Shown here in pieces: positions 1-64,000 of a stretch of 64,000 bases of DNA. Numbering within the stretch: the first letter of the stretch is position 1; each line of letters starts with the position of its first letter. The notes under the pieces were generated by a model. It saw only the letters and a list, made by a program, of their open reading frames with translations, did not search any database and was not told the origin of the DNA. This stretch comes from Heliocidaris tuberculata (taxonomy: Eukaryota; Echinodermata; Echinoidea; Camarodonta; Echinometridae), in the NCBI GenBank assembly GCA_025618425.1, contig CM046832.1, positions 20,823,917 through 20,887,916 on the forward strand, in the 5' to 3' direction. The translations under genes and the position numbers were made by a program.

Positions 1-51
1 GGGCATTAACTCTGTGTTAAAGAATAGAGTTAATGAATGCCCTTCTGGCTC
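1..51. repeat. hairpin repeat, copy 1 (cut by window start)
   Basis: Inverted repeat with left arm GGGCATTAACTCT at 1-13, a 12-base loop at 14-25 and right arm at 26-51 that continues into CCCTTCTGGCTC. The same hairpin, complete, lies at 17599-17654 and has nearly the same loop. The left arm is truncated by the window edge, and the right arm has a 4-base insertion relative to the other copy. Confidence 0.75.
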
Positions 52-302
52 TCAATAGACAACATGGGGATTCTTTCACTTTGGTGGGAGAACATGCATC
101 TTTTATATTGCATTTTATTATATTTGATACAAATTGATTGTAATTACACTTCCTGTTTAAAAATTATGTTTATTGAATACCCATGAGATATTGATAATGA
201 TCAGCATCATAATTATTACTCTTTCGTTGAAAAAGAAAACCACATCATATACTAAATCTAGATTTTTTTAACTGTTTAAAAGGGTTGCTCTAATAGATGC
301 CA

Positions 303-1560
303 GGAAGCCATACAATACATGTACAAGTATACTTACAGGAGGTTTATACTTTTTTGTCTTTTGTAATAGAGCAGATAACAGGTACTAGATATATCTGATG
401 TTAGAAATGACATTTAAAGGGGAAGTCCACCCTGATTACAAGTTGGTTTAAAAAGAAGCAGAAAAACTAAAGAGAAAGATCAGTAAGGTTTGAGCAAAAT
501 ACGATAAGAAATTAGAAAGTTAGGAATTTTTAAAGTTGTACTAAATCAAACACAAACTGGCAACTCCATGACGTATCTCACGAGCTCCTCTCCCATTAGC
601 CCTGTTCCACAAAAAGCATTAATTTCCATTTTTTTCTAAAGAAAATATTCAGTAATACATGCACCTTAGATATAATCATTGCTCATATGTTTTTGCACAA
701 AACATGTGTGAAACAAACCCTTATTCCTTCATCAAAAACTAAGAAAATTGAAATTTTTGAGATTTTCTGTAGTGAGCAAATGGGAGAGGAGCTTGCAAGA
801 TATGTCACGGAGTTGCCAATTTGTGCTTGATTGATTACAACTTCAAAAATTCATAACTTTCTTATTTCTTCAGTTTTCAGTTGATTTCATATTTCAAATG
901 ACATAATTGGAACATAAACAATGACCGTTGCATTATTACAATAATATAGGAACATATCTTCAATACTTTCAACAAAAGAAGAAAAAAAAATACAAGTAAA
1001 CATACAAAGACACGGATCAATATTTCCATCATTTTAAAGTTGGGATATAAGACAAAATAGTTTGGCGTGAAATATGAGGGAATATTTGCTCAAATTTTCA
1101 CTAATCTGTTTCTCTCATTTTTCTTTTATTATTCATATCAACAAAATACCAGGGTGAATTTTGCCTTTAAAATGACACTCTGCAAAATCATTCCCCCAAT
1201 ATCGACCGTCGTAATGGCTACTTTATTTTTATGTTAATTTTAAGTACTTGGAAGCCATACAATAATCATATACATTTTGTGGTTAAGAAAGTGAATACAT
1301 TTTTGCTAATGATGCAGTTATCAGATACTATTTGACATTAAGATAATAAGTGCAAAATAAGACTTCTTAAAGTTTAGACTGTTTTAATGGCTAACTTTTA
1401 TTTGATGTCAAGCTTACATCCATAGAAGCCATACAGTATGTTCATTTTGTGGTTAGTTTAGGAGTTTTAGCTTTATCATAAAGGATAATATCTGACGTTC
1501 AAAGCAACATTTAAAATGACATATATGCAAAATCAGTCCAAAATGTCATGGGCATCAAAA
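303..1560. repeat. degenerate tandem repeat (unit ~175-195 bp), interrupted by a MITE
   Basis: The phrase GAAGCCATACA recurs at about 304, 1251 and 1426. Each is followed by related sequence (CATTTTGTGGTTA, then ATATCTGATGTT/ATCTGACGTT, then ATTTAAAATGACA...TGCAAAATCA). Subtracting the inserted element at 414-1170, the spacing is about 175-195 bp, so three diverged tandem units are visible. The array is broken by a TTAA-type MITE in unit 1 and ended by the retrotransposon at 1568. No coding potential is seen. Confidence 0.6.
414..1170. mobile_element. TTAA family A long-arm MITE, copy 1
   Basis: Bounded by TTAA at 414-417 and 1167-1170. The left end reads AAAGGGGAAGTCCACCCTG and the right end, in reverse complement, AAAGGCAAAATTCACCCTGG. 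The two halves are largely reverse complements: AACTGGCAACTCCATGACG on the left faces CACGGAGTTGCCAATTTG on the right. Relative to the left arm, the right arm carries about 210 bp of extra sequence around 870-1085. Family relatives are at 45389-45942 and 48923-49510. There is no transposase, so it is non-autonomous. The TTAA target recalls piggyBac-type elements, but the superfamily is inference. Confidence 0.8.
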
Positions 1561-1567
1561 TAGCAAG

Positions 1568-3982
1568 TCATTTATGAATGCAGTTGAATCCCTTGGGTTT
1601 AAGCAGCATGTCTGCAGTCCCACCCACCTTGCAGGACATACTCTCGATCTTTTATTTACTAGGGACTCCAAAGATGTAGTTAATGTCAATGTTTTGTCTT
1701 CACTGCCCTCTGATCATTCTGCTATTGTTGCTACAATGAAGCTTCCTTCCCTGCGAAACCCCAAGAAGAGAGTTTCCACCAGAAAATTCCGCAGCATCGT
1801 CTTGGACACATTCCAGAATGACATTAGGGCCATGTTTCGCCCACCTTCCGAACTGACATGTCCTTCTGAGGCCTTTGATCATTATAACACCTGCCTAAGG
1901 TCTCTGATTGATAGACATGCCCCCCTTCAAGTTAAAACTGTCACGATTAGACCAAAATCACCTTGGTTCACAGATGACATCTCGGAAGCAAAGAGGCGAA
2001 GGCGACGGGCGGAACGCCGCATGATCAAGTCTGGACTTTGTGCTGATAGGGAACAGTATCGCAGAGAATGTGAGTCCTACTATGAGTGTATAGTTAATGC
2101 CAAGTCTTCGTATTTCAGAAACCTCATTGCAGAGTCGGACACTAAGCAGCTATTCAGCATTGTTCGGTCACTTTCATCGCCAGATCAGTCTACTAGCCTA
2201 CCAGACCACTCTTCGGCTCAGAACCTCGCCAATCAGTTTGCCGAATTCTTCAGCGAAAAGGTATCAACTGTGATATCTTCCTTCAATTCATCAGTTTCAG
2301 ATCCAGCAACTGCATCTTCTCCGACTCCATCTCAACATAGCTTCTCAGACTTCTGTCACGTCAACGATTCAGACATTCAGAAGCTCATCCGTTCTCTGCC
2401 ATCAAAACACTGCAACTCTGACCCGATTCCTACATGGCTTCTAAAGGACTGTCTCGACGAACTAATTCCGACCATCACAAGGTTTATCAATTTATCCTTG
2501 TCATCTGGTTGTGTCCCTGATGGTATGAAAACATCACTTCTACTTCCTCTTCTAAAAAAGCCGAGCCTTGATCACAATAATCTTGTCAACTACAGGCCCA
2601 TTGCTAATCTGCCTTTCATTGGCAAGGTTTTAGAAAAGGTTGTGACTTCGCAGCTGAAGGATCACCTTGAATGTTTCGGCATGCTTCCAGTTCATCAGTC
2701 GGCTTATCGGAATCACCATTCCACTGAGACTGCCCTGGTGAAAGTCTTCAACGATATTCTCCTGGCCATTGACAGGGGCGAGGAGGCGGTGCTTATTCTC
2801 CTTGACTACACAGCTGCCTTCGATACCATCGATCATGGATTGTTGCTGCGTCGTCTGGAAAATGACTTTGGTATTTCTGGGACTGTTCTTGATTGGATCC
2901 GGTCGTACCTACACAATCGAAGACAACAAGTCATCATCGATGGCACCACATCGGCACCTTTCCCATTGGTCTGCGGCGTTCCGCAAGGTTCGGTAGTCGG
3001 CCCTCTCCTCTTCATAATGTACACAAGCCCTCTGTCAAGATGTATTGACTCTCACCAGGACATTCGCCACGCAATGTATGCAGATGACACACAAATTTAC
3101 ATCATTCTCAAGCCTACTGGGAAGGATGATGCTGCACTGAAGCTCAGCAGATGTCTTCAGGACATAAAAGCCTGGTCGCATGATAATAAGCTTTGTCTTA
3201 ATGAAACGAAATCAGAAATGATCCACTTGTTCTCAAAACACAGAAAAACAGAATCATTTCCAATGTTATTCGGTTCAGATAACAGAAACACCAGCACTCT
3301 AAAGTGTAATGATTGGGTACGGGACCTTGGGGTCACAGTGGATAGGAATCTCACTTTCCAACAACACATCAAAAATGTCTGCAGGTCTGCTTCATTTGGT
3401 ATTCACAAGATAGGAAAAATTAGGAAGCTACTCGACCAACCCACAGCTGCTAAACTAACCCATGCCTTTGTATCTGCTCATCTTGATTACTGCAACTCTA
3501 CCTTTTCCGGAATCCCACAATCCCATCTTCGTCCACTACAAAGAATTCAGAATACTGCTGCAAGGCTTGTTACCCTGTCAAAAAAATGTGAACATATAAC
3601 ACCAATTCTTCGCTCATTGCACTGGCTTCCAATACGCCAGCGCATCATTTTCAAAATTCTTCTAATAACCTATAAGATTATTAATGGCCTGTCTCCTGTA
3701 TATCTTTCTGATCTCATCTCCCTTCGCTCCTCTAGTTCTCTCCGACCTCTTCGTTCTTCAACAACCTTGCAGCTTACCCGCGGACCCCGAACTAATACCA
3801 ATTATGGTGATCGAGCCTTTTCTGTAATTGCCCCATGCCTTTGGAATCGATTACCCTCATATATCCACAATGCCAACTCCCTTGAACAATTTAAGACTTT
3901 ACTCAAAACCCATCTTTTTAATGCTTAGTTTTCTCCACTCAGCTGTGGGTTGGTCTACACTTATGGAGGTGCACATCATTTT

Positions 3983-4019
<37 letters not shown>

Positions 4020-4155
4020 CCCTCAAATATGAATATTAATTCAATTTGATTGAATAATAATTCAGGTTACTCTATTAATAGCAAGAATACTGTGCGCTTA
4101 GAAACACCAGTATAAAGCGCTATATAAATGTTATAATTATTATTATTATTATTAT
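1568..4155 (+). mobile_element. 5'-truncated L2/CR1-type non-LTR retrotransposon
   Basis: Non-LTR retrotransposon copy with an endonuclease tail, a full reverse transcriptase and a 3' UTR ending in AAGCGCTATATAAATG followed by an (ATT)n tail. The 7-bp sequence TAGCAAG at 1561-1567 recurs at 4156-4162, a likely target-site duplication that sets both ends. The 5' part (any ORF1 and most of the endonuclease) is missing, as is usual for copies made by target-primed reverse transcription. A 35-base T run at 3985-4019 lies in the 3' UTR. The tail sequence recurs at 5592-5640 and, more diverged, near 26637, so the family has other copies here. Confidence 0.9.
1574..3928 (+). CDS. reverse transcriptase polyprotein fragment, L2/CR1 clade
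   Basis: An uninterrupted 784-residue frame. Residues ~1-60 are the C-terminal end of an APE-type endonuclease (HTLDLLFTR, then SDHS at ~46-49, the usual histidine-containing last motif). The reverse transcriptase follows, with NYRPIANLP at ~340, AFDTIDH at ~415 (first catalytic Asp), GVPQGSVVGPLLF at ~467 and YADD at ~502-505 (catalytic Asp pair). The C-terminal region with LHWLPIRQR and WNRLP is typical of L2/CR1-like elements. The family makes cDNA copies of its own RNA at a nicked genomic site. The first Met is arbitrary because the true start was lost by truncation. The lack of stops or frameshifts suggests a fairly recent insertion, but without an intact endonuclease this copy should not mobilise itself. 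Confidence 0.92.
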   Translation: MNAVESLGFKQHVCSPTHLAGHTLDLLFTRDSKDVVNVNVLSSLPSDHSAIVATMKLPSLRNPKKRVSTRKFRSIVLDTFQNDIRAMFRPPSELTCPSEAFDHYNTCLRSLIDRHAPLQVKTVTIRPKSPWFTDDISEAKRRRRRAERRMIKSGLCADREQYRRECESYYECIVNAKSSYFRNLIAESDTKQLFSIVRSLSSPDQSTSLPDHSSAQNLANQFAEFFSEKVSTVISSFNSSVSDPATASSPTPSQHSFSDFCHVNDSDIQKLIRSLPSKHCNSDPIPTWLLKDCLDELIPTITRFINLSLSSGCVPDGMKTSLLLPLLKKPSLDHNNLVNYRPIANLPFIGKVLEKVVTSQLKDHLECFGMLPVHQSAYRNHHSTETALVKVFNDILLAIDRGEEAVLILLDYTAAFDTIDHGLLLRRLENDFGISGTVLDWIRSYLHNRRQQVIIDGTTSAPFPLVCGVPQGSVVGPLLFIMYTSPLSRCIDSHQDIRHAMYADDTQIYIILKPTGKDDAALKLSRCLQDIKAWSHDNKLCLNETKSEMIHLFSKHRKTESFPMLFGSDNRNTSTLKCNDWVRDLGVTVDRNLTFQQHIKNVCRSASFGIHKIGKIRKLLDQPTAAKLTHAFVSAHLDYCNSTFSGIPQSHLRPLQRIQNTAARLVTLSKKCEHITPILRSLHWLPIRQRIIFKILLITYKIINGLSPVYLSDLISLRSSSSLRPLRSSTTLQLTRGPRTNTNYGDRAFSVIAPCLWNRLPSYIHNANSLEQFKTLLKTHLFNA

Positions 4156-4245
4156 TAGCAAGAAAACAAAGTCTTATAGAGGAATATTTCTACCAAGATT
4201 GAAAATGGGAAATTATCATAGTATGTGTCATATTTTGTTTTCTAG

Positions 4246-4461
4246 TTGCATTTGCCAAAAACATGTGGTGTGAAAACAGAAGGCAAAAATATTTCTGTTA
4301 AAGCACCAGATGACATAGATTTTGTTGGAAACTTTGCTATTATTTTTGAAACATTTCTAAATAAGTTTATTCAACCACTAAGAAGAGTTGATGCAAATAA
4401 TGTTAAGTTGAATCCTCAGCGTTTGTTGCAATACAGCAAATATTTATTATATAAAGACTAA
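4246..4461 (+). CDS. candidate terminal exon, unrecognised protein
   Basis: The pyrimidine-rich TATTTTGTTTTCTAG ends at 4245, a good splice acceptor, and is followed at once by 71 open codons ending in TAA. The peptide begins LHLPKTCGVKTEGK, contains DDIDFVGNFAIIFETFLNKF and ends in YSKYLLYKD. It lacks the low-complexity look of most chance frames here. I do not recognise the family. It lies between the retrotransposon and a TTAA MITE, so it could be an exon of a gene whose other exons lie outside the window, or a relic. No upstream partner exon or clear polyadenylation signal was identified. The start is the splice site, not a Met. Confidence 0.35.
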   Translation: MHLPKTCGVKTEGKNISVKAPDDIDFVGNFAIIFETFLNKFIQPLRRVDANNVKLNPQRLLQYSKYLLYKD

Positions 4462-4527
4462 AACAAAGATAGTGAATATGGGGCATATTAACAATGCAAT
4501 AGAAGAAGTGACACATAATGGCATCAC

Positions 4528-4919
4528 TTAATGGGAATCTTGAGCAGTGGGAAAGGTGAAAAATAATTTGTGAGCTTTCTCATTCCTTTTATGTCAGTTT
4601 TGAAAAAAATCACAGTAGAAACTTCCCTTGAAAATGATTGCTCTTCAAATGCTCTTATATTCGAAATATGACTAGAAATAGCTGAAATGTTCGGGCTGAA
4701 CACTCATGTCACTTGTGTGTGTAGTCCCATGTACCCGTTTCTGTGGGCAGTACATGTGCTTTTCAATGAGATTGGGTCAATTTCTTATCTATTTTGATGA
4801 TTCCAAAACAACACCGTATAAAACAATTCTTATGTAGACATGGTCAGCCTTTCCCAATTCCTTTGAGACAATTTCTTTCACAATGTAATTGCATAACCAG
4901 AACTCTACTTTATCTTTAA
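4528..4919 (+). mobile_element. TTAA family B MITE, copy 1
   Basis: TTAA at 4528-4531 and 4916-4919. The body matches the other family B copies: GGGAAAGGTGAAAAATAATT near the left end, TGAAATGTTCGGG and TAGTCCCATGTACCC in the middle, CCAGAACTCTACTTTATC at the right. The left terminal bases are degraded. No coding sequence. Confidence 0.8.
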
Positions 4920-5591
4920 AGATAGATACCACTATGAGCTCAGTTTCATATGAATTGCCTGGATATCAATATATGATTTATGTACAGAATTACATCTTAT
5001 TTTGTTTATTGCCAATGGTCCTTATTAAATTAAATCAGAATAAGACTGTTCTGTGTCAATCTGAGATTACTCATAATCAGATAATTTCAAACAGATCCCT
5101 GTTCTTTTAGGTGATACATTTTTGTCCAGCAGAACTTTTCTTGCAAACCTTGATATAGTTTAGCATTGATGGAATACTTCATTAAACTTAATCATTCATG
5201 ATTTTTTGAAGGCTTCAAAATCAGCCATCTTAACCTTTTTCATGACCTTTTTTAATAGCATTTTTCTTTGCTTTTCATGCTTTTGACCCCTTTACTAATA
5301 GAATGTGCACCCTTACACACATGTTTTGTATGTCTTCAATGTTTCAATATATTCCACTTTACCTTATCTTCCAAGAGGTTAAATCAATTTTGCTATTCAA
5401 ATGGAGTCAACCTCATTATATTTGATTAATGATGGTACTGGTCTTTTCCATTTTGTTATCATCCATTAGAAAATATGACATTTCCATCATCAGTGAAGAC
5501 ATTTAATTCATTTTCTTGCCTTAAACACATTCATAGCAAAAAATTGAAATGCAGTTTGACAGATTTAAATGGAATTATTTAAATAATGGAA
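4920..5591. other. no gene seen
   Basis: AT-rich sequence without a repeat or coding signal that I can support. Confidence 0.5.
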
Positions 5592-5640
5592 CAGTATAAA
5601 GCGCTATATAAATGTTATAATTATTATTATTATTATTATT
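5592..5640 (+). mobile_element. isolated L2-type 3' tail
   Basis: CAGTATAAAGCGCTATATAA then an ATT-repeat tail, nearly identical to the 3' end of the retrotransposon at 1568-4155. It is an extremely 5'-truncated copy of the same family, or a SINE that uses the same tail. Confidence 0.7.
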
Positions 5641-5848
5641 TAAAAAGTCAGTTCTGACCATTTACAATAGGAAAATGCAGACAATAAGTATTCTTTATGA
5701 AAATACATTAAAGACGAACTTCTATTTTCTGTATTTGACCTTTTCATTTGGTTACATAGACTTGTCCTTTAAATTCACCTCTGCAGACCATTACCTTTTC
5801 TACTGGAATATAATAATGGCAAAATATATGTATCTTGACCTTTTATCT

Positions 5849-5849
<1 letters not shown>

Positions 5850-5900
<51 letters not shown>

Positions 5901-5918
5901 TCTCTCTCTCTCTCTCTT
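5850..5918 (+). repeat. (TC)n microsatellite
   Basis: About 69 bases of nearly pure TC dinucleotide repeat. Confidence 0.95.
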
Positions 5919-8900
5919 ATTCAATCTCTCACCCTGTCTCTTCCTTTTCTTTCCCCCCTCTTTTTTTTCTCATATCTTTCTGCCAATATGTAATACATTT
6001 TGTACTTCTGACTGTCCTTATCTTTTAGCATCTATGAAATGAGAGTAGACTGTACTGAAATATATCTGATTAAAAAAAAAAAAAAACAGATTACCATTAT
6101 ATCATGAAACCTGATGTCTGATTTGATGAAATGAAGAGTAGTTGCCAGTCTCTTGTTATTAGTTCTGCATCTTGACTTTGAATCTGTAGCTTACAATATA
6201 TATACATATAAATTGAAATTCTGTCTAAGATTTAATGCTTGTAGGCCTATACCTATGTTGTTGTTTTTTCCAGGGGAGCTCTAGATGTGAGGGTGACACC
6301 TTTCCCTTTGAAAGTTCTTTTCCTCAAATTTGCTTGTTAGTCACTAGCTAATATGTATCTCATATCATTATCTTATCGACAAATTGAAAACCGTGAGAAC
6401 TTTTTAGATTTCACTTCATGTAATATCATTAATACCACTGTGAGTTGCTATCTCACAGTGGCTATCACTGAGGTAATAACCACCTTTTGGGGGACCAATC
6501 TATGAACTATTGAACTTAATTCTTTGATCCCTTCTTGACCCCTGAAAATACCTGTAACTTTTTTTCATTTCCTCATTTATTTTCACCACATTTTTCCTTG
6601 TGGGGATATGTGGTCTTACCCTGACCACATCTTATAGTGAAGAACAAGGAAAAGACCTTCCTCATACTTTTCTTACCAGCATGGCCTCTTTATGGCTTCC
6701 TGGTAAGGGGCAAATTGACCCCTATGTTCATCCCCTCTCAAACCTTTGTATAAGGTCAGGTGAGGTAAAGGAAATAATGAAGCTCTCAATTGGTAAGCTG
6801 TTCTTGAAAGGATCTGTATGTGAGGGACTGTCTCAGGGTCTATATGTCTGGTATTCATGCCTGGAGATATTTATAGAGTGTCTGTATGCCAGCTTCTTAT
6901 GGAAGGACAAGGATAAAATGAGCCATAGGAATGGGCAATGCTAAGTAGATCACTGTCTGGACATTCATACCTGCATCTAAAAGTTAGGCATATACCTGCC
7001 ATTTTATGAGTGATGTAGACTACATGATCATTAGGGATATATATATATATAAGCTATTTTTACTAAAAATGTTGACCAAGAAATGAATAATTGATTAGCA
7101 TGATTAGAATATAATTTTTTTTTTTTTTTAAAGAGTTAAAGAATAGACCAGTTTGTGAATGTATTCAAATTTATGACTCCTTATACCTCAAGTCCACAGC
7201 GACAAACTATCGATTTCACCTTTTATACATTATTGTATTTCAGAAGGCAGGAAGCGGGTTGCATATAATAGTTGTTCCTATGTCAGACAAGCTTCTGACA
7301 AGCTTCAGGGTTGTCACTATCAACCAATGTAGCAAAAGTATGCATGAAATTTTAATATTTGTTTTGTGAACTGCTCTATTGATTTAGGAGGGTATTCGTT
7401 ATAGCTTTTTAATTTCTTTTTCATCATCATTATTTCAATCTTATATTGACCTTATAAACAACAGTATAGTAATTTCCTATGACACAATCACAAAGACTTA
7501 CAAGAAATCTGTTGTAGGGCACTTTTGGTAGCCTTGGGCATTGCCTATTGAAATGTGCGATCCTTACAATTATCTGTATTATCCAAATATAATTTCTATA
7601 TCAATACATTAAAATATTGATATGGTATTTGAGTGGATTTGTTGAAAGTCTTTTGCAATATGGTGTTCCATATTGTTCAACAAAGTGACAAAGGTTTCAT
7701 ATAGCAATATATGTATTGAACAGATTACAAATACCATTATACTAAAAGATCAAGCTGTTAATAAAGTTAATGGTAATAAAAACAGCAATAACCCAATATG
7801 ATATGCATGATAATCACACAATAGTTATTCATATCATTGTAAAAACTCTCATATCTCACTGAGTGAAATAATTTTTTCAAGACCTTTTATTTTGTTTTCG
7901 TAATACAATATTAGAATTTTGATCAAAAAACAGGCACAGAGACTGAAGACATAAACATGGACACATGAATTAAGAGTCAGGTCGATGGCTACAAGTAAGT
8001 TCCTTGTGTTTTTTAACAGTATTTCTATATTAAGACTCAAATAACTTCTAAAAATAAGTTTAGCATTGGGATATCTTTATATGTGAATGAGGATTATCAG
8101 TTTCCACATACTTTATAGTTTTCATACAAACCTTTTTGAATGATTTAGGATTATATTTTTGTTTAATAATTGAATACAATTATTGATAACTGGGAGGATA
8201 TTGGAGTCCCATCAGGTATACCTGCCAGGTGCTATTTCTGTATATGACCCATGCAGAGGGTATCCCTCACTATCTTTCCTGCCCCATGTTGCCCCAGCCC
8301 TTAGAGAAAAGATGTCCAGAAGTAGAGCAGCAGGTACTCATCTAGCCACGCCTAATGCAGATGACTTCCGCCTCTTGACTTACAAACTGTTTATGGGCTC
8401 TGTTAGGCTTTGAATTAGGACTTGAAAACACCATTAGTCACTTCCATAGGTGAAAAAAAAATCCCTTCCCAAATTTAATTAATATGTGCTTGACCTGCAG
8501 TGACCTTACAAGTCATCCTCTTTTTCATTATTTCTATCCATAATGAACTTTTAAGTAGGGCACTGTGTAAAAGTATTAGTTGATATATGAAATTAAAAGA
8601 TAAATTTGACTTTTTTTTCTAAAACAAGGTCAATACTAAAGGCCTTTTGAAAATTTGAATTGGTTACCCTTAAAAAAAATGCTTGATATGATCCATGATT
8701 TTTCCAAGGACTCATTGTAATCTTTAAAATCTATTGAATTGAAATTCTTTTTCATACTTGACACTGACACACAAAATGCTTGTTTTGTTTTTTTCTTCTT
8801 CTTCTTAAGGGCAACATTATGTTCTTCATATTTTGTTGTCAGGAATAACAATTTGCTATTTGAAAGCACTAGGGCAATTAAAAAGCAACTTTTCCTCCTT

Positions 8901-9959
8901 CTATATTTTTGGAAAAAATGCCTGGCAGTACTCTTACAAGATGTTCTGGTTTACGCCAAGAATATGACTTTAAGAAGAAAAAGATTGTTCATCTCTCTAA
9001 CAGCATTGTGAAAACTGTATCACATGGATCAACATTCATCAACACATTTAAGTTTTATGAGCTATACATTAAATTGCAGAATATGTTCAAAAATATTAAT
9101 TTTAGTGGAACATTAATTTCAACACAACTGCAACCTGTCTTCATTTTTCACCGATTCCTGGAATTGTACCAGCCTGATCCATTTTTCACACCTAAATGAA
9201 AAATTTCCTGTCTTGCAGTCCTGATGAAGCTGGGTAGAGGTGTAAGCACTTTTTGATGAGTGACCCTCAAACTTTAATTGACTTTACTGAGGTAATTGTG
9301 TCACCTTGCTTTACTTGGGATGTATTTCATGCACTATGTCCTTCCTATGGCAACATGGCAGACTCGCTAATGAAAAGTTGTTGAATAATTATGGAACTGA
9401 AGGATTCATTCTCCAAAACAACCGTCCTCTTCACAATTTTTACCTTCAGTTGTGCATAATGATTGCACTGTTGAGGTACATCACATATAATTTGACAGAA
9501 ATGTAGTATACACATAATCATTTTTCATAGAATAGATTGTGAGGTTGTGTTTGCTGTTCATGGCTGCAGATAAGAAGTTACATCAGTCTTTTCTCATATT
9601 GTTTCACAGTCTTAATGCATAATGAGTCATGAATGTTCTCAATATTTTTACTATTTTGATGATGAAAATTTCTTCTTTTTTTTTTTCTTCTTTTTTTTAT
9701 TGAAGGTATTTGTGTTTGGAAGGAAAGACATGTTATACCTCTGAAGCATATTTATTCTAAGATTTGTTTGAAGCTACTGTTTAACTTTAGGAAACGTGAT
9801 ATAGTTAATGTCACTGTTCTATTCACACTTTCAACACTCAGTGAATGCCCTTGAATGTTGTGATCTACATAGCACAATCAACCAGCAGATTCAATTTACA
9901 TTTTTAAATGTTCTTTCTTTCTTTCTTTTTATTGTGAATCATAGGTTACAGATGACTCA
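5919..9959. other. no gene confirmed
   Basis: About 4 kb of AT-rich sequence. A (TA)n run lies at 7039-7052. An open stretch at 8183-8413 has no convincing splice acceptor and was not called. No inverted-repeat element is obvious. Confidence 0.45.
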
Positions 9960-10339
9960 TTAAAGGGAAGGTTGAGTTCTGGGAAAGGTAAAAAATAATT
10001 TGTGAGCTTTCTCATTCTTATTATGATAGTTTGGAAGATTATCATAGTAGACAAGTCCCCTGAAAAGGATTGCTCTTCAAATGCCCTCACATTCACAATA
10101 TGACAAGAAACAGCTGAAATGTTTGGGCCGAATATTTGTGTGTAGTCCCATATACATATTTCTGTGTGCAGTGCATGTGAATCTCAGCAGGACTGAGTAA
10201 ATTTCTTATCATTTTGGCAATTCCAAACCTTACAGCATACACCATTTCTTATGTGCTATATAATCAACCTTTCCCAATTGCTTTGAGATAGTTTCTTTCA
10301 CAATTCAATCTCATGACCGGAACTCAATTTTATCTTTAA
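9960..10339 (+). mobile_element. TTAA family B MITE, copy 2
   Basis: TTAA at 9960-9963 and 10336-10339. The left end is TTAAAGGGAAGGTTGAGTTC and the right end GGAACTCAATTTTATCTTTAA in its last bases. The best-preserved left end of the family, with clear similarity along its whole length to the copies at 4528, 17946 and 44041. Confidence 0.88.
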
Positions 10340-10898
10340 TGTGGGTCAAGTTTGAGCATTTACCATCTTTTAGATCTTTTGAAATAGAGTTGTAAATGGT
10401 GAAAATTATTGTCCACTCATAAAATTTGATAATGATGTTATTGCCTTGTTGATAGTACTAATACACTGGAATTAAGGTCACTAATAACCTGTAGATTTTC
10501 ATTTCTGTTCCTGTAATCTTTCAGTTTATCTTTCATCAATATATATATATATATATATATATATATTCCCTCCCTTCATCTGTTCACTCTTCTTTTGTTG
10601 TTTACTTTCCCCAGTGCTTTTCTCTGATCATTTTTCTCATAATGAATAAACCATCACGCCCTGAACACATTGAAAACTTCCGTTTTGGTACGTGATGACA
10701 GATTACTGCTTAATCAAGAATGACCCCAGACTTTATGAATACTAAAATGGTATTAGATATATCTCATTATTATACAAAGCTTGCTGAATCCCTGACCTCA
10801 CATGACCTTAACCACATTACATTAGACCATGAATTGATATTCCTTTTGGTCTAATAATAGTGATTCCTGTTACCATTTTCATCTTACAATATCTACTC
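10340..10898. other. no gene seen; (AT)n at 10538-10566
   Basis: AT-rich sequence whose only distinctive content is a 29-base AT dinucleotide run. Confidence 0.5.
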
Positions 10899-11250
10899 AC
10901 CCCCCCCCCCCCTCTCTCTCTCTCTCTCTCCCTCTTTCTCTCTCCCATCCCCCTCCCCTCTTCCCCTCAATTCCTTCCTCCCTTTCTCCATCCCTCTCTC
11001 CAACTCTCTCATCCCTATCCCTACCTCCCATCTCTCTCTTTCTATTTCTTCCTTTCCATTTCATATCTTTCCCTCTCTCTTCCCTGCACATTCCCCCATC
11101 TCTCCTCTCTCTCTCTGTCTCTCTCTTTCTCCCTTTCCATTTCATATCTTTTCCTCACTCTTTCCTGCACATTCCCCATCTCTCTCTCTCTCTCTTTCTC
11201 CCTTTCCATTTCATATCTTTCCCTCTTTCCCTCACATTCCCTTGTCTCTC

Positions 11251-11288
<38 letters not shown>

Positions 11289-11289
11289 T
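10899..11289 (+). repeat. polypyrimidine tract with internal minisatellite
   Basis: A C run at ~10900-10912 passes into (TC)n. Between 11051 and 11240 a phrase TTTCCATTTCATATCTTT starts three times (about 11052, 11136, 11204), spaced about 84 and 68 bases, twice followed by CTGCACATTCCCC. It is a minisatellite inside the pyrimidine tract. The open frames on both strands here are low-complexity artefacts. Confidence 0.9.
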
Positions 11290-11763
11290 GTATGTTTGTG
11301 TCTTCATAAAGCATTAATGAATAAGGTCTCGTATTTATCTACTCCAAGGTCTATGAGAGAGGATGAATTTAATTGATTCATTTTCTCTTCCTATGGGGGC
11401 TCTGAAGGCAAGATTGCAGAAGGACAGGGCTGTTTTGTGTGTGTTTTTTTTTTTTTTTTTTTTATAACACAACACATAGCAACAAATACTCAATACAACA
11501 CATTGAATTAAAGCTAAAATGCAAATGAAATATGATTTTTGTTAAAAGGGGAATCTTATTTTACACCTTCTTGAATAGAACACAGTTGCGAATAGCATGG
11601 TATTATTGTAAACATACCTTTCACTCAAGTAATTTGAATTTAATGTATTAGCATTACAGAAGGAATGCATTATTGTGATTACTAAGAATACACCTAGATG
11701 TAGGGGGCCTACATACAATGAATAAAATATAGCCAATTTGGTCATACACACCCTCCCCCCAAA

Positions 11764-11906
11764 AGAAATAAAAAATAAAGATAAATAAATATATAAATAT
11801 GTAATAAAATAAATGAATAAATAAATAAATACAAATAATGATAATGATAATAATGATAATAATGAAATAATAAAATAAATAGATAAATAAATAAATAAAT
11901 AAAAAT
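11764..11906. repeat. (ATAA)n / (AAT)n-rich simple repeat
   Basis: Runs of AAATAAAT, then ATAATGATAAT, then again ATAAATAAAT over about 140 bases. Confidence 0.85.
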
Positions 11907-12295
11907 AAGATAGAATGGTTCACGGTATCATAAACAAGTATATCAGATGGTATTCTTATTGTTCCTAAATTCAATTTCATTATTCCTATATATAGCTTCT
12001 GTCTAGCCTCTAGTCAGCAGAATTAAGGATGGGTAACCTTGTTTTGTATTTAGATACAAATACAATTTGCACGCTTCCTGCCATTAAGAACTGTTTCTTT
12101 AAACCAAAGAGTTAAAGCCCCCAGTATTCTCATTAGTCTATAATTGGTCCTGCCTCTAGGTAGTACCCATGTAGTTCCGGGCTTCATGTCAGTACCCTTC
12201 GGTCCCAGTCATTCAATAATGAGTAAGTCACCTTGATAGTTAAGGTCATATCATGATCATCTGTAAGTCCATGGGATGTTATGACTGAGGAGAAG

Positions 12296-12688
12296 TTAAA
12301 GACAAAGTTGAGTTCTGGTCATGTGATTACTTTGTTAAAGAAACTGTCTGAAAGCAGTTGGGAAAGGTGGGTCATTTCTACATAAGAGTTGGTGTATATC
12401 GCAAGGTTTTGGAATCATTAAAATCAGATAAGAAATTGACCCAGTCTTGCTGAAAAGTACATGCACTGCACACAGAAATGGGTATATGGGACTGCACATA
12501 GATGTGGCATGAATGTTCGGTCTGACCACTTAAGCTATTTTTCGTCATATTTTTAATATAAGGGCATTTGAAGAGCAGTCCTTTTCAGGGGACATTTCTA
12601 CAATGGTGTTCTTCCAAACTGACATAAAAGGAATGAGAAAGCTCCGTTATTATTTTTCATCTTTCCCAGAACTCGACCTTCTCTTTAA
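12296..12688 (-). mobile_element. TTAA family B MITE, copy 3 (reverse orientation)
   Basis: TTAA at 12296-12299 and 12685-12688. Read on the minus strand it begins TTAAAGAGAAGGTCGAGTTC and ends with the family right end. It is the only one of the clear copies in this orientation. Confidence 0.88.
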
Positions 12689-13259
12689 ACAGTGAAACAT
12701 TGTGTTGAGGAAATGCAGACATGCAGGAATGTCTCTTGATATGAAGATCATTTTGTGAAGAAGATAATGACTTTCTTATCAAAGAACACCAGTCGATCTG
12801 CTTAGAAATGATGACCTATGAATTCATTTAAGCAAACGCTAAATGAACATGTTTTTAGACTGAAGATTTTAATGGAAATCATGATACTTATGGTGCTTGA
12901 AAGTTATTAGATATCCTTTTATTACCAAGCTCTTTTTGATGACATAAATCAAATTATTTCAAACTCGAAACACTTTTCATAGTATGTTTACTATCTATAT
13001 GGCATGGATATATTCATATAAGAAGTCATAGAAGTTGTTATGGAACAAGGTTTCCATATAACTTGTGGTCATCTTTCTTTGTTGTTCATTCAGTAGACCA
13101 GTATCTGAAGATAAGTTTAATTACTTAGGGGACCTTGCATAGAGCTTATGTTTATCTGCCCACAGATGAAAATTTTGAACTAAAAACTTGCAGAATCTTA
13201 CATTCTAATATACAGGATGAACACAAATGTAGACTCCCAATATCAAAACCCACCATGTT
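12689..13259. other. no gene seen
   Basis: AT-rich sequence with no repeat or coding signal noted. Confidence 0.5.
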
Positions 13260-13260
13260 A

Positions 13261-13375
13261 CTATCTCTCTCTCCCAATCTCTCTGTCTGTCTGTCTCTCT
13301 CTTTCTCACTCTCTGTGTCTGTCTCTGTCTCTCTGTCTCTTTCTCTCTTTTTTATTCTCTTACTCTCACTTTCTT
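13261..13375 (+). repeat. degenerate (TC)n/(TCTG)n tract
   Basis: CTCTCTCT with interspersed CTGTCTGTCTGTC over about 115 bases. Confidence 0.85.
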
Positions 13376-14259
13376 CGCCGTCCTAGCTGAGCAGGTGATT
13401 TTAGCTGCATCACACCTTGTGGCGATGAACTTCATAATTCAATTAAAACATGGGATTGCCTATTCTACCACCATGGTCACCGTCTCATTGGACTGTTTAC
13501 CTGTTGGAGGCGATTAGCTTGATTGTCTCATCTTAAGTTTTGACAGCGAGTCTCACCATAGCAGATTCTTTTGTCTGGTGTGTTAGCACATATAGAAAGC
13601 ACTGCTTCTTCGGTCACTCTTTAACCCATAGCCTACAGGAACCTGGTGGTCTCTGTAATGACAGAATTCAGGAGACAACAGGTTAATGTCCTATGTTTTG
13701 GGAGCTGGGATTTGAAATGGGTTGAAGAATTCCTATTATTTTGTTTATCCTTTGTGTTGTTTATATTGCAAGAAATTACTCAACTGCATAAGCCTGGTGT
13801 TTATGCATAAGTTACATGAATCCATTTTACTATGTAACATCAGAGATAGTACTTTGAGTCGATGGAAGAAAGATGTGTATATATTTGTGTGAGTACGTTT
13901 AAGAGAAAGAAGATATAGGTGTGAGGAGGGTAGCCAGGTAGATATAACAGAGATGCAACAAAAGTGAGACTTGGGGAGAAGAAAAATGAGAGGGAGAAAG
14001 AGGAAAATAATGTATATAAAGGATTTTACAAAGATAAAAGAGAGAGAGAGAAAAAAAAATGATGTAGACAACAACAAAAAACCTGTCATTCTAGCTTGAG
14101 TAAGTGTTCCACTTTTGAAACACTTAGAAATAGATCAGATATTTTAAAGAAGAAAATGAAACAGCGTGTGATAAAATGATTACAAAAAAAAATCAAGTGT
14201 ATGGCACTGTTGAATAATGAAAAATTATGAAATGATTGAGCATAGGAAGGCCATTATAA

Positions 14260-14320
14260 CGTGATAAACGTGATATGCACTATACAAGAACGGTTTATTA
14301 TTATCATTATTATTATCAAG
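14260..14320 (+). mobile_element. diverged L2-type 3' tail
   Basis: AACGTGATATGCACTATACA followed by an ATT/ATC repeat, resembling a degraded version of the L2 tail. Confidence 0.4.
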
Positions 14321-16119
14321 GCAGGCTGGGTAATTGTTGTTTCACCATTGAAAGGACAGTGAAATAAAGAACAAAATAGGAATCATTAGAAGACAAGTAT
14401 AATCAGCAAACAATTATGATCAGACAGAAAAACAAGGTATATAAAAAAAGAGTGGAGAGAGAGAGAGAGAGAGAGAGAGAAAGTGAGAAACATAATTTTG
14501 CAGTATGCACTGTGAAGTGACCTTAAATAACCTCTATTATTGGAGCAGAATAGCAGCCAGCCTTGTCTGATACTCCATAACAAGCCGATTGACCTCAGAA
14601 TCTAGTCCAGTCTGATACACTTTGGGTGTGGTGTCTGGGCGATCTTCTGATTGGTCATATGACATGAGTAGCACTGGGGCACAAGAATGGAGCGCAGCGC
14701 CACGTTCAATCTTTTTTCTCCTGTCCATCTGTTATGATTGAGTGCTTACAAATGAAAGTGTTCTGATTTCTAGCACTGCCTTGTGAGAAACGTATGGAGG
14801 ATGCTTGATGCACTGATGAAGGGGGCTGACCACTTCGGGTGTGCAGTTTCACTTTGGAAAAATCTGAAAATTTCTTAGAAGTTGAAATACCTATATGAAC
14901 GTATGTGTTCATTATTAAGATCAGAACACAATTTTTCATATCTTTATCGGCTGAAATATCCCATCCCACTACTGTCTACAGTCCTTGGTCGTTAACATGC
15001 TCCACGATATTTTACCACATTACATTCTCATGTCCAGAGCAACTTTTATTTATATATTTGCAATTTCTATATAACTATGTCCCTTGTTATCTGTTTCAAA
15101 TACTATTATATTTATGTATGTTATCTGTTGAACTGTACATCTCTATGTTCGGCCCTGCTTGATTGAATTCATTGTACTGGGCCATATACGTTATATTGCA
15201 GTTTGTCTGTTTACGAATCTAATAAATGATATAATTATATAAAATCAGAAAAATTCAATTTTTTCCAAGTTTAAATATGAACTATACAAAATTCTCTTAT
15301 TTCATTGTCTTCATGTTCTTCCATTGTTCGCAAAACCATTTATAATGGTCAGGCCTTTGGCAATACAGATATACTGATTAAAGGTGCATTTTAGACAATG
15401 ATACACTTCCCAAAGGAAAATATGCTGACTTTCATAAGACAATGTTTTATCTCTAAGGCTAAGATTTGCCACTCTTTCTATAGCATATCTCCTTAGTATT
15501 CATGAATTCAGTTGTGTCGTTATACACATTAAAGCTGATCATTTCCCCTACACGATCGTTACTTTCTACCATATGTTTGACAATGTAATTTGCAGGCTCA
15601 GAAGACTGTAATTAGATTTTAGAATTTGCATAAAACCAGCAGGCGAGAACGCTGCAGACATGATACGAGAAAGGAAAGATTCAATATTGTCTGCTGTCGA
15701 TCCGATAAGAAAACCGCAAGTATCGTAATAAAAGATTTTGTAAGTATCATTTCCTAATTCTAGATAATGTTGATCACAGATACACCAATCTGTCGCCTTT
15801 TTTTTTTTGCAGATGCTTGTGGAAATTGACTTACCATGTAGACTGCATAATGATGACTACTGCAGATACACCTTTAAGAAAAATCTATGTTGCTAATATC
15901 GGAAGAGGTATACAATAAGGAAAGAAGTGCATTTCCTCCATTTTCATTTATAGCTTTTGCAAATGTTTTTACTATCAAGTAATGTCTGAGTAACTCCACA
16001 ACTGGACCTTGCATGTCCTTAAAGATATGTTCAGCAGATTATGGAAGAAAATGTAAAAAGATAGAAGCTGCAGAAGAAAATATGAAATAGGAGTTAATAT
16101 GGGATTATCAGATGAATGG

Positions 16120-16280
16120 AAGAAGAAGAAATAATGGAAGTAAAAGAAGGAGCAGGAGGAGGATTAGAGGATGAGAAGGAAGAAGAAGAAAGAATAGAAA
16201 ATTAAAGAAGAAGAAGAAGAAGAAGAGGAAAAGGAGGAGGAGAAGTAGAAGTAGAAATATGAGAAGGAGAAAGAGATATA
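16120..16280 (+). repeat. purine (GAA/AGG) tract
   Basis: About 160 bases almost entirely of A and G, mostly GAA and AGG triplets. The leucine/phenylalanine-rich frame on the opposite strand is an artefact of it. Confidence 0.85.
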
Positions 16281-17598
16281 GAGATTGCCCGATGGATGAG
16301 AGTGTTGTCAAACTTTATTAGGCTTTTAGTAACTTGTAAATGAACTTACAATCACGTGCCCTTGCACATGTCATGTAAAGTGCATGGAAGAAGCAGAAAT
16401 CTACCCAATTATTCTGTGGGTAATTTTAGCACCCTGCTTCAGAGAATGCTTTCAAAAATAGAAATTGTTGCAGAAAGTGATTGGTTATTAATACTGTAGG
16501 GAATTATGGGATCAGACAGTATAGGGCGAAGGGAGTTAGAGGTATTATACTGTATAATAATTTATTATTATTATACAGTATATAATATATTATATTAACG
16601 CTGTCATACCCACACAACATATGGCATATGATTATTTGTTGATTTTTAACAGAAGTTCAGTAAAGTTTGAGTTGATTTAGATAGTACATAAGTCAAATAT
16701 AGGTCAAAATATAGGATTCTTGATGTCTACTGTTATCTTTAATGATACACTTCATCATATTTTCAAAGAAATTAAATAGCTACATATTTCATATATTTTT
16801 GTATTTTATTGTCTTGATTCCATTCCATTTTCATAATACATCACAGTATATCAACCTGCCCCTCCCCTCCCCTCCATGATGCACAAAGAGAATATATTAC
16901 TTACTTGTGAAATGTGTACTTGTTACTTCTGTACTTTTTACTTAGGTGAATGATTTGTTTTTCATGCAATAACATAAAACTTGATATATATATTCATTTT
17001 CCTTGAATACACTACCAAACACCTATAATACTGACAAAATTGTTATTCACTGTCATCGATAGTGCTTTGATGTAGATCAGCTTTCCACTTATCAAGTCTA
17101 CTAAGGCTCCTATTCTCTTTGCTCTATTTCAGAGGCAAGTAGTACATGCCCAAAGTTCAATCAGCAAAAGGTGATAGCCAATATTGTCAGGAGCACCAGT
17201 CATGTCAATATGATTTACGTAGGATAATACATTCTCAGGGCAAAACTTTTTTAAAAAGAAATTAATTGATGTTTTTGTGTATCAGAAAGGTATACTAATA
17301 CATGTATATACTGTTTTAAAATACCTTAATCTTATTTCTTTGTGCCTGGATTTGTGACAAAGAAAAGAATTATATTGCAGGAAATAAATTTTGATGAGGG
17401 GAGGATTCAAAGGGGTAAAAAAAAGAGTATATTTTTAGAATCCTGATTATTTGTTGTAAAGAAATTGGAACATCTGACTTTCGAGAAGTGAACATTTTTC
17501 TGTAATTTTTATGTTAATTGAAATATGATACACATTACAAACATAAATTGTTAGTAGATACAGATATTAAGTGAAATTATTAACATAACGTCTGTTTG

Positions 17599-17654
17599 GA
17601 GCCAGAAGGGCGTTAACTCTGTGTTAAAGTATAGAGTTAACGCCCTTCTGGCTC
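17599..17654. repeat. perfect 22-bp-arm hairpin repeat, copy 2
   Basis: The left arm 17599-17620 (GAGCCAGAAGGGCGTTAA...) is the exact reverse complement of the right arm 17633-17654, separated by a 12-base loop at 17621-17632. The same hairpin starts the window at 1-51. It may be a small foldback transposon or a folded RNA; function unknown. Confidence 0.9.
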
Positions 17655-17945
17655 TCAGCAGATGATAATACAGTGTGACACAAGCTTATTAACATTATTA
17701 TATCAGCTTGAGCATATTGAATAAATGGCAGATTACAATGACATTAATTTATAAAGTATACATCTCATTGACAACCAAAGAGGCATCTGTGGTCAGAAAT
17801 GTGATAATTTTTTAAAATCATTATTCAACATGTGGGTACTTCAAGAAAAACACAGTTTTCATCAAATCAGTTGACTTACTTTGTAACTCTGATTTAAAGA
17901 AATGCTCATCTTAATTTGAATTAGAAAATCTGCTATTCATGAGAT

Positions 17946-18318
17946 TAGAAGGATAGAGTTCTGGGAAAGATTAAAAATAATTTGTGAGCTTTCTCATTCT
18001 TTTTATGTTAGTTTGGAAGATTATCATAGTAGAAATGTCCCCAGAAAAGGCTTGCTCTTCAAATGCCCTCACATTCAAAATATGACAAGAAACAGCTGAA
18101 ATGGGCCGAACATTTGTGTGTAGTCCCATATACCCATTTCTGTGTGCAGTGCATGTGACTCTAGGCAGGATTGAGTCAATTTCTTACCATTTTGGTGATT
18201 CCAAATCATTACAGCATACACCAATTCTTATGTGCTATATAATCAACCTTTCCCGATCACTTTGAGACAGTTTCTTTCACAATTCAATGGCATGACCAGA
18301 ACTCAACTTTATCTTTCA
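17946..18318 (+). mobile_element. TTAA family B MITE, copy 4
   Basis: Internal sequence closely matches the copy at 9960 (GAGTTCTGGGAAAGATTAAA, TAGTCCCATATACCC, CCAGAACTCAACTTTATC). Both terminal TTAA sites have decayed; the right one reads TTCA. Confidence 0.85.
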
Positions 18319-19158
18319 TGCCATTGCCATGATTCTACGGCTCAGAAAAAAAGAGGTGAAAATGGGTGAGGGGGAAAATGTAGTGATTGCCAAACACTTA
18401 AACCGTTTACTCATCTCTGAATTCACTTTCAAGGAGGAGGAGAAGGAGGCACTCTTAAAAAGATGGTGGCATAATCAAACTCAGGGGGATGCCCAAAGTA
18501 GATGGTATTATATTTCTTTGTCTACTGACCATTCAGTCTCATCGCCCTGGCAAACTGCAATGGCCAGATGGAGGGGTCAATGAGGTGCCCTACTTCTGGT
18601 CATCATCTTCCTTGCATTGCTAGGCCTCCATCTTCTTTTCTTTTAAAAATGAAGAGAGGGAAATGTAAACAAAAGTATTATATTTCATTCATTCACTCTC
18701 CTGTCCATGTGACCACTGAAAATTCAAACAAAATAGCTGCAAAAAATATATATGTGTACCATTTTGTATTCTTGAGCTTTGATGCAGAATTCATCAACAT
18801 TTTCATGGACAGCGAAATGTACAAGGAAAAATACAGAATTATATAGTATCCTCCCAGGATAAATATTTGAGTAGCTAAATAAAAATTTTTGAAAAATCTA
18901 TAAATATTTGCCAAATTTTTAATATCCAAGATAATCAAAAGATTATCTTATATTTTCACATCGTAATTCATTTGACTTGAACTCTTCAGTGTGGTTTTCC
19001 AAACATTGAATATAACTTCATTAATGGTTAATAGCAAATTTGATTCATCAAATATCCCACTGTGTCCCTTTTCTTCTAATGTCTAATCAGTAATTGCACA
19101 CTTTGATTTTACCAGAAAATTAAGGTAATATTGCATGGACAGTATTCTCCAAAGTTTA
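18319..19158. other. no gene confirmed
   Basis: An open stretch at 18329-18583 has no splice acceptor or recognisable domain. The rest is AT-rich. Confidence 0.45.
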
Positions 19159-19193
19159 CCCCCCCCCCCCCAAAAAAAAAAAAAAAAAAAAAA
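19159..19193 (+). repeat. C-run plus A-run
   Basis: About 12 C followed by about 21 A. Confidence 0.9.
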
Positions 19194-21659
19194 TTGTCAG
19201 AAAAGGCTGCAGGAAATTACTAGAAGTACATTGAATAGCTTTGTAGACCATATTATGTTGGAAAAAAATTATAGTGTAGGCTATAAATGGATTACACATA
19301 ACTTCTTAGTCATGTCAAGAACAAAGAAAAGAACTATAAGAACTTGATTCTATCTAGTGTCCTAGGATTTACTCTTCTTCAGATTTGAAAGGGAATAGTG
19401 TAAAGTAGGCTTAAACATGCCAAGAGCTAACCAAACTTCCAAGAATGACTTTATTAGGAAGTTCCATCTGAACTTGAGGGAAAGAGGGCGAAAAGTGACT
19501 GCACTCTGAGCCGGGCCATTCTGCAAAGTCATCTCACCATTTCAACACCCTTCTGGAAGACTCGTCTCTGATTTCAAGCCCGTGGAATTCGTCATAATTA
19601 GGGCACCCGCCAAAATTTTGAGTTTGCCGTAGAAGGAGGCCAGGGGGTTTATTACCATGACAGATGACTATTGGCATTCCACAAATGAACTAACAATGTC
19701 AGGATCATCTTTCTTGTCTGCAACGACTTCTTCAGGTTAATGACAGATGAATCCTACACCGAGCGCTCCCTGTATCTGTGTATGTCTACCAGTCTCTCTA
19801 GAAGTAGGTCAATTTTAATAATGATCAATGTGTATTCACCTATTAAAAGCCTAAAACCTCGCAAGATTTTCTATCTTTCAGATGGACTGGTTTCAAAATG
19901 AGCATATTCTGTGGAACACTTTTGGGGTAGCTGATTTCGGAAAGTGCCCCAGAAGAAAACCATAGCTTATCCTCAAGCAGCATTGACAGACAGGCAATGA
20001 CATTCCGTAGATACTCATGACATCTTCTCTTACTGTATCACATTTCCTCTTTTCTTATTTTAGAATGGGTGTCGTATTTTACAGAGAATCTTCTACATGT
20101 GAGGTTGAGGAAAAGGTTAATTTCGATAACCTGATGCCAAAGAATTTGAGCATCATAACCATAAATGGCCATTTGGGGAAGTTGATGTAGGGGTCATGCA
20201 GAGTACATAATGAAATTGTATATGCAAAAATGACTTTGAGTTTAGACTTTGATTTACGATCATGTTGGGAAGAGCTACATAGCAAGGAATGACTCAGTAA
20301 AATTTAAATATTCGATTTTCATCACACACAAATCAGCAGAGTGCTGTATACCCCGGTACCCTAGCTTCTTTCTATCTTTATCCTTTTGTTTATTATGTAG
20401 ATAGTGTGGTTTTTTCTGTATCACTTTATTACTTCTCTTTGTATCTTTTTCTTTCTCTGAGTCCTTCAACTGATAACTACCCTCAACATTGAAATGTATG
20501 TTTAGTTCAGTAATTAATCACTGTCTGCTGAGTATACACAACAGAAAGAAAAACTGTAAGAAAACTGATGGATTTTCCGCTTGTTTGATTTTTCATTCAT
20601 GCTTTTCACCACACTTTCCCATTTGTATGATGAATAATCAAGAGTATTTATCCAGGGACCTGGATGACCTCTTGCCCTCTCTCATCGTTGTAACACAATC
20701 CCAATGACCATTTGCACTTGAGAGGATAATGGAGCTCAAATACAAAGAGAAATGCGCAGTTGAAATCACATCTCTCGTGTCAACACAATCTCATAAAAGG
20801 CAAGCGTCGATACGAGCCCAAGCAATGCAAGCACGCGCATTGCTACTTGAAGCCATGCTGAGAGATGAGCATTAAGATTTTTTCCCGCCACGCGAGGCAA
20901 TGTTTGCTTTGCCAGGGCCCCCGAGTTCGTGCCCCAGTTTCTCCCCCTACTACAGGACATCAAGTTACTCTTGATATGGCGATTGACCATGACTTGAACC
21001 TGAAATCTACCCCACTCTACCTCCCGTTGGCCCCCATCCTCAACCCATTAATTCGCTTTACTAAGTATTGTTGTGTGTTATGCACTCAATCCACATTCAT
21101 GTAGTTCCCCCTATCTTCCATGTAAAGCGAATCGATACAATAATACCTTAGCATAGTTTGATGAATATGGGAATTCCCCATCTCTTTTTCTTCATTGACC
21201 CATCTAGCCCGTACGAGGAATCGTACTCGAGATATGAAATGAGGAAGATGGTCTCCAGGAAGTATCTCAGATGGATTAATGAGCATTTCCAGCTATTAGT
21301 CAGTATAAAAGATACTATCACTTGTGTATACTTGGCAAAGGGACAGAGAAGGTAATTATCTTCTATGTAAATAATAACAATAATGGCAAAGATTCACACG
21401 CTCCGGAAGAGGATACTTCAAAGTTTTCTTTTGTAACAAAGTTTAATAGGTAAGACTCGGTGGTTTTTCAGACATTCCTTTGATTTATAAACTGGCAGAT
21501 ATTGTATGACAAGATCAAAGCCAAATTGCATAATTTATCATTTTTCCCATATTAATTCAATGTTAAGGAAAATTCTGATTGAGATTTGAAAAGGTTTGAT
21601 GGTTTATTTCACCTGACTGCTACTAAGAAAGCATGTGTATGCCTGTAAGTAAGCAACCA
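19194..21659. other. no gene seen; mixed-composition unique sequence
   Basis: Apparently repeat-free. The part from about 19430 to 20000 is less AT-rich than its surroundings and has no inverted-repeat ends, so it could include conserved non-coding sequence. That is inference only. Confidence 0.4.
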
Positions 21660-21790
21660 GGGGACTGACAGCTTTAAGTCCTCTCCGAGGGACTTGGTCA
21701 TGAGGATTAGTGCCTTACCAAAGGCCTCTAGTGCATCAACTCGGTTTCAAAAATGGGTCCTCCCTGTTACGAGACCACTAATCTAGCACT
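21660..21790 (-). mobile_element. tRNA-Thr-like SINE fragment, copy 1
   Basis: On the minus strand the head reads GTGGTCTCGTAACAGGG, with an anticodon-loop-like CTCGTAA (Thr CGT type), then a weak B-box-like TTTTTGAAACC. A tail follows with AAGGCACTAATCCTCATGA and CAAGTCCCTC. The body is shared with 59450-59571. Confidence 0.5.
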
Positions 21791-22562
21791 ATTTAAGAAT
21801 ATGAAATTTAATATTTGAAAAGTAAACTTTTTACTTGACTAAATTCAATACATCTTTGTGTCCACAAGACAAGTGTTTACCTTTTTTTCAGTAATGTCTG
21901 GGGCCTTGGGGGCTAAGTAGTTCTCCCCCCCCCCCACGACAGTATTTTTAATGGTATTGCTATCAGCTTTCTAGTGCTCTAAAAGACGAGGTTTTACCAT
22001 TCCATTGATATTGATTATACCTGAAACTATACCTGATAATTTATAGTTAGACCTTGTACCAAACAGCAACATCCTTGAATATTGTTATAAGAAATATTGT
22101 TAAACGATTTTAAGAAACAATGTGTGATTGATTTTACATACATGAATTACATTCACAAATTCAAAACTGATACAATTACACACAATGGAGAGTTCAACAC
22201 GTTCCACCCCTCAAGCTTGATCTGACCCCTTCTTCACCCCTTCCTCACCCCCTATTCACCCCATATTACACCCCTATGGGTGTTTGGATTGTAAAAGGGT
22301 GTTCTTATTGTTCCAAGCTGATGGAAGTTCTAATGGTGCTGACCCAATGCATGCATATTCATCAATATATTTTCTCCTCACAGTATACAAATATGCCTCA
22401 AAGTCCTTCGTATGAATATTATTTAACAAGATACGATTTGTATGAACAATGTTGAAATATGTATTAAGCAAATTACAAAATTCTTGACGCAAATTCCAGT
22501 CACATTTATTATTTATTAGACTGAATAAGCAATCCTCATGGCAGCTACCATATAGTAGCCAT
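21791..22562. other. no gene seen
   Basis: AT-rich, with a C run near 21927-21937 and a short CACCCC-rich patch at about 22205-22275. Confidence 0.5.
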
Positions 22563-22720
22563 CAGGGGCGGATCCAGGATTTTTCGAAGGAGGGGGCACA
22601 TTGCCATAAAACTACACAATAAAGCAGGCAATTTTTTTTATTGTGTACTTCAGGTATGCCAGTTGGGTTTCAAAGGGGGGGGGCATGGGCCAGTTTCCCC
22701 CCTATGTAGATCTGCCACTG
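22563..22720. mobile_element. hAT-type MITE, copy 1
   Basis: 158 bp, CAGGGGCGGATCCAGGAT at the left and TAGATCTGCCACTG at the right (reverse complement CAGTGGCAGATCTA). An exact 8-bp direct repeat GTAGCCAT lies at 22555-22562 and 22721-22728. CAGGG-type ends with an 8-bp duplication fit the hAT superfamily. No transposase is encoded. Confidence 0.9.
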
Positions 22721-22867
22721 GTAGCCATGATGAGTGCATGGGGACAATTTCAAGCAACTTTCCTGACTTTGTCTGTAGGAAGGTGTGAAAAAGTACCCCT
22801 CCCCTCCTTCATGTCTGCATTTAACTGCATGAACTGGGACATGTACTCATACCACAGAGACTTACCC

Positions 22868-23263
22868 CCTGTTCAAACTACCTAAATTCATTGTATACTA
22901 GAATCGTATAGCTGTATGATAAGTGATTAAATTTTCAGTCTGCACATCATATAAAGAAACGTTGTATGACAAAACGTTGTATAGCGAAATGCATGTTTGA
23001 GCATAATTTAAAAACTCTGTAAAGAATCAGCATGAACTTCGTATCATAAGAGAATCGTATAACTGGGCAGGATTTATTCGTGTGTCCAATTGGAATTTGT
23101 GTCCTAGACATAACCTGATACAAAACATATGGTGTCAGCTGACTTCCCCAAACCTGTTTCTGTATAAGATGTTGTAGTCTGTACACTCCTTTCGCGAATC
23201 ATGATTCTTTATACGACGTTTCTTTATACGAGTCTCGTATAACTTTCCTGTAGTGTGAACAGG
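22868..23263. mobile_element. inverted-repeat DNA element (CCTGTTCAAACTAC ends)
   Basis: The left end CCTGTTCAAACTACC pairs with the right end, whose reverse complement is CCTGTTCACACTACAGG. The interior holds several CGTATA/CGTTGTAT phrases in both orientations (for example GAATCGTATAGC and GAGTCTCGTATAAC). About 396 bp, non-coding, with no clear target duplication. Confidence 0.7.
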
Positions 23264-23770
23264 CTATGAGGCAAATGAAAACACAGCCAGTGTTAGCTTT
23301 GTTGGTGGAGTGCCTTTCACCAACTCCTGGAGTTGAAATCAAACATGGCTTTGTTCTAGTCTAGTAACCTTCTTACCATGCCCTGAATGAGTTGATGCCT
23401 TCAGTGACATACGAGTTGATCCCCTTGGCTCCATTTGACCCCTTTCTCAACTCCCCCTAATTTTCTTGCCATCCTCCTCCTCCTCCCACCTCCTCCTCAG
23501 TACTTGCTAGCAGTGAATCATTCCACTTTTTGCAGCCTGGTATCCTTTGTGCTTTGTGATTAAACTTCTTACCCGACACATTTTTTTTTCCTCTTCAATT
23601 TGACTGATTTTTAGTCAGCAGGGTTAGAGGAACTGATACTTTTCAAACTTCCAGTCTTGCCCTCATTCTTGCCCTTAATTTCTGTCCCTGTCTGATTTTC
23701 ATTATCACATATTTTAAAGCTATATTGCAAAGTATAAAACTACTTAAGAGACCTTTGTTGGTAGCTCATG
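23264..23770. other. no gene seen
   Basis: Mixed sequence with a CTCCTC-rich patch near 23475-23500. Confidence 0.45.
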
Positions 23771-24524
23771 CCTAGTTCACATTTGGCCCAGGCGCCGTAT
23801 GATAAATTGGTCTACGATTTTCTGTGCAATTTTTCGGGCATCGTAGGTGGCTATGGGCTACGGTGTTTGTGTTTACATTATCTACGAGCATCATTCCATT
23901 TCTTTTATTTGCCCTTGGGGGCAGGCCGGGGCAAATCCGTACAGGGGCTGTTCGGAAATTGTATGGAAATCGTGCGATTTCAGTGCATTTGCTGTGCAGC
24001 CTCCACAGCCTCCGCAGCCTCCGCACAGAAATCATACGACGCCCATCTGAAAAATGTTTGGCCCCTCTCAAGGCAGCTACACGGCCATGGTGCGGGAGCT
24101 GTGGGGTTTCCACAGGATGACTGCTCAATATCACGGTACTTCACGGGCATCGAGCGGCAAACTTACGATAGCTGTGCGATGGCCGTGCGAATGTCCCACA
24201 AGTCTACAATCTCTGTACGATTTTTTTTGCCTCAATGTTCATCGAAAAATCGTGCGTTTACTGCACAATCAGCATGAGGCCTCTGCGCGATGCCCTTGCG
24301 GCATTGTGCAATACCACCTACGACGTGTCTACGGGCTACGAGCTTACAATTTTCTCAAATTTGTATAACTTCGCGCGAAACAAAATCATAGAGGCCGCGG
24401 AGCCCGTGAATCTGTACGAAAATCTCACGGCCGCCTCCTTCCTCTGCGCAGAGGCCACACAGAAAAGGAGATACGGGCAGGATACAGGCTCCGTAGACCA
24501 ATCGCAGGGCAAATGTAAACTAGG
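23771..24524. mobile_element. CpG-rich inverted-repeat DNA element
   Basis: The left end CCTAGTTCACATTTGGCCC and, about 30 bp in, TTGGTCTACG match the reverse complement of the right end, CCTAGTTTACATTTGCCCTG then TTGGTCTACGG. The ~754-bp interior is far richer in CpG than its surroundings and repeats phrases such as CGTGCGATTT, GTACGATTTT and CTACGGGCTACGAG. Overlapping open frames exist on both strands but change reading across the element and show no domain, so I do not call a gene. Confidence 0.7.
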
Positions 24525-26026
24525 TATTACTTGCTTTAGTATGGTAAAAGTCAATATCAAATTTTCTTATCCTTCTGATACACCTGTTGTAGGAGGTTAT
24601 ATCACAACCCCTGAAAAATTAGCTTAGAGATGCCTGCATTTTTGAAAAATTGCAGGTTCAATGTTGATTTGTAAAGAATTTATCCTTCACCAATAAATAT
24701 CTTGTATTACTGCTGATTTACTCTGTTATAAATTTCCATAGATGGTATTGTTTCTGACTTAACAATTCACAGATGATTTTATATTCAAATCTCAGAGAAA
24801 GTGAAATTCTGAAGGTAGAACTGTGTAGGCTATTCAAAACTGTTTATAGTCATGTAATCATTTAACAAATATTGGTACTTAAATTACTTTATTATGTCAT
24901 AGAGAACATCTAACACTTAACAAGCATAAGATTACCGACATATGGGGCACATTAATTTTATTTTAGGTTATCAAATGGAATTTGGTGTGTACTAGGTAAT
25001 GTGAAACTGGTGGAATAATTATCTTAAAAATGAAATGTAATTCAATACAGCTTTTGTGCAATGGCATAATTATATGATATAAGATAATTTGTGACATTTG
25101 CATGATAAGCACTTTCCAGCCATGCATCTCCTTAAGCTTTATGCTATGTAATTCCACCTCTTTTCCCCAGCCCCCTTTCTGAGAGTCCACCTGCCCCTCC
25201 TCCCTTTGAAGCCATATGACCAGCCTTGATTTACTCAATGAATTTTTAGTGATAAGATATAACAAATAATGTCATTTATGTCACATAATCTGCACACCCC
25301 TTCCCCTACCAAAAATCAATGTTCAGTGATAAGATACCATATCACATACTCTGCATCCTCGGCGCATCACACCCCATCACCCCGTCTCCTATTATAGTAA
25401 CCATCACCAGCCAGATGTTCTACTTTCACTGGTCCCCTCTCCTCTCCTTCCTGCCTGCTCCCGCTCCTGCTTATTTCAAATATTCCATTCAAGCCCATTA
25501 CACTGTCAGTGATAAATGGTTACATTTTGGGGCTTTGCCTATTAAGGCCGCAATGGCTCATTCAGAGAGCTAAATTGACCAAATTAGCATCAGTTTTGAG
25601 AATCGGACTATGATACACATCAAAACTCATTCCTTTGCTGCCTGTTCATGTTTGTAATCCAATCATGAAGTGACTCTGACATGATATGCATCAGTCTATA
25701 AATGCGATCTTGAACAAATTGCATGAATAGTGCATTAATGATTAAGTTCAGTCTTTCAACACAGAAAAAAATGGTCCATGCATTCATACTGAAAGATAAA
25801 GGAGAATTTACCCCAGAATATAAATGTAGTTATGTTCAAAGGTGTAATATATTCTTATTCATTGGCCTGTATCACTTTAGAAATAAAATATCAGAAAAGG
25901 GTTTAAATCAAGATATTCTAGCACACGATATCATCTGCTAACACTTTACATGGTGGATGCCATTTTCTTGATGATATGGAGTTGTACATGAACGATTGGA
26001 AACCGTTCCGGTCAGGAAGATATTTT
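24525..26026. other. no gene seen
   Basis: About 1.5 kb of AT-rich sequence. A partial local repeat of AGTGATAAGATA followed by CACATA-CTGCA occurs around 25247 and 25325. Confidence 0.45.
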
Positions 26027-26290
26027 GGGGTAACCTCGCTAGTCATAAGGACCGCTATTCATAAGGACCACTTATTCATAAGGACCGCTATCCATAACGC
26101 GTGACTAAATGAATAGCGGTTTTGTACGAATAGCGGTCCTTCTGAATAGTGAGCAAACCGTAGACAAATTACCTCTCTATTCATAAGGACATCCATTCAT
26201 AAGGACCACTATTCATAACTACTCATAAGGACCGCTATTCATAATGCATGTGAAATGAATAGTGGTTCTTATGAATAGCGAGCGGACCCC
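26027..26290. mobile_element. nested-foldback element with 8-bp duplication, copy 1
   Basis: 264 bp from GGGGTAACCTCGCTA to TAGCGAGCGGACCCC (partly inverted). It is flanked by exact 8-bp direct repeats GATATTTT at 26019-26026 and 26291-26298. Inside, the motif TCATAAGGACCGCTATTCA and its reverse complement (TGAATAGCGGTCCTT type) recur many times. Second copy at 33839-34086. Confidence 0.9.
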
Positions 26291-26469
26291 GATATTTTTG
26301 ATCGTAGAGCTAAATTGATTCTCTTCATTACAAAAAAATCCCCATATATGATGAAACATATATAACAGGTGTATACATATATTCTAAAATTTGAAATTTA
26401 TAGATTTCTTTTTAAATTCTCTGGTTTTGCTAAATAGAAATCAATTTCTTGGGCTTGCCTGGCAGAGCA

Positions 26470-26700
26470 GAACATAATTTATACAACGCGCATTCTGACT
26501 ATTGAGCAAAAGCACTAAAAGCACTTTGTGATGTAATATGCAAAGTGGTAGGAATGCTCTCTAAGGAGAGGAGATGGTGCACACTTGCATGCGGGGTTGA
26601 AATCCAATGACCAGGGGTAATAATATATAACATTGTAAAGCACATTGAATTAGTATTCATGTCATGTGCTATATAAATGTAACATATTATAATTGTTATG
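26470..26700 (+). mobile_element. diverged L2/SINE-type 3' region
   Basis: AATTTATACAACGCGCATTC early, then AAAGCACATTGAATTAG and TGTGCTATATAAATGTAAC leading into a triplet tail. This resembles the L2-type 3' UTR at 4081-4155 in layout and end sequence. Confidence 0.55.
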
Positions 26701-26712
26701 ATGATGATGATG

Positions 26713-26744
<32 letters not shown>

Positions 26745-26816
26745 CGTTATAATAATAATTATTAGTAGTAGTAGTATTAGTATTAGTATTAGTATTAGTA
26801 TTAGTACTATTATTAT
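26698..26816 (+). repeat. (ATG)n/(ATT)n/(AGTATT)n microsatellite
   Basis: Consecutive ATG, ATT, TAG and TTAGTA repeats, grown from the tail of the preceding L2-type fragment. Confidence 0.9.
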
Positions 26817-28622
26817 GGAATATTCAAACTGATGCTATTTCTCTTACAAAGCAACCCACTAACCCTATTAGCTATCTGCAGAATATCCAGACAGGATTGA
26901 GGAGAGAAATCAATAATCATAAGCTCATTATTCAAAACATGTATTAATGAGAATGAAAACACAATATGCTACCTCATTTGCATTTTCAGAAGTTTTAATA
27001 CATCATTCATTTAATCTATTCCATGTCCCTGTGGAACTTATTTGTTTGTGTATTTTCTTATAAATTTGATGAATACTTGAATACATTTTCATCAAATCTT
27101 TTCAGTTTGACTCCTAGTTTGTTTTTTGCTTTTTTACCTTCCATTACTTGTTTTAACCAGGAATTGCCTTGTTTGCCAATATCTATATTATAAAACTTCT
27201 GTTTATATATTTTTGGAAATGTATATACTATTAGAGCAAGTGGTTGTTGAAAGTCTTTCAATGGAGGCTTTATTATTATTTATATCAACTAGACATATAT
27301 GCTTTAAGTATTTTGGCATTGGAACATTTACAAGTAGAATGTTGTGATCACTGCTTGATTGTGATAAGACCCTGAATAGATGTAGTGTTCTGTTTTCTCA
27401 TGTAGGAAATTTATATATGTATCTTGTTTTTCAATACCAATAGTAAAGTTGTACCCTGGAAATGTTATTGAATGAGCCATAAAATTGTTATGGGAACATG
27501 ATTATTAAAAACAAAAAATAGTGTTAGATGTGGAGTTTTTGTAAACATACAGGTATGAGATAAATATATTTTAGGCTAGCTTTACAATCATATGTTTATC
27601 AAAACAAAAACAAAATATCATTGAAAAAAAATTCCTAAGTTTCTAAAACTGTAAAGTTTCCTTCACTTTTAAGAATCCAGAAGCAATTACTCTTTGTTTT
27701 GTTTTGTTTTTGTGTATTTTTGTTCAGTTGTTTGTTTGGTTGTTTATTATTATTATTATTTTAGTAGCATTTTTGCTAATTTTATGCATAATTGAAGTTT
27801 TCATTGGATATAGTACCCTCCTCCCTCCCCTCCAAACTTTTTTCTTTGGTCAACTCTGAAAATAGTTCCAGTTAGATTAGACCACACCCCTACATGGAGA
27901 ATGTCCAAATAATAAACACACACAATGCCTTTGTCAATGATTTTACCCCATACTTGACCCACTCAAGGCACCACTGTAACATCTGCTCTTTATTGTCCAC
28001 TATGGCGCCCCTATGTGCACCTGTTCCCTCAGCATACCTATACTTGCAATACAATAGGGAACAAAGGAGATATGTTTGGAGTTTATCATGTAGCAATAGT
28101 GCAGAACACTTGCGTGTGTAACAGATGGAGAAAGAGAGAGAGAGAGAGAGGATGAGATCAAATGTCTTTTTTTTTTTAATGAAATAAGAAAAACATGGCA
28201 CAGAGTCAAAAAGTGATCTACTGTAAAAGGACAGAACTGTGAATATTGGCATATATATGAAGAAATTCTGAATTAAAGTTGGCATTTGAATATTTGAGAA
28301 ATTTTGAATGAAGCAAAAATAAGTTAAGATAGATGGGAAAGCATCAGCAAAATTATTTTGTTTAGTGTGTCAATGGAGAAAATTTAACTTCTTTTGTTAC
28401 TAATCCTTTTTAGTGTTCTTTTGGAGATTACATGAAAAATGTGGCTTTTATTTTTCTCTGTGTTAATTTCTTTGGGGAGGCTGTTCAAATGATGTTGCTT
28501 ATGTCTAATGGTTATTTTGCATCCAACAAAATTATGTGTCACTTTTATATCGTATCACACAAAATGTAAGATAGCATCTGTACGATTTCTTTGAAACCAT
28601 ACGGTCATAAACCTCATTCTAA
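26817..28622. other. no gene seen; (GA)n at 28130-28151
   Basis: AT-rich; the only clear item is a short GA run. Open stretches around 27890-28285 overlap this run and have no domain. Confidence 0.5.
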
Positions 28623-28916
28623 AGCTACGTTCATACAGAACTTGTGGTTTCAAAATTTTCAGTTAACGAAACAACAACTCACTGACCCATGGGGGTCCTT
28701 GTTGTAGTTACGGACCGTGTGGACAGACTAAACTTTAAGTTTAGCAATCTTATTGTTAACGATGACCTCTCTGCTGGACTTGTAGTCGCAGTACAATGAG
28801 CGTCATTGTTTCGGGACTGTGTGAACCTTTGTCTTTGTTAGTGAGCCATCGTTTCATTAACTTTAAGTTTTGCTAACTTAAAGTTTTAAAACTACAAGTC
28901 CTGTATGAACGTAGCT
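28623..28916. mobile_element. inverted-repeat DNA element (AGCTACGTTCATACAG ends)
   Basis: The left end AGCTACGTTCATACAGAACT is matched by the reverse complement of the right end, AGCTACGTTCATACAGGACT. The similarity continues for about 40 bp (TTGTGGTTTCAAAA versus TTGTAGTTTTAAAA). The interior repeats ACTTTAAGTTTAGC. About 294 bp, non-coding. Confidence 0.85.
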
Positions 28917-28984
28917 AGTGAGATATAAAATGACGTTGATCAGGGAGAAAAAGCAATCAAAACAGACCAATGATAAGAGGATGA

Positions 28985-29145
28985 GAGAAAATTAGAGAAA
29001 GAGAAAAAGGATAAAAGATAAAGAGAGAGAATGAGAGAGGGAGAAGGAGAGAGAGAATAAGAAAGATAGAGGGGGAGACAGACATGCAGACCTTGTGAGA
29101 AAGAGGGAAAGAAAGAGAGAGATAGAGAGAGAGAGGGGGAGAAGG
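28985..29145 (+). repeat. degenerate (GA)n tract
   Basis: About 160 bases mostly of GA/GAA/GGA repeats. The serine/leucine-rich frames on the minus strand are artefacts. Confidence 0.85.
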
Positions 29146-30667
29146 AGATTTCATTCATGAATGCCAAAGTCCCATGAGTGTGTCTACAACCAAACCTCCA
29201 ATTTTATTTAGTTGTGGTTTTACAGAGAAACATGCTGTTTGGTAGAGAAAAATGAAAGAAACTGAAACTAAACAGCTAAATGTGAATATCAGCACTGTAC
29301 CTTAGAGGGCTGACAAAAGGTAGAAGCAGACAAAGAAAGATGCAGGGATTTTCACAACAAAGAAAAGGCCTATATTATTGGACAGGTGTTCTGGACAAAG
29401 AAATCACTGATCAAAATATAGATTTTTCTTTCAACAAAGATGTAAGGAGACTGATTATAACAAAGAATTCATTTGTTTCTCTGGAGAGTGAGTGAGCGAG
29501 CATCACATTGCAAGAGCAGAGCATGTGTTTCTTGAGTTTGACTTTGTCACTCCTTTGTGCAGGTACCATTGTGTCTTACATAATGTATGAAGAGAATATA
29601 AGAGAAAACAAAAGGGGGTTAGGAAATGGCAATACATCATACTACGTCAACATTTTGTTGGAGAGGGACAAAGAAAGATATAGAGAACTAGAGAAAGGTG
29701 ATATGCCTAAATTATTTGATGTTAGGTTGTTTTGTCAAAATGAAGGATGGCTGTCCATGCCAATAGGTCGTGGAATGTTGCTTTGTTACCCATTTTTTAA
29801 ACAAAATCAGTAATATGGCAAAGAAATAAAATCGAATATTCAACAAGCTAGAATCATATACAATACAAAGAAATATGCCTGCTTTGCATCAAGTCAACAG
29901 CCTTTTTTTACAAGATGTAAATTCATCATCTGCTATGAAGTGAATAAGTAATGAAAGAGAACACTTCATTAGTTATTGATTGGGGAATTTCTTTTATCAT
30001 CCCTTCATTTTATTAGTAAAGAATTGTCATTGCTTTTAAAGGCATTTCTGTGAATTACATACAACACTGTACATGTATGTTTCACAACAAAAACATGTCC
30101 CTACAGAAAATACAATATTCAGTCACTGTCGTGAGGAATGTTTTTCTGTCAAACACAGTTTTCAAAATTCTCTATTTTTAGACTCCTCCAAACAACAAAA
30201 CTGGACAAAGAGTCAGAAATGGGCCATCTACTTGTCAAGTTCACTAGCCTTTGTTAAGAGCGCATGCGTGCATGTGTGTGGGCTCCAATACCAAACTGCC
30301 TGCTTGTTTACTAACAAAGTGTTGTCATAGTTGAACGATGGTTGAACTGGCCATAATGACTGGACAAAGGCCTGATCAGCTGGTCAGATGGTCATCTTTA
30401 CAGTTGACCATTCATGAGTGGACAAAAGATACAGGGTAGGGTAAGTTTGCACAGTGACTCAATCACCTGGATCAGTCCATTGAAAAAATTAACCCTATAC
30501 CCTCAATTTAAAAACACCAGAGGCAACATAACAAAGGTTTTACATTGATGATAAAGTTTAGATACAAAAGTATTGAATTTTTATGAATGTTTTTTTCTTT
30601 AAAAGCTGAAGGTATATGATATACACATTTAGTGGGACCCACATCAAGTGATTTCAAGTAGATGCTA
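29146..30667. other. no gene seen
   Basis: AT-rich; an open stretch at 29508-29813 has no recognisable domain and was not called. Confidence 0.4.
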
Positions 30668-31178
30668 GTCAAATTTGAATAACATGAGAATAAATGAATG
30701 GAAAGTTTTGTGTAGGAAAGTTAGAGCTCAGTTATATTTTTTTTAATGTAACTACATGTAATGTAGGTCAGCAAGTTTTGTAAACCATAAAGATGAATAT
30801 TGTTGCCCAGTTTTTATACTCACTAATTAAAAGCAAGTAAAAGTAGTATCTTTCTGTAGAAAGGCACTTGCCTGTGGAACACATCAGAATATAATGTCAT
30901 TCCTAAAACTGCACAAGTCGCATAAAAATATGAAAACAGACTTTAAAAAAAAGTAAATTCTTTGGTTTCAGAATTGGGAGGGGCTGTTTTAGGTGTGCAT
31001 CAGAGCAAGGAAGAGGATAAGAATTCTTCCACCAGAATACACTTTATTAAAGGGTAATGGAAGGTCCTTATTAAAGCATGAAACAACTGTTTCCATATAT
31101 TTTCAATGATTTTCAGTGATGTAACTTTCCTACACAAAACTTCCAATTCATTTGTTTTCATGTTATTCAAATTTGACT
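30668..31178. repeat. inverted repeat with ~56-bp arms and ~400-bp spacer
   Basis: AGTCAAATTTGAATAACATG...GTTTTGTGTAGGAAAGTTA at 30668-30722 faces its reverse complement TAACTTTCCTACACAAAAC...CATGTTATTCAAATTTGACT at 31122-31178. It could be a foldback transposon or an inverted local duplication. No terminal duplication was found. Confidence 0.75.
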
Positions 31179-31606
31179 TGTATTATGAAAATGCAATGAT
31201 GTATGTATGTGTTAAGGAGGAAGCATGTATTGATATTGATACAGATTAAAAGAGATCACATCATTTTGTAAAGAGATGGAGATGGATGGACAGACTTCCA
31301 AAAATGTCGTTTACGTAGTCCAATATGTATAAAGTTTTAAGAATGTAGTTGGGGTAAAATATAGATGATAAGAGGGTTAGTTGACTAACATTGAATGAGG
31401 GATGGTGTCTGTCCCTTGTATTTCTCTTTTATCTCCTCCATTCTTTGAGACTATAAATCACTTTTCAATATAGTAAAGTGTACAAGTCTATCACATTTTA
31501 GAATTTTCATCGTGGTATATCATGTAGACATAAGCATTTCTTGATTGATCCATTTTTCTTGAGATTTGAATTTTGATGTCAATTTTATTTTAACATTCTC
31601 ATAAAC
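31179..31606. other. no gene seen
   Basis: AT-rich sequence up to the hAT-type MITE. Confidence 0.45.
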
Positions 31607-31768
31607 CAGGGGCGGATCCAGGATTTTTTAAATGAGGGGGCACAGTGCTGTAAAAGTACTCAAAGGGGAAATTTTTTTGTTGGATTGTGTACTTAAGGTA
31701 TGCCAGTTGGGTTTCAAAGGGGGGGGGGGGGCACAGGCCTGTTTTTCCCCTATGTAGATTCGCCACTG
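31607..31768. mobile_element. hAT-type MITE, copy 2
   Basis: CAGGGGCGGATCCAGGAT at the left and TAGATTCGCCACTG at the right, with the same body as 22563-22720 (GTATGCCAGTTGGGTTTCAA). CATAAAC at 31600-31606 and 31769-31775 is a 7-bp direct repeat, 8 bp (CATAAACC) if the first element base is counted in the duplication. Confidence 0.88.
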
Positions 31769-33838
31769 CATAAACCATGTTTACTTTTTCTTCAGAGATC
31801 AATTGGTTTTCACCGGCTATACTTTCAATGGACTGTAACAAATACAGAAGAAGATGGTACCCTTACCCCTCTAGTGATGTATGTTTGTGTTACAGAGGTA
31901 TTAAGAGGCATTTATTGATAAAGATTTTTTTTTTAAAGAGATCACACCATTCTATACAGCTATGAAGAAGAAAACCAGGATATTTTACACCCTTCAAAAA
32001 CTATAAAAAATCCGAAGTTTTTAAGTCTTAAGAAATAGTAGGGGTAAAATATAGATAGATGAATGGAGTATAGGAAATAGACAATATAGACTGTAATCTG
32101 ACTCGTGTTGAAAATAATGTAAGAATATTAAAGTGGATTTTAATGGCTATGTATGTCATGATAGAGAGAGGGAAGGTTGGGATTTGGATAAGGGTGAAGT
32201 GGATAGGGTTAAGATGATATCAGATAGGGGAAGGAAACATATTGAAAACCTACCGTCATCTGCGAAACCGGGCTTACACGCAGACGCTACAACACGTGAA
32301 AAGAGTTCTAAAACAGGCATTTTTTTCACATAACGCATCATAACTTTTGAACCATAGAATCAGTTGAATTCTGGTGCCCGGATTTGAGAAGTACATTTTT
32401 GGGGGATTACTTTTATGTATAAATCATCATTGTTGTATGTATAACAGTCACGCACTTTTAAAGAGAATTGAGCTATGTTGCTCCGTTTGTCTATATGGCG
32501 AGTCATCAAAATTGTTGGGATTTTTCCGGTTTTTGCTTTTTTTCAAGTCTTTGGCGTAGCACATCTCAGGGACTACTGATCGCATCGACTTGTGGAGTGT
32601 AGTTTCTGAAAGCTGAAATCTTGCAGATTTCTCTGATGTAAGGCTTGTTGTCATTGGTCAATTAGTTCCCACGCACTTTTGGATAAATAAGTACTATCCA
32701 ATCAAAATGTTCGATACATATAGTACACACAGGGTATAGGAATTGCGCATGAGTTCACTGAAGGGTCAGCACTCACAGGCGCATGTTGTGTGTAAACGCT
32801 TCAGATTTTCTGCGTGAATCGAGGCAAAAGTTTCCAATATGGTAGAATTTAAAATGGGGGTGGTGCAAGATTTGAGATTGAAAGATACATTGTACAAAGA
32901 GAGATTAAGAAATATGTAAATGAAAGGAGTAGTGGTCCATTTTGATTATGTGCTGTCAAACCAGGCAAAATGACAATTGAATTGCTATTAATCATATTAA
33001 ACCTAAAGCATGATATATATATGTGATAAATATTCTTTTTTTCCTTCTAGAATGAACTAAGTTTGAACTCGTTTTGATAATTTAGGCTGCATTTACTCCC
33101 TACATATGCCACGAAACCAGGAACTAGGCAAAGTACTTAGAATGCAAGACATTAATAATCACTGATTTTTTTTGTACTTCGTTCCAACAGAAAGTCATTT
33201 CCAAATCAATCATATCCATTGCACTGTACAAGGAAACTTTCCTGGAATAGTTAGCATATATGAAACCAGAGATAAGACAATATTTTAAAAATCTAATGAA
33301 GATTGAATATCCTAAGACCGGATTTAAAGTGAAAGTGCTGGGTGGCTGGCAGGGAGTGGGCGTGTCATAGCAAGAAGCTTCGCATCTCCCAGATATTGTC
33401 TTATATAGACATTGATAGAGTAGTAACAAAAGTGAAACCTCCACAATTGACTGATTTTACAGCCTAAGTGTCTTATTCTGAAAAACAGATATTCGCGTGT
33501 TTTGGTTGATGTCTCATATATTGAATTCAAAATTCTGTCAATCCAGGATATAAGAGGTTTTCAGAGAAACATGTGCTTTTGTTTGTGATAGCAGCATAGT
33601 CTGTTCAAAAGGGGGAGGGGGAATGCATCAGACTTTCATGAGACATATATTATTCCCCTAGATGCAAATGAGTTGTGAGTATACTCTGAATGTATGCACT
33701 TCCTGAAATGATCATAGCCATGATTACTGGAAATGCTAAGGATGTACAGATTGTCTTATGATAAGTTCAGAGAGTTTTACATGATCATAGAAAAGTTATC
33801 AAGAACAAGGATTAATCAAGGTCCTTGGTACTTTTTGA
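31769..33838. other. no gene confirmed; CpG-containing segment at ~32250-32830
   Basis: A pyrimidine tract ending in CAG at about 31795 is followed by a short open stretch with a GTATGT further on, but this is too little to call an exon. The segment 32250-32830 has more CpG than its flanks and may be a degraded transposon. The rest is AT-rich. Confidence 0.35.
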
Positions 33839-34086
33839 GGGGTAACCTCGCTAGTCATAAGGACCGCTATTCATAAGTACCGCTATCCATAACTCGTGAC
33901 TAATTGAATAGCGGTTTTGTATGAATAGTGGTCCTTCTACACAGTGAGCAAACCATACACAAATTACCTCGCTATTCATAAGGACCACTATTCATAACTA
34001 TTCATAAGGACTGCTATTCATAATGCAGGTTAAATGAATAGCGGTTTTCTATGAATAGCGGTCATTATGAATAGCGAGTGGACCCC
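33839..34086. mobile_element. nested-foldback element with 8-bp duplication, copy 2
   Basis: 248 bp, same ends and internal motif series as 26027-26290. The flanks CTTTTTGA (33831-33838) and CTTTTTAA (34087-34094) match at 7 of 8 bases, as expected of an aged target duplication. Confidence 0.88.
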
Positions 34087-37000
34087 CTTTTTAAGTGCAA
34101 ACAAGAAGTAAAGAGCAGACTGTGATTAAAATATAAGGTCTGTTTCTTTCTCTGCTCATATTCAATAAAAAGTATGAAACTATTTCTAGGAAAGTGAGTA
34201 TAAAAGAGGAAGAAATGCTTGAAATTCATTGATTTTGGAAACAAGGAAACTGTTTGTATTTAGCAAAAATAAAGGTATCAAATATCACTTTTCTCTAAAA
34301 TTGTTCCTGAAGTCAAACACTAAATTTATTGTGCACAACACACAATGAATAGACTACTAATCCTTTAGGTCCATGCTCTGTTGAGTTTCATAGAGTTAGG
34401 CAGATTATTGGTCCACTATGGTTTAGGTAACAGTCTCCTAAGAGTGTGAACAAAGGTCACACACATCAAGTGTGGTACTGTCCCACAGCAGGAATGCTAA
34501 CTCACAATGACTAAGCTCATTTGAGCGTGTCTACATACTATCGTGTTATAAAACATTTGTGACCTTATGGAGGAGTTTGTGATAAAGCTGTTCAACTCAG
34601 ACAAAAGGTGTTTCATTGGACAAAGAGAGGGATGAAAAATGTGAACTTTTTGTACCAAGAATTGCAGAGGTGGAAGAATTTTAATGAAGTAGACCAAGAA
34701 TGAGGAAAGAATAATTTGGGTCTCTGACTTCCTTGAAGTCTTGCAGGATTTTTTTTCCTACCTCCATACCTTGATTAAAAAGTAACCAAGAGAAAGAGAT
34801 AAATTTATAGATCAATTAATATCAGATTGGTAAAAAAAAATTAATGAACAAAAGCTAGAATGCTCTGCAACCTAGCCAGAACTCAGAATGGTATGGCAGC
34901 ATTTTTTTTTTCTTCAATGAATACATTTGGGGCTTTTAGATAGCTGCCTTATACTGTTCTTGTGATAATACCTGGGGCTAGCTAGGTGAAATTAAATTTA
35001 GTGTGCATTTTTCATTTGAGCTGATATTTCGGATTTGGTACCTAGTTTTCTGATTATATATGGATTACTTTTTAGGGAAAGATTGTTGAAAATGTCAATG
35101 TCCCCTGTACATGGAATGTTTAAAAGAAACTTCATTGTTAAGCATGAAGAGGAAATCATGACGGGATGTGTTTAATGAGAGTGAGAGAGAGAGGGGTATG
35201 TTGTGTCACCTTATTTCCTTAATAGGGAATGTTAATGAGTTAGCGAACAGGATCTATAGATGGTTGATCTTAGCTAAAATCCATTATTAAGAGGTTGTGA
35301 GGTGAAAGGGAAGTTTTTGACAGTTGGAGTGGTGTTTTTGTGGTAAATTTTTTGTTATACATACAAGGAAACACTTGTAGCCTAAACTTTGAATGTCCAT
35401 TGTTATAACAGGAGTAGTTACATATTGCATACTATACTTCAACTTCTTTTTCAAAATACAATGATCTTACACGTTTTATGATAGACCTGATGATATAACT
35501 TTAATATTTGATCAAGAAATTCTCAGCTCTTCAGCAAATGGAATTAATATCATAAATACACAAGACCAATGGACAAAGAAGTCTTTTTCATTTCCAGATA
35601 TAGATTCTTTGTGATTAACGTTAAAAAAATACGAAGAAATATGCCCAATAACTGAGAGAAGGATGAGGAAATTCCTCCACGTTTTCCCAGTAGTCCACTC
35701 CCATTCATATCAGATATCCCAGCCCACTCCCCAGCTATGTTTCTGTTTTGATTTGATCTGAAGTGATGCTCAAATTCTAGCTGATACCAGGATATTCCTG
35801 CTAGCTTCCACTTCCTCCAATCTTTTAGGGAAAATTACCTTGGATTAGGGCTGCTCACATGTTCTTCCTTTTATATTTCTACACTATCTTGGGTTTCCTC
35901 ATTGGATATGTTAAAGAGAAAGTTGAGGTCTGGGAAAATTCAATCATGTGCACTCTTTCTCATTTCATTTTCATAATGAGAGTACTTTCCATTTTTAAGC
36001 ATAATTATGTTGTTGTGTTTGGTGTGCCTCAAAGCAATACAGCTTCACAATGAGAGTATTAATTACAAGTATATTATGGGTTTGGTCGAAGTAATTCACA
36101 ACAGCTAGTGGATAGAAATGTGTCCGAGTACACTCTGTATAGGCCTCTATCTTTCATGGGCATTTGTATGTTTGTAACTGACATACAGTGCTGTATGTGA
36201 TAGTATATGGCAATTATATTTTGTATCTTGGCTATTTTGAAAACAATCAGCAAGAAAATGCTAGACTGTTGCCTGATTCAAACTCATAGTTTATAAGAGA
36301 AAAATTTGCAAAAAAGTTTACTAAAAAACTAATGAATATAGCAATTGAAATGTACATGGAACATGAGAAAAGTGTATTATTGTATTCATTATTGTATTAT
36401 TGTATCATTGTCTGTTTCCTTATACCACACATCCCCCTTAACCTTTAATCAGGAATGATTTAGAAAAGGAATATACTGCTCACATATAGCAGGAAGTTGT
36501 ACCAAGTCCAAAAGATTGTTGTGTTTGGGAAGGAATTAAAGCTGAGTATTTCCTTTATGAATAAATGCTCCTTCATTTTGTCCTAATAATTACAACAAAC
36601 AGGCTGCTGATATGTTTCATCTTTTCTTATACTAATGACATAGAACAATTGGTTAGTAATGGTGACCTTGTGAGTAAGCCTAATCCTTTCTTCTGTTTTA
36701 TGTTGTTCAAAGCACAGTTATGGCACTATAAAATTGGGTAACTGTACAAGTGTAATAGGCTTACAGATCAGAAATTGCATGTAATGTGACTGAGAGGGGT
36801 TTGTTCTCAGACACAGTCTCAAATCTGACTCTAACAAATTGCATTGTGTCTTGAGTAAAGCCTAAACCAGCTTCAGAGTGGTTGAATCAGCTACAGAAAT
36901 GGGCCCCAGACATGCTAGTCTAGGCCACAGATAGTTCAGACCCTGTCATGACTGAAAAAGGTTTGTGTGTGCAAAGCAGAGAGAGATACAGTTGCCATAA

Positions 37001-39152
37001 ACCCTCAAAGTAAGAATTTTTTTCATTTTGAAGTCTCATCATGATTGGCCATCGTGACTTGCTTTCATCTCTAGAGAACACACTGAAGGAACCATCATTC
37101 CAGATGGTGTGATCTCTGGAAGAACATTCATCTCTGTGAGGAGGGAGAACTTCCAAGAAATCTAGAGCACTGATCTACTTTACCAGGTCTAGACTGGGTA
37201 GCAACCCCTGCTTGGCTTGCCTGGCCTGGCCAGTTCAAGAACATGCCATGTGCCTCAAACAAAGCACTGACCAGACATCCAAGGTTGGATCAAACACTGA
37301 ATAGATGAAATTGGTGGGTAATTGAACGGTATGATGCCTAGGTGGAATTATTGTTGTTGTAAAAGCATGGTGTTGACGCCAATCAATGCTTGAATGCAGT
37401 GTACAGCTACCACGTGCTCTTTATCCGCGTCGTCAAAAGCACACGTTCAAAATAGAAATGAGAGAATTTCATTTATATAATTATACACATGTAACAAAAT
37501 TAATTTCTGTGTTTGCAGAAAAATTATAAAGATATATTTATGTGCAAGATTATTATCCCCTCGTAAAGGACTTTTCTATAACAGGATGCAATAATTCCAA
37601 TCTTCAGTTGAAAATGTTGTTTTTACTCTGCTTCCTGTACTATAAAAAGCATCGTAAACTTACAATATATAACTATTAAAAATATCTCTAAAAAGGGACT
37701 TGGGTTTTTACATTGAAATTGTTCATTTTGATTTGTAATTTTTTGGTAATGTGATTGCTTGGTGCTATACAGTATATCTTTGGTCATTAGTTGACCTAAT
37801 CATTATAGTATTTTTCATTCAGAAGCATATTAAATTTTGTCTCTGGACTAGTTTTCTAGTGTATAAAACGTATACATCAAATATTTCTTGAATTTTGCAT
37901 GAGAGCTTGCCTTATGTACGATTCTCATGCTCTTTCATGCAATTATTATGCATATCCTTACTTTCCTTAGTTCGATCAAGAAGTAGATAAATAATGAAAT
38001 ATGGCCTGTGGCAACTGAATGGTCAAGAGTAAAGCAAGGTTATTATTCTTTTTTCCTACCCTTGTCTGGTGTTTGTCTAGATTCGTCTGACTCTGAAGCT
38101 TTTAATTTTCTCTCATTAGTCTCAAGCAGACAAGGCACTTGGGAAGCAGATGGAGTTTTCTGAAGATTAGTATTAATTCATTCAGTTCTCAGTAATTCAT
38201 TTAGTTCTCAGTAATTCTTTCAGTAATCTGTAATTTACAGTGCATGCAAACAGTCAATAAAACTCATAAGCCAATAACGAGAGCTTGGTAAAGGGTACAG
38301 ACAGGTTGTAACCAAGAAGTTTTAAAACCAAGATTAGTTTTGGGCGTGTCGGAAGTACAAGGCCGATCCATCATCCTGCCTGAAACTCTCCCCGAAACTC
38401 TCACTCATCTGAGTTATAGTATTACCAAGTCTGCAGTCTGAATGCACAATGTGGCCTGAAGTTACATGAATTGATACTGAATTGGGAGCAGAAAGAAACT
38501 CAATCTTGATTCTTTCTCAACCCCAGAGAGAGAGAGAAAGCTCTCACCTCTCCTATGAACTTTGCATGACCTTACATGGGCATTCTGGTATTCATACACA
38601 GTTTCAGTTGGGAATGTCATCATTTGCTCCTGAAATGTACCCTTTGTCTCTGGTGTCCTCTTTTTCATCTCCCAAAACATTATTCTTTCAGTCAGATGCA
38701 GAGGAAATATTTTCTGATGGATCTGCAATGAATGTTGGGAGATATTGTTTTACCACATGTGTATACGTGCTCTCTTTATATGTGATCCCTAGTCATGCAA
38801 TCCAAATCCCTGGACTTCTAGACTGGTTGCCTAATGAAAGAAGAAAAGGATTTTAGAATGTACGTATGTAATATTTTTACATGAAAGATTATTTTATGCA
38901 AGATTTAACTCCAGTTTATTTGATGTTGACATATTATAATCAAGAATATATTCATATGAGTGTAGCCTCGAGTAGATGAACTTCTATAATAAGTGCTATG
39001 ATAGGCGTTAACACTCTTTGGCATTGGTATGTCATTGCACATGCTGTAAAAGCAAATGTCAAGTTCCATGAATGTCACAGTGTCATAATTATTTATCGTA
39101 TCATGTGTGTTTTACCCAATTTTTCAACTGTTTAATTTCTATATTTTTACAG
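34087..39152. other. no gene confirmed
   Basis: About 5 kb of AT-rich sequence. At 35911 a TTAAAGAGAAAGTTGAGGTC phrase looks like the left end of a TTAA family B copy but is not followed by a convincing body. Open stretches near 36920-37156 and 38462-38856 show no domain. Confidence 0.4.
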
Positions 39153-39314
39153 ATTCCAGACAATGCTTTTCAACACTGGATGAGTGCTGCTGTTAACCCT
39201 CCCCTCTCCCTTGCTGGCTGTGAACTCCTCTTCCACCACGTGGTGGATCCAGGGTTCTACACCAATACCTCGTGGTCCTCAGTGGTCCTCACCAGACAAC
39301 ACGTGATCCTGTAA
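39153..39314 (+). CDS. candidate terminal exon, unrecognised protein
   Basis: TTTCTATATTTTTACAG ends at 39152, a good acceptor. The next 53 codons are open and end in TAA. Third codon positions are mostly G or C (for example GGC TGT GAA CTC CTC TTC CAC CAC GTG), unlike the AT-rich surroundings, which supports coding. The peptide runs IPDNAFQHWMSAAVNPPL to VVLTRQHVIL and is not recognised. No partner exon was found. It could be the last exon of a gene with long introns or a chance GC-rich patch. Confidence 0.35.
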   Translation: MPDNAFQHWMSAAVNPPLSLAGCELLFHHVVDPGFYTNTSWSSVVLTRQHVIL

Positions 39315-42213
39315 TACAGCCATTATGTCATTGCTAGGCATGAGTGCCCTTTGACTGAACTCAAAGTCCCCGCCTCATCGGACCACGTGGTACTCTTATA
39401 CCAGATACCAGGAGGATGAGATAGGGTAACGTTCAACCAGAGGTCAGTCTCAAAGACCAAAAGTACCCCCTCAGAGTAGCAGACACAGAGAAAGAAAGAG
39501 AACAGAGGGTGAGAGATTAGGGCGAAATGGAAAGTAGGTCCCAGTCCCCAATGCGACAAAGACATACCGTGAATGCTTGTGGTTTGTGTCTGTATAGAAG
39601 CTGGAACCTCAAAAGAGTGCATTGCCTTGATATACAAACAAAGACTTCAGAGTAGAATCTTTCTTTGTGATTCTCTTTCCCTCTCTGTCTTTGTCTCACG
39701 ATAGCTTAATGTGTCTTTATCTCTTCTCCCGTACTTCCCGTAGTATAGTAGAAGTACGAGGCCTACAACTGTCCATAACTAGTCTATTTCTTTGCCTGAA
39801 CCTAGTACATTACCCCTATCTCTTCTCGCTTTTTGAAAACTGCAAACTGTCTGTCTCTCATGACATTATACAACTTTCTCTAATAACATGAAGATTTTAC
39901 CAGATAGGCCTACGTATTACTTTCTCTGTCTCATGTAGCAATATACTGCTTCAGTCAGATCACATTTACCTGAGTCTCTTCACCCATTGCCCTCACTGAC
40001 TCACCCCTCCCCCCCCCCCCCCCCCCTTCCTCATTACAGTCAAGCCACAGATCCCTGGGTCAATAGTCTAGTACGAAAAGGCGGGAAAGGCAGGGTAAAA
40101 AATAGGCGCCCTTACACAAGCTTGCACTCTATATCCCTACCCCACCTCTTTATTGGGGTCGGGCAGCGGTGAATGAAGAAGGATCTTTGTTGGCAGTTTG
40201 TTTAATGCCTGTTGGAATGCGGAGTGTTTGTCCTCAAACTTTGCAGACTGAGTTTGAATGTGGGTTGAGGTTAGGCAAAATTCGCAGAACCGTTTGGAAA
40301 CGGAGCATTGATAGTGAAGCCCACGCATCCGGACTGCTTCATGTACTTTGCTGTTTCGTGGATGGGCCAATAGCTTTTTATTAATTGTCAGCAAATATTT
40401 GATACATTATTAGCCCCATCATATGAATGGTGGAATTAACAAACATCTTTGTTGTCGATGATCACTGTATTTGCTTTAGAACTTCCTGTTTCCTATGACT
40501 AAATCTGGATAAATTGATAAAGGGAAGATTCAAAGGAACTAAATTCCTTTCATTCTGTATTAAAGTTTGCATTTATTATGGTATAGATTGTCAGGTATGT
40601 GGGAACTTTTAGAATATGGACAAAAACAAATTTGTTTTATTTTTCCAGCCTTAAAACAGAGCTGCAGAAGGTTGATATTACAGTTGTAAGAAGTTCACTG
40701 TCATTGTTTACTACAAGTTTCATGAGTAGGACTTGACACACCAAGCCTCACTGGTCCTGTGGACTGATGGCTAGTATTACAATAATAAGGAAATACAGTA
40801 TGATCCTGTTCATAGTTTGGAAGTGTAAAAAAGAGCTATTCTACTGAAGTCCACCTCTTAAAGATTTGATAGGTATGAATAGACACAAATGCTAATTTTG
40901 GTCTATGCTCATCACATGACCAGTCACATTAGGTTTTACCTCTTATCACTATCAGCTCATCATTTCACTTCTGAAGGGGGACAACATTTCTTTCAATGAG
41001 AACTTTTAATTTTTTGATTTTAGCTACTTAGTTATTTTTTTAATCTGACAAAGTGATTATTGGTCTTTAGCAATTCTGTACATAGTCTTTTACCAATTTA
41101 GGAATTGGGAAGCAATTCAAAACTAACAGGCAAAAAAGATCATTTCTCATTTCTCTCACGATTACATATGCCAAATAATGTTTGAGAGTATAATGTATTT
41201 GTAAGATAAATTTCCGTTGTAATTCGTTAGTTTGAAAATCATTGATCATTTGGAAATGATGAATAACAAAAGAGTCAACCCTATACTAATGTGAATGAGA
41301 TCAGAAGATGACTTTGTGCTCTGTTACTGTTGGGCAAAGCTGTCTTGTGTAATGTGTATTGATTTGAAGTCATTTTGGCGGTTAGGATCTTGATTGCAGA
41401 GTGATAGATCAATACTAAACACATTGTTGGAGGTATTTGGTAAACACACATTCCAAGCCTTTGTTCCTTATCCCATTCATTCATTCATGAGCTCTTCTGA
41501 GAGGGGTTAGGAGGGGTGAGAAGAGATAATGATTTGCATTGTAGAATCCACTTGTCTCACTCTTCACTATTGAACAGGGATCAAACATCATGAGAATTTA
41601 TACAAAATTCATTCTTATTTCCTTTATTTTTTTTTCTCAAATGGTGATAATTCATTTAAGTGTAGTTACATTACTTTTGAAAATATGCATGATGCATTCA
41701 ATTCTAAACAAACTTATTTGAAAAGGATTCTTGAAATAATCATTTTACTTTTCTGTAAAAGTTTGTAAAAGATGGAAATTATTGAATTGTGCATGTATTT
41801 TGCTTAAACTGCTTGAAAAATGTTTATCAAAAGTTTTATTCAGAGAGGTTATTGTAAATGTATTAAAACAGCTGTTTCCCCTGTATTTGGTTTTCTGAGT
41901 ATATTTTTCATGAACACAATATGGGGAAGGGGGAGGAGAACCCATTTTTAGTTTTCATCGGTCACCTTTATTTCTCAGTCATTTGTATGGATATTCCCGT
42001 GTGTTGAAAAATTTTCATCTATATGAATATTGAGTAGCTTGTGAAACATCTAAGAATTTATATGCATCCTTCTCAACCTGTAACAGACAAGCAAATTTGT
42101 TCAGGATAATGAAAAAGAGGTAACCTTTGTGGTTCACATATACTCTTGCTCTGACTATTAACAACCTACCCCTGCCACACCCACTAGATACCCTCTCTTA
42201 CAAAACATGTACC
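39315..42213. other. no gene confirmed; C-run at 40009-40026
   Basis: About 2.9 kb with a homopolymeric C run and otherwise AT-rich sequence. Confidence 0.45.
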
Positions 42214-42214
42214 C

Positions 42215-42251
<37 letters not shown>

Positions 42252-42420
42252 CTCTCCCCCCCCCCCCCCCCTCTTTCTCTCTCTCTCTCACTCTCTTCCT
42301 CTCTTTCTCTCTCTCTCTCTCACTCTCTCTCACTCTCTTCCTTTCTTTTTTCTCTCTCTCCCTCTCTATCTCTTTCTATTTCTCCATTTCCCAACCCCCT
42401 CCCTCTCTCTCTCTCTTTTT
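42214..42420 (+). repeat. C-run plus (TC)n polypyrimidine tract
   Basis: (TC)n, a run of about 16 C around 42256-42271, then interrupted (TC)n to 42420. The serine/leucine/proline-rich frames are artefacts. Confidence 0.92.
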
Positions 42421-44040
42421 CAAAGCTTATGAAAATATATATAGTACATTGATTTATATTGAATTATATTTCACATCAATTATCAACCAAACAGGGGAAA
42501 AAACAACTCAGTGAGGATATTGTGAGAACGTATTTAAAAATTGTTAAACATGATTAATTAACATCAAATGAAATGTAATAAAAAACGCTTTTGTTGCATT
42601 GACAAATTTGAAAACTGTGATGTAAGTCATGACCGTAAGGTTATTCCACTTACATAATAGAGAAGAAAAAAGCTTATGTATTGAGATCACATTATTATTG
42701 ATTTATTATTCATTAATCACATTGCTATAGACTAATAGGGGTCACTGGGTCTTTGAAAGCAAACAGTAGCAAGATACAGTGAAATATTAGGCTAGTATTG
42801 TTTGCTGAACAAAGAAAACTACCTCTGAATCCTTCAAGTCATTGTTGAGTACAAAGTCATCAGTAAGAGACAAAGTCACTCAAATGAAGTTATGGGACAA
42901 GCTGGTACAATGATGAAGATAAGAAACATAAGCAGATTATTCATTGATATTGATACAGGAAATCAAGCAAAGTTATTAACAGAATTAATGTTGATGTTAT
43001 TCCTGTACAAGAAATAAAAACACTTATCAAATGTACCCAAATATATAGAAAAGTACGTTTTCTTTTTAATGTAGTCAAAACTGTTCTGAACATGAAATAT
43101 AGCTCATTTAGATGTACATATAAATATGTGTTATGTAAAATGTCTTTGTTTTGAAATTGTTTTGTTTTTTTCTTGCGGGGGGGGGGGGGCGGTAAATTTC
43201 ATAAAATATTTGGTTATCACAAAAAAAGATAATCCTATGTTCTTGAAAGGCTTTCAGACATGAGATTTTGTCCTTTATTCCAGTACAACAGTTGAATGTT
43301 GCTAAACTGGTTCTGCATTATGATAGTCTGCATATGTAACTGAACAATCCACAACTACAAAATCATTGGACTTATTGAGGTGGTTAAGTGCTTGTTTCAT
43401 AAGAACTAAGCATGTACTTTGGACAACCAATTAAAACTACAAAGTTTAATTGTACGGACAAAAATGCAGAGCTTATCTTTCCATCCAATTAATAGACATG
43501 TTGGCTGTAATGTAAACCTTGTCTATGAGTATCAATAGAATGTTAATCCCTCCATTCCAAAGCTTATAACTAACTTTAGACCCAAGCCAAACTACTTTTG
43601 TAGACCTATCACTGATTTACAGACCACAAACCTGAGATAACTGAAGTTTTAGCAGTGTGTAAATCTAGGCTAGCATATAACTGTTATAAAAGACCACCCA
43701 AAATAACCTCTCAGCCATCTGTGGTTTTCATGAGAAGATGCTTGTCTTATCACCTTTGTGAACAGATTAGAAATTGCCTGAACATCTTCATATGATGTGG
43801 ACATTCCTAATAGATGCAAGTTTACACCTCTTATCATCTTTAAGTTGTCGTAAAGATTGCCAAGGAGATCTCCAGTAAGCTATTCACACAACCTCAACTT
43901 GCCCCCATTAAACTCAGCCATTTTTACCCATCTTGTGTGTGTGTTGTGTGTGTGTGTGTGGGGGGGGGGGGTAATTGTTTGATCCTATATCTTTTTTGTG
44001 TGCCTGTGATCGTGTAATACTAGATACATTTATTTTTGCC
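42421..44040. other. no gene seen; G-run at ~43177, (TG)n-G-run at ~43935-43970
   Basis: AT-rich sequence with two short G-rich simple repeats. Confidence 0.5.
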
Positions 44041-44437
44041 ATCTTGTTCTCGGAGAGGTGAAAAATGATTCTTTTCTTTTTTTTTTAGCTTTCTCATTCT
44101 TTTTATGTCAGTTTGGAAGAACATCCAACTGGAAATGTCCCCTGAAAGGGATAGCTCTTCAAATGCCCTCCTATTCGAAATATGATGAGAAATAGCTGAA
44201 ATGTTCGGGCCAAACATTCATGCCACTTGCGCGTATACAGTCCCATATACTCATTTCTTTGTGCAGTACATGCACCTTTCAGCGAGATTGGGTCTATTTC
44301 TTATCATTTGATTATTCCAAAACAACAGTACATGTATACACCAACTCTTACGTAGACATGATCAACCTTTCCCAATTGCTTTGACGCAGTTTATTTCACA
44401 ATGTAATCACATGACCGGAACTCAACTTAATCTTTAA
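44041..44437 (+). mobile_element. TTAA family B MITE, copy 5
   Basis: The right end GGAACTCAACTTAATCTTTAA (last bases) with TTAA at 44434-44437 is intact. The left end is degraded, but AGGTGAAAAATGATT and TTTCTCATTCTTTTTATGTC align to the family. The middle carries GAAATGTTCGGGCC and CAGTCCCATATAC. Confidence 0.85.
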
Positions 44438-45388
44438 CTACTCACATATCCTTAACTTGCCCTATTAAACTCAGCCAAAATTTATAATCTCTTTATGGGG
44501 GGGGGGGTGGCAGTTATCACTTGAACCTAACAATATCTCTCTTTTTTGCACTGTTTTTTTGTAAAACCTGATACATCTATTGTTGCTTTCATAAATGCAT
44601 TTTGATAATGAATTGTTCATGAACATATTACTTTCAAGTGACTTGTACTTGTGAAAACCAACGTAACAAGATTCAAATCTATTTCGTTTCAAATAACTTT
44701 TTCTAATAATGATATGGCTCAGGTTATTTTGGTTGATCTAATGTCACTATGAAGGTCAGATTAGGGGGAGACAGGCAGAGGGTGGATGCTATTATTATGA
44801 GCCATTTTTATCTCATTTTAGGAAGGAAAACTCAATATCGCTATCACAAGTCTGGGAATCATTTATTTTGATGGTGTCTGATCTCCATTAATTTCCTGCC
44901 CTGATAATTCATCTGTGTCACTTGCACTTTTGTGACATTCACTATGTTTGATCCGATGCCTTCATATCACTTGCTTCTGTACAAAGAAAAAGGGATTTAG
45001 TGGTGTAATGCTAGATCTGCACTTTTGTTGCTACGCAAAATGTTCTTACTTAGCAACATCTAAATAAAAACAATATCCATGTGGAAAATTTTGTGAGTCA
45101 TGCTGTTGCACAAAATATGAATCATTTGAGGTTTGTTTTTGTTGTGCTGTATCACTGTTGGATTAGTACACTCTGATATATGAACAAAAAGAAAACAATC
45201 GTGGAAAATTTATAAATCATTCTTGGTCCTTTTATGGAGAAAGTGTGACTCATGTTGGCATATAATGGTCAGTTATCAGTCAGTAGTAATTACTTAAACA
45301 ACCACCAAATTTTTTTTGTTCTAAACTTTGGAGGAAATAAAACTTGAGAAAAAAAGAGAAATAATCAGAAATATTGGGCTGAAGTACT
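44438..45388. other. no gene seen
   Basis: AT-rich, with a short G run near 44499. Confidence 0.5.
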
Positions 45389-45942
45389 GTAAAAGGAAAG
45401 TCCACCCTGGAATTTAGTCGATCTGAATAAAAGCAGAAACATGTGAGAACCAGATAAGTGAAAGTTTCAGAAAAATCTGTCAAGAAATAAGAAAGTTATG
45501 GATTTTAGAAATTGTAATCAATCAAACACAACTGGCAACTCTGCGACGAATCTTGTGAGCTCCTCTCCTATTTAATTTGTGCAGAAAATGTCATAAATTT
45601 TCATTTTCTTAGTTGTTGATGATGGAATAAATTTGTTTCATACAGGTTTTGTGTAAAAGCATGTGTGCACTGATTATATCTAGGTTGCATGTATGATTGA
45701 ATATTTTCTTTAGAAAAAGTTGAAATTTATGATTTTTTTTTTTTATTGTACAGGGCAAATTGGAGAGGAGCTCGCAAAATACATCACGGAGTTGCCAATT
45801 AGTGTTTGATTGATTACAACTTTAAAAGTTCATAACTTTTTAATTTCTTATTGGATTTTTCTTTAACTTTCATTGATCTGCTTCTTTAAGTTTTCTTCTT
45901 CTTTTAAAACCAACGTGATATCAAGGTGGTTTTTCCCTTTAA
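45389..45942. mobile_element. TTAA family A long-arm MITE, copy 2
   Basis: The left end GTAAAAGGAAAGTCCACCCT (site mutated to TGTA) faces the right end, which has TTTTTCCCTTTAA and TTAA at 45939-45942. The arms pair for most of the length: CAACTGGCAACTCTGCGACG faces CATCACGGAGTTGCCAATTA. It lacks the extra sequence seen in the right arm of copy 1. Confidence 0.85.
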
Positions 45943-47106
45943 ATTGCCATGATGAACAATGAACAATATTTAGTAAACATCGAACAAGACAGTGAGCTTT
46001 CTTGAACCAATGTATTTCTGCTTAAAAAGAAAACAAGAAAACACAATTGCTTAAGTAATTTCCAATTTGTATGGTTTTAAGGATTAATATGGAAATTCTT
46101 TTTGTACTAATATGAAATGATAAAACATTATTTTCAGTTTACTTTTATTTGTGTTTACTCTGTCTAACACTATACATACACATACGAGAATACAAAAAGC
46201 CTGGATATCATGATTAAAATATCAAATATTTCATTTTCTGTTCTCACTGGTTTAGCTAATAATTGTTCAGAATTCTCAACTTTCTGCTACCCAACATACT
46301 TCATAAATATTGTGCACATATTTGTACTTTGTAACGTGGTGTAGCAAATCATTTCATCATTCAATTTTTGTGGGATGTAGAACAACATATCTGGCACAGT
46401 GGATGTTATATGTGTGCCCTACATTGCGAAATGTTTATTGATGGAACTGTTGACAATGAGTTCTTGCCAGTTTGCGGAAATGGAGAGTAACAGATGTCTT
46501 CATTAATCCAGACATATTTGTTGCTGTGACAACCAGATAAGTGGTAAATAGTCCCTGTCAAGGTTCCAAATTTATCTGGCATGGATATAAATTGGGATGT
46601 TTTGACTTAGATTCTATGACAGAATGAAAATATAGTAGTTGTCATGACAACATTCAAGTTCTACTCCGAAATATAAATAAGCTTCTACTTGAGCCACTTT
46701 ATTTGTTACTATGGCAAGTTATTTGTCTTTTTCCAAAATAGAAAAGTTGATCTAATTTAGCTAGTGAATTACAACTGTTTAAAATCACTTTTTCATCCAG
46801 AGCTTAATCCTGTTTTACACAATAACAACGTTATGCTTTTGTTGTTTCCAAAACAGGAAGTGCTTGTATGAAAATGGTATAAAACAGGTTCATAAAAATC
46901 CCTCTTTATTATGTCCTTTTCTCAGAATGAGAGAGAGGAAGAAAGAAAAGGAAATATTATAACACAATACACAAGGAGAACAAGGGGAACAGACTACCTG
47001 TCTTATATTGAAAGCAAATATAATGAATTCCATTTTATTTAATCTTTGCATGATCCTCATGAAACCAAATATCACATTGTTCTGTTTTGCTATTCTGCAG
47101 AATACT
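45943..47106. other. no gene seen
   Basis: AT-rich sequence with no supported feature. Confidence 0.5.
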
Positions 47107-47210
47107 ATTAAAGCCCCCTCCCCCCCCCCCCCCCCCCCACCCCCTGAATATCTCTCTCTCTCTCTCTCTTCCTCTCTTCTGCCTTTCTCTTTTCTTCTCT
47201 TTCTCTCTTA

Positions 47211-47246
<36 letters not shown>

Positions 47247-47250
47247 ATTA
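47107..47250 (+). repeat. C-run plus (TC)n tract
   Basis: About 19 C (47119-47137) followed by (TC)n to ~47242, the same composite as at 10899 and 42214. Confidence 0.9.
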
Positions 47251-47529
47251 CTGTTTGTGTGTCCCAATTTTGTTCTTTTTTCATTAGTTGTGTTTAATTG
47301 ATACAGAAAAGATGATTCTTGTCATACAATTCATCATTCTTTGTTCAGCATGGGCATGGCCATACCACTGGTCAATTCGGGTAATAAAAGCTTCATATTT
47401 GGAATGTTGCATATTTTTCGTCTATAAATATTGTACCAAAACACAAACAGATACAGGGACGAGATTTCTACCATAGCTGGCAATGAATCTTTTCTTTTCC
47501 TCTTGCATTCCTTGTCCAGTCAAAACAGT

Positions 47530-47685
47530 ACATTTCTAAGATTCCAGGCATAACTTTCCTTTTTTTATTAACCCAACTCCTTTGTCTAAAAGAAAGAGTT
47601 TACATAACTAAGATTCCAGGCATAACTTTCCTTTCTTTTATCAACCATGCATACTTCTTTGTCTGAAAGAAAGGGTTGACTGCTT
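47530..47685 (+). repeat. two-copy tandem duplication, period ~72 bp
   Basis: CTAAGATTCCAGGCATAACT starts at 47536 and again at 47608. Each copy continues with TTTCCTTT, a CAACC/CAACCA phrase and TTTGTCTRAAAGAAAG. Confidence 0.8.
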
Positions 47686-48711
47686 GTGTTACATACCATG
47701 CATTCTCTTTATTGAGTACTCCAATACCAATTCTTTGTTTTCTTTCTATCCCAATGCACCAACATGGAACCTAAAGTAGGCATGAATTATGCTTTTTAAT
47801 CTTCTCTATTTTATTCAATTTTTGGAGACAGATGAGGTCCAAATTTTTGCTCAGTTATACAACTTTACTGTGAAATATGACTCAAATGCATGTCTTTTCT
47901 CTCTGTCTCAGAAAGTAGACTAATTTCAAGGGCATAAAAGTCACATGTTTGAAGTCTGATATGTTTTACATCATTACTCAACTGACACTAAATTTAGTTC
48001 ACGTATTTTGATTGTCCAGATACAGTCAACTAGGCAGGCTTCATTTAGTTTAGACCTTGGTAATCTGTTTATAACACTTTCATAACAAAAACATGTTTAC
48101 TTATTTGATTATTACATATGAGCAATGAAATGGGATATATTCCTGTGTGAGTATGTGTTTTTCTTGTTTGGCCTTCAAGGCAACTAGTGTTACATATATA
48201 TATATATATATGTACTGTAATCATTTATTTTATTCATTTATGGAGACAGAGGGGGTCCATATTTCAGCTCCATTATAAAATATGATGGTATAAAGATGAC
48301 TGAAGTGTATGCTATTTATCTTGCACCTGAATTGACCTTGTTTTGAAATGGGACACTAAAAATTTCATGCTTTTTTGTTGGTTTGTTTGTTTATTTTTGT
48401 TTGTGTTCTGCAGAATAAAGGATGACTGGTATGCAAATAACAAACAAGAAATCAGCACTGATGCCTGAAGAGAAAGAATTGAAAACACTGGATTGCAAGC
48501 TTGGCAGGATTCTTGGAAAGGATAAGTCATGGTATAATATTTTTATCGTACGTATTGTTGACATGTATGGGAATAGATTGTTGTAATTGATTCCGTATCT
48601 TATTATTCTTTTTTAGATGTCAGTCATTACTATTGAAGGTCATTGTACATGTTATTGTAGAAAGAGATAAAAAACTGAAATAAATGAATTGAAAATGAAG
48701 TCACATTCAGT
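47686..48711. other. no gene confirmed; (AT)n at 48193-48211
   Basis: AT-rich. A TTTGTTTGTGTTCTGCAG acceptor-like tract ends near 48414, followed by a short Met-initiated frame; too weak to call. Confidence 0.4.
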
Positions 48712-48885
48712 TACTGCAAAACCAGAAATGTTCGCGATATGAAACTTCCATGAATTACGACAGTCATTTTCACAGCAAGAAACTTTCATGACTTGCAATA
48801 ATTTAGTGTTATGTCAATTATGGTTCTAAAGTTTTCGAAGCCTCATACTCTCACGAATCTGAGCCACTCGTGAAATTTGCAAACA

Positions 48886-49549
48886 TTAACCCATTGCCTA
48901 CGGGAAGCGGATGGTCCCTGTGTTAAAGGGAAAATCCAACCTTAATAGTAAGTTGCTTTGAAAGAAAGAGGAAAAATCAGAGAAGCAGATTGGTGAAAGT
49001 TTGATCGAAATCGGACAAGCAATAAGAAAGTTATGAATTTTTGAAAGTTGTAATCACTATGCATATGGGAATTTCAAATTGGCCGAATAGGTAATGTCAC
49101 TGTGATGTAGCTGTGGACAACTCCCTTATTCGCTCTAACACACAAAATGACTAAAATGTCACCTTTTTTCAAAATGCATTACTCAGTAGGATCTTTTCGT
49201 TCATGAGGACCTATAACAATATCTCCAATATATTTTGAGTACTGCCCCGAGGGTCAAAGCGCCTCGAAGAAAACCGCAAATTAATGATATTTTTGTGTAC
49301 GACAAATGGGAGAGTTGTCCACAAAAATGTCACAATTGACTCACCAAATTGCCAATTTGAGATTCGCATAGATGTAGTGATCTCATTTTTCAAACATTCA
49401 TAACTTTCTTATTCCTTGTCCGATTTCTTTCAAACTTTCACCATCCTGTTTTTCTTATTTTTCTGCTTTTACACAAATCATCTTATTACCAAGGTTGGAT
49501 TGCCCTTTAAGCCCTTGGGAATTAGAGAAGTCAGTAGTCAACGGGTTAA
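48886..49549. mobile_element. middle element of the nest (TTAACCC ends)
   Basis: TTAACCCATTGCCTACGGG at 48886 pairs with the reverse complement of the right end, TTAACCCGTTGACTACTGAC, ending in TTAA at 49546-49549. TTAACCC termini recall piggyBac-type elements. It is itself split at a TTAA by the family A copy. Confidence 0.8.
48923..49510. mobile_element. inner element of the nest: TTAA family A MITE, copy 3
   Basis: TTAA at 48923-48926 and 49507-49510. Left end TTAAAGGGAAAATCCAACCT, right end (reverse complement) TTAAAGGGCAATCCAACCTT. The arms pair again further in (CAATAAGAAAGTTATGAATT facing AATTCATAACTTTC-type sequence; GGACAACTCCC facing GGGAGAGTTGTCC). Confidence 0.88.
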
Positions 49550-49579
49550 ATGTGTGCAAAAATTTCTGGTTTTACAGTA

Positions 49580-51164
49580 TGCAAAGCTATTCCTTTGAAA
49601 AGAAAGTGAAGGGGGGGGGGAGAGAGATATGAGGAAGGAGGAGCCATTTGTCATAATGAAGCAGAAGTGACTTGCAATCATCATCTCTTTGCATCATCAT
49701 TCTAAACGTGACTTTCTCTTTTACTTTCACACTTTTAATCAAATGTATATCTTTCACTTCGGTTCTTTAATTTATCATATGTTCTAAATTTACAATATTA
49801 CGCATTAAACTGAAAATGACTTTTCAAATTTTGCCTCTCCCTTTTTGCAGGGTCTCTCAACCTCTCTCCCCCTTTCTCCCTCCCTTTTTATGACGTCAAA
49901 CGTCACTTCAATGTTTTATTTCCAATGCTTATAGATCATTCATTACTATTTATATTCCATGTCCTTCTATCCAATAACGAAGAAGGCTCATGAGGGGGGT
50001 ATTTTGGCATTGCGCTACATTTGCACTTTATTATGGTCTGTTTTTCCCCCTCTCGGATCAAAAAGTAGTTCCTGTGTCGTGAATGATTCATGTTAATGCC
50101 ATAAGATACCTTCGAATCCAGAAATAGATGCTCTCACTTCAAATCCCCCCAATATGGACTAAATTTAGAATGAAATTATAGCAGATTTAGCATTGTTGGG
50201 TTGATGCCAAGTTGGGGGACAGTCAGCTGGTTTTCATAGATAGGGGTCTGTCAGATCTAGCCGTGTTAGCAATATTTTTTAGAGGTTTAGTAGTTTTTGT
50301 CTGAGTGGGATGGCTTGTTGTAGATTCATAACAAACTTCAAAATTATAAACTCCCTCTCTGGCCTTCAATTTTACCTCTATAAAGAATTGTCCATGTTCT
50401 ATTTTGTGATCTCTAAAAATCACTCTTAATTTTCTTCAGCAACTTGTTATCAATACTGATGTATGTATTTGAGGTGACTTTCAAGGTTTTTGTCATTTAA
50501 CCATTTGTTTCTTATAAATAAGATAATGATTTTGTTTATATGTTTCCTCATAAAATATTTGTCTTTCTATATCTGTATTATATCCTATCTCTGAATTGTG
50601 CTGTGGACATATCCTGAAATAAAAAAATCTAATGTTATGTAAATCTGCCAAGCAGGAAACAAAATGTTTGAAATAATCATATACATGATGTATATCAGTT
50701 AATAAAAACACTACATTTACAATTTCCTTAATGCCCAGAAAAATGAAGATGTTAATCGGCAGGATGATTACAATTCTAAATCTTTTTGCACAGAATGCAT
50801 CTCTTGCTCGAGCAGAGCTGTACCAGTTGAGCATCACTGAGTGTTGAAGTGGCAATTGACACACTCGGTACAAGTAAATAATGCAATTGAAATTGTAAAT
50901 TTAAAAAAAAAATATGCATGTTGATGAACAGTTGATTCATTTACAACATAAGCAAAATTAATTCCAAAAATATGGGGAAAAGTATTCAGTATTTTATGTC
51001 CAATAGCATATCACAAGGTTAAGAGGTTTCTCAAGGTCATGAAACCAAGACTTGTAAGTTTGAGTTTTCTTGGTGGTGTTCATGTTAAATACATGTAGTA
51101 GGGTTTGATCAGTGGACAGTGGTTGTTGTGAGACTGTCCTGAGACTCCTGACTGGGGTTATAAT
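49580..51164. other. no gene seen
   Basis: AT-rich. At 50805-50840 the minus strand has a weak tRNA A-box-like phrase (GATGCTCAACTGGTACAGC), perhaps a SINE remnant. A G run lies near 49611. Confidence 0.45.
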
Positions 51165-51950
51165 AATCAGATGCTGGTACTACTTGATTGTGTATTGACT
51201 TCTGTTTCTGCATGTGGAGTGTGGCCAACTGCTATATAGTGACCAGCGCAGATGATGTGACTGGATGGTGGTGGGCTCAGGCTACTGCTGGATCCTAATG
51301 TGCCATGTGCAGATGCTGGAATTACTTGATAGGAACATGTAGTTGGTGCAGCTTGATGGAGTGCAGTTGCTTGCAAACATGGTGTACAGATGCAACTCCT
51401 AGATGGTGATAGTGCACATTAGGCTCGTGCACATACTGATGGTGTGCAACTTCTCGCGTGCAGACAATGTCCTTGCAGGTAGTAATGTGTACTGCTGTAT
51501 CAAGTGTTGTGCAGATATATACCTTGCGGTTACTGCTGCCTGATATGCAAGTGTGCAGGTGCTGGTACTTCCATGTGGGGTGCAGGTGCCAGAACTGCTG
51601 GACAGTGTTGTGCAGATACTGAACGTGGTGGTGTGCAGAAGCTGTTACCATTGGTGTGCAGAATGCTTGCATTGCTGTAAGGGGGTGTGCAGATAGTGGA
51701 CCTTGGCGTTGATAGTATACAGGTGCTCGTACCACGAGATGATATGTGATGCGGGTCGGATGAGTCCAGGTGTTCTAATGCTGGTATTTCTTGATGGCTT
51801 GTAGATACTGAAAATAGTGTAGTGTAGAGTTTATGTAGGCTAGGTGGTGGAGTGCAAATTCCGGTGCTGTTGATCAGTGGTGTGCAGATGCTGGAACTAC
51901 TGGGTTTTGGTGTGCTGATGCAAAGTGTTTTGCGTGAAGAAGGTGGCAAG
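51165..51950. repeat. degenerate minisatellite (GTGTGCAGATGCTGG type)
   Basis: A phrase close to GTGTGCAGATGCTGGTACTA recurs irregularly every ~25-60 bases on the + strand (for example near 51170, 51308, 51555, 51630 and 51883). Long frames without stops are present on the minus strand with recurring S-S-S-I-C-T-P type peptides, but these follow from the repeat and no domain is seen. Confidence 0.65.
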
Positions 51951-51961
51951 TAGGGAACGGT

Positions 51962-52181
51962 GCTGACACAACATTTGCTCCTGCGATATTTGCTTCTCTG
52001 TCTATATCTCGAAAGGTCAAAGGTTAAGGTCAAGGTCATGATTTGGTTTTTTGTTAAGGTCAATATGAAGATTAGGATTAGGGTAAGGGTTAGGGTTAGG
52101 GTTAGGGTTAGGTTTAGGTTTAGGATTAACATGGCAAAGTTAGACTGGAGCGATTGTCACAGGAGCAAATGTCATGGAACC
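51962..52181. mobile_element. Mutator-like MITE carrying TTAGGG telomere-type repeats
   Basis: A 9-bp direct repeat GGGAACGGT lies at 51953-51961 and 52182-52190. Inside it, ACATTTGCTCCTG (51971) is the reverse complement of CAGGAGCAAATGT at 52160-52172. A 9-bp duplication is characteristic of Mutator-like elements. The centre, about 52077-52122, is a run of GGGTTA telomere-type units with GGTTTA variants, preceded by AAGGTCAAAGGTTAAGGTC. No coding sequence. Confidence 0.8.
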
Positions 52182-52345
52182 GGGAACGGTAGGAGCTGTA
52201 CATTGCTATAATCATCATCTGGCCTTTTTGCAGGTCAGTGGTCAACCTTTGCAAGTAGTTCCAGATATTTGGCAGCCTCATCAATAGCATAATGTCCAGC
52301 TTTCTGAACTTGGTCCTGTCCTGAGATTGAATTGGACTGGAATAG

Positions 52346-52663
52346 ACCCCGTTCTCATTACTAAGATAGCACTCGCTAGATCGCGCTATCTCTGAGGTGA
52401 GATGACGGTGACGTCATTTTGGTGCGATCCACGGTGATCCAAAACAGCGGACTGCTGGACCCTCTCTAGGGGGATGCTCCACAAAAGACAGCGCGATCTA
52501 TAGCTCACCAATTCGCATTCTTCTGTGCAGAGAGTGCCAAGATAGATCGAGCTAACCTCTGCAGGTGTGAACCCGCATCGTGCCATTGGACCTCCCTGGC
52601 GCATGCCATGGGTTGCCCCATGATAGTGTGATCCACTTTCCAATCTTGTAATGAGAATGGAGT
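52346..52663. mobile_element. inverted-repeat DNA element (CCGTTCTCATTAC ends)
   Basis: GACCCCGTTCTCATTACTAA at the left and, in reverse complement, GACTCCATTCTCATTACAAG at the right. The ~318-bp interior is richer in G+C than its surroundings and contains GATCGCGCTATC and AGCGCGATCTATAGC in opposite orientation. Target duplication not clear. Confidence 0.75.
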
Positions 52664-53484
52664 CCAAGAGACCAACTGACCAAACTTCATTGTCATTGCT
52701 GGACCCTGGTGGCTCTGTACTTCAATATGACATACCATCAGTTCCTCTTAAGCAGAATCCTCTTATAAAGCTGCCCTTCACAAATTGTCATGAATCTCAA
52801 TGCATTAAAAAAAATCAAAATATAAAATTATGCATTATGAATAGTTGATTAATTTAAAACATTTTTTTTCCTTCATAAATCATGTTTTGTAATAATCATG
52901 TTTTTAAAAGACTTTGTATCTCAATGGAGAATAAATGTATAGACAATGAGATTAATAGACTGTTATCACTCATGAAATTTAAAAATATTCTTAAACAAAA
53001 AACACTGAATGCTAATTGGTTCTTTGTTATTGTGATTTCTTCAAAAATATGTTTGTATAAACTATAAGTTTTCTCTTGTGCACAAGCAGGAAAAGAAAGA
53101 CTGAAGTTGGATACATTGACCTATGGATCCAGAAGGTTTCTGGAATGATGCTGATGAATGGATGCAGTGATTTAATCTCTTGAATTGGTATAAGCGACAT
53201 AACTCCTACAAGAAAGAAATTCCACTGCTCTGCATGAAGCTGTGTACTATATCATAGTCCCAATGGAAAATTCACAAAAGTTTATCTCAACCCAGTATCA
53301 TGGAGAGAAAGAAAGGGAACACAACCACTTTGATGTGACTGGATGATCCATTTCTGTCAAGCATACTCATAAAGCTTAAATGATGAATTTGTCTCATGGT
53401 CTTAAAGAAAGCTTTCTACCATGATATGACTTAGTATCCAATATTTCATGCAATCATGGGCCATGTCATAGCTGTGCCTGAGAA
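52664..53484. other. no gene seen
   Basis: AT-rich sequence up to the TTC array. Confidence 0.5.
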
Positions 53485-54206
53485 TCTTCTTCTTCTTCTT
53501 CTTCTTCTTCTTCTTCTTCTTCTTCTTCTTCTTCTTCTCCTTCTTCTTCTTCTTCTTCTCCTTCTTCTTCTTCTCCTTCTCCTTTTCTTCTTCTCCTCCT
53601 TCTTCTTCTTCTTCTTCTCCTCCTTCCTCTTCTTCTTCTTCTTCTTCTTCTTCTCCTCCTTTTCTTCTTCTTCTCCTCCTTCTCCTTCTTCTTCTCCTCC
53701 TCCTTCCTCTTCTTCTTCTTCTTCTTCGCCTTCTCCTTTTCTTCTTCTTCTCCTTTTCTTCTTCTCCTTCTCCTTCTTCTTCTTCTCCTTCTTCTTCTTC
53801 TTCTTCTTCTCCTTTTCTTCTTCTCCTCCTTCTTCTTCTTCTCCTCCTTCCTCTTCTTCTTCTTCTTCTTCTTCTTCTTCTCCTTTTCTTCTTCTTCTCC
53901 TCCTTCTTCTTCTCCTCCTCCTTCCTCTTCTTCTTCTTCTTCTTCTTCGCCTTCTCCTTTTCTTCTTCTTCTTCTCCTTTTCTTCTTCTCCTTCTCCTTC
54001 TTCTTCTCCTTCTTCTTCTTCTTCTTCTTCTTCTTCTTCTTCTTCTTCTTCTTCTTCTTCTTCTTCTTCTTCTTCTTCTTCTTCTTCTTCTTCTTCTTCT
54101 TCTTCTTCTTCTTCTTCTTCTTCTTCTTCTTCTTCTTCTTCTTCTTCTTCTTCTTCTTCTTCTTCTTCTTCTTCTTCTTCTTCTTCTTCTTCTTCTTCTT
54201 CTTCTT
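53485..54206 (+). repeat. ~720-bp (TTC)n array with higher-order structure
   Basis: Nearly pure TTC triplets with CTCC and TTTT variants from 53485 to about 54010, then about 200 bases of uninterrupted TTC. The rare TTCGCC variant appears twice, at about 53727 and 53948, with matching flanks, indicating a 221-bp segmental duplication within the array. The 259-residue Glu-rich and Leu/Ser-rich frames on the two strands are artefacts. Confidence 0.97.
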
Positions 54207-54716
54207 CGGGGTGGAGGGGGCTCAATCTACAATGATCAGGAGAATAAACAAAATTATATGTTACCGTTGGAAATGCACTTTACAATGCAAGTAAATGCAA
54301 TATAATGTACTTAATCATAATGTTTTATCAGTTGCCCTTGTAGTGTCATTCAGGTAGAAATGAGTAATTTCATACAGCACGTTCATCTTAACGGAAATTA
54401 AAATGACTCGGTCTATGCATAGACAATTAGTTGAGGGTAGGTAATAAAAATGGATGAACAGGTAATTAAGGGTGGAGAAAAGGTATTTTGAGAATTTTCT
54501 ACACCATTTATGTAAAGTATTACCCACCAGAAATGTTCTATATTTGTTTCTTTCCTTTCCTTAGACATGGAAAGGAGAATAAAGGTCTCAGAACAATGGC
54601 TATGTGCATTTATGATTGATGTTGGCCAGCCTAACTAGACCATTATATTCTCTGGAGTAGAGTTCTCCAGGGAACGAAGTGACCCATATTCGTAAACCTC
54701 AATATGACTTTACCAC

Positions 54717-54759
<43 letters not shown>

Positions 54760-56125
54760 CTAGATGTTTAACCTCCTGAGGTGTGAAAGCTACGAAAGCT
54801 ACATTTTCCTCACAATCCCCACCCCCTCCTAAAAAAAAAGAAATAGAGAAAGAAACAAATATTAAATGACGTATATAAAAGTAAAATATACGAAATAAAC
54901 TGAAAATTAATCACAACAAAAAGACTCTCTCTCTCTCTCTTTCTCTCCCACCAGACAGAAGTTCATTACTAGCCCTCTTTCACTGTCTTTGACTATTTAA
55001 AATTTGTCTCCTTTTCTTTCCCTTTTATTTTCTCTCTACTTCTTGTCATCAACCTTTTCGTGACATCTATTCTGCTAACGCCATGTATATTCTCTTATAT
55101 CAAGGCCCATTTTTTAATGTGTTTTTATTCATGAATATTTTTTAAAATTCAAATCAAGAGGCTACGGTCATTGGCTCCTTAAACCCAATCTAATATCCAA
55201 CTTGTCAAAAGTATGCTCCCGTATATATCCCCCACCCACTCCTTGAAGTAACCTTTGGATTCATCATGCTCAGGTTATATTGTTGCTAAATCAACCTGAA
55301 TTTTGCATGTGTGCTGATTCTGCTGAAATATTATCCATCTCGGCATGCATGGGAGTAATATCTCAAGGAAAATTGTCGGGGGGAAATTGAATGAATGCTA
55401 AATTTCTACACTCAAGGACTGATTGAAGCCAAACAGTTTGTAATATTTTGTTTTGGATGGCAGTCAATGTGAATGATGTCCACATTGCTGTGCTGAAAGT
55501 AGTGAATACTTTCCAAATCTATTTATCCATTCCAACCCGAAAACTTGGGCCTACTAATTTATCATTTTCATGCAGTATTCTTTATCCCAATATATGAAGA
55601 ATTTTCAAGCATCAAAGAGATTGTGCTGTGTTTTTTTTTATTTTTCATTTTTTAAATCTTCAAAATAAACCAGTTATACTGCAAAGCGCTTAATATGCAG
55701 GTAAGAAATGCTGATCCATTGTATTTCAATAAAACTGTGAACATGCTTGACAGGGTTACATTTCTAATCCTAAATCATCCAGATGCTCTCATAGTGCATT
55801 ATCATATCATGTGTTATGACGTCATCATTATTGAATTCCAGATCATAGATATCCTTCTTGTCTTCCATGTAAGATAATCAAAGACTCATGGGCAAACATT
55901 TCTCAGAATGATAGGAATGATGCACCTAAAATTAGCTTTTCTCAATAGAGGGTATGGAATTCTGAGTAGTTGTTGGCACCGAGACTCGTCCTAACCATAT
56001 GATGGGAATACGACCACTAGGACTCGTGCCAAATTTTCATCTTAGCCTCACCTGAAGCCACAAGTCAATGTAACAGCATTATATGTATGCATCGCAACAG
56101 TAGATAGCCCAAGACATGCCAAAAT
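54207..56125. other. no gene seen; (AT)n at 54718-54757, (TC)n at ~54925-54948
   Basis: AT-rich sequence with two microsatellites. Confidence 0.5.
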
Positions 56126-56275
56126 CAGGGGTGGATCCAGGTTTTTTTTTAAGAGAGAGGGCACATTGCCGAAAAATTAGGAAATTGAGGGGGCAATTTT
56201 TGTTGTGTACTAACCGATTGGGTTTCAGAAAGGGGACACGAGCTGGTTGTGCTCCCCTGAAATTCGCCGTCACTG
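56126..56275. mobile_element. hAT-type MITE, copy 3
   Basis: CAGGGGTGGATCCAGGTTTT at the left, ATTCGCCGTCACTG at the right, and the shared GATTGGGTTTCA in the body. No convincing 8-bp duplication remains, consistent with an older copy. Confidence 0.75.
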
Positions 56276-57433
56276 ATAAACATGACATAAGTTACTTATC
56301 CAGAAATTGATAAATGAAATGCAGAATCTTTTCCAGACAGGGGCGAATTCAGCTGCTTGCTACATGTACGTACCGATCGCAAGTTGTATTGATTTTTTTT
56401 TCCCGGCCCGGTCCTTCACACGATGGAGCGTAGACCTACTTCTGTGATGATGGATAATCTCTTAATTTCTAAGACTTATTTCGAGGGTTCCAAGAGAGTT
56501 TTAAACTGGTGACTTCGGACTTGTTTTGTCACCAGAAATTAAGAGAGTACGCCACTGTATGAAACAGTCGTGTCTTTGTATCTGTAGACTGCCTTTTCTA
56601 CATAACTATTGTTAATGCAATAATCATCCTCAAGCAAAATTTGAGTCATCCATTTCTTGATGTTTCTAATCAAATAGGCTGATCAATCATGGTTTGTATT
56701 TTGAATTCATCTGTGCTGTTTATACCACCTCGGACTTTTTCTTTCAACTGATAATGTGGTCCAATGCATGATAAGAGCAAAATATACTAAATTCCCATCA
56801 ATAAAAATGTCATGTGAACAGAAAATTAAAATCAAAGTCAATACATCATTTCAAACAATATTTGTAGCCAGAATGATTGCCGCATGGATGGCTGTGGTAT
56901 AGAAGGGAAAATTTTGAAGGACCAATCCTCTTTCAGTCATGCAATGGATGGTTGATGATCTATGAATGACATGGAGATCGGTCTTTGGACTAATTAAAAC
57001 AATCGTATATTTTCTGATAATTGTCTGCGGAATATCTTTGCCACTGTGCAGTTTAGTAAATGCGTGACTGAATATCGATTAAAAAAAGAAAAATTCGGCA
57101 TTAGCCTGTTTCAATCTGAATTATTTCATGTTTGTAGCTAACTAATAGAAGTCGAACATATGGAATTGCTTAGATTAATTTGTAATTCCATATTTTTTAT
57201 TGTATCCTTGTACATATGTTTTTCTAGGTACATAATGTTTTCTACTTGTCGGGGGTGGGTTAGCCCCCGCAATTTTCCCCCTACAATGCAACGTGTACAC
57301 TACCAGCAAACCAAAAAATCATTCACTACAACCTCAACAATACATCAACATTGTCATTTAATCTCTGTTCGCGCCCACGCAACAAACAGAGTAAAGAAAA
57401 CGCATGTCCTCGCAACAGCAGTTGCAAACAACG
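56276..57433. other. no gene seen
   Basis: AT-rich sequence with a small GGGGGTGGGTTAGCCCCC hairpin at about 57249-57267. Confidence 0.45.
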
Positions 57434-57686
57434 TTAAAGGGAAGGTTGAGTTCTGGGAAAGGTGAAGAAAAAAAAAGTTGTGAGCTTTCTCATTCCTTAT
57501 ATGTCAGTTTGGAAGAAAATCATAGTAGAAATGTCCCCTGAAAGGATTTCTCTTCAAATGCCCTTATATATTCGAAATATGACGAAAAATAGCTGAAGTG
57601 TTCGGGCCAAACATTAATTCCCAAATGCTTACTGACAGTTTCTTTCACAATTTAATCGCATTACCAGAACTCAACTTTATCTTTAA
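57434..57686 (+). mobile_element. TTAA family B MITE, copy 6 (internal deletion)
   Basis: TTAA at 57434-57437 and 57683-57686. Left end TTAAAGGGAAGGTTGAGTTC, right end CCAGAACTCAACTTTATC then TTTAA. The left half runs to TTCGGGCCAAACATTAATTC, then joins directly to the right end, so roughly 130 bp present in other copies is missing. Confidence 0.9.
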
Positions 57687-57808
57687 TATTTTATTTTATG
57701 AACGGAAATTCAAAATATTGACAAATAAAACTGGATACGCCAAGAGTTGGAATTTTGTATTATGCGACTTTCCGGTATGCGTTGGTGGAAATACATGACT
57801 GTGACAGT

Positions 57809-58729
57809 CACTGGTCAACATTTTTGTTCAAAATTTTCTGCTTCTTAAATAAAACATGCCTTTTTCTCATGGATCTTGACATGCTGAATTTGAATATAAC
57901 AATGAAAATTGATAATTGGATCAAGTTTTCAAGATATTTGGATTTTCATATTTCATGTATAATATAATGGGTCCCCATGCTGTACCTACTGGGTGCAAGA
58001 CAAAAACATGTGGCCCTCTTTGCTTGTTAATATAACTCAAAAGTTTCAGACTGAAATTTGCACATTGTAACGTTGAAGGATATCAAATTATTTGGAGTAA
58101 CTATGACCTTTCAAATTTTATTCTCTCAATAATGCATGAATCATAGTTTGCCTTTTGGAAAATCAACTGAAATTCTATAATTACCTGTAATTAATTCATA
58201 ACTCAACAATTGTCATTGTGCATTGCAGCTGAAATGATAGGGCACCTCTTTTAACCCAGAGTCAATGAATAATTCATTACTCTGGGTAACAAGAGATGCC
58301 CTCAAATTTCAGCTGCAATGCACAATGACAATTGTTGTGTTCTGAATTAATTATGAGGTATACACAAACTTTTTAACTTAATTCGTCAAATAGTGAAAGT
58401 ACATTTAATGCGTTATTGTGAGAATAATAATAAAGCAGGTCATGAAACTTACTTCTAATAAATTTGATTCCCTTCAATTTTGCAATGTGCAAATTTCAGT
58501 CTGATACGAGTTTCGACTTTTGAGTTATTAACAAGCAAAAGGGTCACATCTGTTTGTCTTACACCCATTATGTACAGCAGGGGGACCCATACACATGAAA
58601 TACTGAAATTGAAATATCTTGAAATTCTGAGCCATTCAGTACTTTTAAGTATCATATTCATTTTCAGTGACCCCAATTTAGTCAAGTTTGAGTGTTTTGT
58701 TCAAGAGGCGTTTTGACTGTAGACCAGTG
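57809..58729. mobile_element. ~920-bp near-palindromic foldback element
   Basis: Ends CACTGGTCAA (57809) and GACCAGTG (58722-58729). The two halves pair through most of the length around a centre near 58271. For example CTGAAATTTGCACATTGTAA at ~58052 faces GCAATGTGCAAATTTCAGTC at ~58482, and CAATTGTCATTGTGCATTGC faces GCAATGCACAATGACAATTG next to the centre. The inner arms are nearly identical and the outer arms more diverged. No coding domain. Confidence 0.88.
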
Positions 58730-59449
58730 AAGACGGTAAGTATTATATACGTCCTGGTGCATGTAATATGTATATCTATATCGTGGGCGTTGAATGATTA
58801 AAAATACCCGAAGCGGAAAATTACTGTTTTATCCATATGGTATACTTTAGGGGTAGCCAGTACCATGTATAAAAAGCATCTCCATTATCGTAGGACTATA
58901 TATTTTACATCATGTAAAAATACCACCCGAAACATGCGAATATAATTAGTATAATTAATAGAGAATAAGTGAGTTCAGTGAAAGATAAGAATATAAAGTA
59001 TTGAATAAAGTTGTTTGTCCGTTTCCTCTTAATCTAAACTGTACGACTGTACCGTATACTACACGTTTCCCTACTAGTATAGCTGTTCACTTCTTTATTA
59101 TTTTCCCACTTTCTGTGTTCTTTGTGGCGGTTTATACGTGGCGTTTTCATGCATAGGATTAGGACCTATATGTTTACTCATTTAAGGGCCTATGCATGAA
59201 TGGATACTTCACATTTACCTCAGGAAAAAAAAATGAAAATGCTGCTCCGTGACCATATAAGTAAAGGAGTTGCCACCATTCAATGACGTAATATTTGCTT
59301 CCGATTGCCCCCTCCCCCATCATGAAATGGACCGACGCCCCTGCTTATAAGATAAAGTGTATCTTTATCATAATTGATTTGATTCTATCTTGACTGCTTA
59401 GAAAGCTAATATAAATTATGTGTAGAGGGAGACCTACGCTACGGCTGCA
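58730..59449. other. no gene seen
   Basis: AT-rich sequence with no supported feature. Confidence 0.5.
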
Positions 59450-59571
59450 AGACCTATACAATGAACTTGGTAATGAGGATTATGCCTTTTCAAAGGGCAC
59501 TAGCGAATTGACTTGGTTCCCAATCCGGGACCTTCTGGTTACGAGACCTCTGCTCTATCACTGATCCATCA
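59450..59571 (-). mobile_element. tRNA-Thr-like SINE fragment, copy 2
   Basis: On the minus strand the head reads GGATCAGTGATAGAGCAG (A-box-like), then GGTCTCGTAACCAG with a Thr CGT-type anticodon loop CTCGTAA, then GGATTGGGAACC in place of a B box. The tail CATAATCCTCATTACCAAG matches copy 1 at 21660-21790. Confidence 0.55.
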
Positions 59572-59686
59572 AGCATCATGGATACAATGCCCTTATTTCG
59601 AATTTATGATTTTTGAGTGCTCACATTATTATAAATTTGGTGTCTATTTTTACTCTGATTTGACTATATACAAGACTACTTATATC

Positions 59687-59954
59687 CAGGGGCGGCGCTA
59701 CAGGGGGGGCAGAGGGGGCGACCGCCCCCCCCCCCTATGATTTTTCAAGTAGTGAAAAAAGAAAAAAAGAAGAAGAAAAAAGAAAAGGAGGAAGAAAAGG
59801 GAAGAAAAGGGAAGAAAGAAGAAAGTGGAGTATTAAAAAGAGAGGTCTTAAACATATAACTCTATATTACCCCTGTTATTTAATGGAGAAAAAATATGAC
59901 GTCATCTTTCGGTCGTCTTGCCCCTCCTATCAAAATACCCTGGCGCCGCCCCTG
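59687..59954. mobile_element. hAT-type MITE with perfect ends
   Basis: CAGGGGCGGCGCTA at the left and TGGCGCCGCCCCTG at the right, flanked by the exact 8-bp duplication CTTATATC at 59679-59686 and 59955-59962. The 268-bp body has a purine-rich AAGAAGAAAA stretch and differs from the 22563-type family apart from the terminal bases. Confidence 0.93.
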
Positions 59955-59962
59955 CTTATATC

Positions 59963-60289
59963 TGGGCTGGACATAATGATGACAAGCAATGGTGATGAGG
60001 TTTATTCACGGATTCAAAACCAAGCTTCAAAGTTGTTATGATACCCATAAATATCATTAAAAATACTGGCTCGGTATTACATTTTATTTTTCTTTCCCAG
60101 GGTAGCTAGCTCCTCTTTGAAAGAAAATGGACTTTCGAGTTCTCGAAATACGGATGCGGTTTTCAGGGCTTTTCTCGGTTTTGGTTTCAAACTGATAAGA
60201 TCCGGTTCTGAAGACCTGATATTAAATCGAAAATAGTGCACATGGTCACTCATTGATAGAAATATTGATATGAAAGTCACAAGTGTTAT
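59963..60289. other. no gene seen
   Basis: A 114-codon frame on the minus strand (60077-60421) runs into the tandem duplication and has no recognisable domain. Confidence 0.4.
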
Positions 60290-60955
60290 GAGGACCTTGG
60301 AGGAAATATTACACGCAACATTCAAGGGAAAAAATAAGGGCCATTGACAAAGTGAACCACAGAGGTTTAAATGGGAAAACCCCCCTTCTTGACCTGGGAT
60401 ATTATCAACAAAAAAACACACTGTACCATTTTTTTAGCCATTGATCGTTATATTCAAGTATTGATTCGAAGAATACCCGCAATCTTCCTCCTTTATCATT
60501 TCAACCCCCCCCCCCCCCCCCCCTCTATCTCTCCTCTCCTTGTATCGTTTTTGTTGCTTTTGGGTTTTTTATTCGTTTATGAGGACATTAAGACGAGTTT
60601 TAGGGATATGTTACTCGCAACATACAAGGAAACAAATAAGGCCCATTGACAAAGTAAACCACAGGGGTTTAAATGGGAAAACCCCCTTTTTGACCAGGGA
60701 TATTGTCTGTCAAAAAATAATACACTGTACCACATAATAACATTGATAGTTTAAAGTATTTATTTGAAGAATACTTGTAGTGTTCATCTTATTAATTTCA
60801 ACACAAGCGGCACCCCCCCAAAAAAAGGGCACGCCCCCAAAACACCAACAAAACACACACTCTCCCTCTCTTTCCTCTTTCCTCTCATGATAAAGTTTTA
60901 ATATTATTAGTCATCTCTCTCCTTTTATATCGTTGTTTTTTCTTATCTTTCGAAT
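60290..60955 (+). repeat. two-copy tandem duplication, period ~302 bp
   Basis: CCATTGACAAAGTGAACCAC at 60341 recurs as CCATTGACAAAGTAAACCAC at 60643, with matching flanks (GGTTTAAATGGGAAAACC; TATT-GAAGAATAC; ATTTCAAC then C-rich then TC-rich). The first unit contains a C run at about 60507-60523. Confidence 0.8.
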
Positions 60956-61188
60956 ATTAATGTGCTTCAGTCTAAGTAGGTCAGTTGTCCAGTTTGCAGT
61001 TTCGCCATAGTCATAGACTTTATAATTTGGTACTTGTTTATGTTATCTCGTCTTTCTTTAACTACTTTTTTTTTTAAATCATGTTAAATTACATTCAATA
61101 TCATCTCTTTCTTACGTTACCACTTACATGTACTTATACTAAAAATGATCCAACACACAAGTTCATTATGTTTGTGAATGAGGACATT

Positions 61189-61194
61189 TTTATT
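61189..61194 (-). terminator. candidate polyadenylation signal AATAAA
   Basis: AATAAA on the minus strand about 490 bases past the stop codon of the MADF gene. A position-only argument; no cleavage site can be seen. Confidence 0.3.
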
Positions 61195-61686
61195 GGGGAC
61201 TACAAGTTAAACCATACCACTGACTTACTTTATAACACCACATTTGACTTTGACTTCAACACTACATCATATCTTCACATATAGTCATGTATATATTTTG
61301 ATGTGTACTTATGTTTCACGTGTCAATTAACACAATCATGTAAAAAGCAAATTCACATGAGAATTATCTATTCATGAAACATAAAAGGAGAAAACAGTTG
61401 CCAATAAAATAGAAATTGTTGCTGGAATTTCTTTTTTTAGAAAATGGCGCAACGTCTAAACAAACAAAGTACATTTAGGATGAACAAACACTAATGTGAA
61501 AGTATAACAATACAAAATGTATTTCTTTGTCCGCTGTCATCTTAGTTTACACAGAAATACATACACATGGATAAATGAACAGAAATTCGCATCCAATTCC
61601 GCAAAGTGCGATTCACTGAAAACAAAAGAGGTTCAGGTCCTACAGGAGACGAACTTGTGCAGAGTTTCTGTTTCGTTGTTGTAATC

Positions 61687-63849
61687 TCACGATTGTTCCT
61701 CGTCAAACATGGCTTGTACCAGCTGCTGCATGAGATTGATCTTCAATTGTTCCTTCTTGCGTCCTTCTTGAATTTTGGACAACTGACTGGTGACCAGTCT
61801 GCCGAAGATGGTGTCATTGCTCTCCATCAAGGGTTGTCCTGATGAGGAGGGTGATGGTAGCAGATTAGACACTGACTGGTAAGGTTGGGAGGTTGATGAC
61901 ATCGCTGCTTTAGCTGTTGCGGGTGATGGGGATTTGGGCCTCGCATGTTGCTGTTGAAGTTGAGACTGGCTCTGTTTCCTCTGCAGTTGCATTTGCAAAC
62001 CTCGTGATGGTACCGATGTTGACGTTGATGCAGGTTGTGACAGGTTTGACAATTGTCGCGATTGTTGCTGGTTTGACTGCTGCCGTGGCCCCCGTGTAGA
62101 TGAAGGTGTTGATGTCGCCTCTCTTGGTTGTTGCTGTGAGGCTAAACTTCGTACGTGTGAAATGTTTATTTGGCTGCTTTGTGGTCCTCGAGATCCTACA
62201 GATGGTGCTGTAGAAGGCACAGATGATTGTTTCGACGTATCCGCAAGTGGTGCTGATAATGTTGCTGCAGCCACTCTAGTGAAGCTGTTTCGTTGCCTCA
62301 TGTCCCCATTGTTCAACATCTGACGCTTTCTTCTGAAAGGTACATGTAGCGGTATGCTGTCGTGGTTCCCCAGTCGGTCAGGTGTATTCCTGCTAGCTAG
62401 TCGTGACTGTTGGTTGAATGATTCAAGAACATAGTAACGGTCATCAGATAGAATGAAGCAATGTCACAAACAAGCATAGATTCTATTTCCGTTTTAAAAG
62501 ACAACCTTAATATCTTGATTTTCAACTGATCATTCATTTTGATGCATAAACTGACATAAACTGACTCTTAATACCCCTACAATAATAGGATAGGATAGAA
62601 ATACTGTACCAGCAAAAATTGATTAGAATTTATGTTGTACACTCAACACTGCACATAGTTACATTAATATATTATGATGTATTATGATATTACTTTATAT
62701 ATATATATATATATATATATGAAAATTCTTGGATAATATCCGTTGACCTTACCCATTTGTTTGTGATGTGTAATTTTGCGGGTTGCCGCTTATGGACAGT
62801 TCTTCGAAGGAAAGAATCGAGCTGATCGAAGTAGGGCCACTTGGAACGATAGCTTGGACTTCTCTTCTGCTTGATGATCTCTTTGGTATAGTAGGTTCGA
62901 AGGTTGTTGTATTTCTTGATGACGTCTTCGGCTAAGATAGAGTTTTGAGAGAGGAACGTGGAAAAGAGCAAGTTTGAATGTAGACTTGTGGGTGTGGTCA
63001 AGTGATATGTTAATGGAAACTAAAATTGAGAGCAGATTAGCTCGACATGTAAACGAATAAAAGACTGTTAGAAAACAACGTAATATAACTCCCCGTAAGA
63101 TAACCTCTGTCAATCACTCAAAACGGTGGTCTTTAACCCCCCCCCCCCCCCCATCCCTCCCAATCGGCGGCAGCCGTTTGCATGCATTCACCCTCATTGT
63201 GTGTCGCTGCTCACTGGACAAATGAAAAATATGGATGCCCTATTGTTGGGACACACAGTGGTATAGACTCGGGTAAATTAAGTGATGGCGTCCATTTTAA
63301 GGCTATATTTTTCAAGACGCAAATCAAATTTTCATTATGGATTAATGAATTAACCACCGCCCCCCCCCCCCCAAAAAAAAAAAAAAAAAATCATAATAAG
63401 ATAATGTTTTGTCGATACTTAATTCGATATCTGAAAAATGCTTAACTTCGAGTTATTAGACAGTGGAAGAACTTACTAGACCACCCTAGCTCTTCAGCAA
63501 TCCTGCGAAAGCTCCTTTTTCTCAGAAGTTTCTCTCTGTACGCCGCGTGGGTTATGTCCCAGATTTCTGGCTGACTCCTGACCATCTCAATCAGACTCAA
63601 CACGATCTCTCTTTCAGGTTTCCCCATATTTCCATCTCGATCTCCCCTATCAAGAACAATCATTGTACTACTACCAGGCACTGCTTCTTGATCGTCAAGC
63701 ATATATACTCCATTGCTTTCCGTGTCTGGTTCGTTCTCACCCGACATGTACATACCCGCTGCATTCGCCACAGACTCTGCGTCGACTGAAGAAATAATTT
63801 CGACACATTCCTCCTTAATATCCTCATCAGCATGACCAGACGACTCCAT
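61687..63849 (-). CDS. MADF-domain protein with BESS-like C-terminus (three exons)
   Basis: Coding exons 63849-63477, 62931-62753 and 62406-61687 join in phase (introns phase 1 and 0, GTAAGT and GTAAGG donors, TATCTTAG and CCAACAG acceptors) to give a predicted 423 residues. The ATG at 63849 has an in-frame TAA nine bases upstream and an AAAATGG context. Residues 1-79 are acidic and disordered-looking. A MADF (Adf-1-type Myb/SANT-like DNA-binding) domain spans ~80-166: EIVLSLIEMV, PEIWD, FRRIAEELGW, IKKYNNLR, then SKWPYFDQLDSFL. Residues ~185-375 are rich in Ser, Gln and Pro. The end, ~377-423 (NDTIFGRLVTSQLSK...LMQQLVQAMFDEE), resembles a BESS interaction motif. By family it should act in the nucleus as a transcription factor or chromatin cofactor; targets are unknown. 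Similar domains occur in Harbinger transposon accessory proteins, but the introns favour a host gene. Confidence 0.85.
62407..62752 (-). other. intron 2 of the MADF gene
   Basis: 346 bases, donor GTAAGG, acceptor ...ATTCAACCAACAG. Contains an (AT)n microsatellite at about 62695-62720 just inside the donor end. An open frame crossing the donor into this microsatellite is not real coding sequence. Confidence 0.75.
62932..63476 (-). other. intron 1 of the MADF gene
   Basis: 545 bases, donor GTAAGT, acceptor ...AAAACTCTATCTTAG. Splits the MADF domain after GWS. Contains two homopolymer tracts, C at ~63138-63152 and C then A at ~63359-63390. Confidence 0.8.
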
Positions 63850-64000
63850 TTTAGTTACTGGAAATCTACTACACAGTTATCTTGATCTCTTTAAGGTGAA
63901 AATCTGATCTAATTTCGATTCAGTTTGGTTGTTGTAGGCCGAAATGAAGTTACGAATGCAGAAGGCATAAAAGTCTGCAGACTATTCTAAAACGCATGTG
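63850..64000 (-). promoter_or_regulatory. 5' flank / 5' UTR of the MADF gene
   Basis: The 150 bases upstream of the start codon. No clear TATA box or initiator can be assigned. The region is not notably CpG-rich. The transcription start may lie outside the window. Confidence 0.3.

Follow-up and report, generated by a model that had tools for sequence, protein, structure and literature searches.

Background

Tandem arrays of the telomere motif TTAGGG in chromosome interiors, known as interstitial telomeric sequences, can originate by chromosome fusion or by break repair. Tandem repeats in general can also be dispersed by short non-autonomous inverted-repeat elements (MITEs), and the portions of the literature available to us describe MITEs that carry or yield such repeats, including Xmix/Xstir and miDNA4 in Xenopus, (GTCY)n MITEs in Lepidoptera and pearl or CvA-type elements in bivalves, with ants also among the hosts (PMC9659126, PMC6947457). 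Mutator elements form a further group of interest. The accessible part of one source gives their target-site duplications as 8-11 bp, and lists Phantom with duplications of 8-10 bp or not indicated and with terminal inverted repeats of 18-613 bp or none, and Rehavkus with a 9-bp duplication and a minisatellite (PMC6446971).

Here we describe an element from the sea urchin Heliocidaris tuberculata that is similar to the Xenopus, Lepidoptera and bivalve MITEs in being a short non-autonomous inverted-repeat element that disperses a tandem array, and that differs from them, as far as the available portions of those papers go, in that the repeated unit is the telomere motif TTAGGG and the arrays so scattered are classed as interstitial telomeric sequence (PMC9659126, PMC6947457). 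Like the interior arrays attributed to fusion or break repair in the accessible part of PMC9498494, the tracts of this family are interior TTAGGG arrays, but unlike those they lie inside a transposon with target-site duplications and in one orientation relative to the element. The duplication length falls in the range of Mutator-like elements such as Phantom and Rehavkus, some groups of which have minisatellite-like repeats, whereas the inverted repeats of the present family are only about 35 bp long and the family is known here without a linked transposase (PMC6446971, as far as its available part goes). Searching a limited library by title or abstract, we found no MITE with a TTAGGG core, which is not proof of absence. 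MITEs that carry tandem repeats are already known; TTAGGG as the carried unit affects how interstitial telomere repeats are read.

Results

Structure of the element in the window

The window, by which we mean the whole 64,000-nucleotide stretch that was analysed (C1:20823917-20887916), contains the element and its parts at the following positions.

51962..52181, + strand: whole element (MITE), 220 bp, supported by genome-wide right ends and copy alignments
51953..51961, no strand: left target-site duplication GGGAACGGT, exact match to 52182-52190
52182..52190, no strand: right target-site duplication GGGAACGGT, exact match to 51953-51961
51962..51996, + strand: left terminal inverted repeat, family consensus GGTGACACGACATTTGCTCCTGCGACATTTGCTCC, in which a 15-bp unit occurs twice
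52147..52181, - strand: right terminal inverted repeat, family consensus in inward reading GGTTCCATGACATTTGCTCCTGCGACAATTGCTCC
52014..52062, + strand: internal AGGTCA/AGGTTA-type hexamers with period 6, adjoining the TTAGGG tract
52070..52129, + strand: TTAGGG-type tract, with near-constant and degenerate edges (GATTAGGATT left, TTAGGTTTAGGTTTAGGATTAA right) and a TTAGGG middle of variable length

The terminal inverted repeats are imperfect overall and include a 13-bp stretch that is perfect in the window copy (ACATTTGCTCCTG at 51971-51983, with its inverse at 52160-52172); each of the two cores lies exactly 9 nt inside the 9-bp duplication. Inverted pairs of 13-mers spaced 120-400 bp apart occur 28 times in the window, and only the element at 51962-52181 has a symmetric exact 9-bp duplication around them; 20 first-order Markov simulations gave 21 such inverted pairs and 0 with a duplication. 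The first-pass annotation had described a TTAGGG run enclosed by inverted ends and an exact 9-bp direct repeat, and its coordinates are right to the base.

TRF reports 9.5 units with 90% matches at 52072-52128, and four units of the tract are exact TTAGGG. Allowing up to 2 mismatches, TTAGGGTTAGGG matches 10 places in the window, compared with a mean of 3.3 and a largest value of 7 in shuffled sequences, and eight of the 10 fall in the tract at 52070-52129. Over the 86 nt preceding the tract the period-6 identity is 0.50, which 1 in 5,000 mononucleotide shuffles attains; in the family consensus it is 0.52 across 68 nt. The window element has no transposase coding capacity. One 79-residue open frame runs through its 220 bp, and the 28 database matches listed for this frame (best E 0.04) were all read as low-complexity RV-repeats.

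Several other features of the window were recorded. By eye, a degenerate minisatellite-like stretch of GTGTGCAGATGCTGG-type units (51300-51930) adjoins the insertion on the left. Inverted CAGGGGCGGCG ends with an 8-bp duplication CTTATATC at 59687-59954 look like a MITE of what we take to be the hAT type, and two copies of a family with inverted and tandem 16-bp units like CGCTATTCATAAGGAC are located at 26027-26290 and 33839-34085. A LINE frame of 802 residues is open at 1520-3928 and has homology to reverse transcriptase (PF00078); among the 120 matches listed for this frame, the best relative is 69% identical and the best one with an organism name, read as Strongylocentrotus, has 67% identity over 58% of the query. 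A TCT-triplet array of more than 700 bp (53485-54207) has several frames open on both strands.

A high-copy MITE family

Copies were sought in the 897.3-Mb assembly of 69 contigs. The whole-element query returned 41 rows, the best 40 of 1,761 candidates being scored, with 84-95% identity when the window copy is excluded. The first 20 nt of the inward-reading right end, with 1 mismatch allowed, occur at 1,591 places genome-wide and the reversed-pattern control at 0, while a looser end pattern gave 2,240 places versus 1 for its control.

Four sets of copies were analysed: 1) 39 further copies from the whole-element list, where the query contained the tract; 2) 30 of 40 scored places from a tract-free left-end query, made up of 9 new places, 20 within the 39 and the window copy; 3) 40 right-end places taken in list order, all on contig C1, with two previously sampled places omitted; and 4) another 20 ends on C1, of which 19 had no partner among the listed looser-pattern ends. 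Sets 1) and 2) pooled with the window copy comprise 46 distinct places after merging identical flanks, and 45 insertions after merging near-identical ones.

The family consensus is 214 bp long and its two ends are identical at 31 of the first 38 positions compared. Both ends are present in 43 of the 45 pooled insertions, and in these 43 the target-site duplication is exact and 8 bp long in 15, exact and 9 bp long in 10, carries one mismatch in 7 and is missing in 11. In the right-end sample, both ends were recognised by pattern in 34 of 40, including three pairs of segmental duplicates, with duplications of 9 bp in 11, of 8 bp in 10 and none in 13. Taken together, the two sets have 46 exact duplications, of which 25 are 8 bp, this length being about as frequent as 9 bp. 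Of the insertions in which the criteria applied detect no duplication at the expected place, some seem to have diverged or shifted and others may be rearranged. Copy lengths in the right-end sample are 184-223 bp in 31 of 34 and 328-378 bp in the other three. Outside the tract, the 31 sampled copies of 180-230 bp differ from the consensus by 4.0% on average (range 1.2-9.7%), a figure that omits the three longer ones and the six that do not have both ends. With inverted repeats, near-fixed duplications at independent sites, a short homogeneous length and a high copy number, the family consists of MITEs.

Two copies 25 Mb apart on C1 (L220 at 1.10 Mb and L240 at 26.59 Mb) contain an identical nested palindromic insertion near the right end; since they share both this insertion and the flanking duplication, they probably represent a segmental duplication.

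Outside this genome, two patterns gave 0 places in viral contigs. One loose pattern gave at least 120 viral loci, none of those listed having paired ends or TTAGGGTTAGGG, and a 19-mer gave 2 single matches to bacterial records among genome contigs; both results were read as chance. Plasmids and phages each yielded 2 records, whose matches were 21-33 nt long with E of 0.2 or worse.

Position of the TTAGGG tract among copies

The tract occupies the same internal place in all 39 best matches to the tract-containing query, in all 30 loci of the tract-free left-end query (9 of them new), in all 40 right-end samples from contig C1 and in 19 of the 20 further ends. Among the 40, L247 has TTAGG units and zero exact TTAGGG, and the single exception among the 20, L271, breaks at GATTA into T-rich foreign sequence. 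Ends without a TTAGGG-type core had been named in advance as evidence that the repeats were added later, and apart from this one interrupted copy none appeared. Copies lacking only the run, the other such sign of later addition, were sought as tract flanks 0-25 nt apart: 4 places were found, every one still with TTAGG units between the flanks, against 839 places genome-wide with flanks 40-70 nt apart. These searches favour copies close to the probes, and much older tract-less relatives may have been missed.

Since the tract stands at the same place in nearly all sampled copies, their comparison indicates that it is an ancestral component of the element whose length changes later. These counts bear out the proposal that the telomere-like run moves with a short DNA transposon, here a non-autonomous one, and so is supported the suggestion that TTAGGG repeats can be scattered without chromosome fusion, given a family of 1,591 right ends that carries the tract at the same place. 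The expectation that each copy would have a TTAGGG core and a 9-bp duplication held for the core, with the qualifications noted for L247 and L271, and failed for the duplication, which is 8 or 9 bp long and in some copies absent.

Length change and breakage of the tract

Aligned copies mostly keep the edges GATTAGGATT and TTAGGTTTAGGTTTAGGATTAA unchanged save for point changes, and vary in the TTAGGG middle. Among the places with flanks 40-70 nt apart, lengths fall on a 6-bp ladder in 38 of the 44 matches listed with their sequence. Where flanks are identical or almost so, three pairs of copies (L131/L137, L133/L143 and L263/L264) differ in length by whole units, and six duplicate sets (L148/L149, L160/L161, L220/L240, L244/L247, L246/L248 and L272-L274) have equal unit numbers. 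The differences within duplicate pairs imply that the number of units can change after insertion. Replication slippage is the ordinary cause of changes in unit number, and it is probably what adds and removes units here.

Four broken copies (L230, L234, L271 and L168) have a breakpoint in or beside the tract, and three of these, L230, L234 and L271, indicate that the tract is also a breakpoint site. It may be a hot spot for breakage or insertion, although the numbers are small.

Interior telomere repeats and contig ends

(TTAGGG)3 occurs 6,178 times and (TTAGGG)4 3,641 times genome-wide, which gives 2,537 perfect arrays of at least 3 units, including pieces of clusters near contig ends. The boundary signature of the family, (TTAGGG)3TTAGGTTTAGG, is found at 689 places, or 27% of these arrays. 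Two corrections to this percentage act in opposite directions. The signature is kept exactly in 12 of 15 sampled copies with at least 3 units, and the count consequently misses copies; conversely, of the 51 signature places on C1, 42 lie within 300 bp of a listed end or interior of the element, another 2 were confirmed by direct reading and 7 are unverified. We also read seven interior C1 arrays of at least 6 units outside the end clusters, and three of them (L282, L284 and L289) belong to the MITE family, as does an array on contig C2 (L288). Two others, L286 and L287 (G000:C1:63686040-63686270 and 70023800-70024050), have TTAGGG arrays of 7 and 13 units followed by common sequence, and the ends of L287 resemble GACATTTGCTC and GGAGCATATGT, which are related to the MITE family ends; the two look like members of a second, diverged TTAGGG-carrying family.

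The first-pass annotation had further suggested that the element may have arisen at, or feed sequence to, chromosome ends, and had proposed a test of whether copies cluster near telomeres. Our results do not support this, with the reservation that the ends of contigs and of chromosomes may not coincide: copies show no enrichment towards contig ends, and an element that targets subtelomeres or maintains telomeres is not indicated. Signature places are no nearer to contig ends than expected by chance on C1 (51 places, KS p 0.71) or C2 (45 places, p 0.63), and uniform distributions also fit the distances to the contig end of 72 exact right ends on C1 (p 0.56) and the relative distances of the 40 best places of the family (p 0.89). 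The spread of signature places along C1 is itself somewhat uneven (p 0.02). The reservation arises from the ends themselves: in the terminal 6 kb at 20 ends, from 10 contigs, no run of at least 3 TTAGGG was found, and one of these stretches, L180, has N at its start and finish. On C1, perfect TTAGGG arrays form clusters near, and not at, both ends, at 22878-24954 and 1223505-1263728 in one orientation and at 75847794-75848074 in the other; the outermost 6 kb of C1 have no arrays.

Superfamily placement

Elements of the Merlin superfamily have ends that start with GG and target-site duplications of 8-9 bp. The present family, known here without a linked transposase, shares both features, its ends beginning with GG and its duplications being a mixture of 8 and 9 bp, and the genome contains 30 matches to the IS1595-type transposase (PF12762), five of them near-equal in score with open frames of 345-351 residues. 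A place in Merlin (IS1016/IS1595-like) rather than Mutator is therefore a serious candidate, to which we give a little less than an even chance. Against it, 14 matches to the MULE transposase (PF10551) are also present, and lengths of 8 and 9 bp lie as well within the 8-11 bp given for Mutator in the accessible part of PMC6446971. Matches of equal score include those at C9:24091520 and C10:6855916 for the IS1595-type transposase and at C2:9474983 and C17:19098224 for the MULE transposase. In the designation 'Mutator-like MITE' of the first-pass annotation, the second word stands and the first is left in doubt: the duplications fit, and a Merlin-type partner is equally compatible. Rehavkus fits less well: its duplication, as given in the available part of the source, is 9 bp, unlike the present family, about half of whose exact duplications (the 25 of 46) are 8 bp (PMC6446971).

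An autonomous partner would be a transposase element bearing GGTNNCANGACATTTGCTCC ends. No such element was found by the end-spacing scan, in which no two of the first 100 of the 2,240 ends were 1-10 kb apart, or at the two MULE loci read. The 3.3-kb locus L260 has no GGTNNCANGACATTTGCTCC-type ends around it. At L261 a complete MITE copy with a duplication of its own, AAAAATTTG, lies about 0.4 kb from the MULE match, and was read as no more than a neighbour of it.

Discussion

The element in the window is very probably a copy of a MITE family whose founder held a hexamer array with a TTAGGG middle, which spread by transposition and then changed in length. The family is a short, non-autonomous, cut-and-paste one of about 214 bp, and would be mobilised by a transposase, presumably encoded elsewhere, that acts on the inverted GGT...GACATTTGCTCC ends and leaves a target duplication of 8-9 bp. 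The comparison of copies shows that the array was present in the founding element and that each transposition carried the tract to a new interior site. After insertion, whole 6-bp units are added to or lost from the middle, as some duplicate pairs and the 6-bp ladder show, and point mutations break it up.

A rival to this history is that the TTAGGG run was added independently at the window locus, by telomerase at a break, by fusion or by microsatellite growth, and that the inverted repeats are incidental. Arrays of that kind may exist here, two of the seven interior C1 arrays of at least 6 units (L283 and L285) lying outside any recognised element, but the family comparison, in which almost all sampled copies have the tract at the same place and with near-identical edge units, contradicts such an addition and makes it extremely improbable. 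How the founder obtained its tract is a separate matter. Our preference, held at somewhat better than an even chance, is that the tract developed in situ out of AGGTYA hexamers that the element already had, because the adjoining hexamers are a single base off (AGGTTA versus GGGTTA) and the edge units are not perfect TTAGGG. This most likely origin draws on one periodicity test and on that one-base likeness. The founder could instead have picked up a genuine piece of telomere, for instance when it inserted into a chromosome end or recombined with one, and been amplified afterwards, a course of events that differs only in the origin of the tract. Such a capture, to which we give roughly a one-in-three chance, would account for the exact TTAGGG unit in the middle of the tract, and the perfect TTAGGG arrays near both ends of C1 in opposite orientation are as expected for a TTAGGG telomere. 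It fits less well with the hexamers one base away, AGGTTA and AGGTCA, that fill the neighbouring 50 bp, with the imperfect edge units TTAGGA, TTAGGT and TTTAGG, and with the lack of enrichment of copies at contig ends.

Whether grown in place, as we prefer, or captured, the TTAGGG core might be more than a passenger. It could be kept for aiding the element, for instance through a G-quadruplex or the binding of a telomere protein, with copies that seed longer arrays and break preferentially. Four GGG runs with short loops are kept in 24 of the 45 independent insertions. The seeding of arrays is suggested by the three of seven interior C1 arrays of at least 6 units that belong to the family, with 2 more in the diverged-looking one, and preferential breakage by the several broken copies that end in or beside the tract. 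We consider a role of this kind unlikely.

Conclusions

It is usual to interpret interstitial telomere repeats as scars left by fused chromosomes or by telomerase acting at breaks. With about a quarter of the perfect arrays carrying a transposon signature, such repeats are poor evidence of fusion in this genome. The approximately 1,600 copies of the family, whose insertion sites and divergence can be read, constitute a natural experiment on the growth, shrinkage and breakage of interior TTAGGG arrays.
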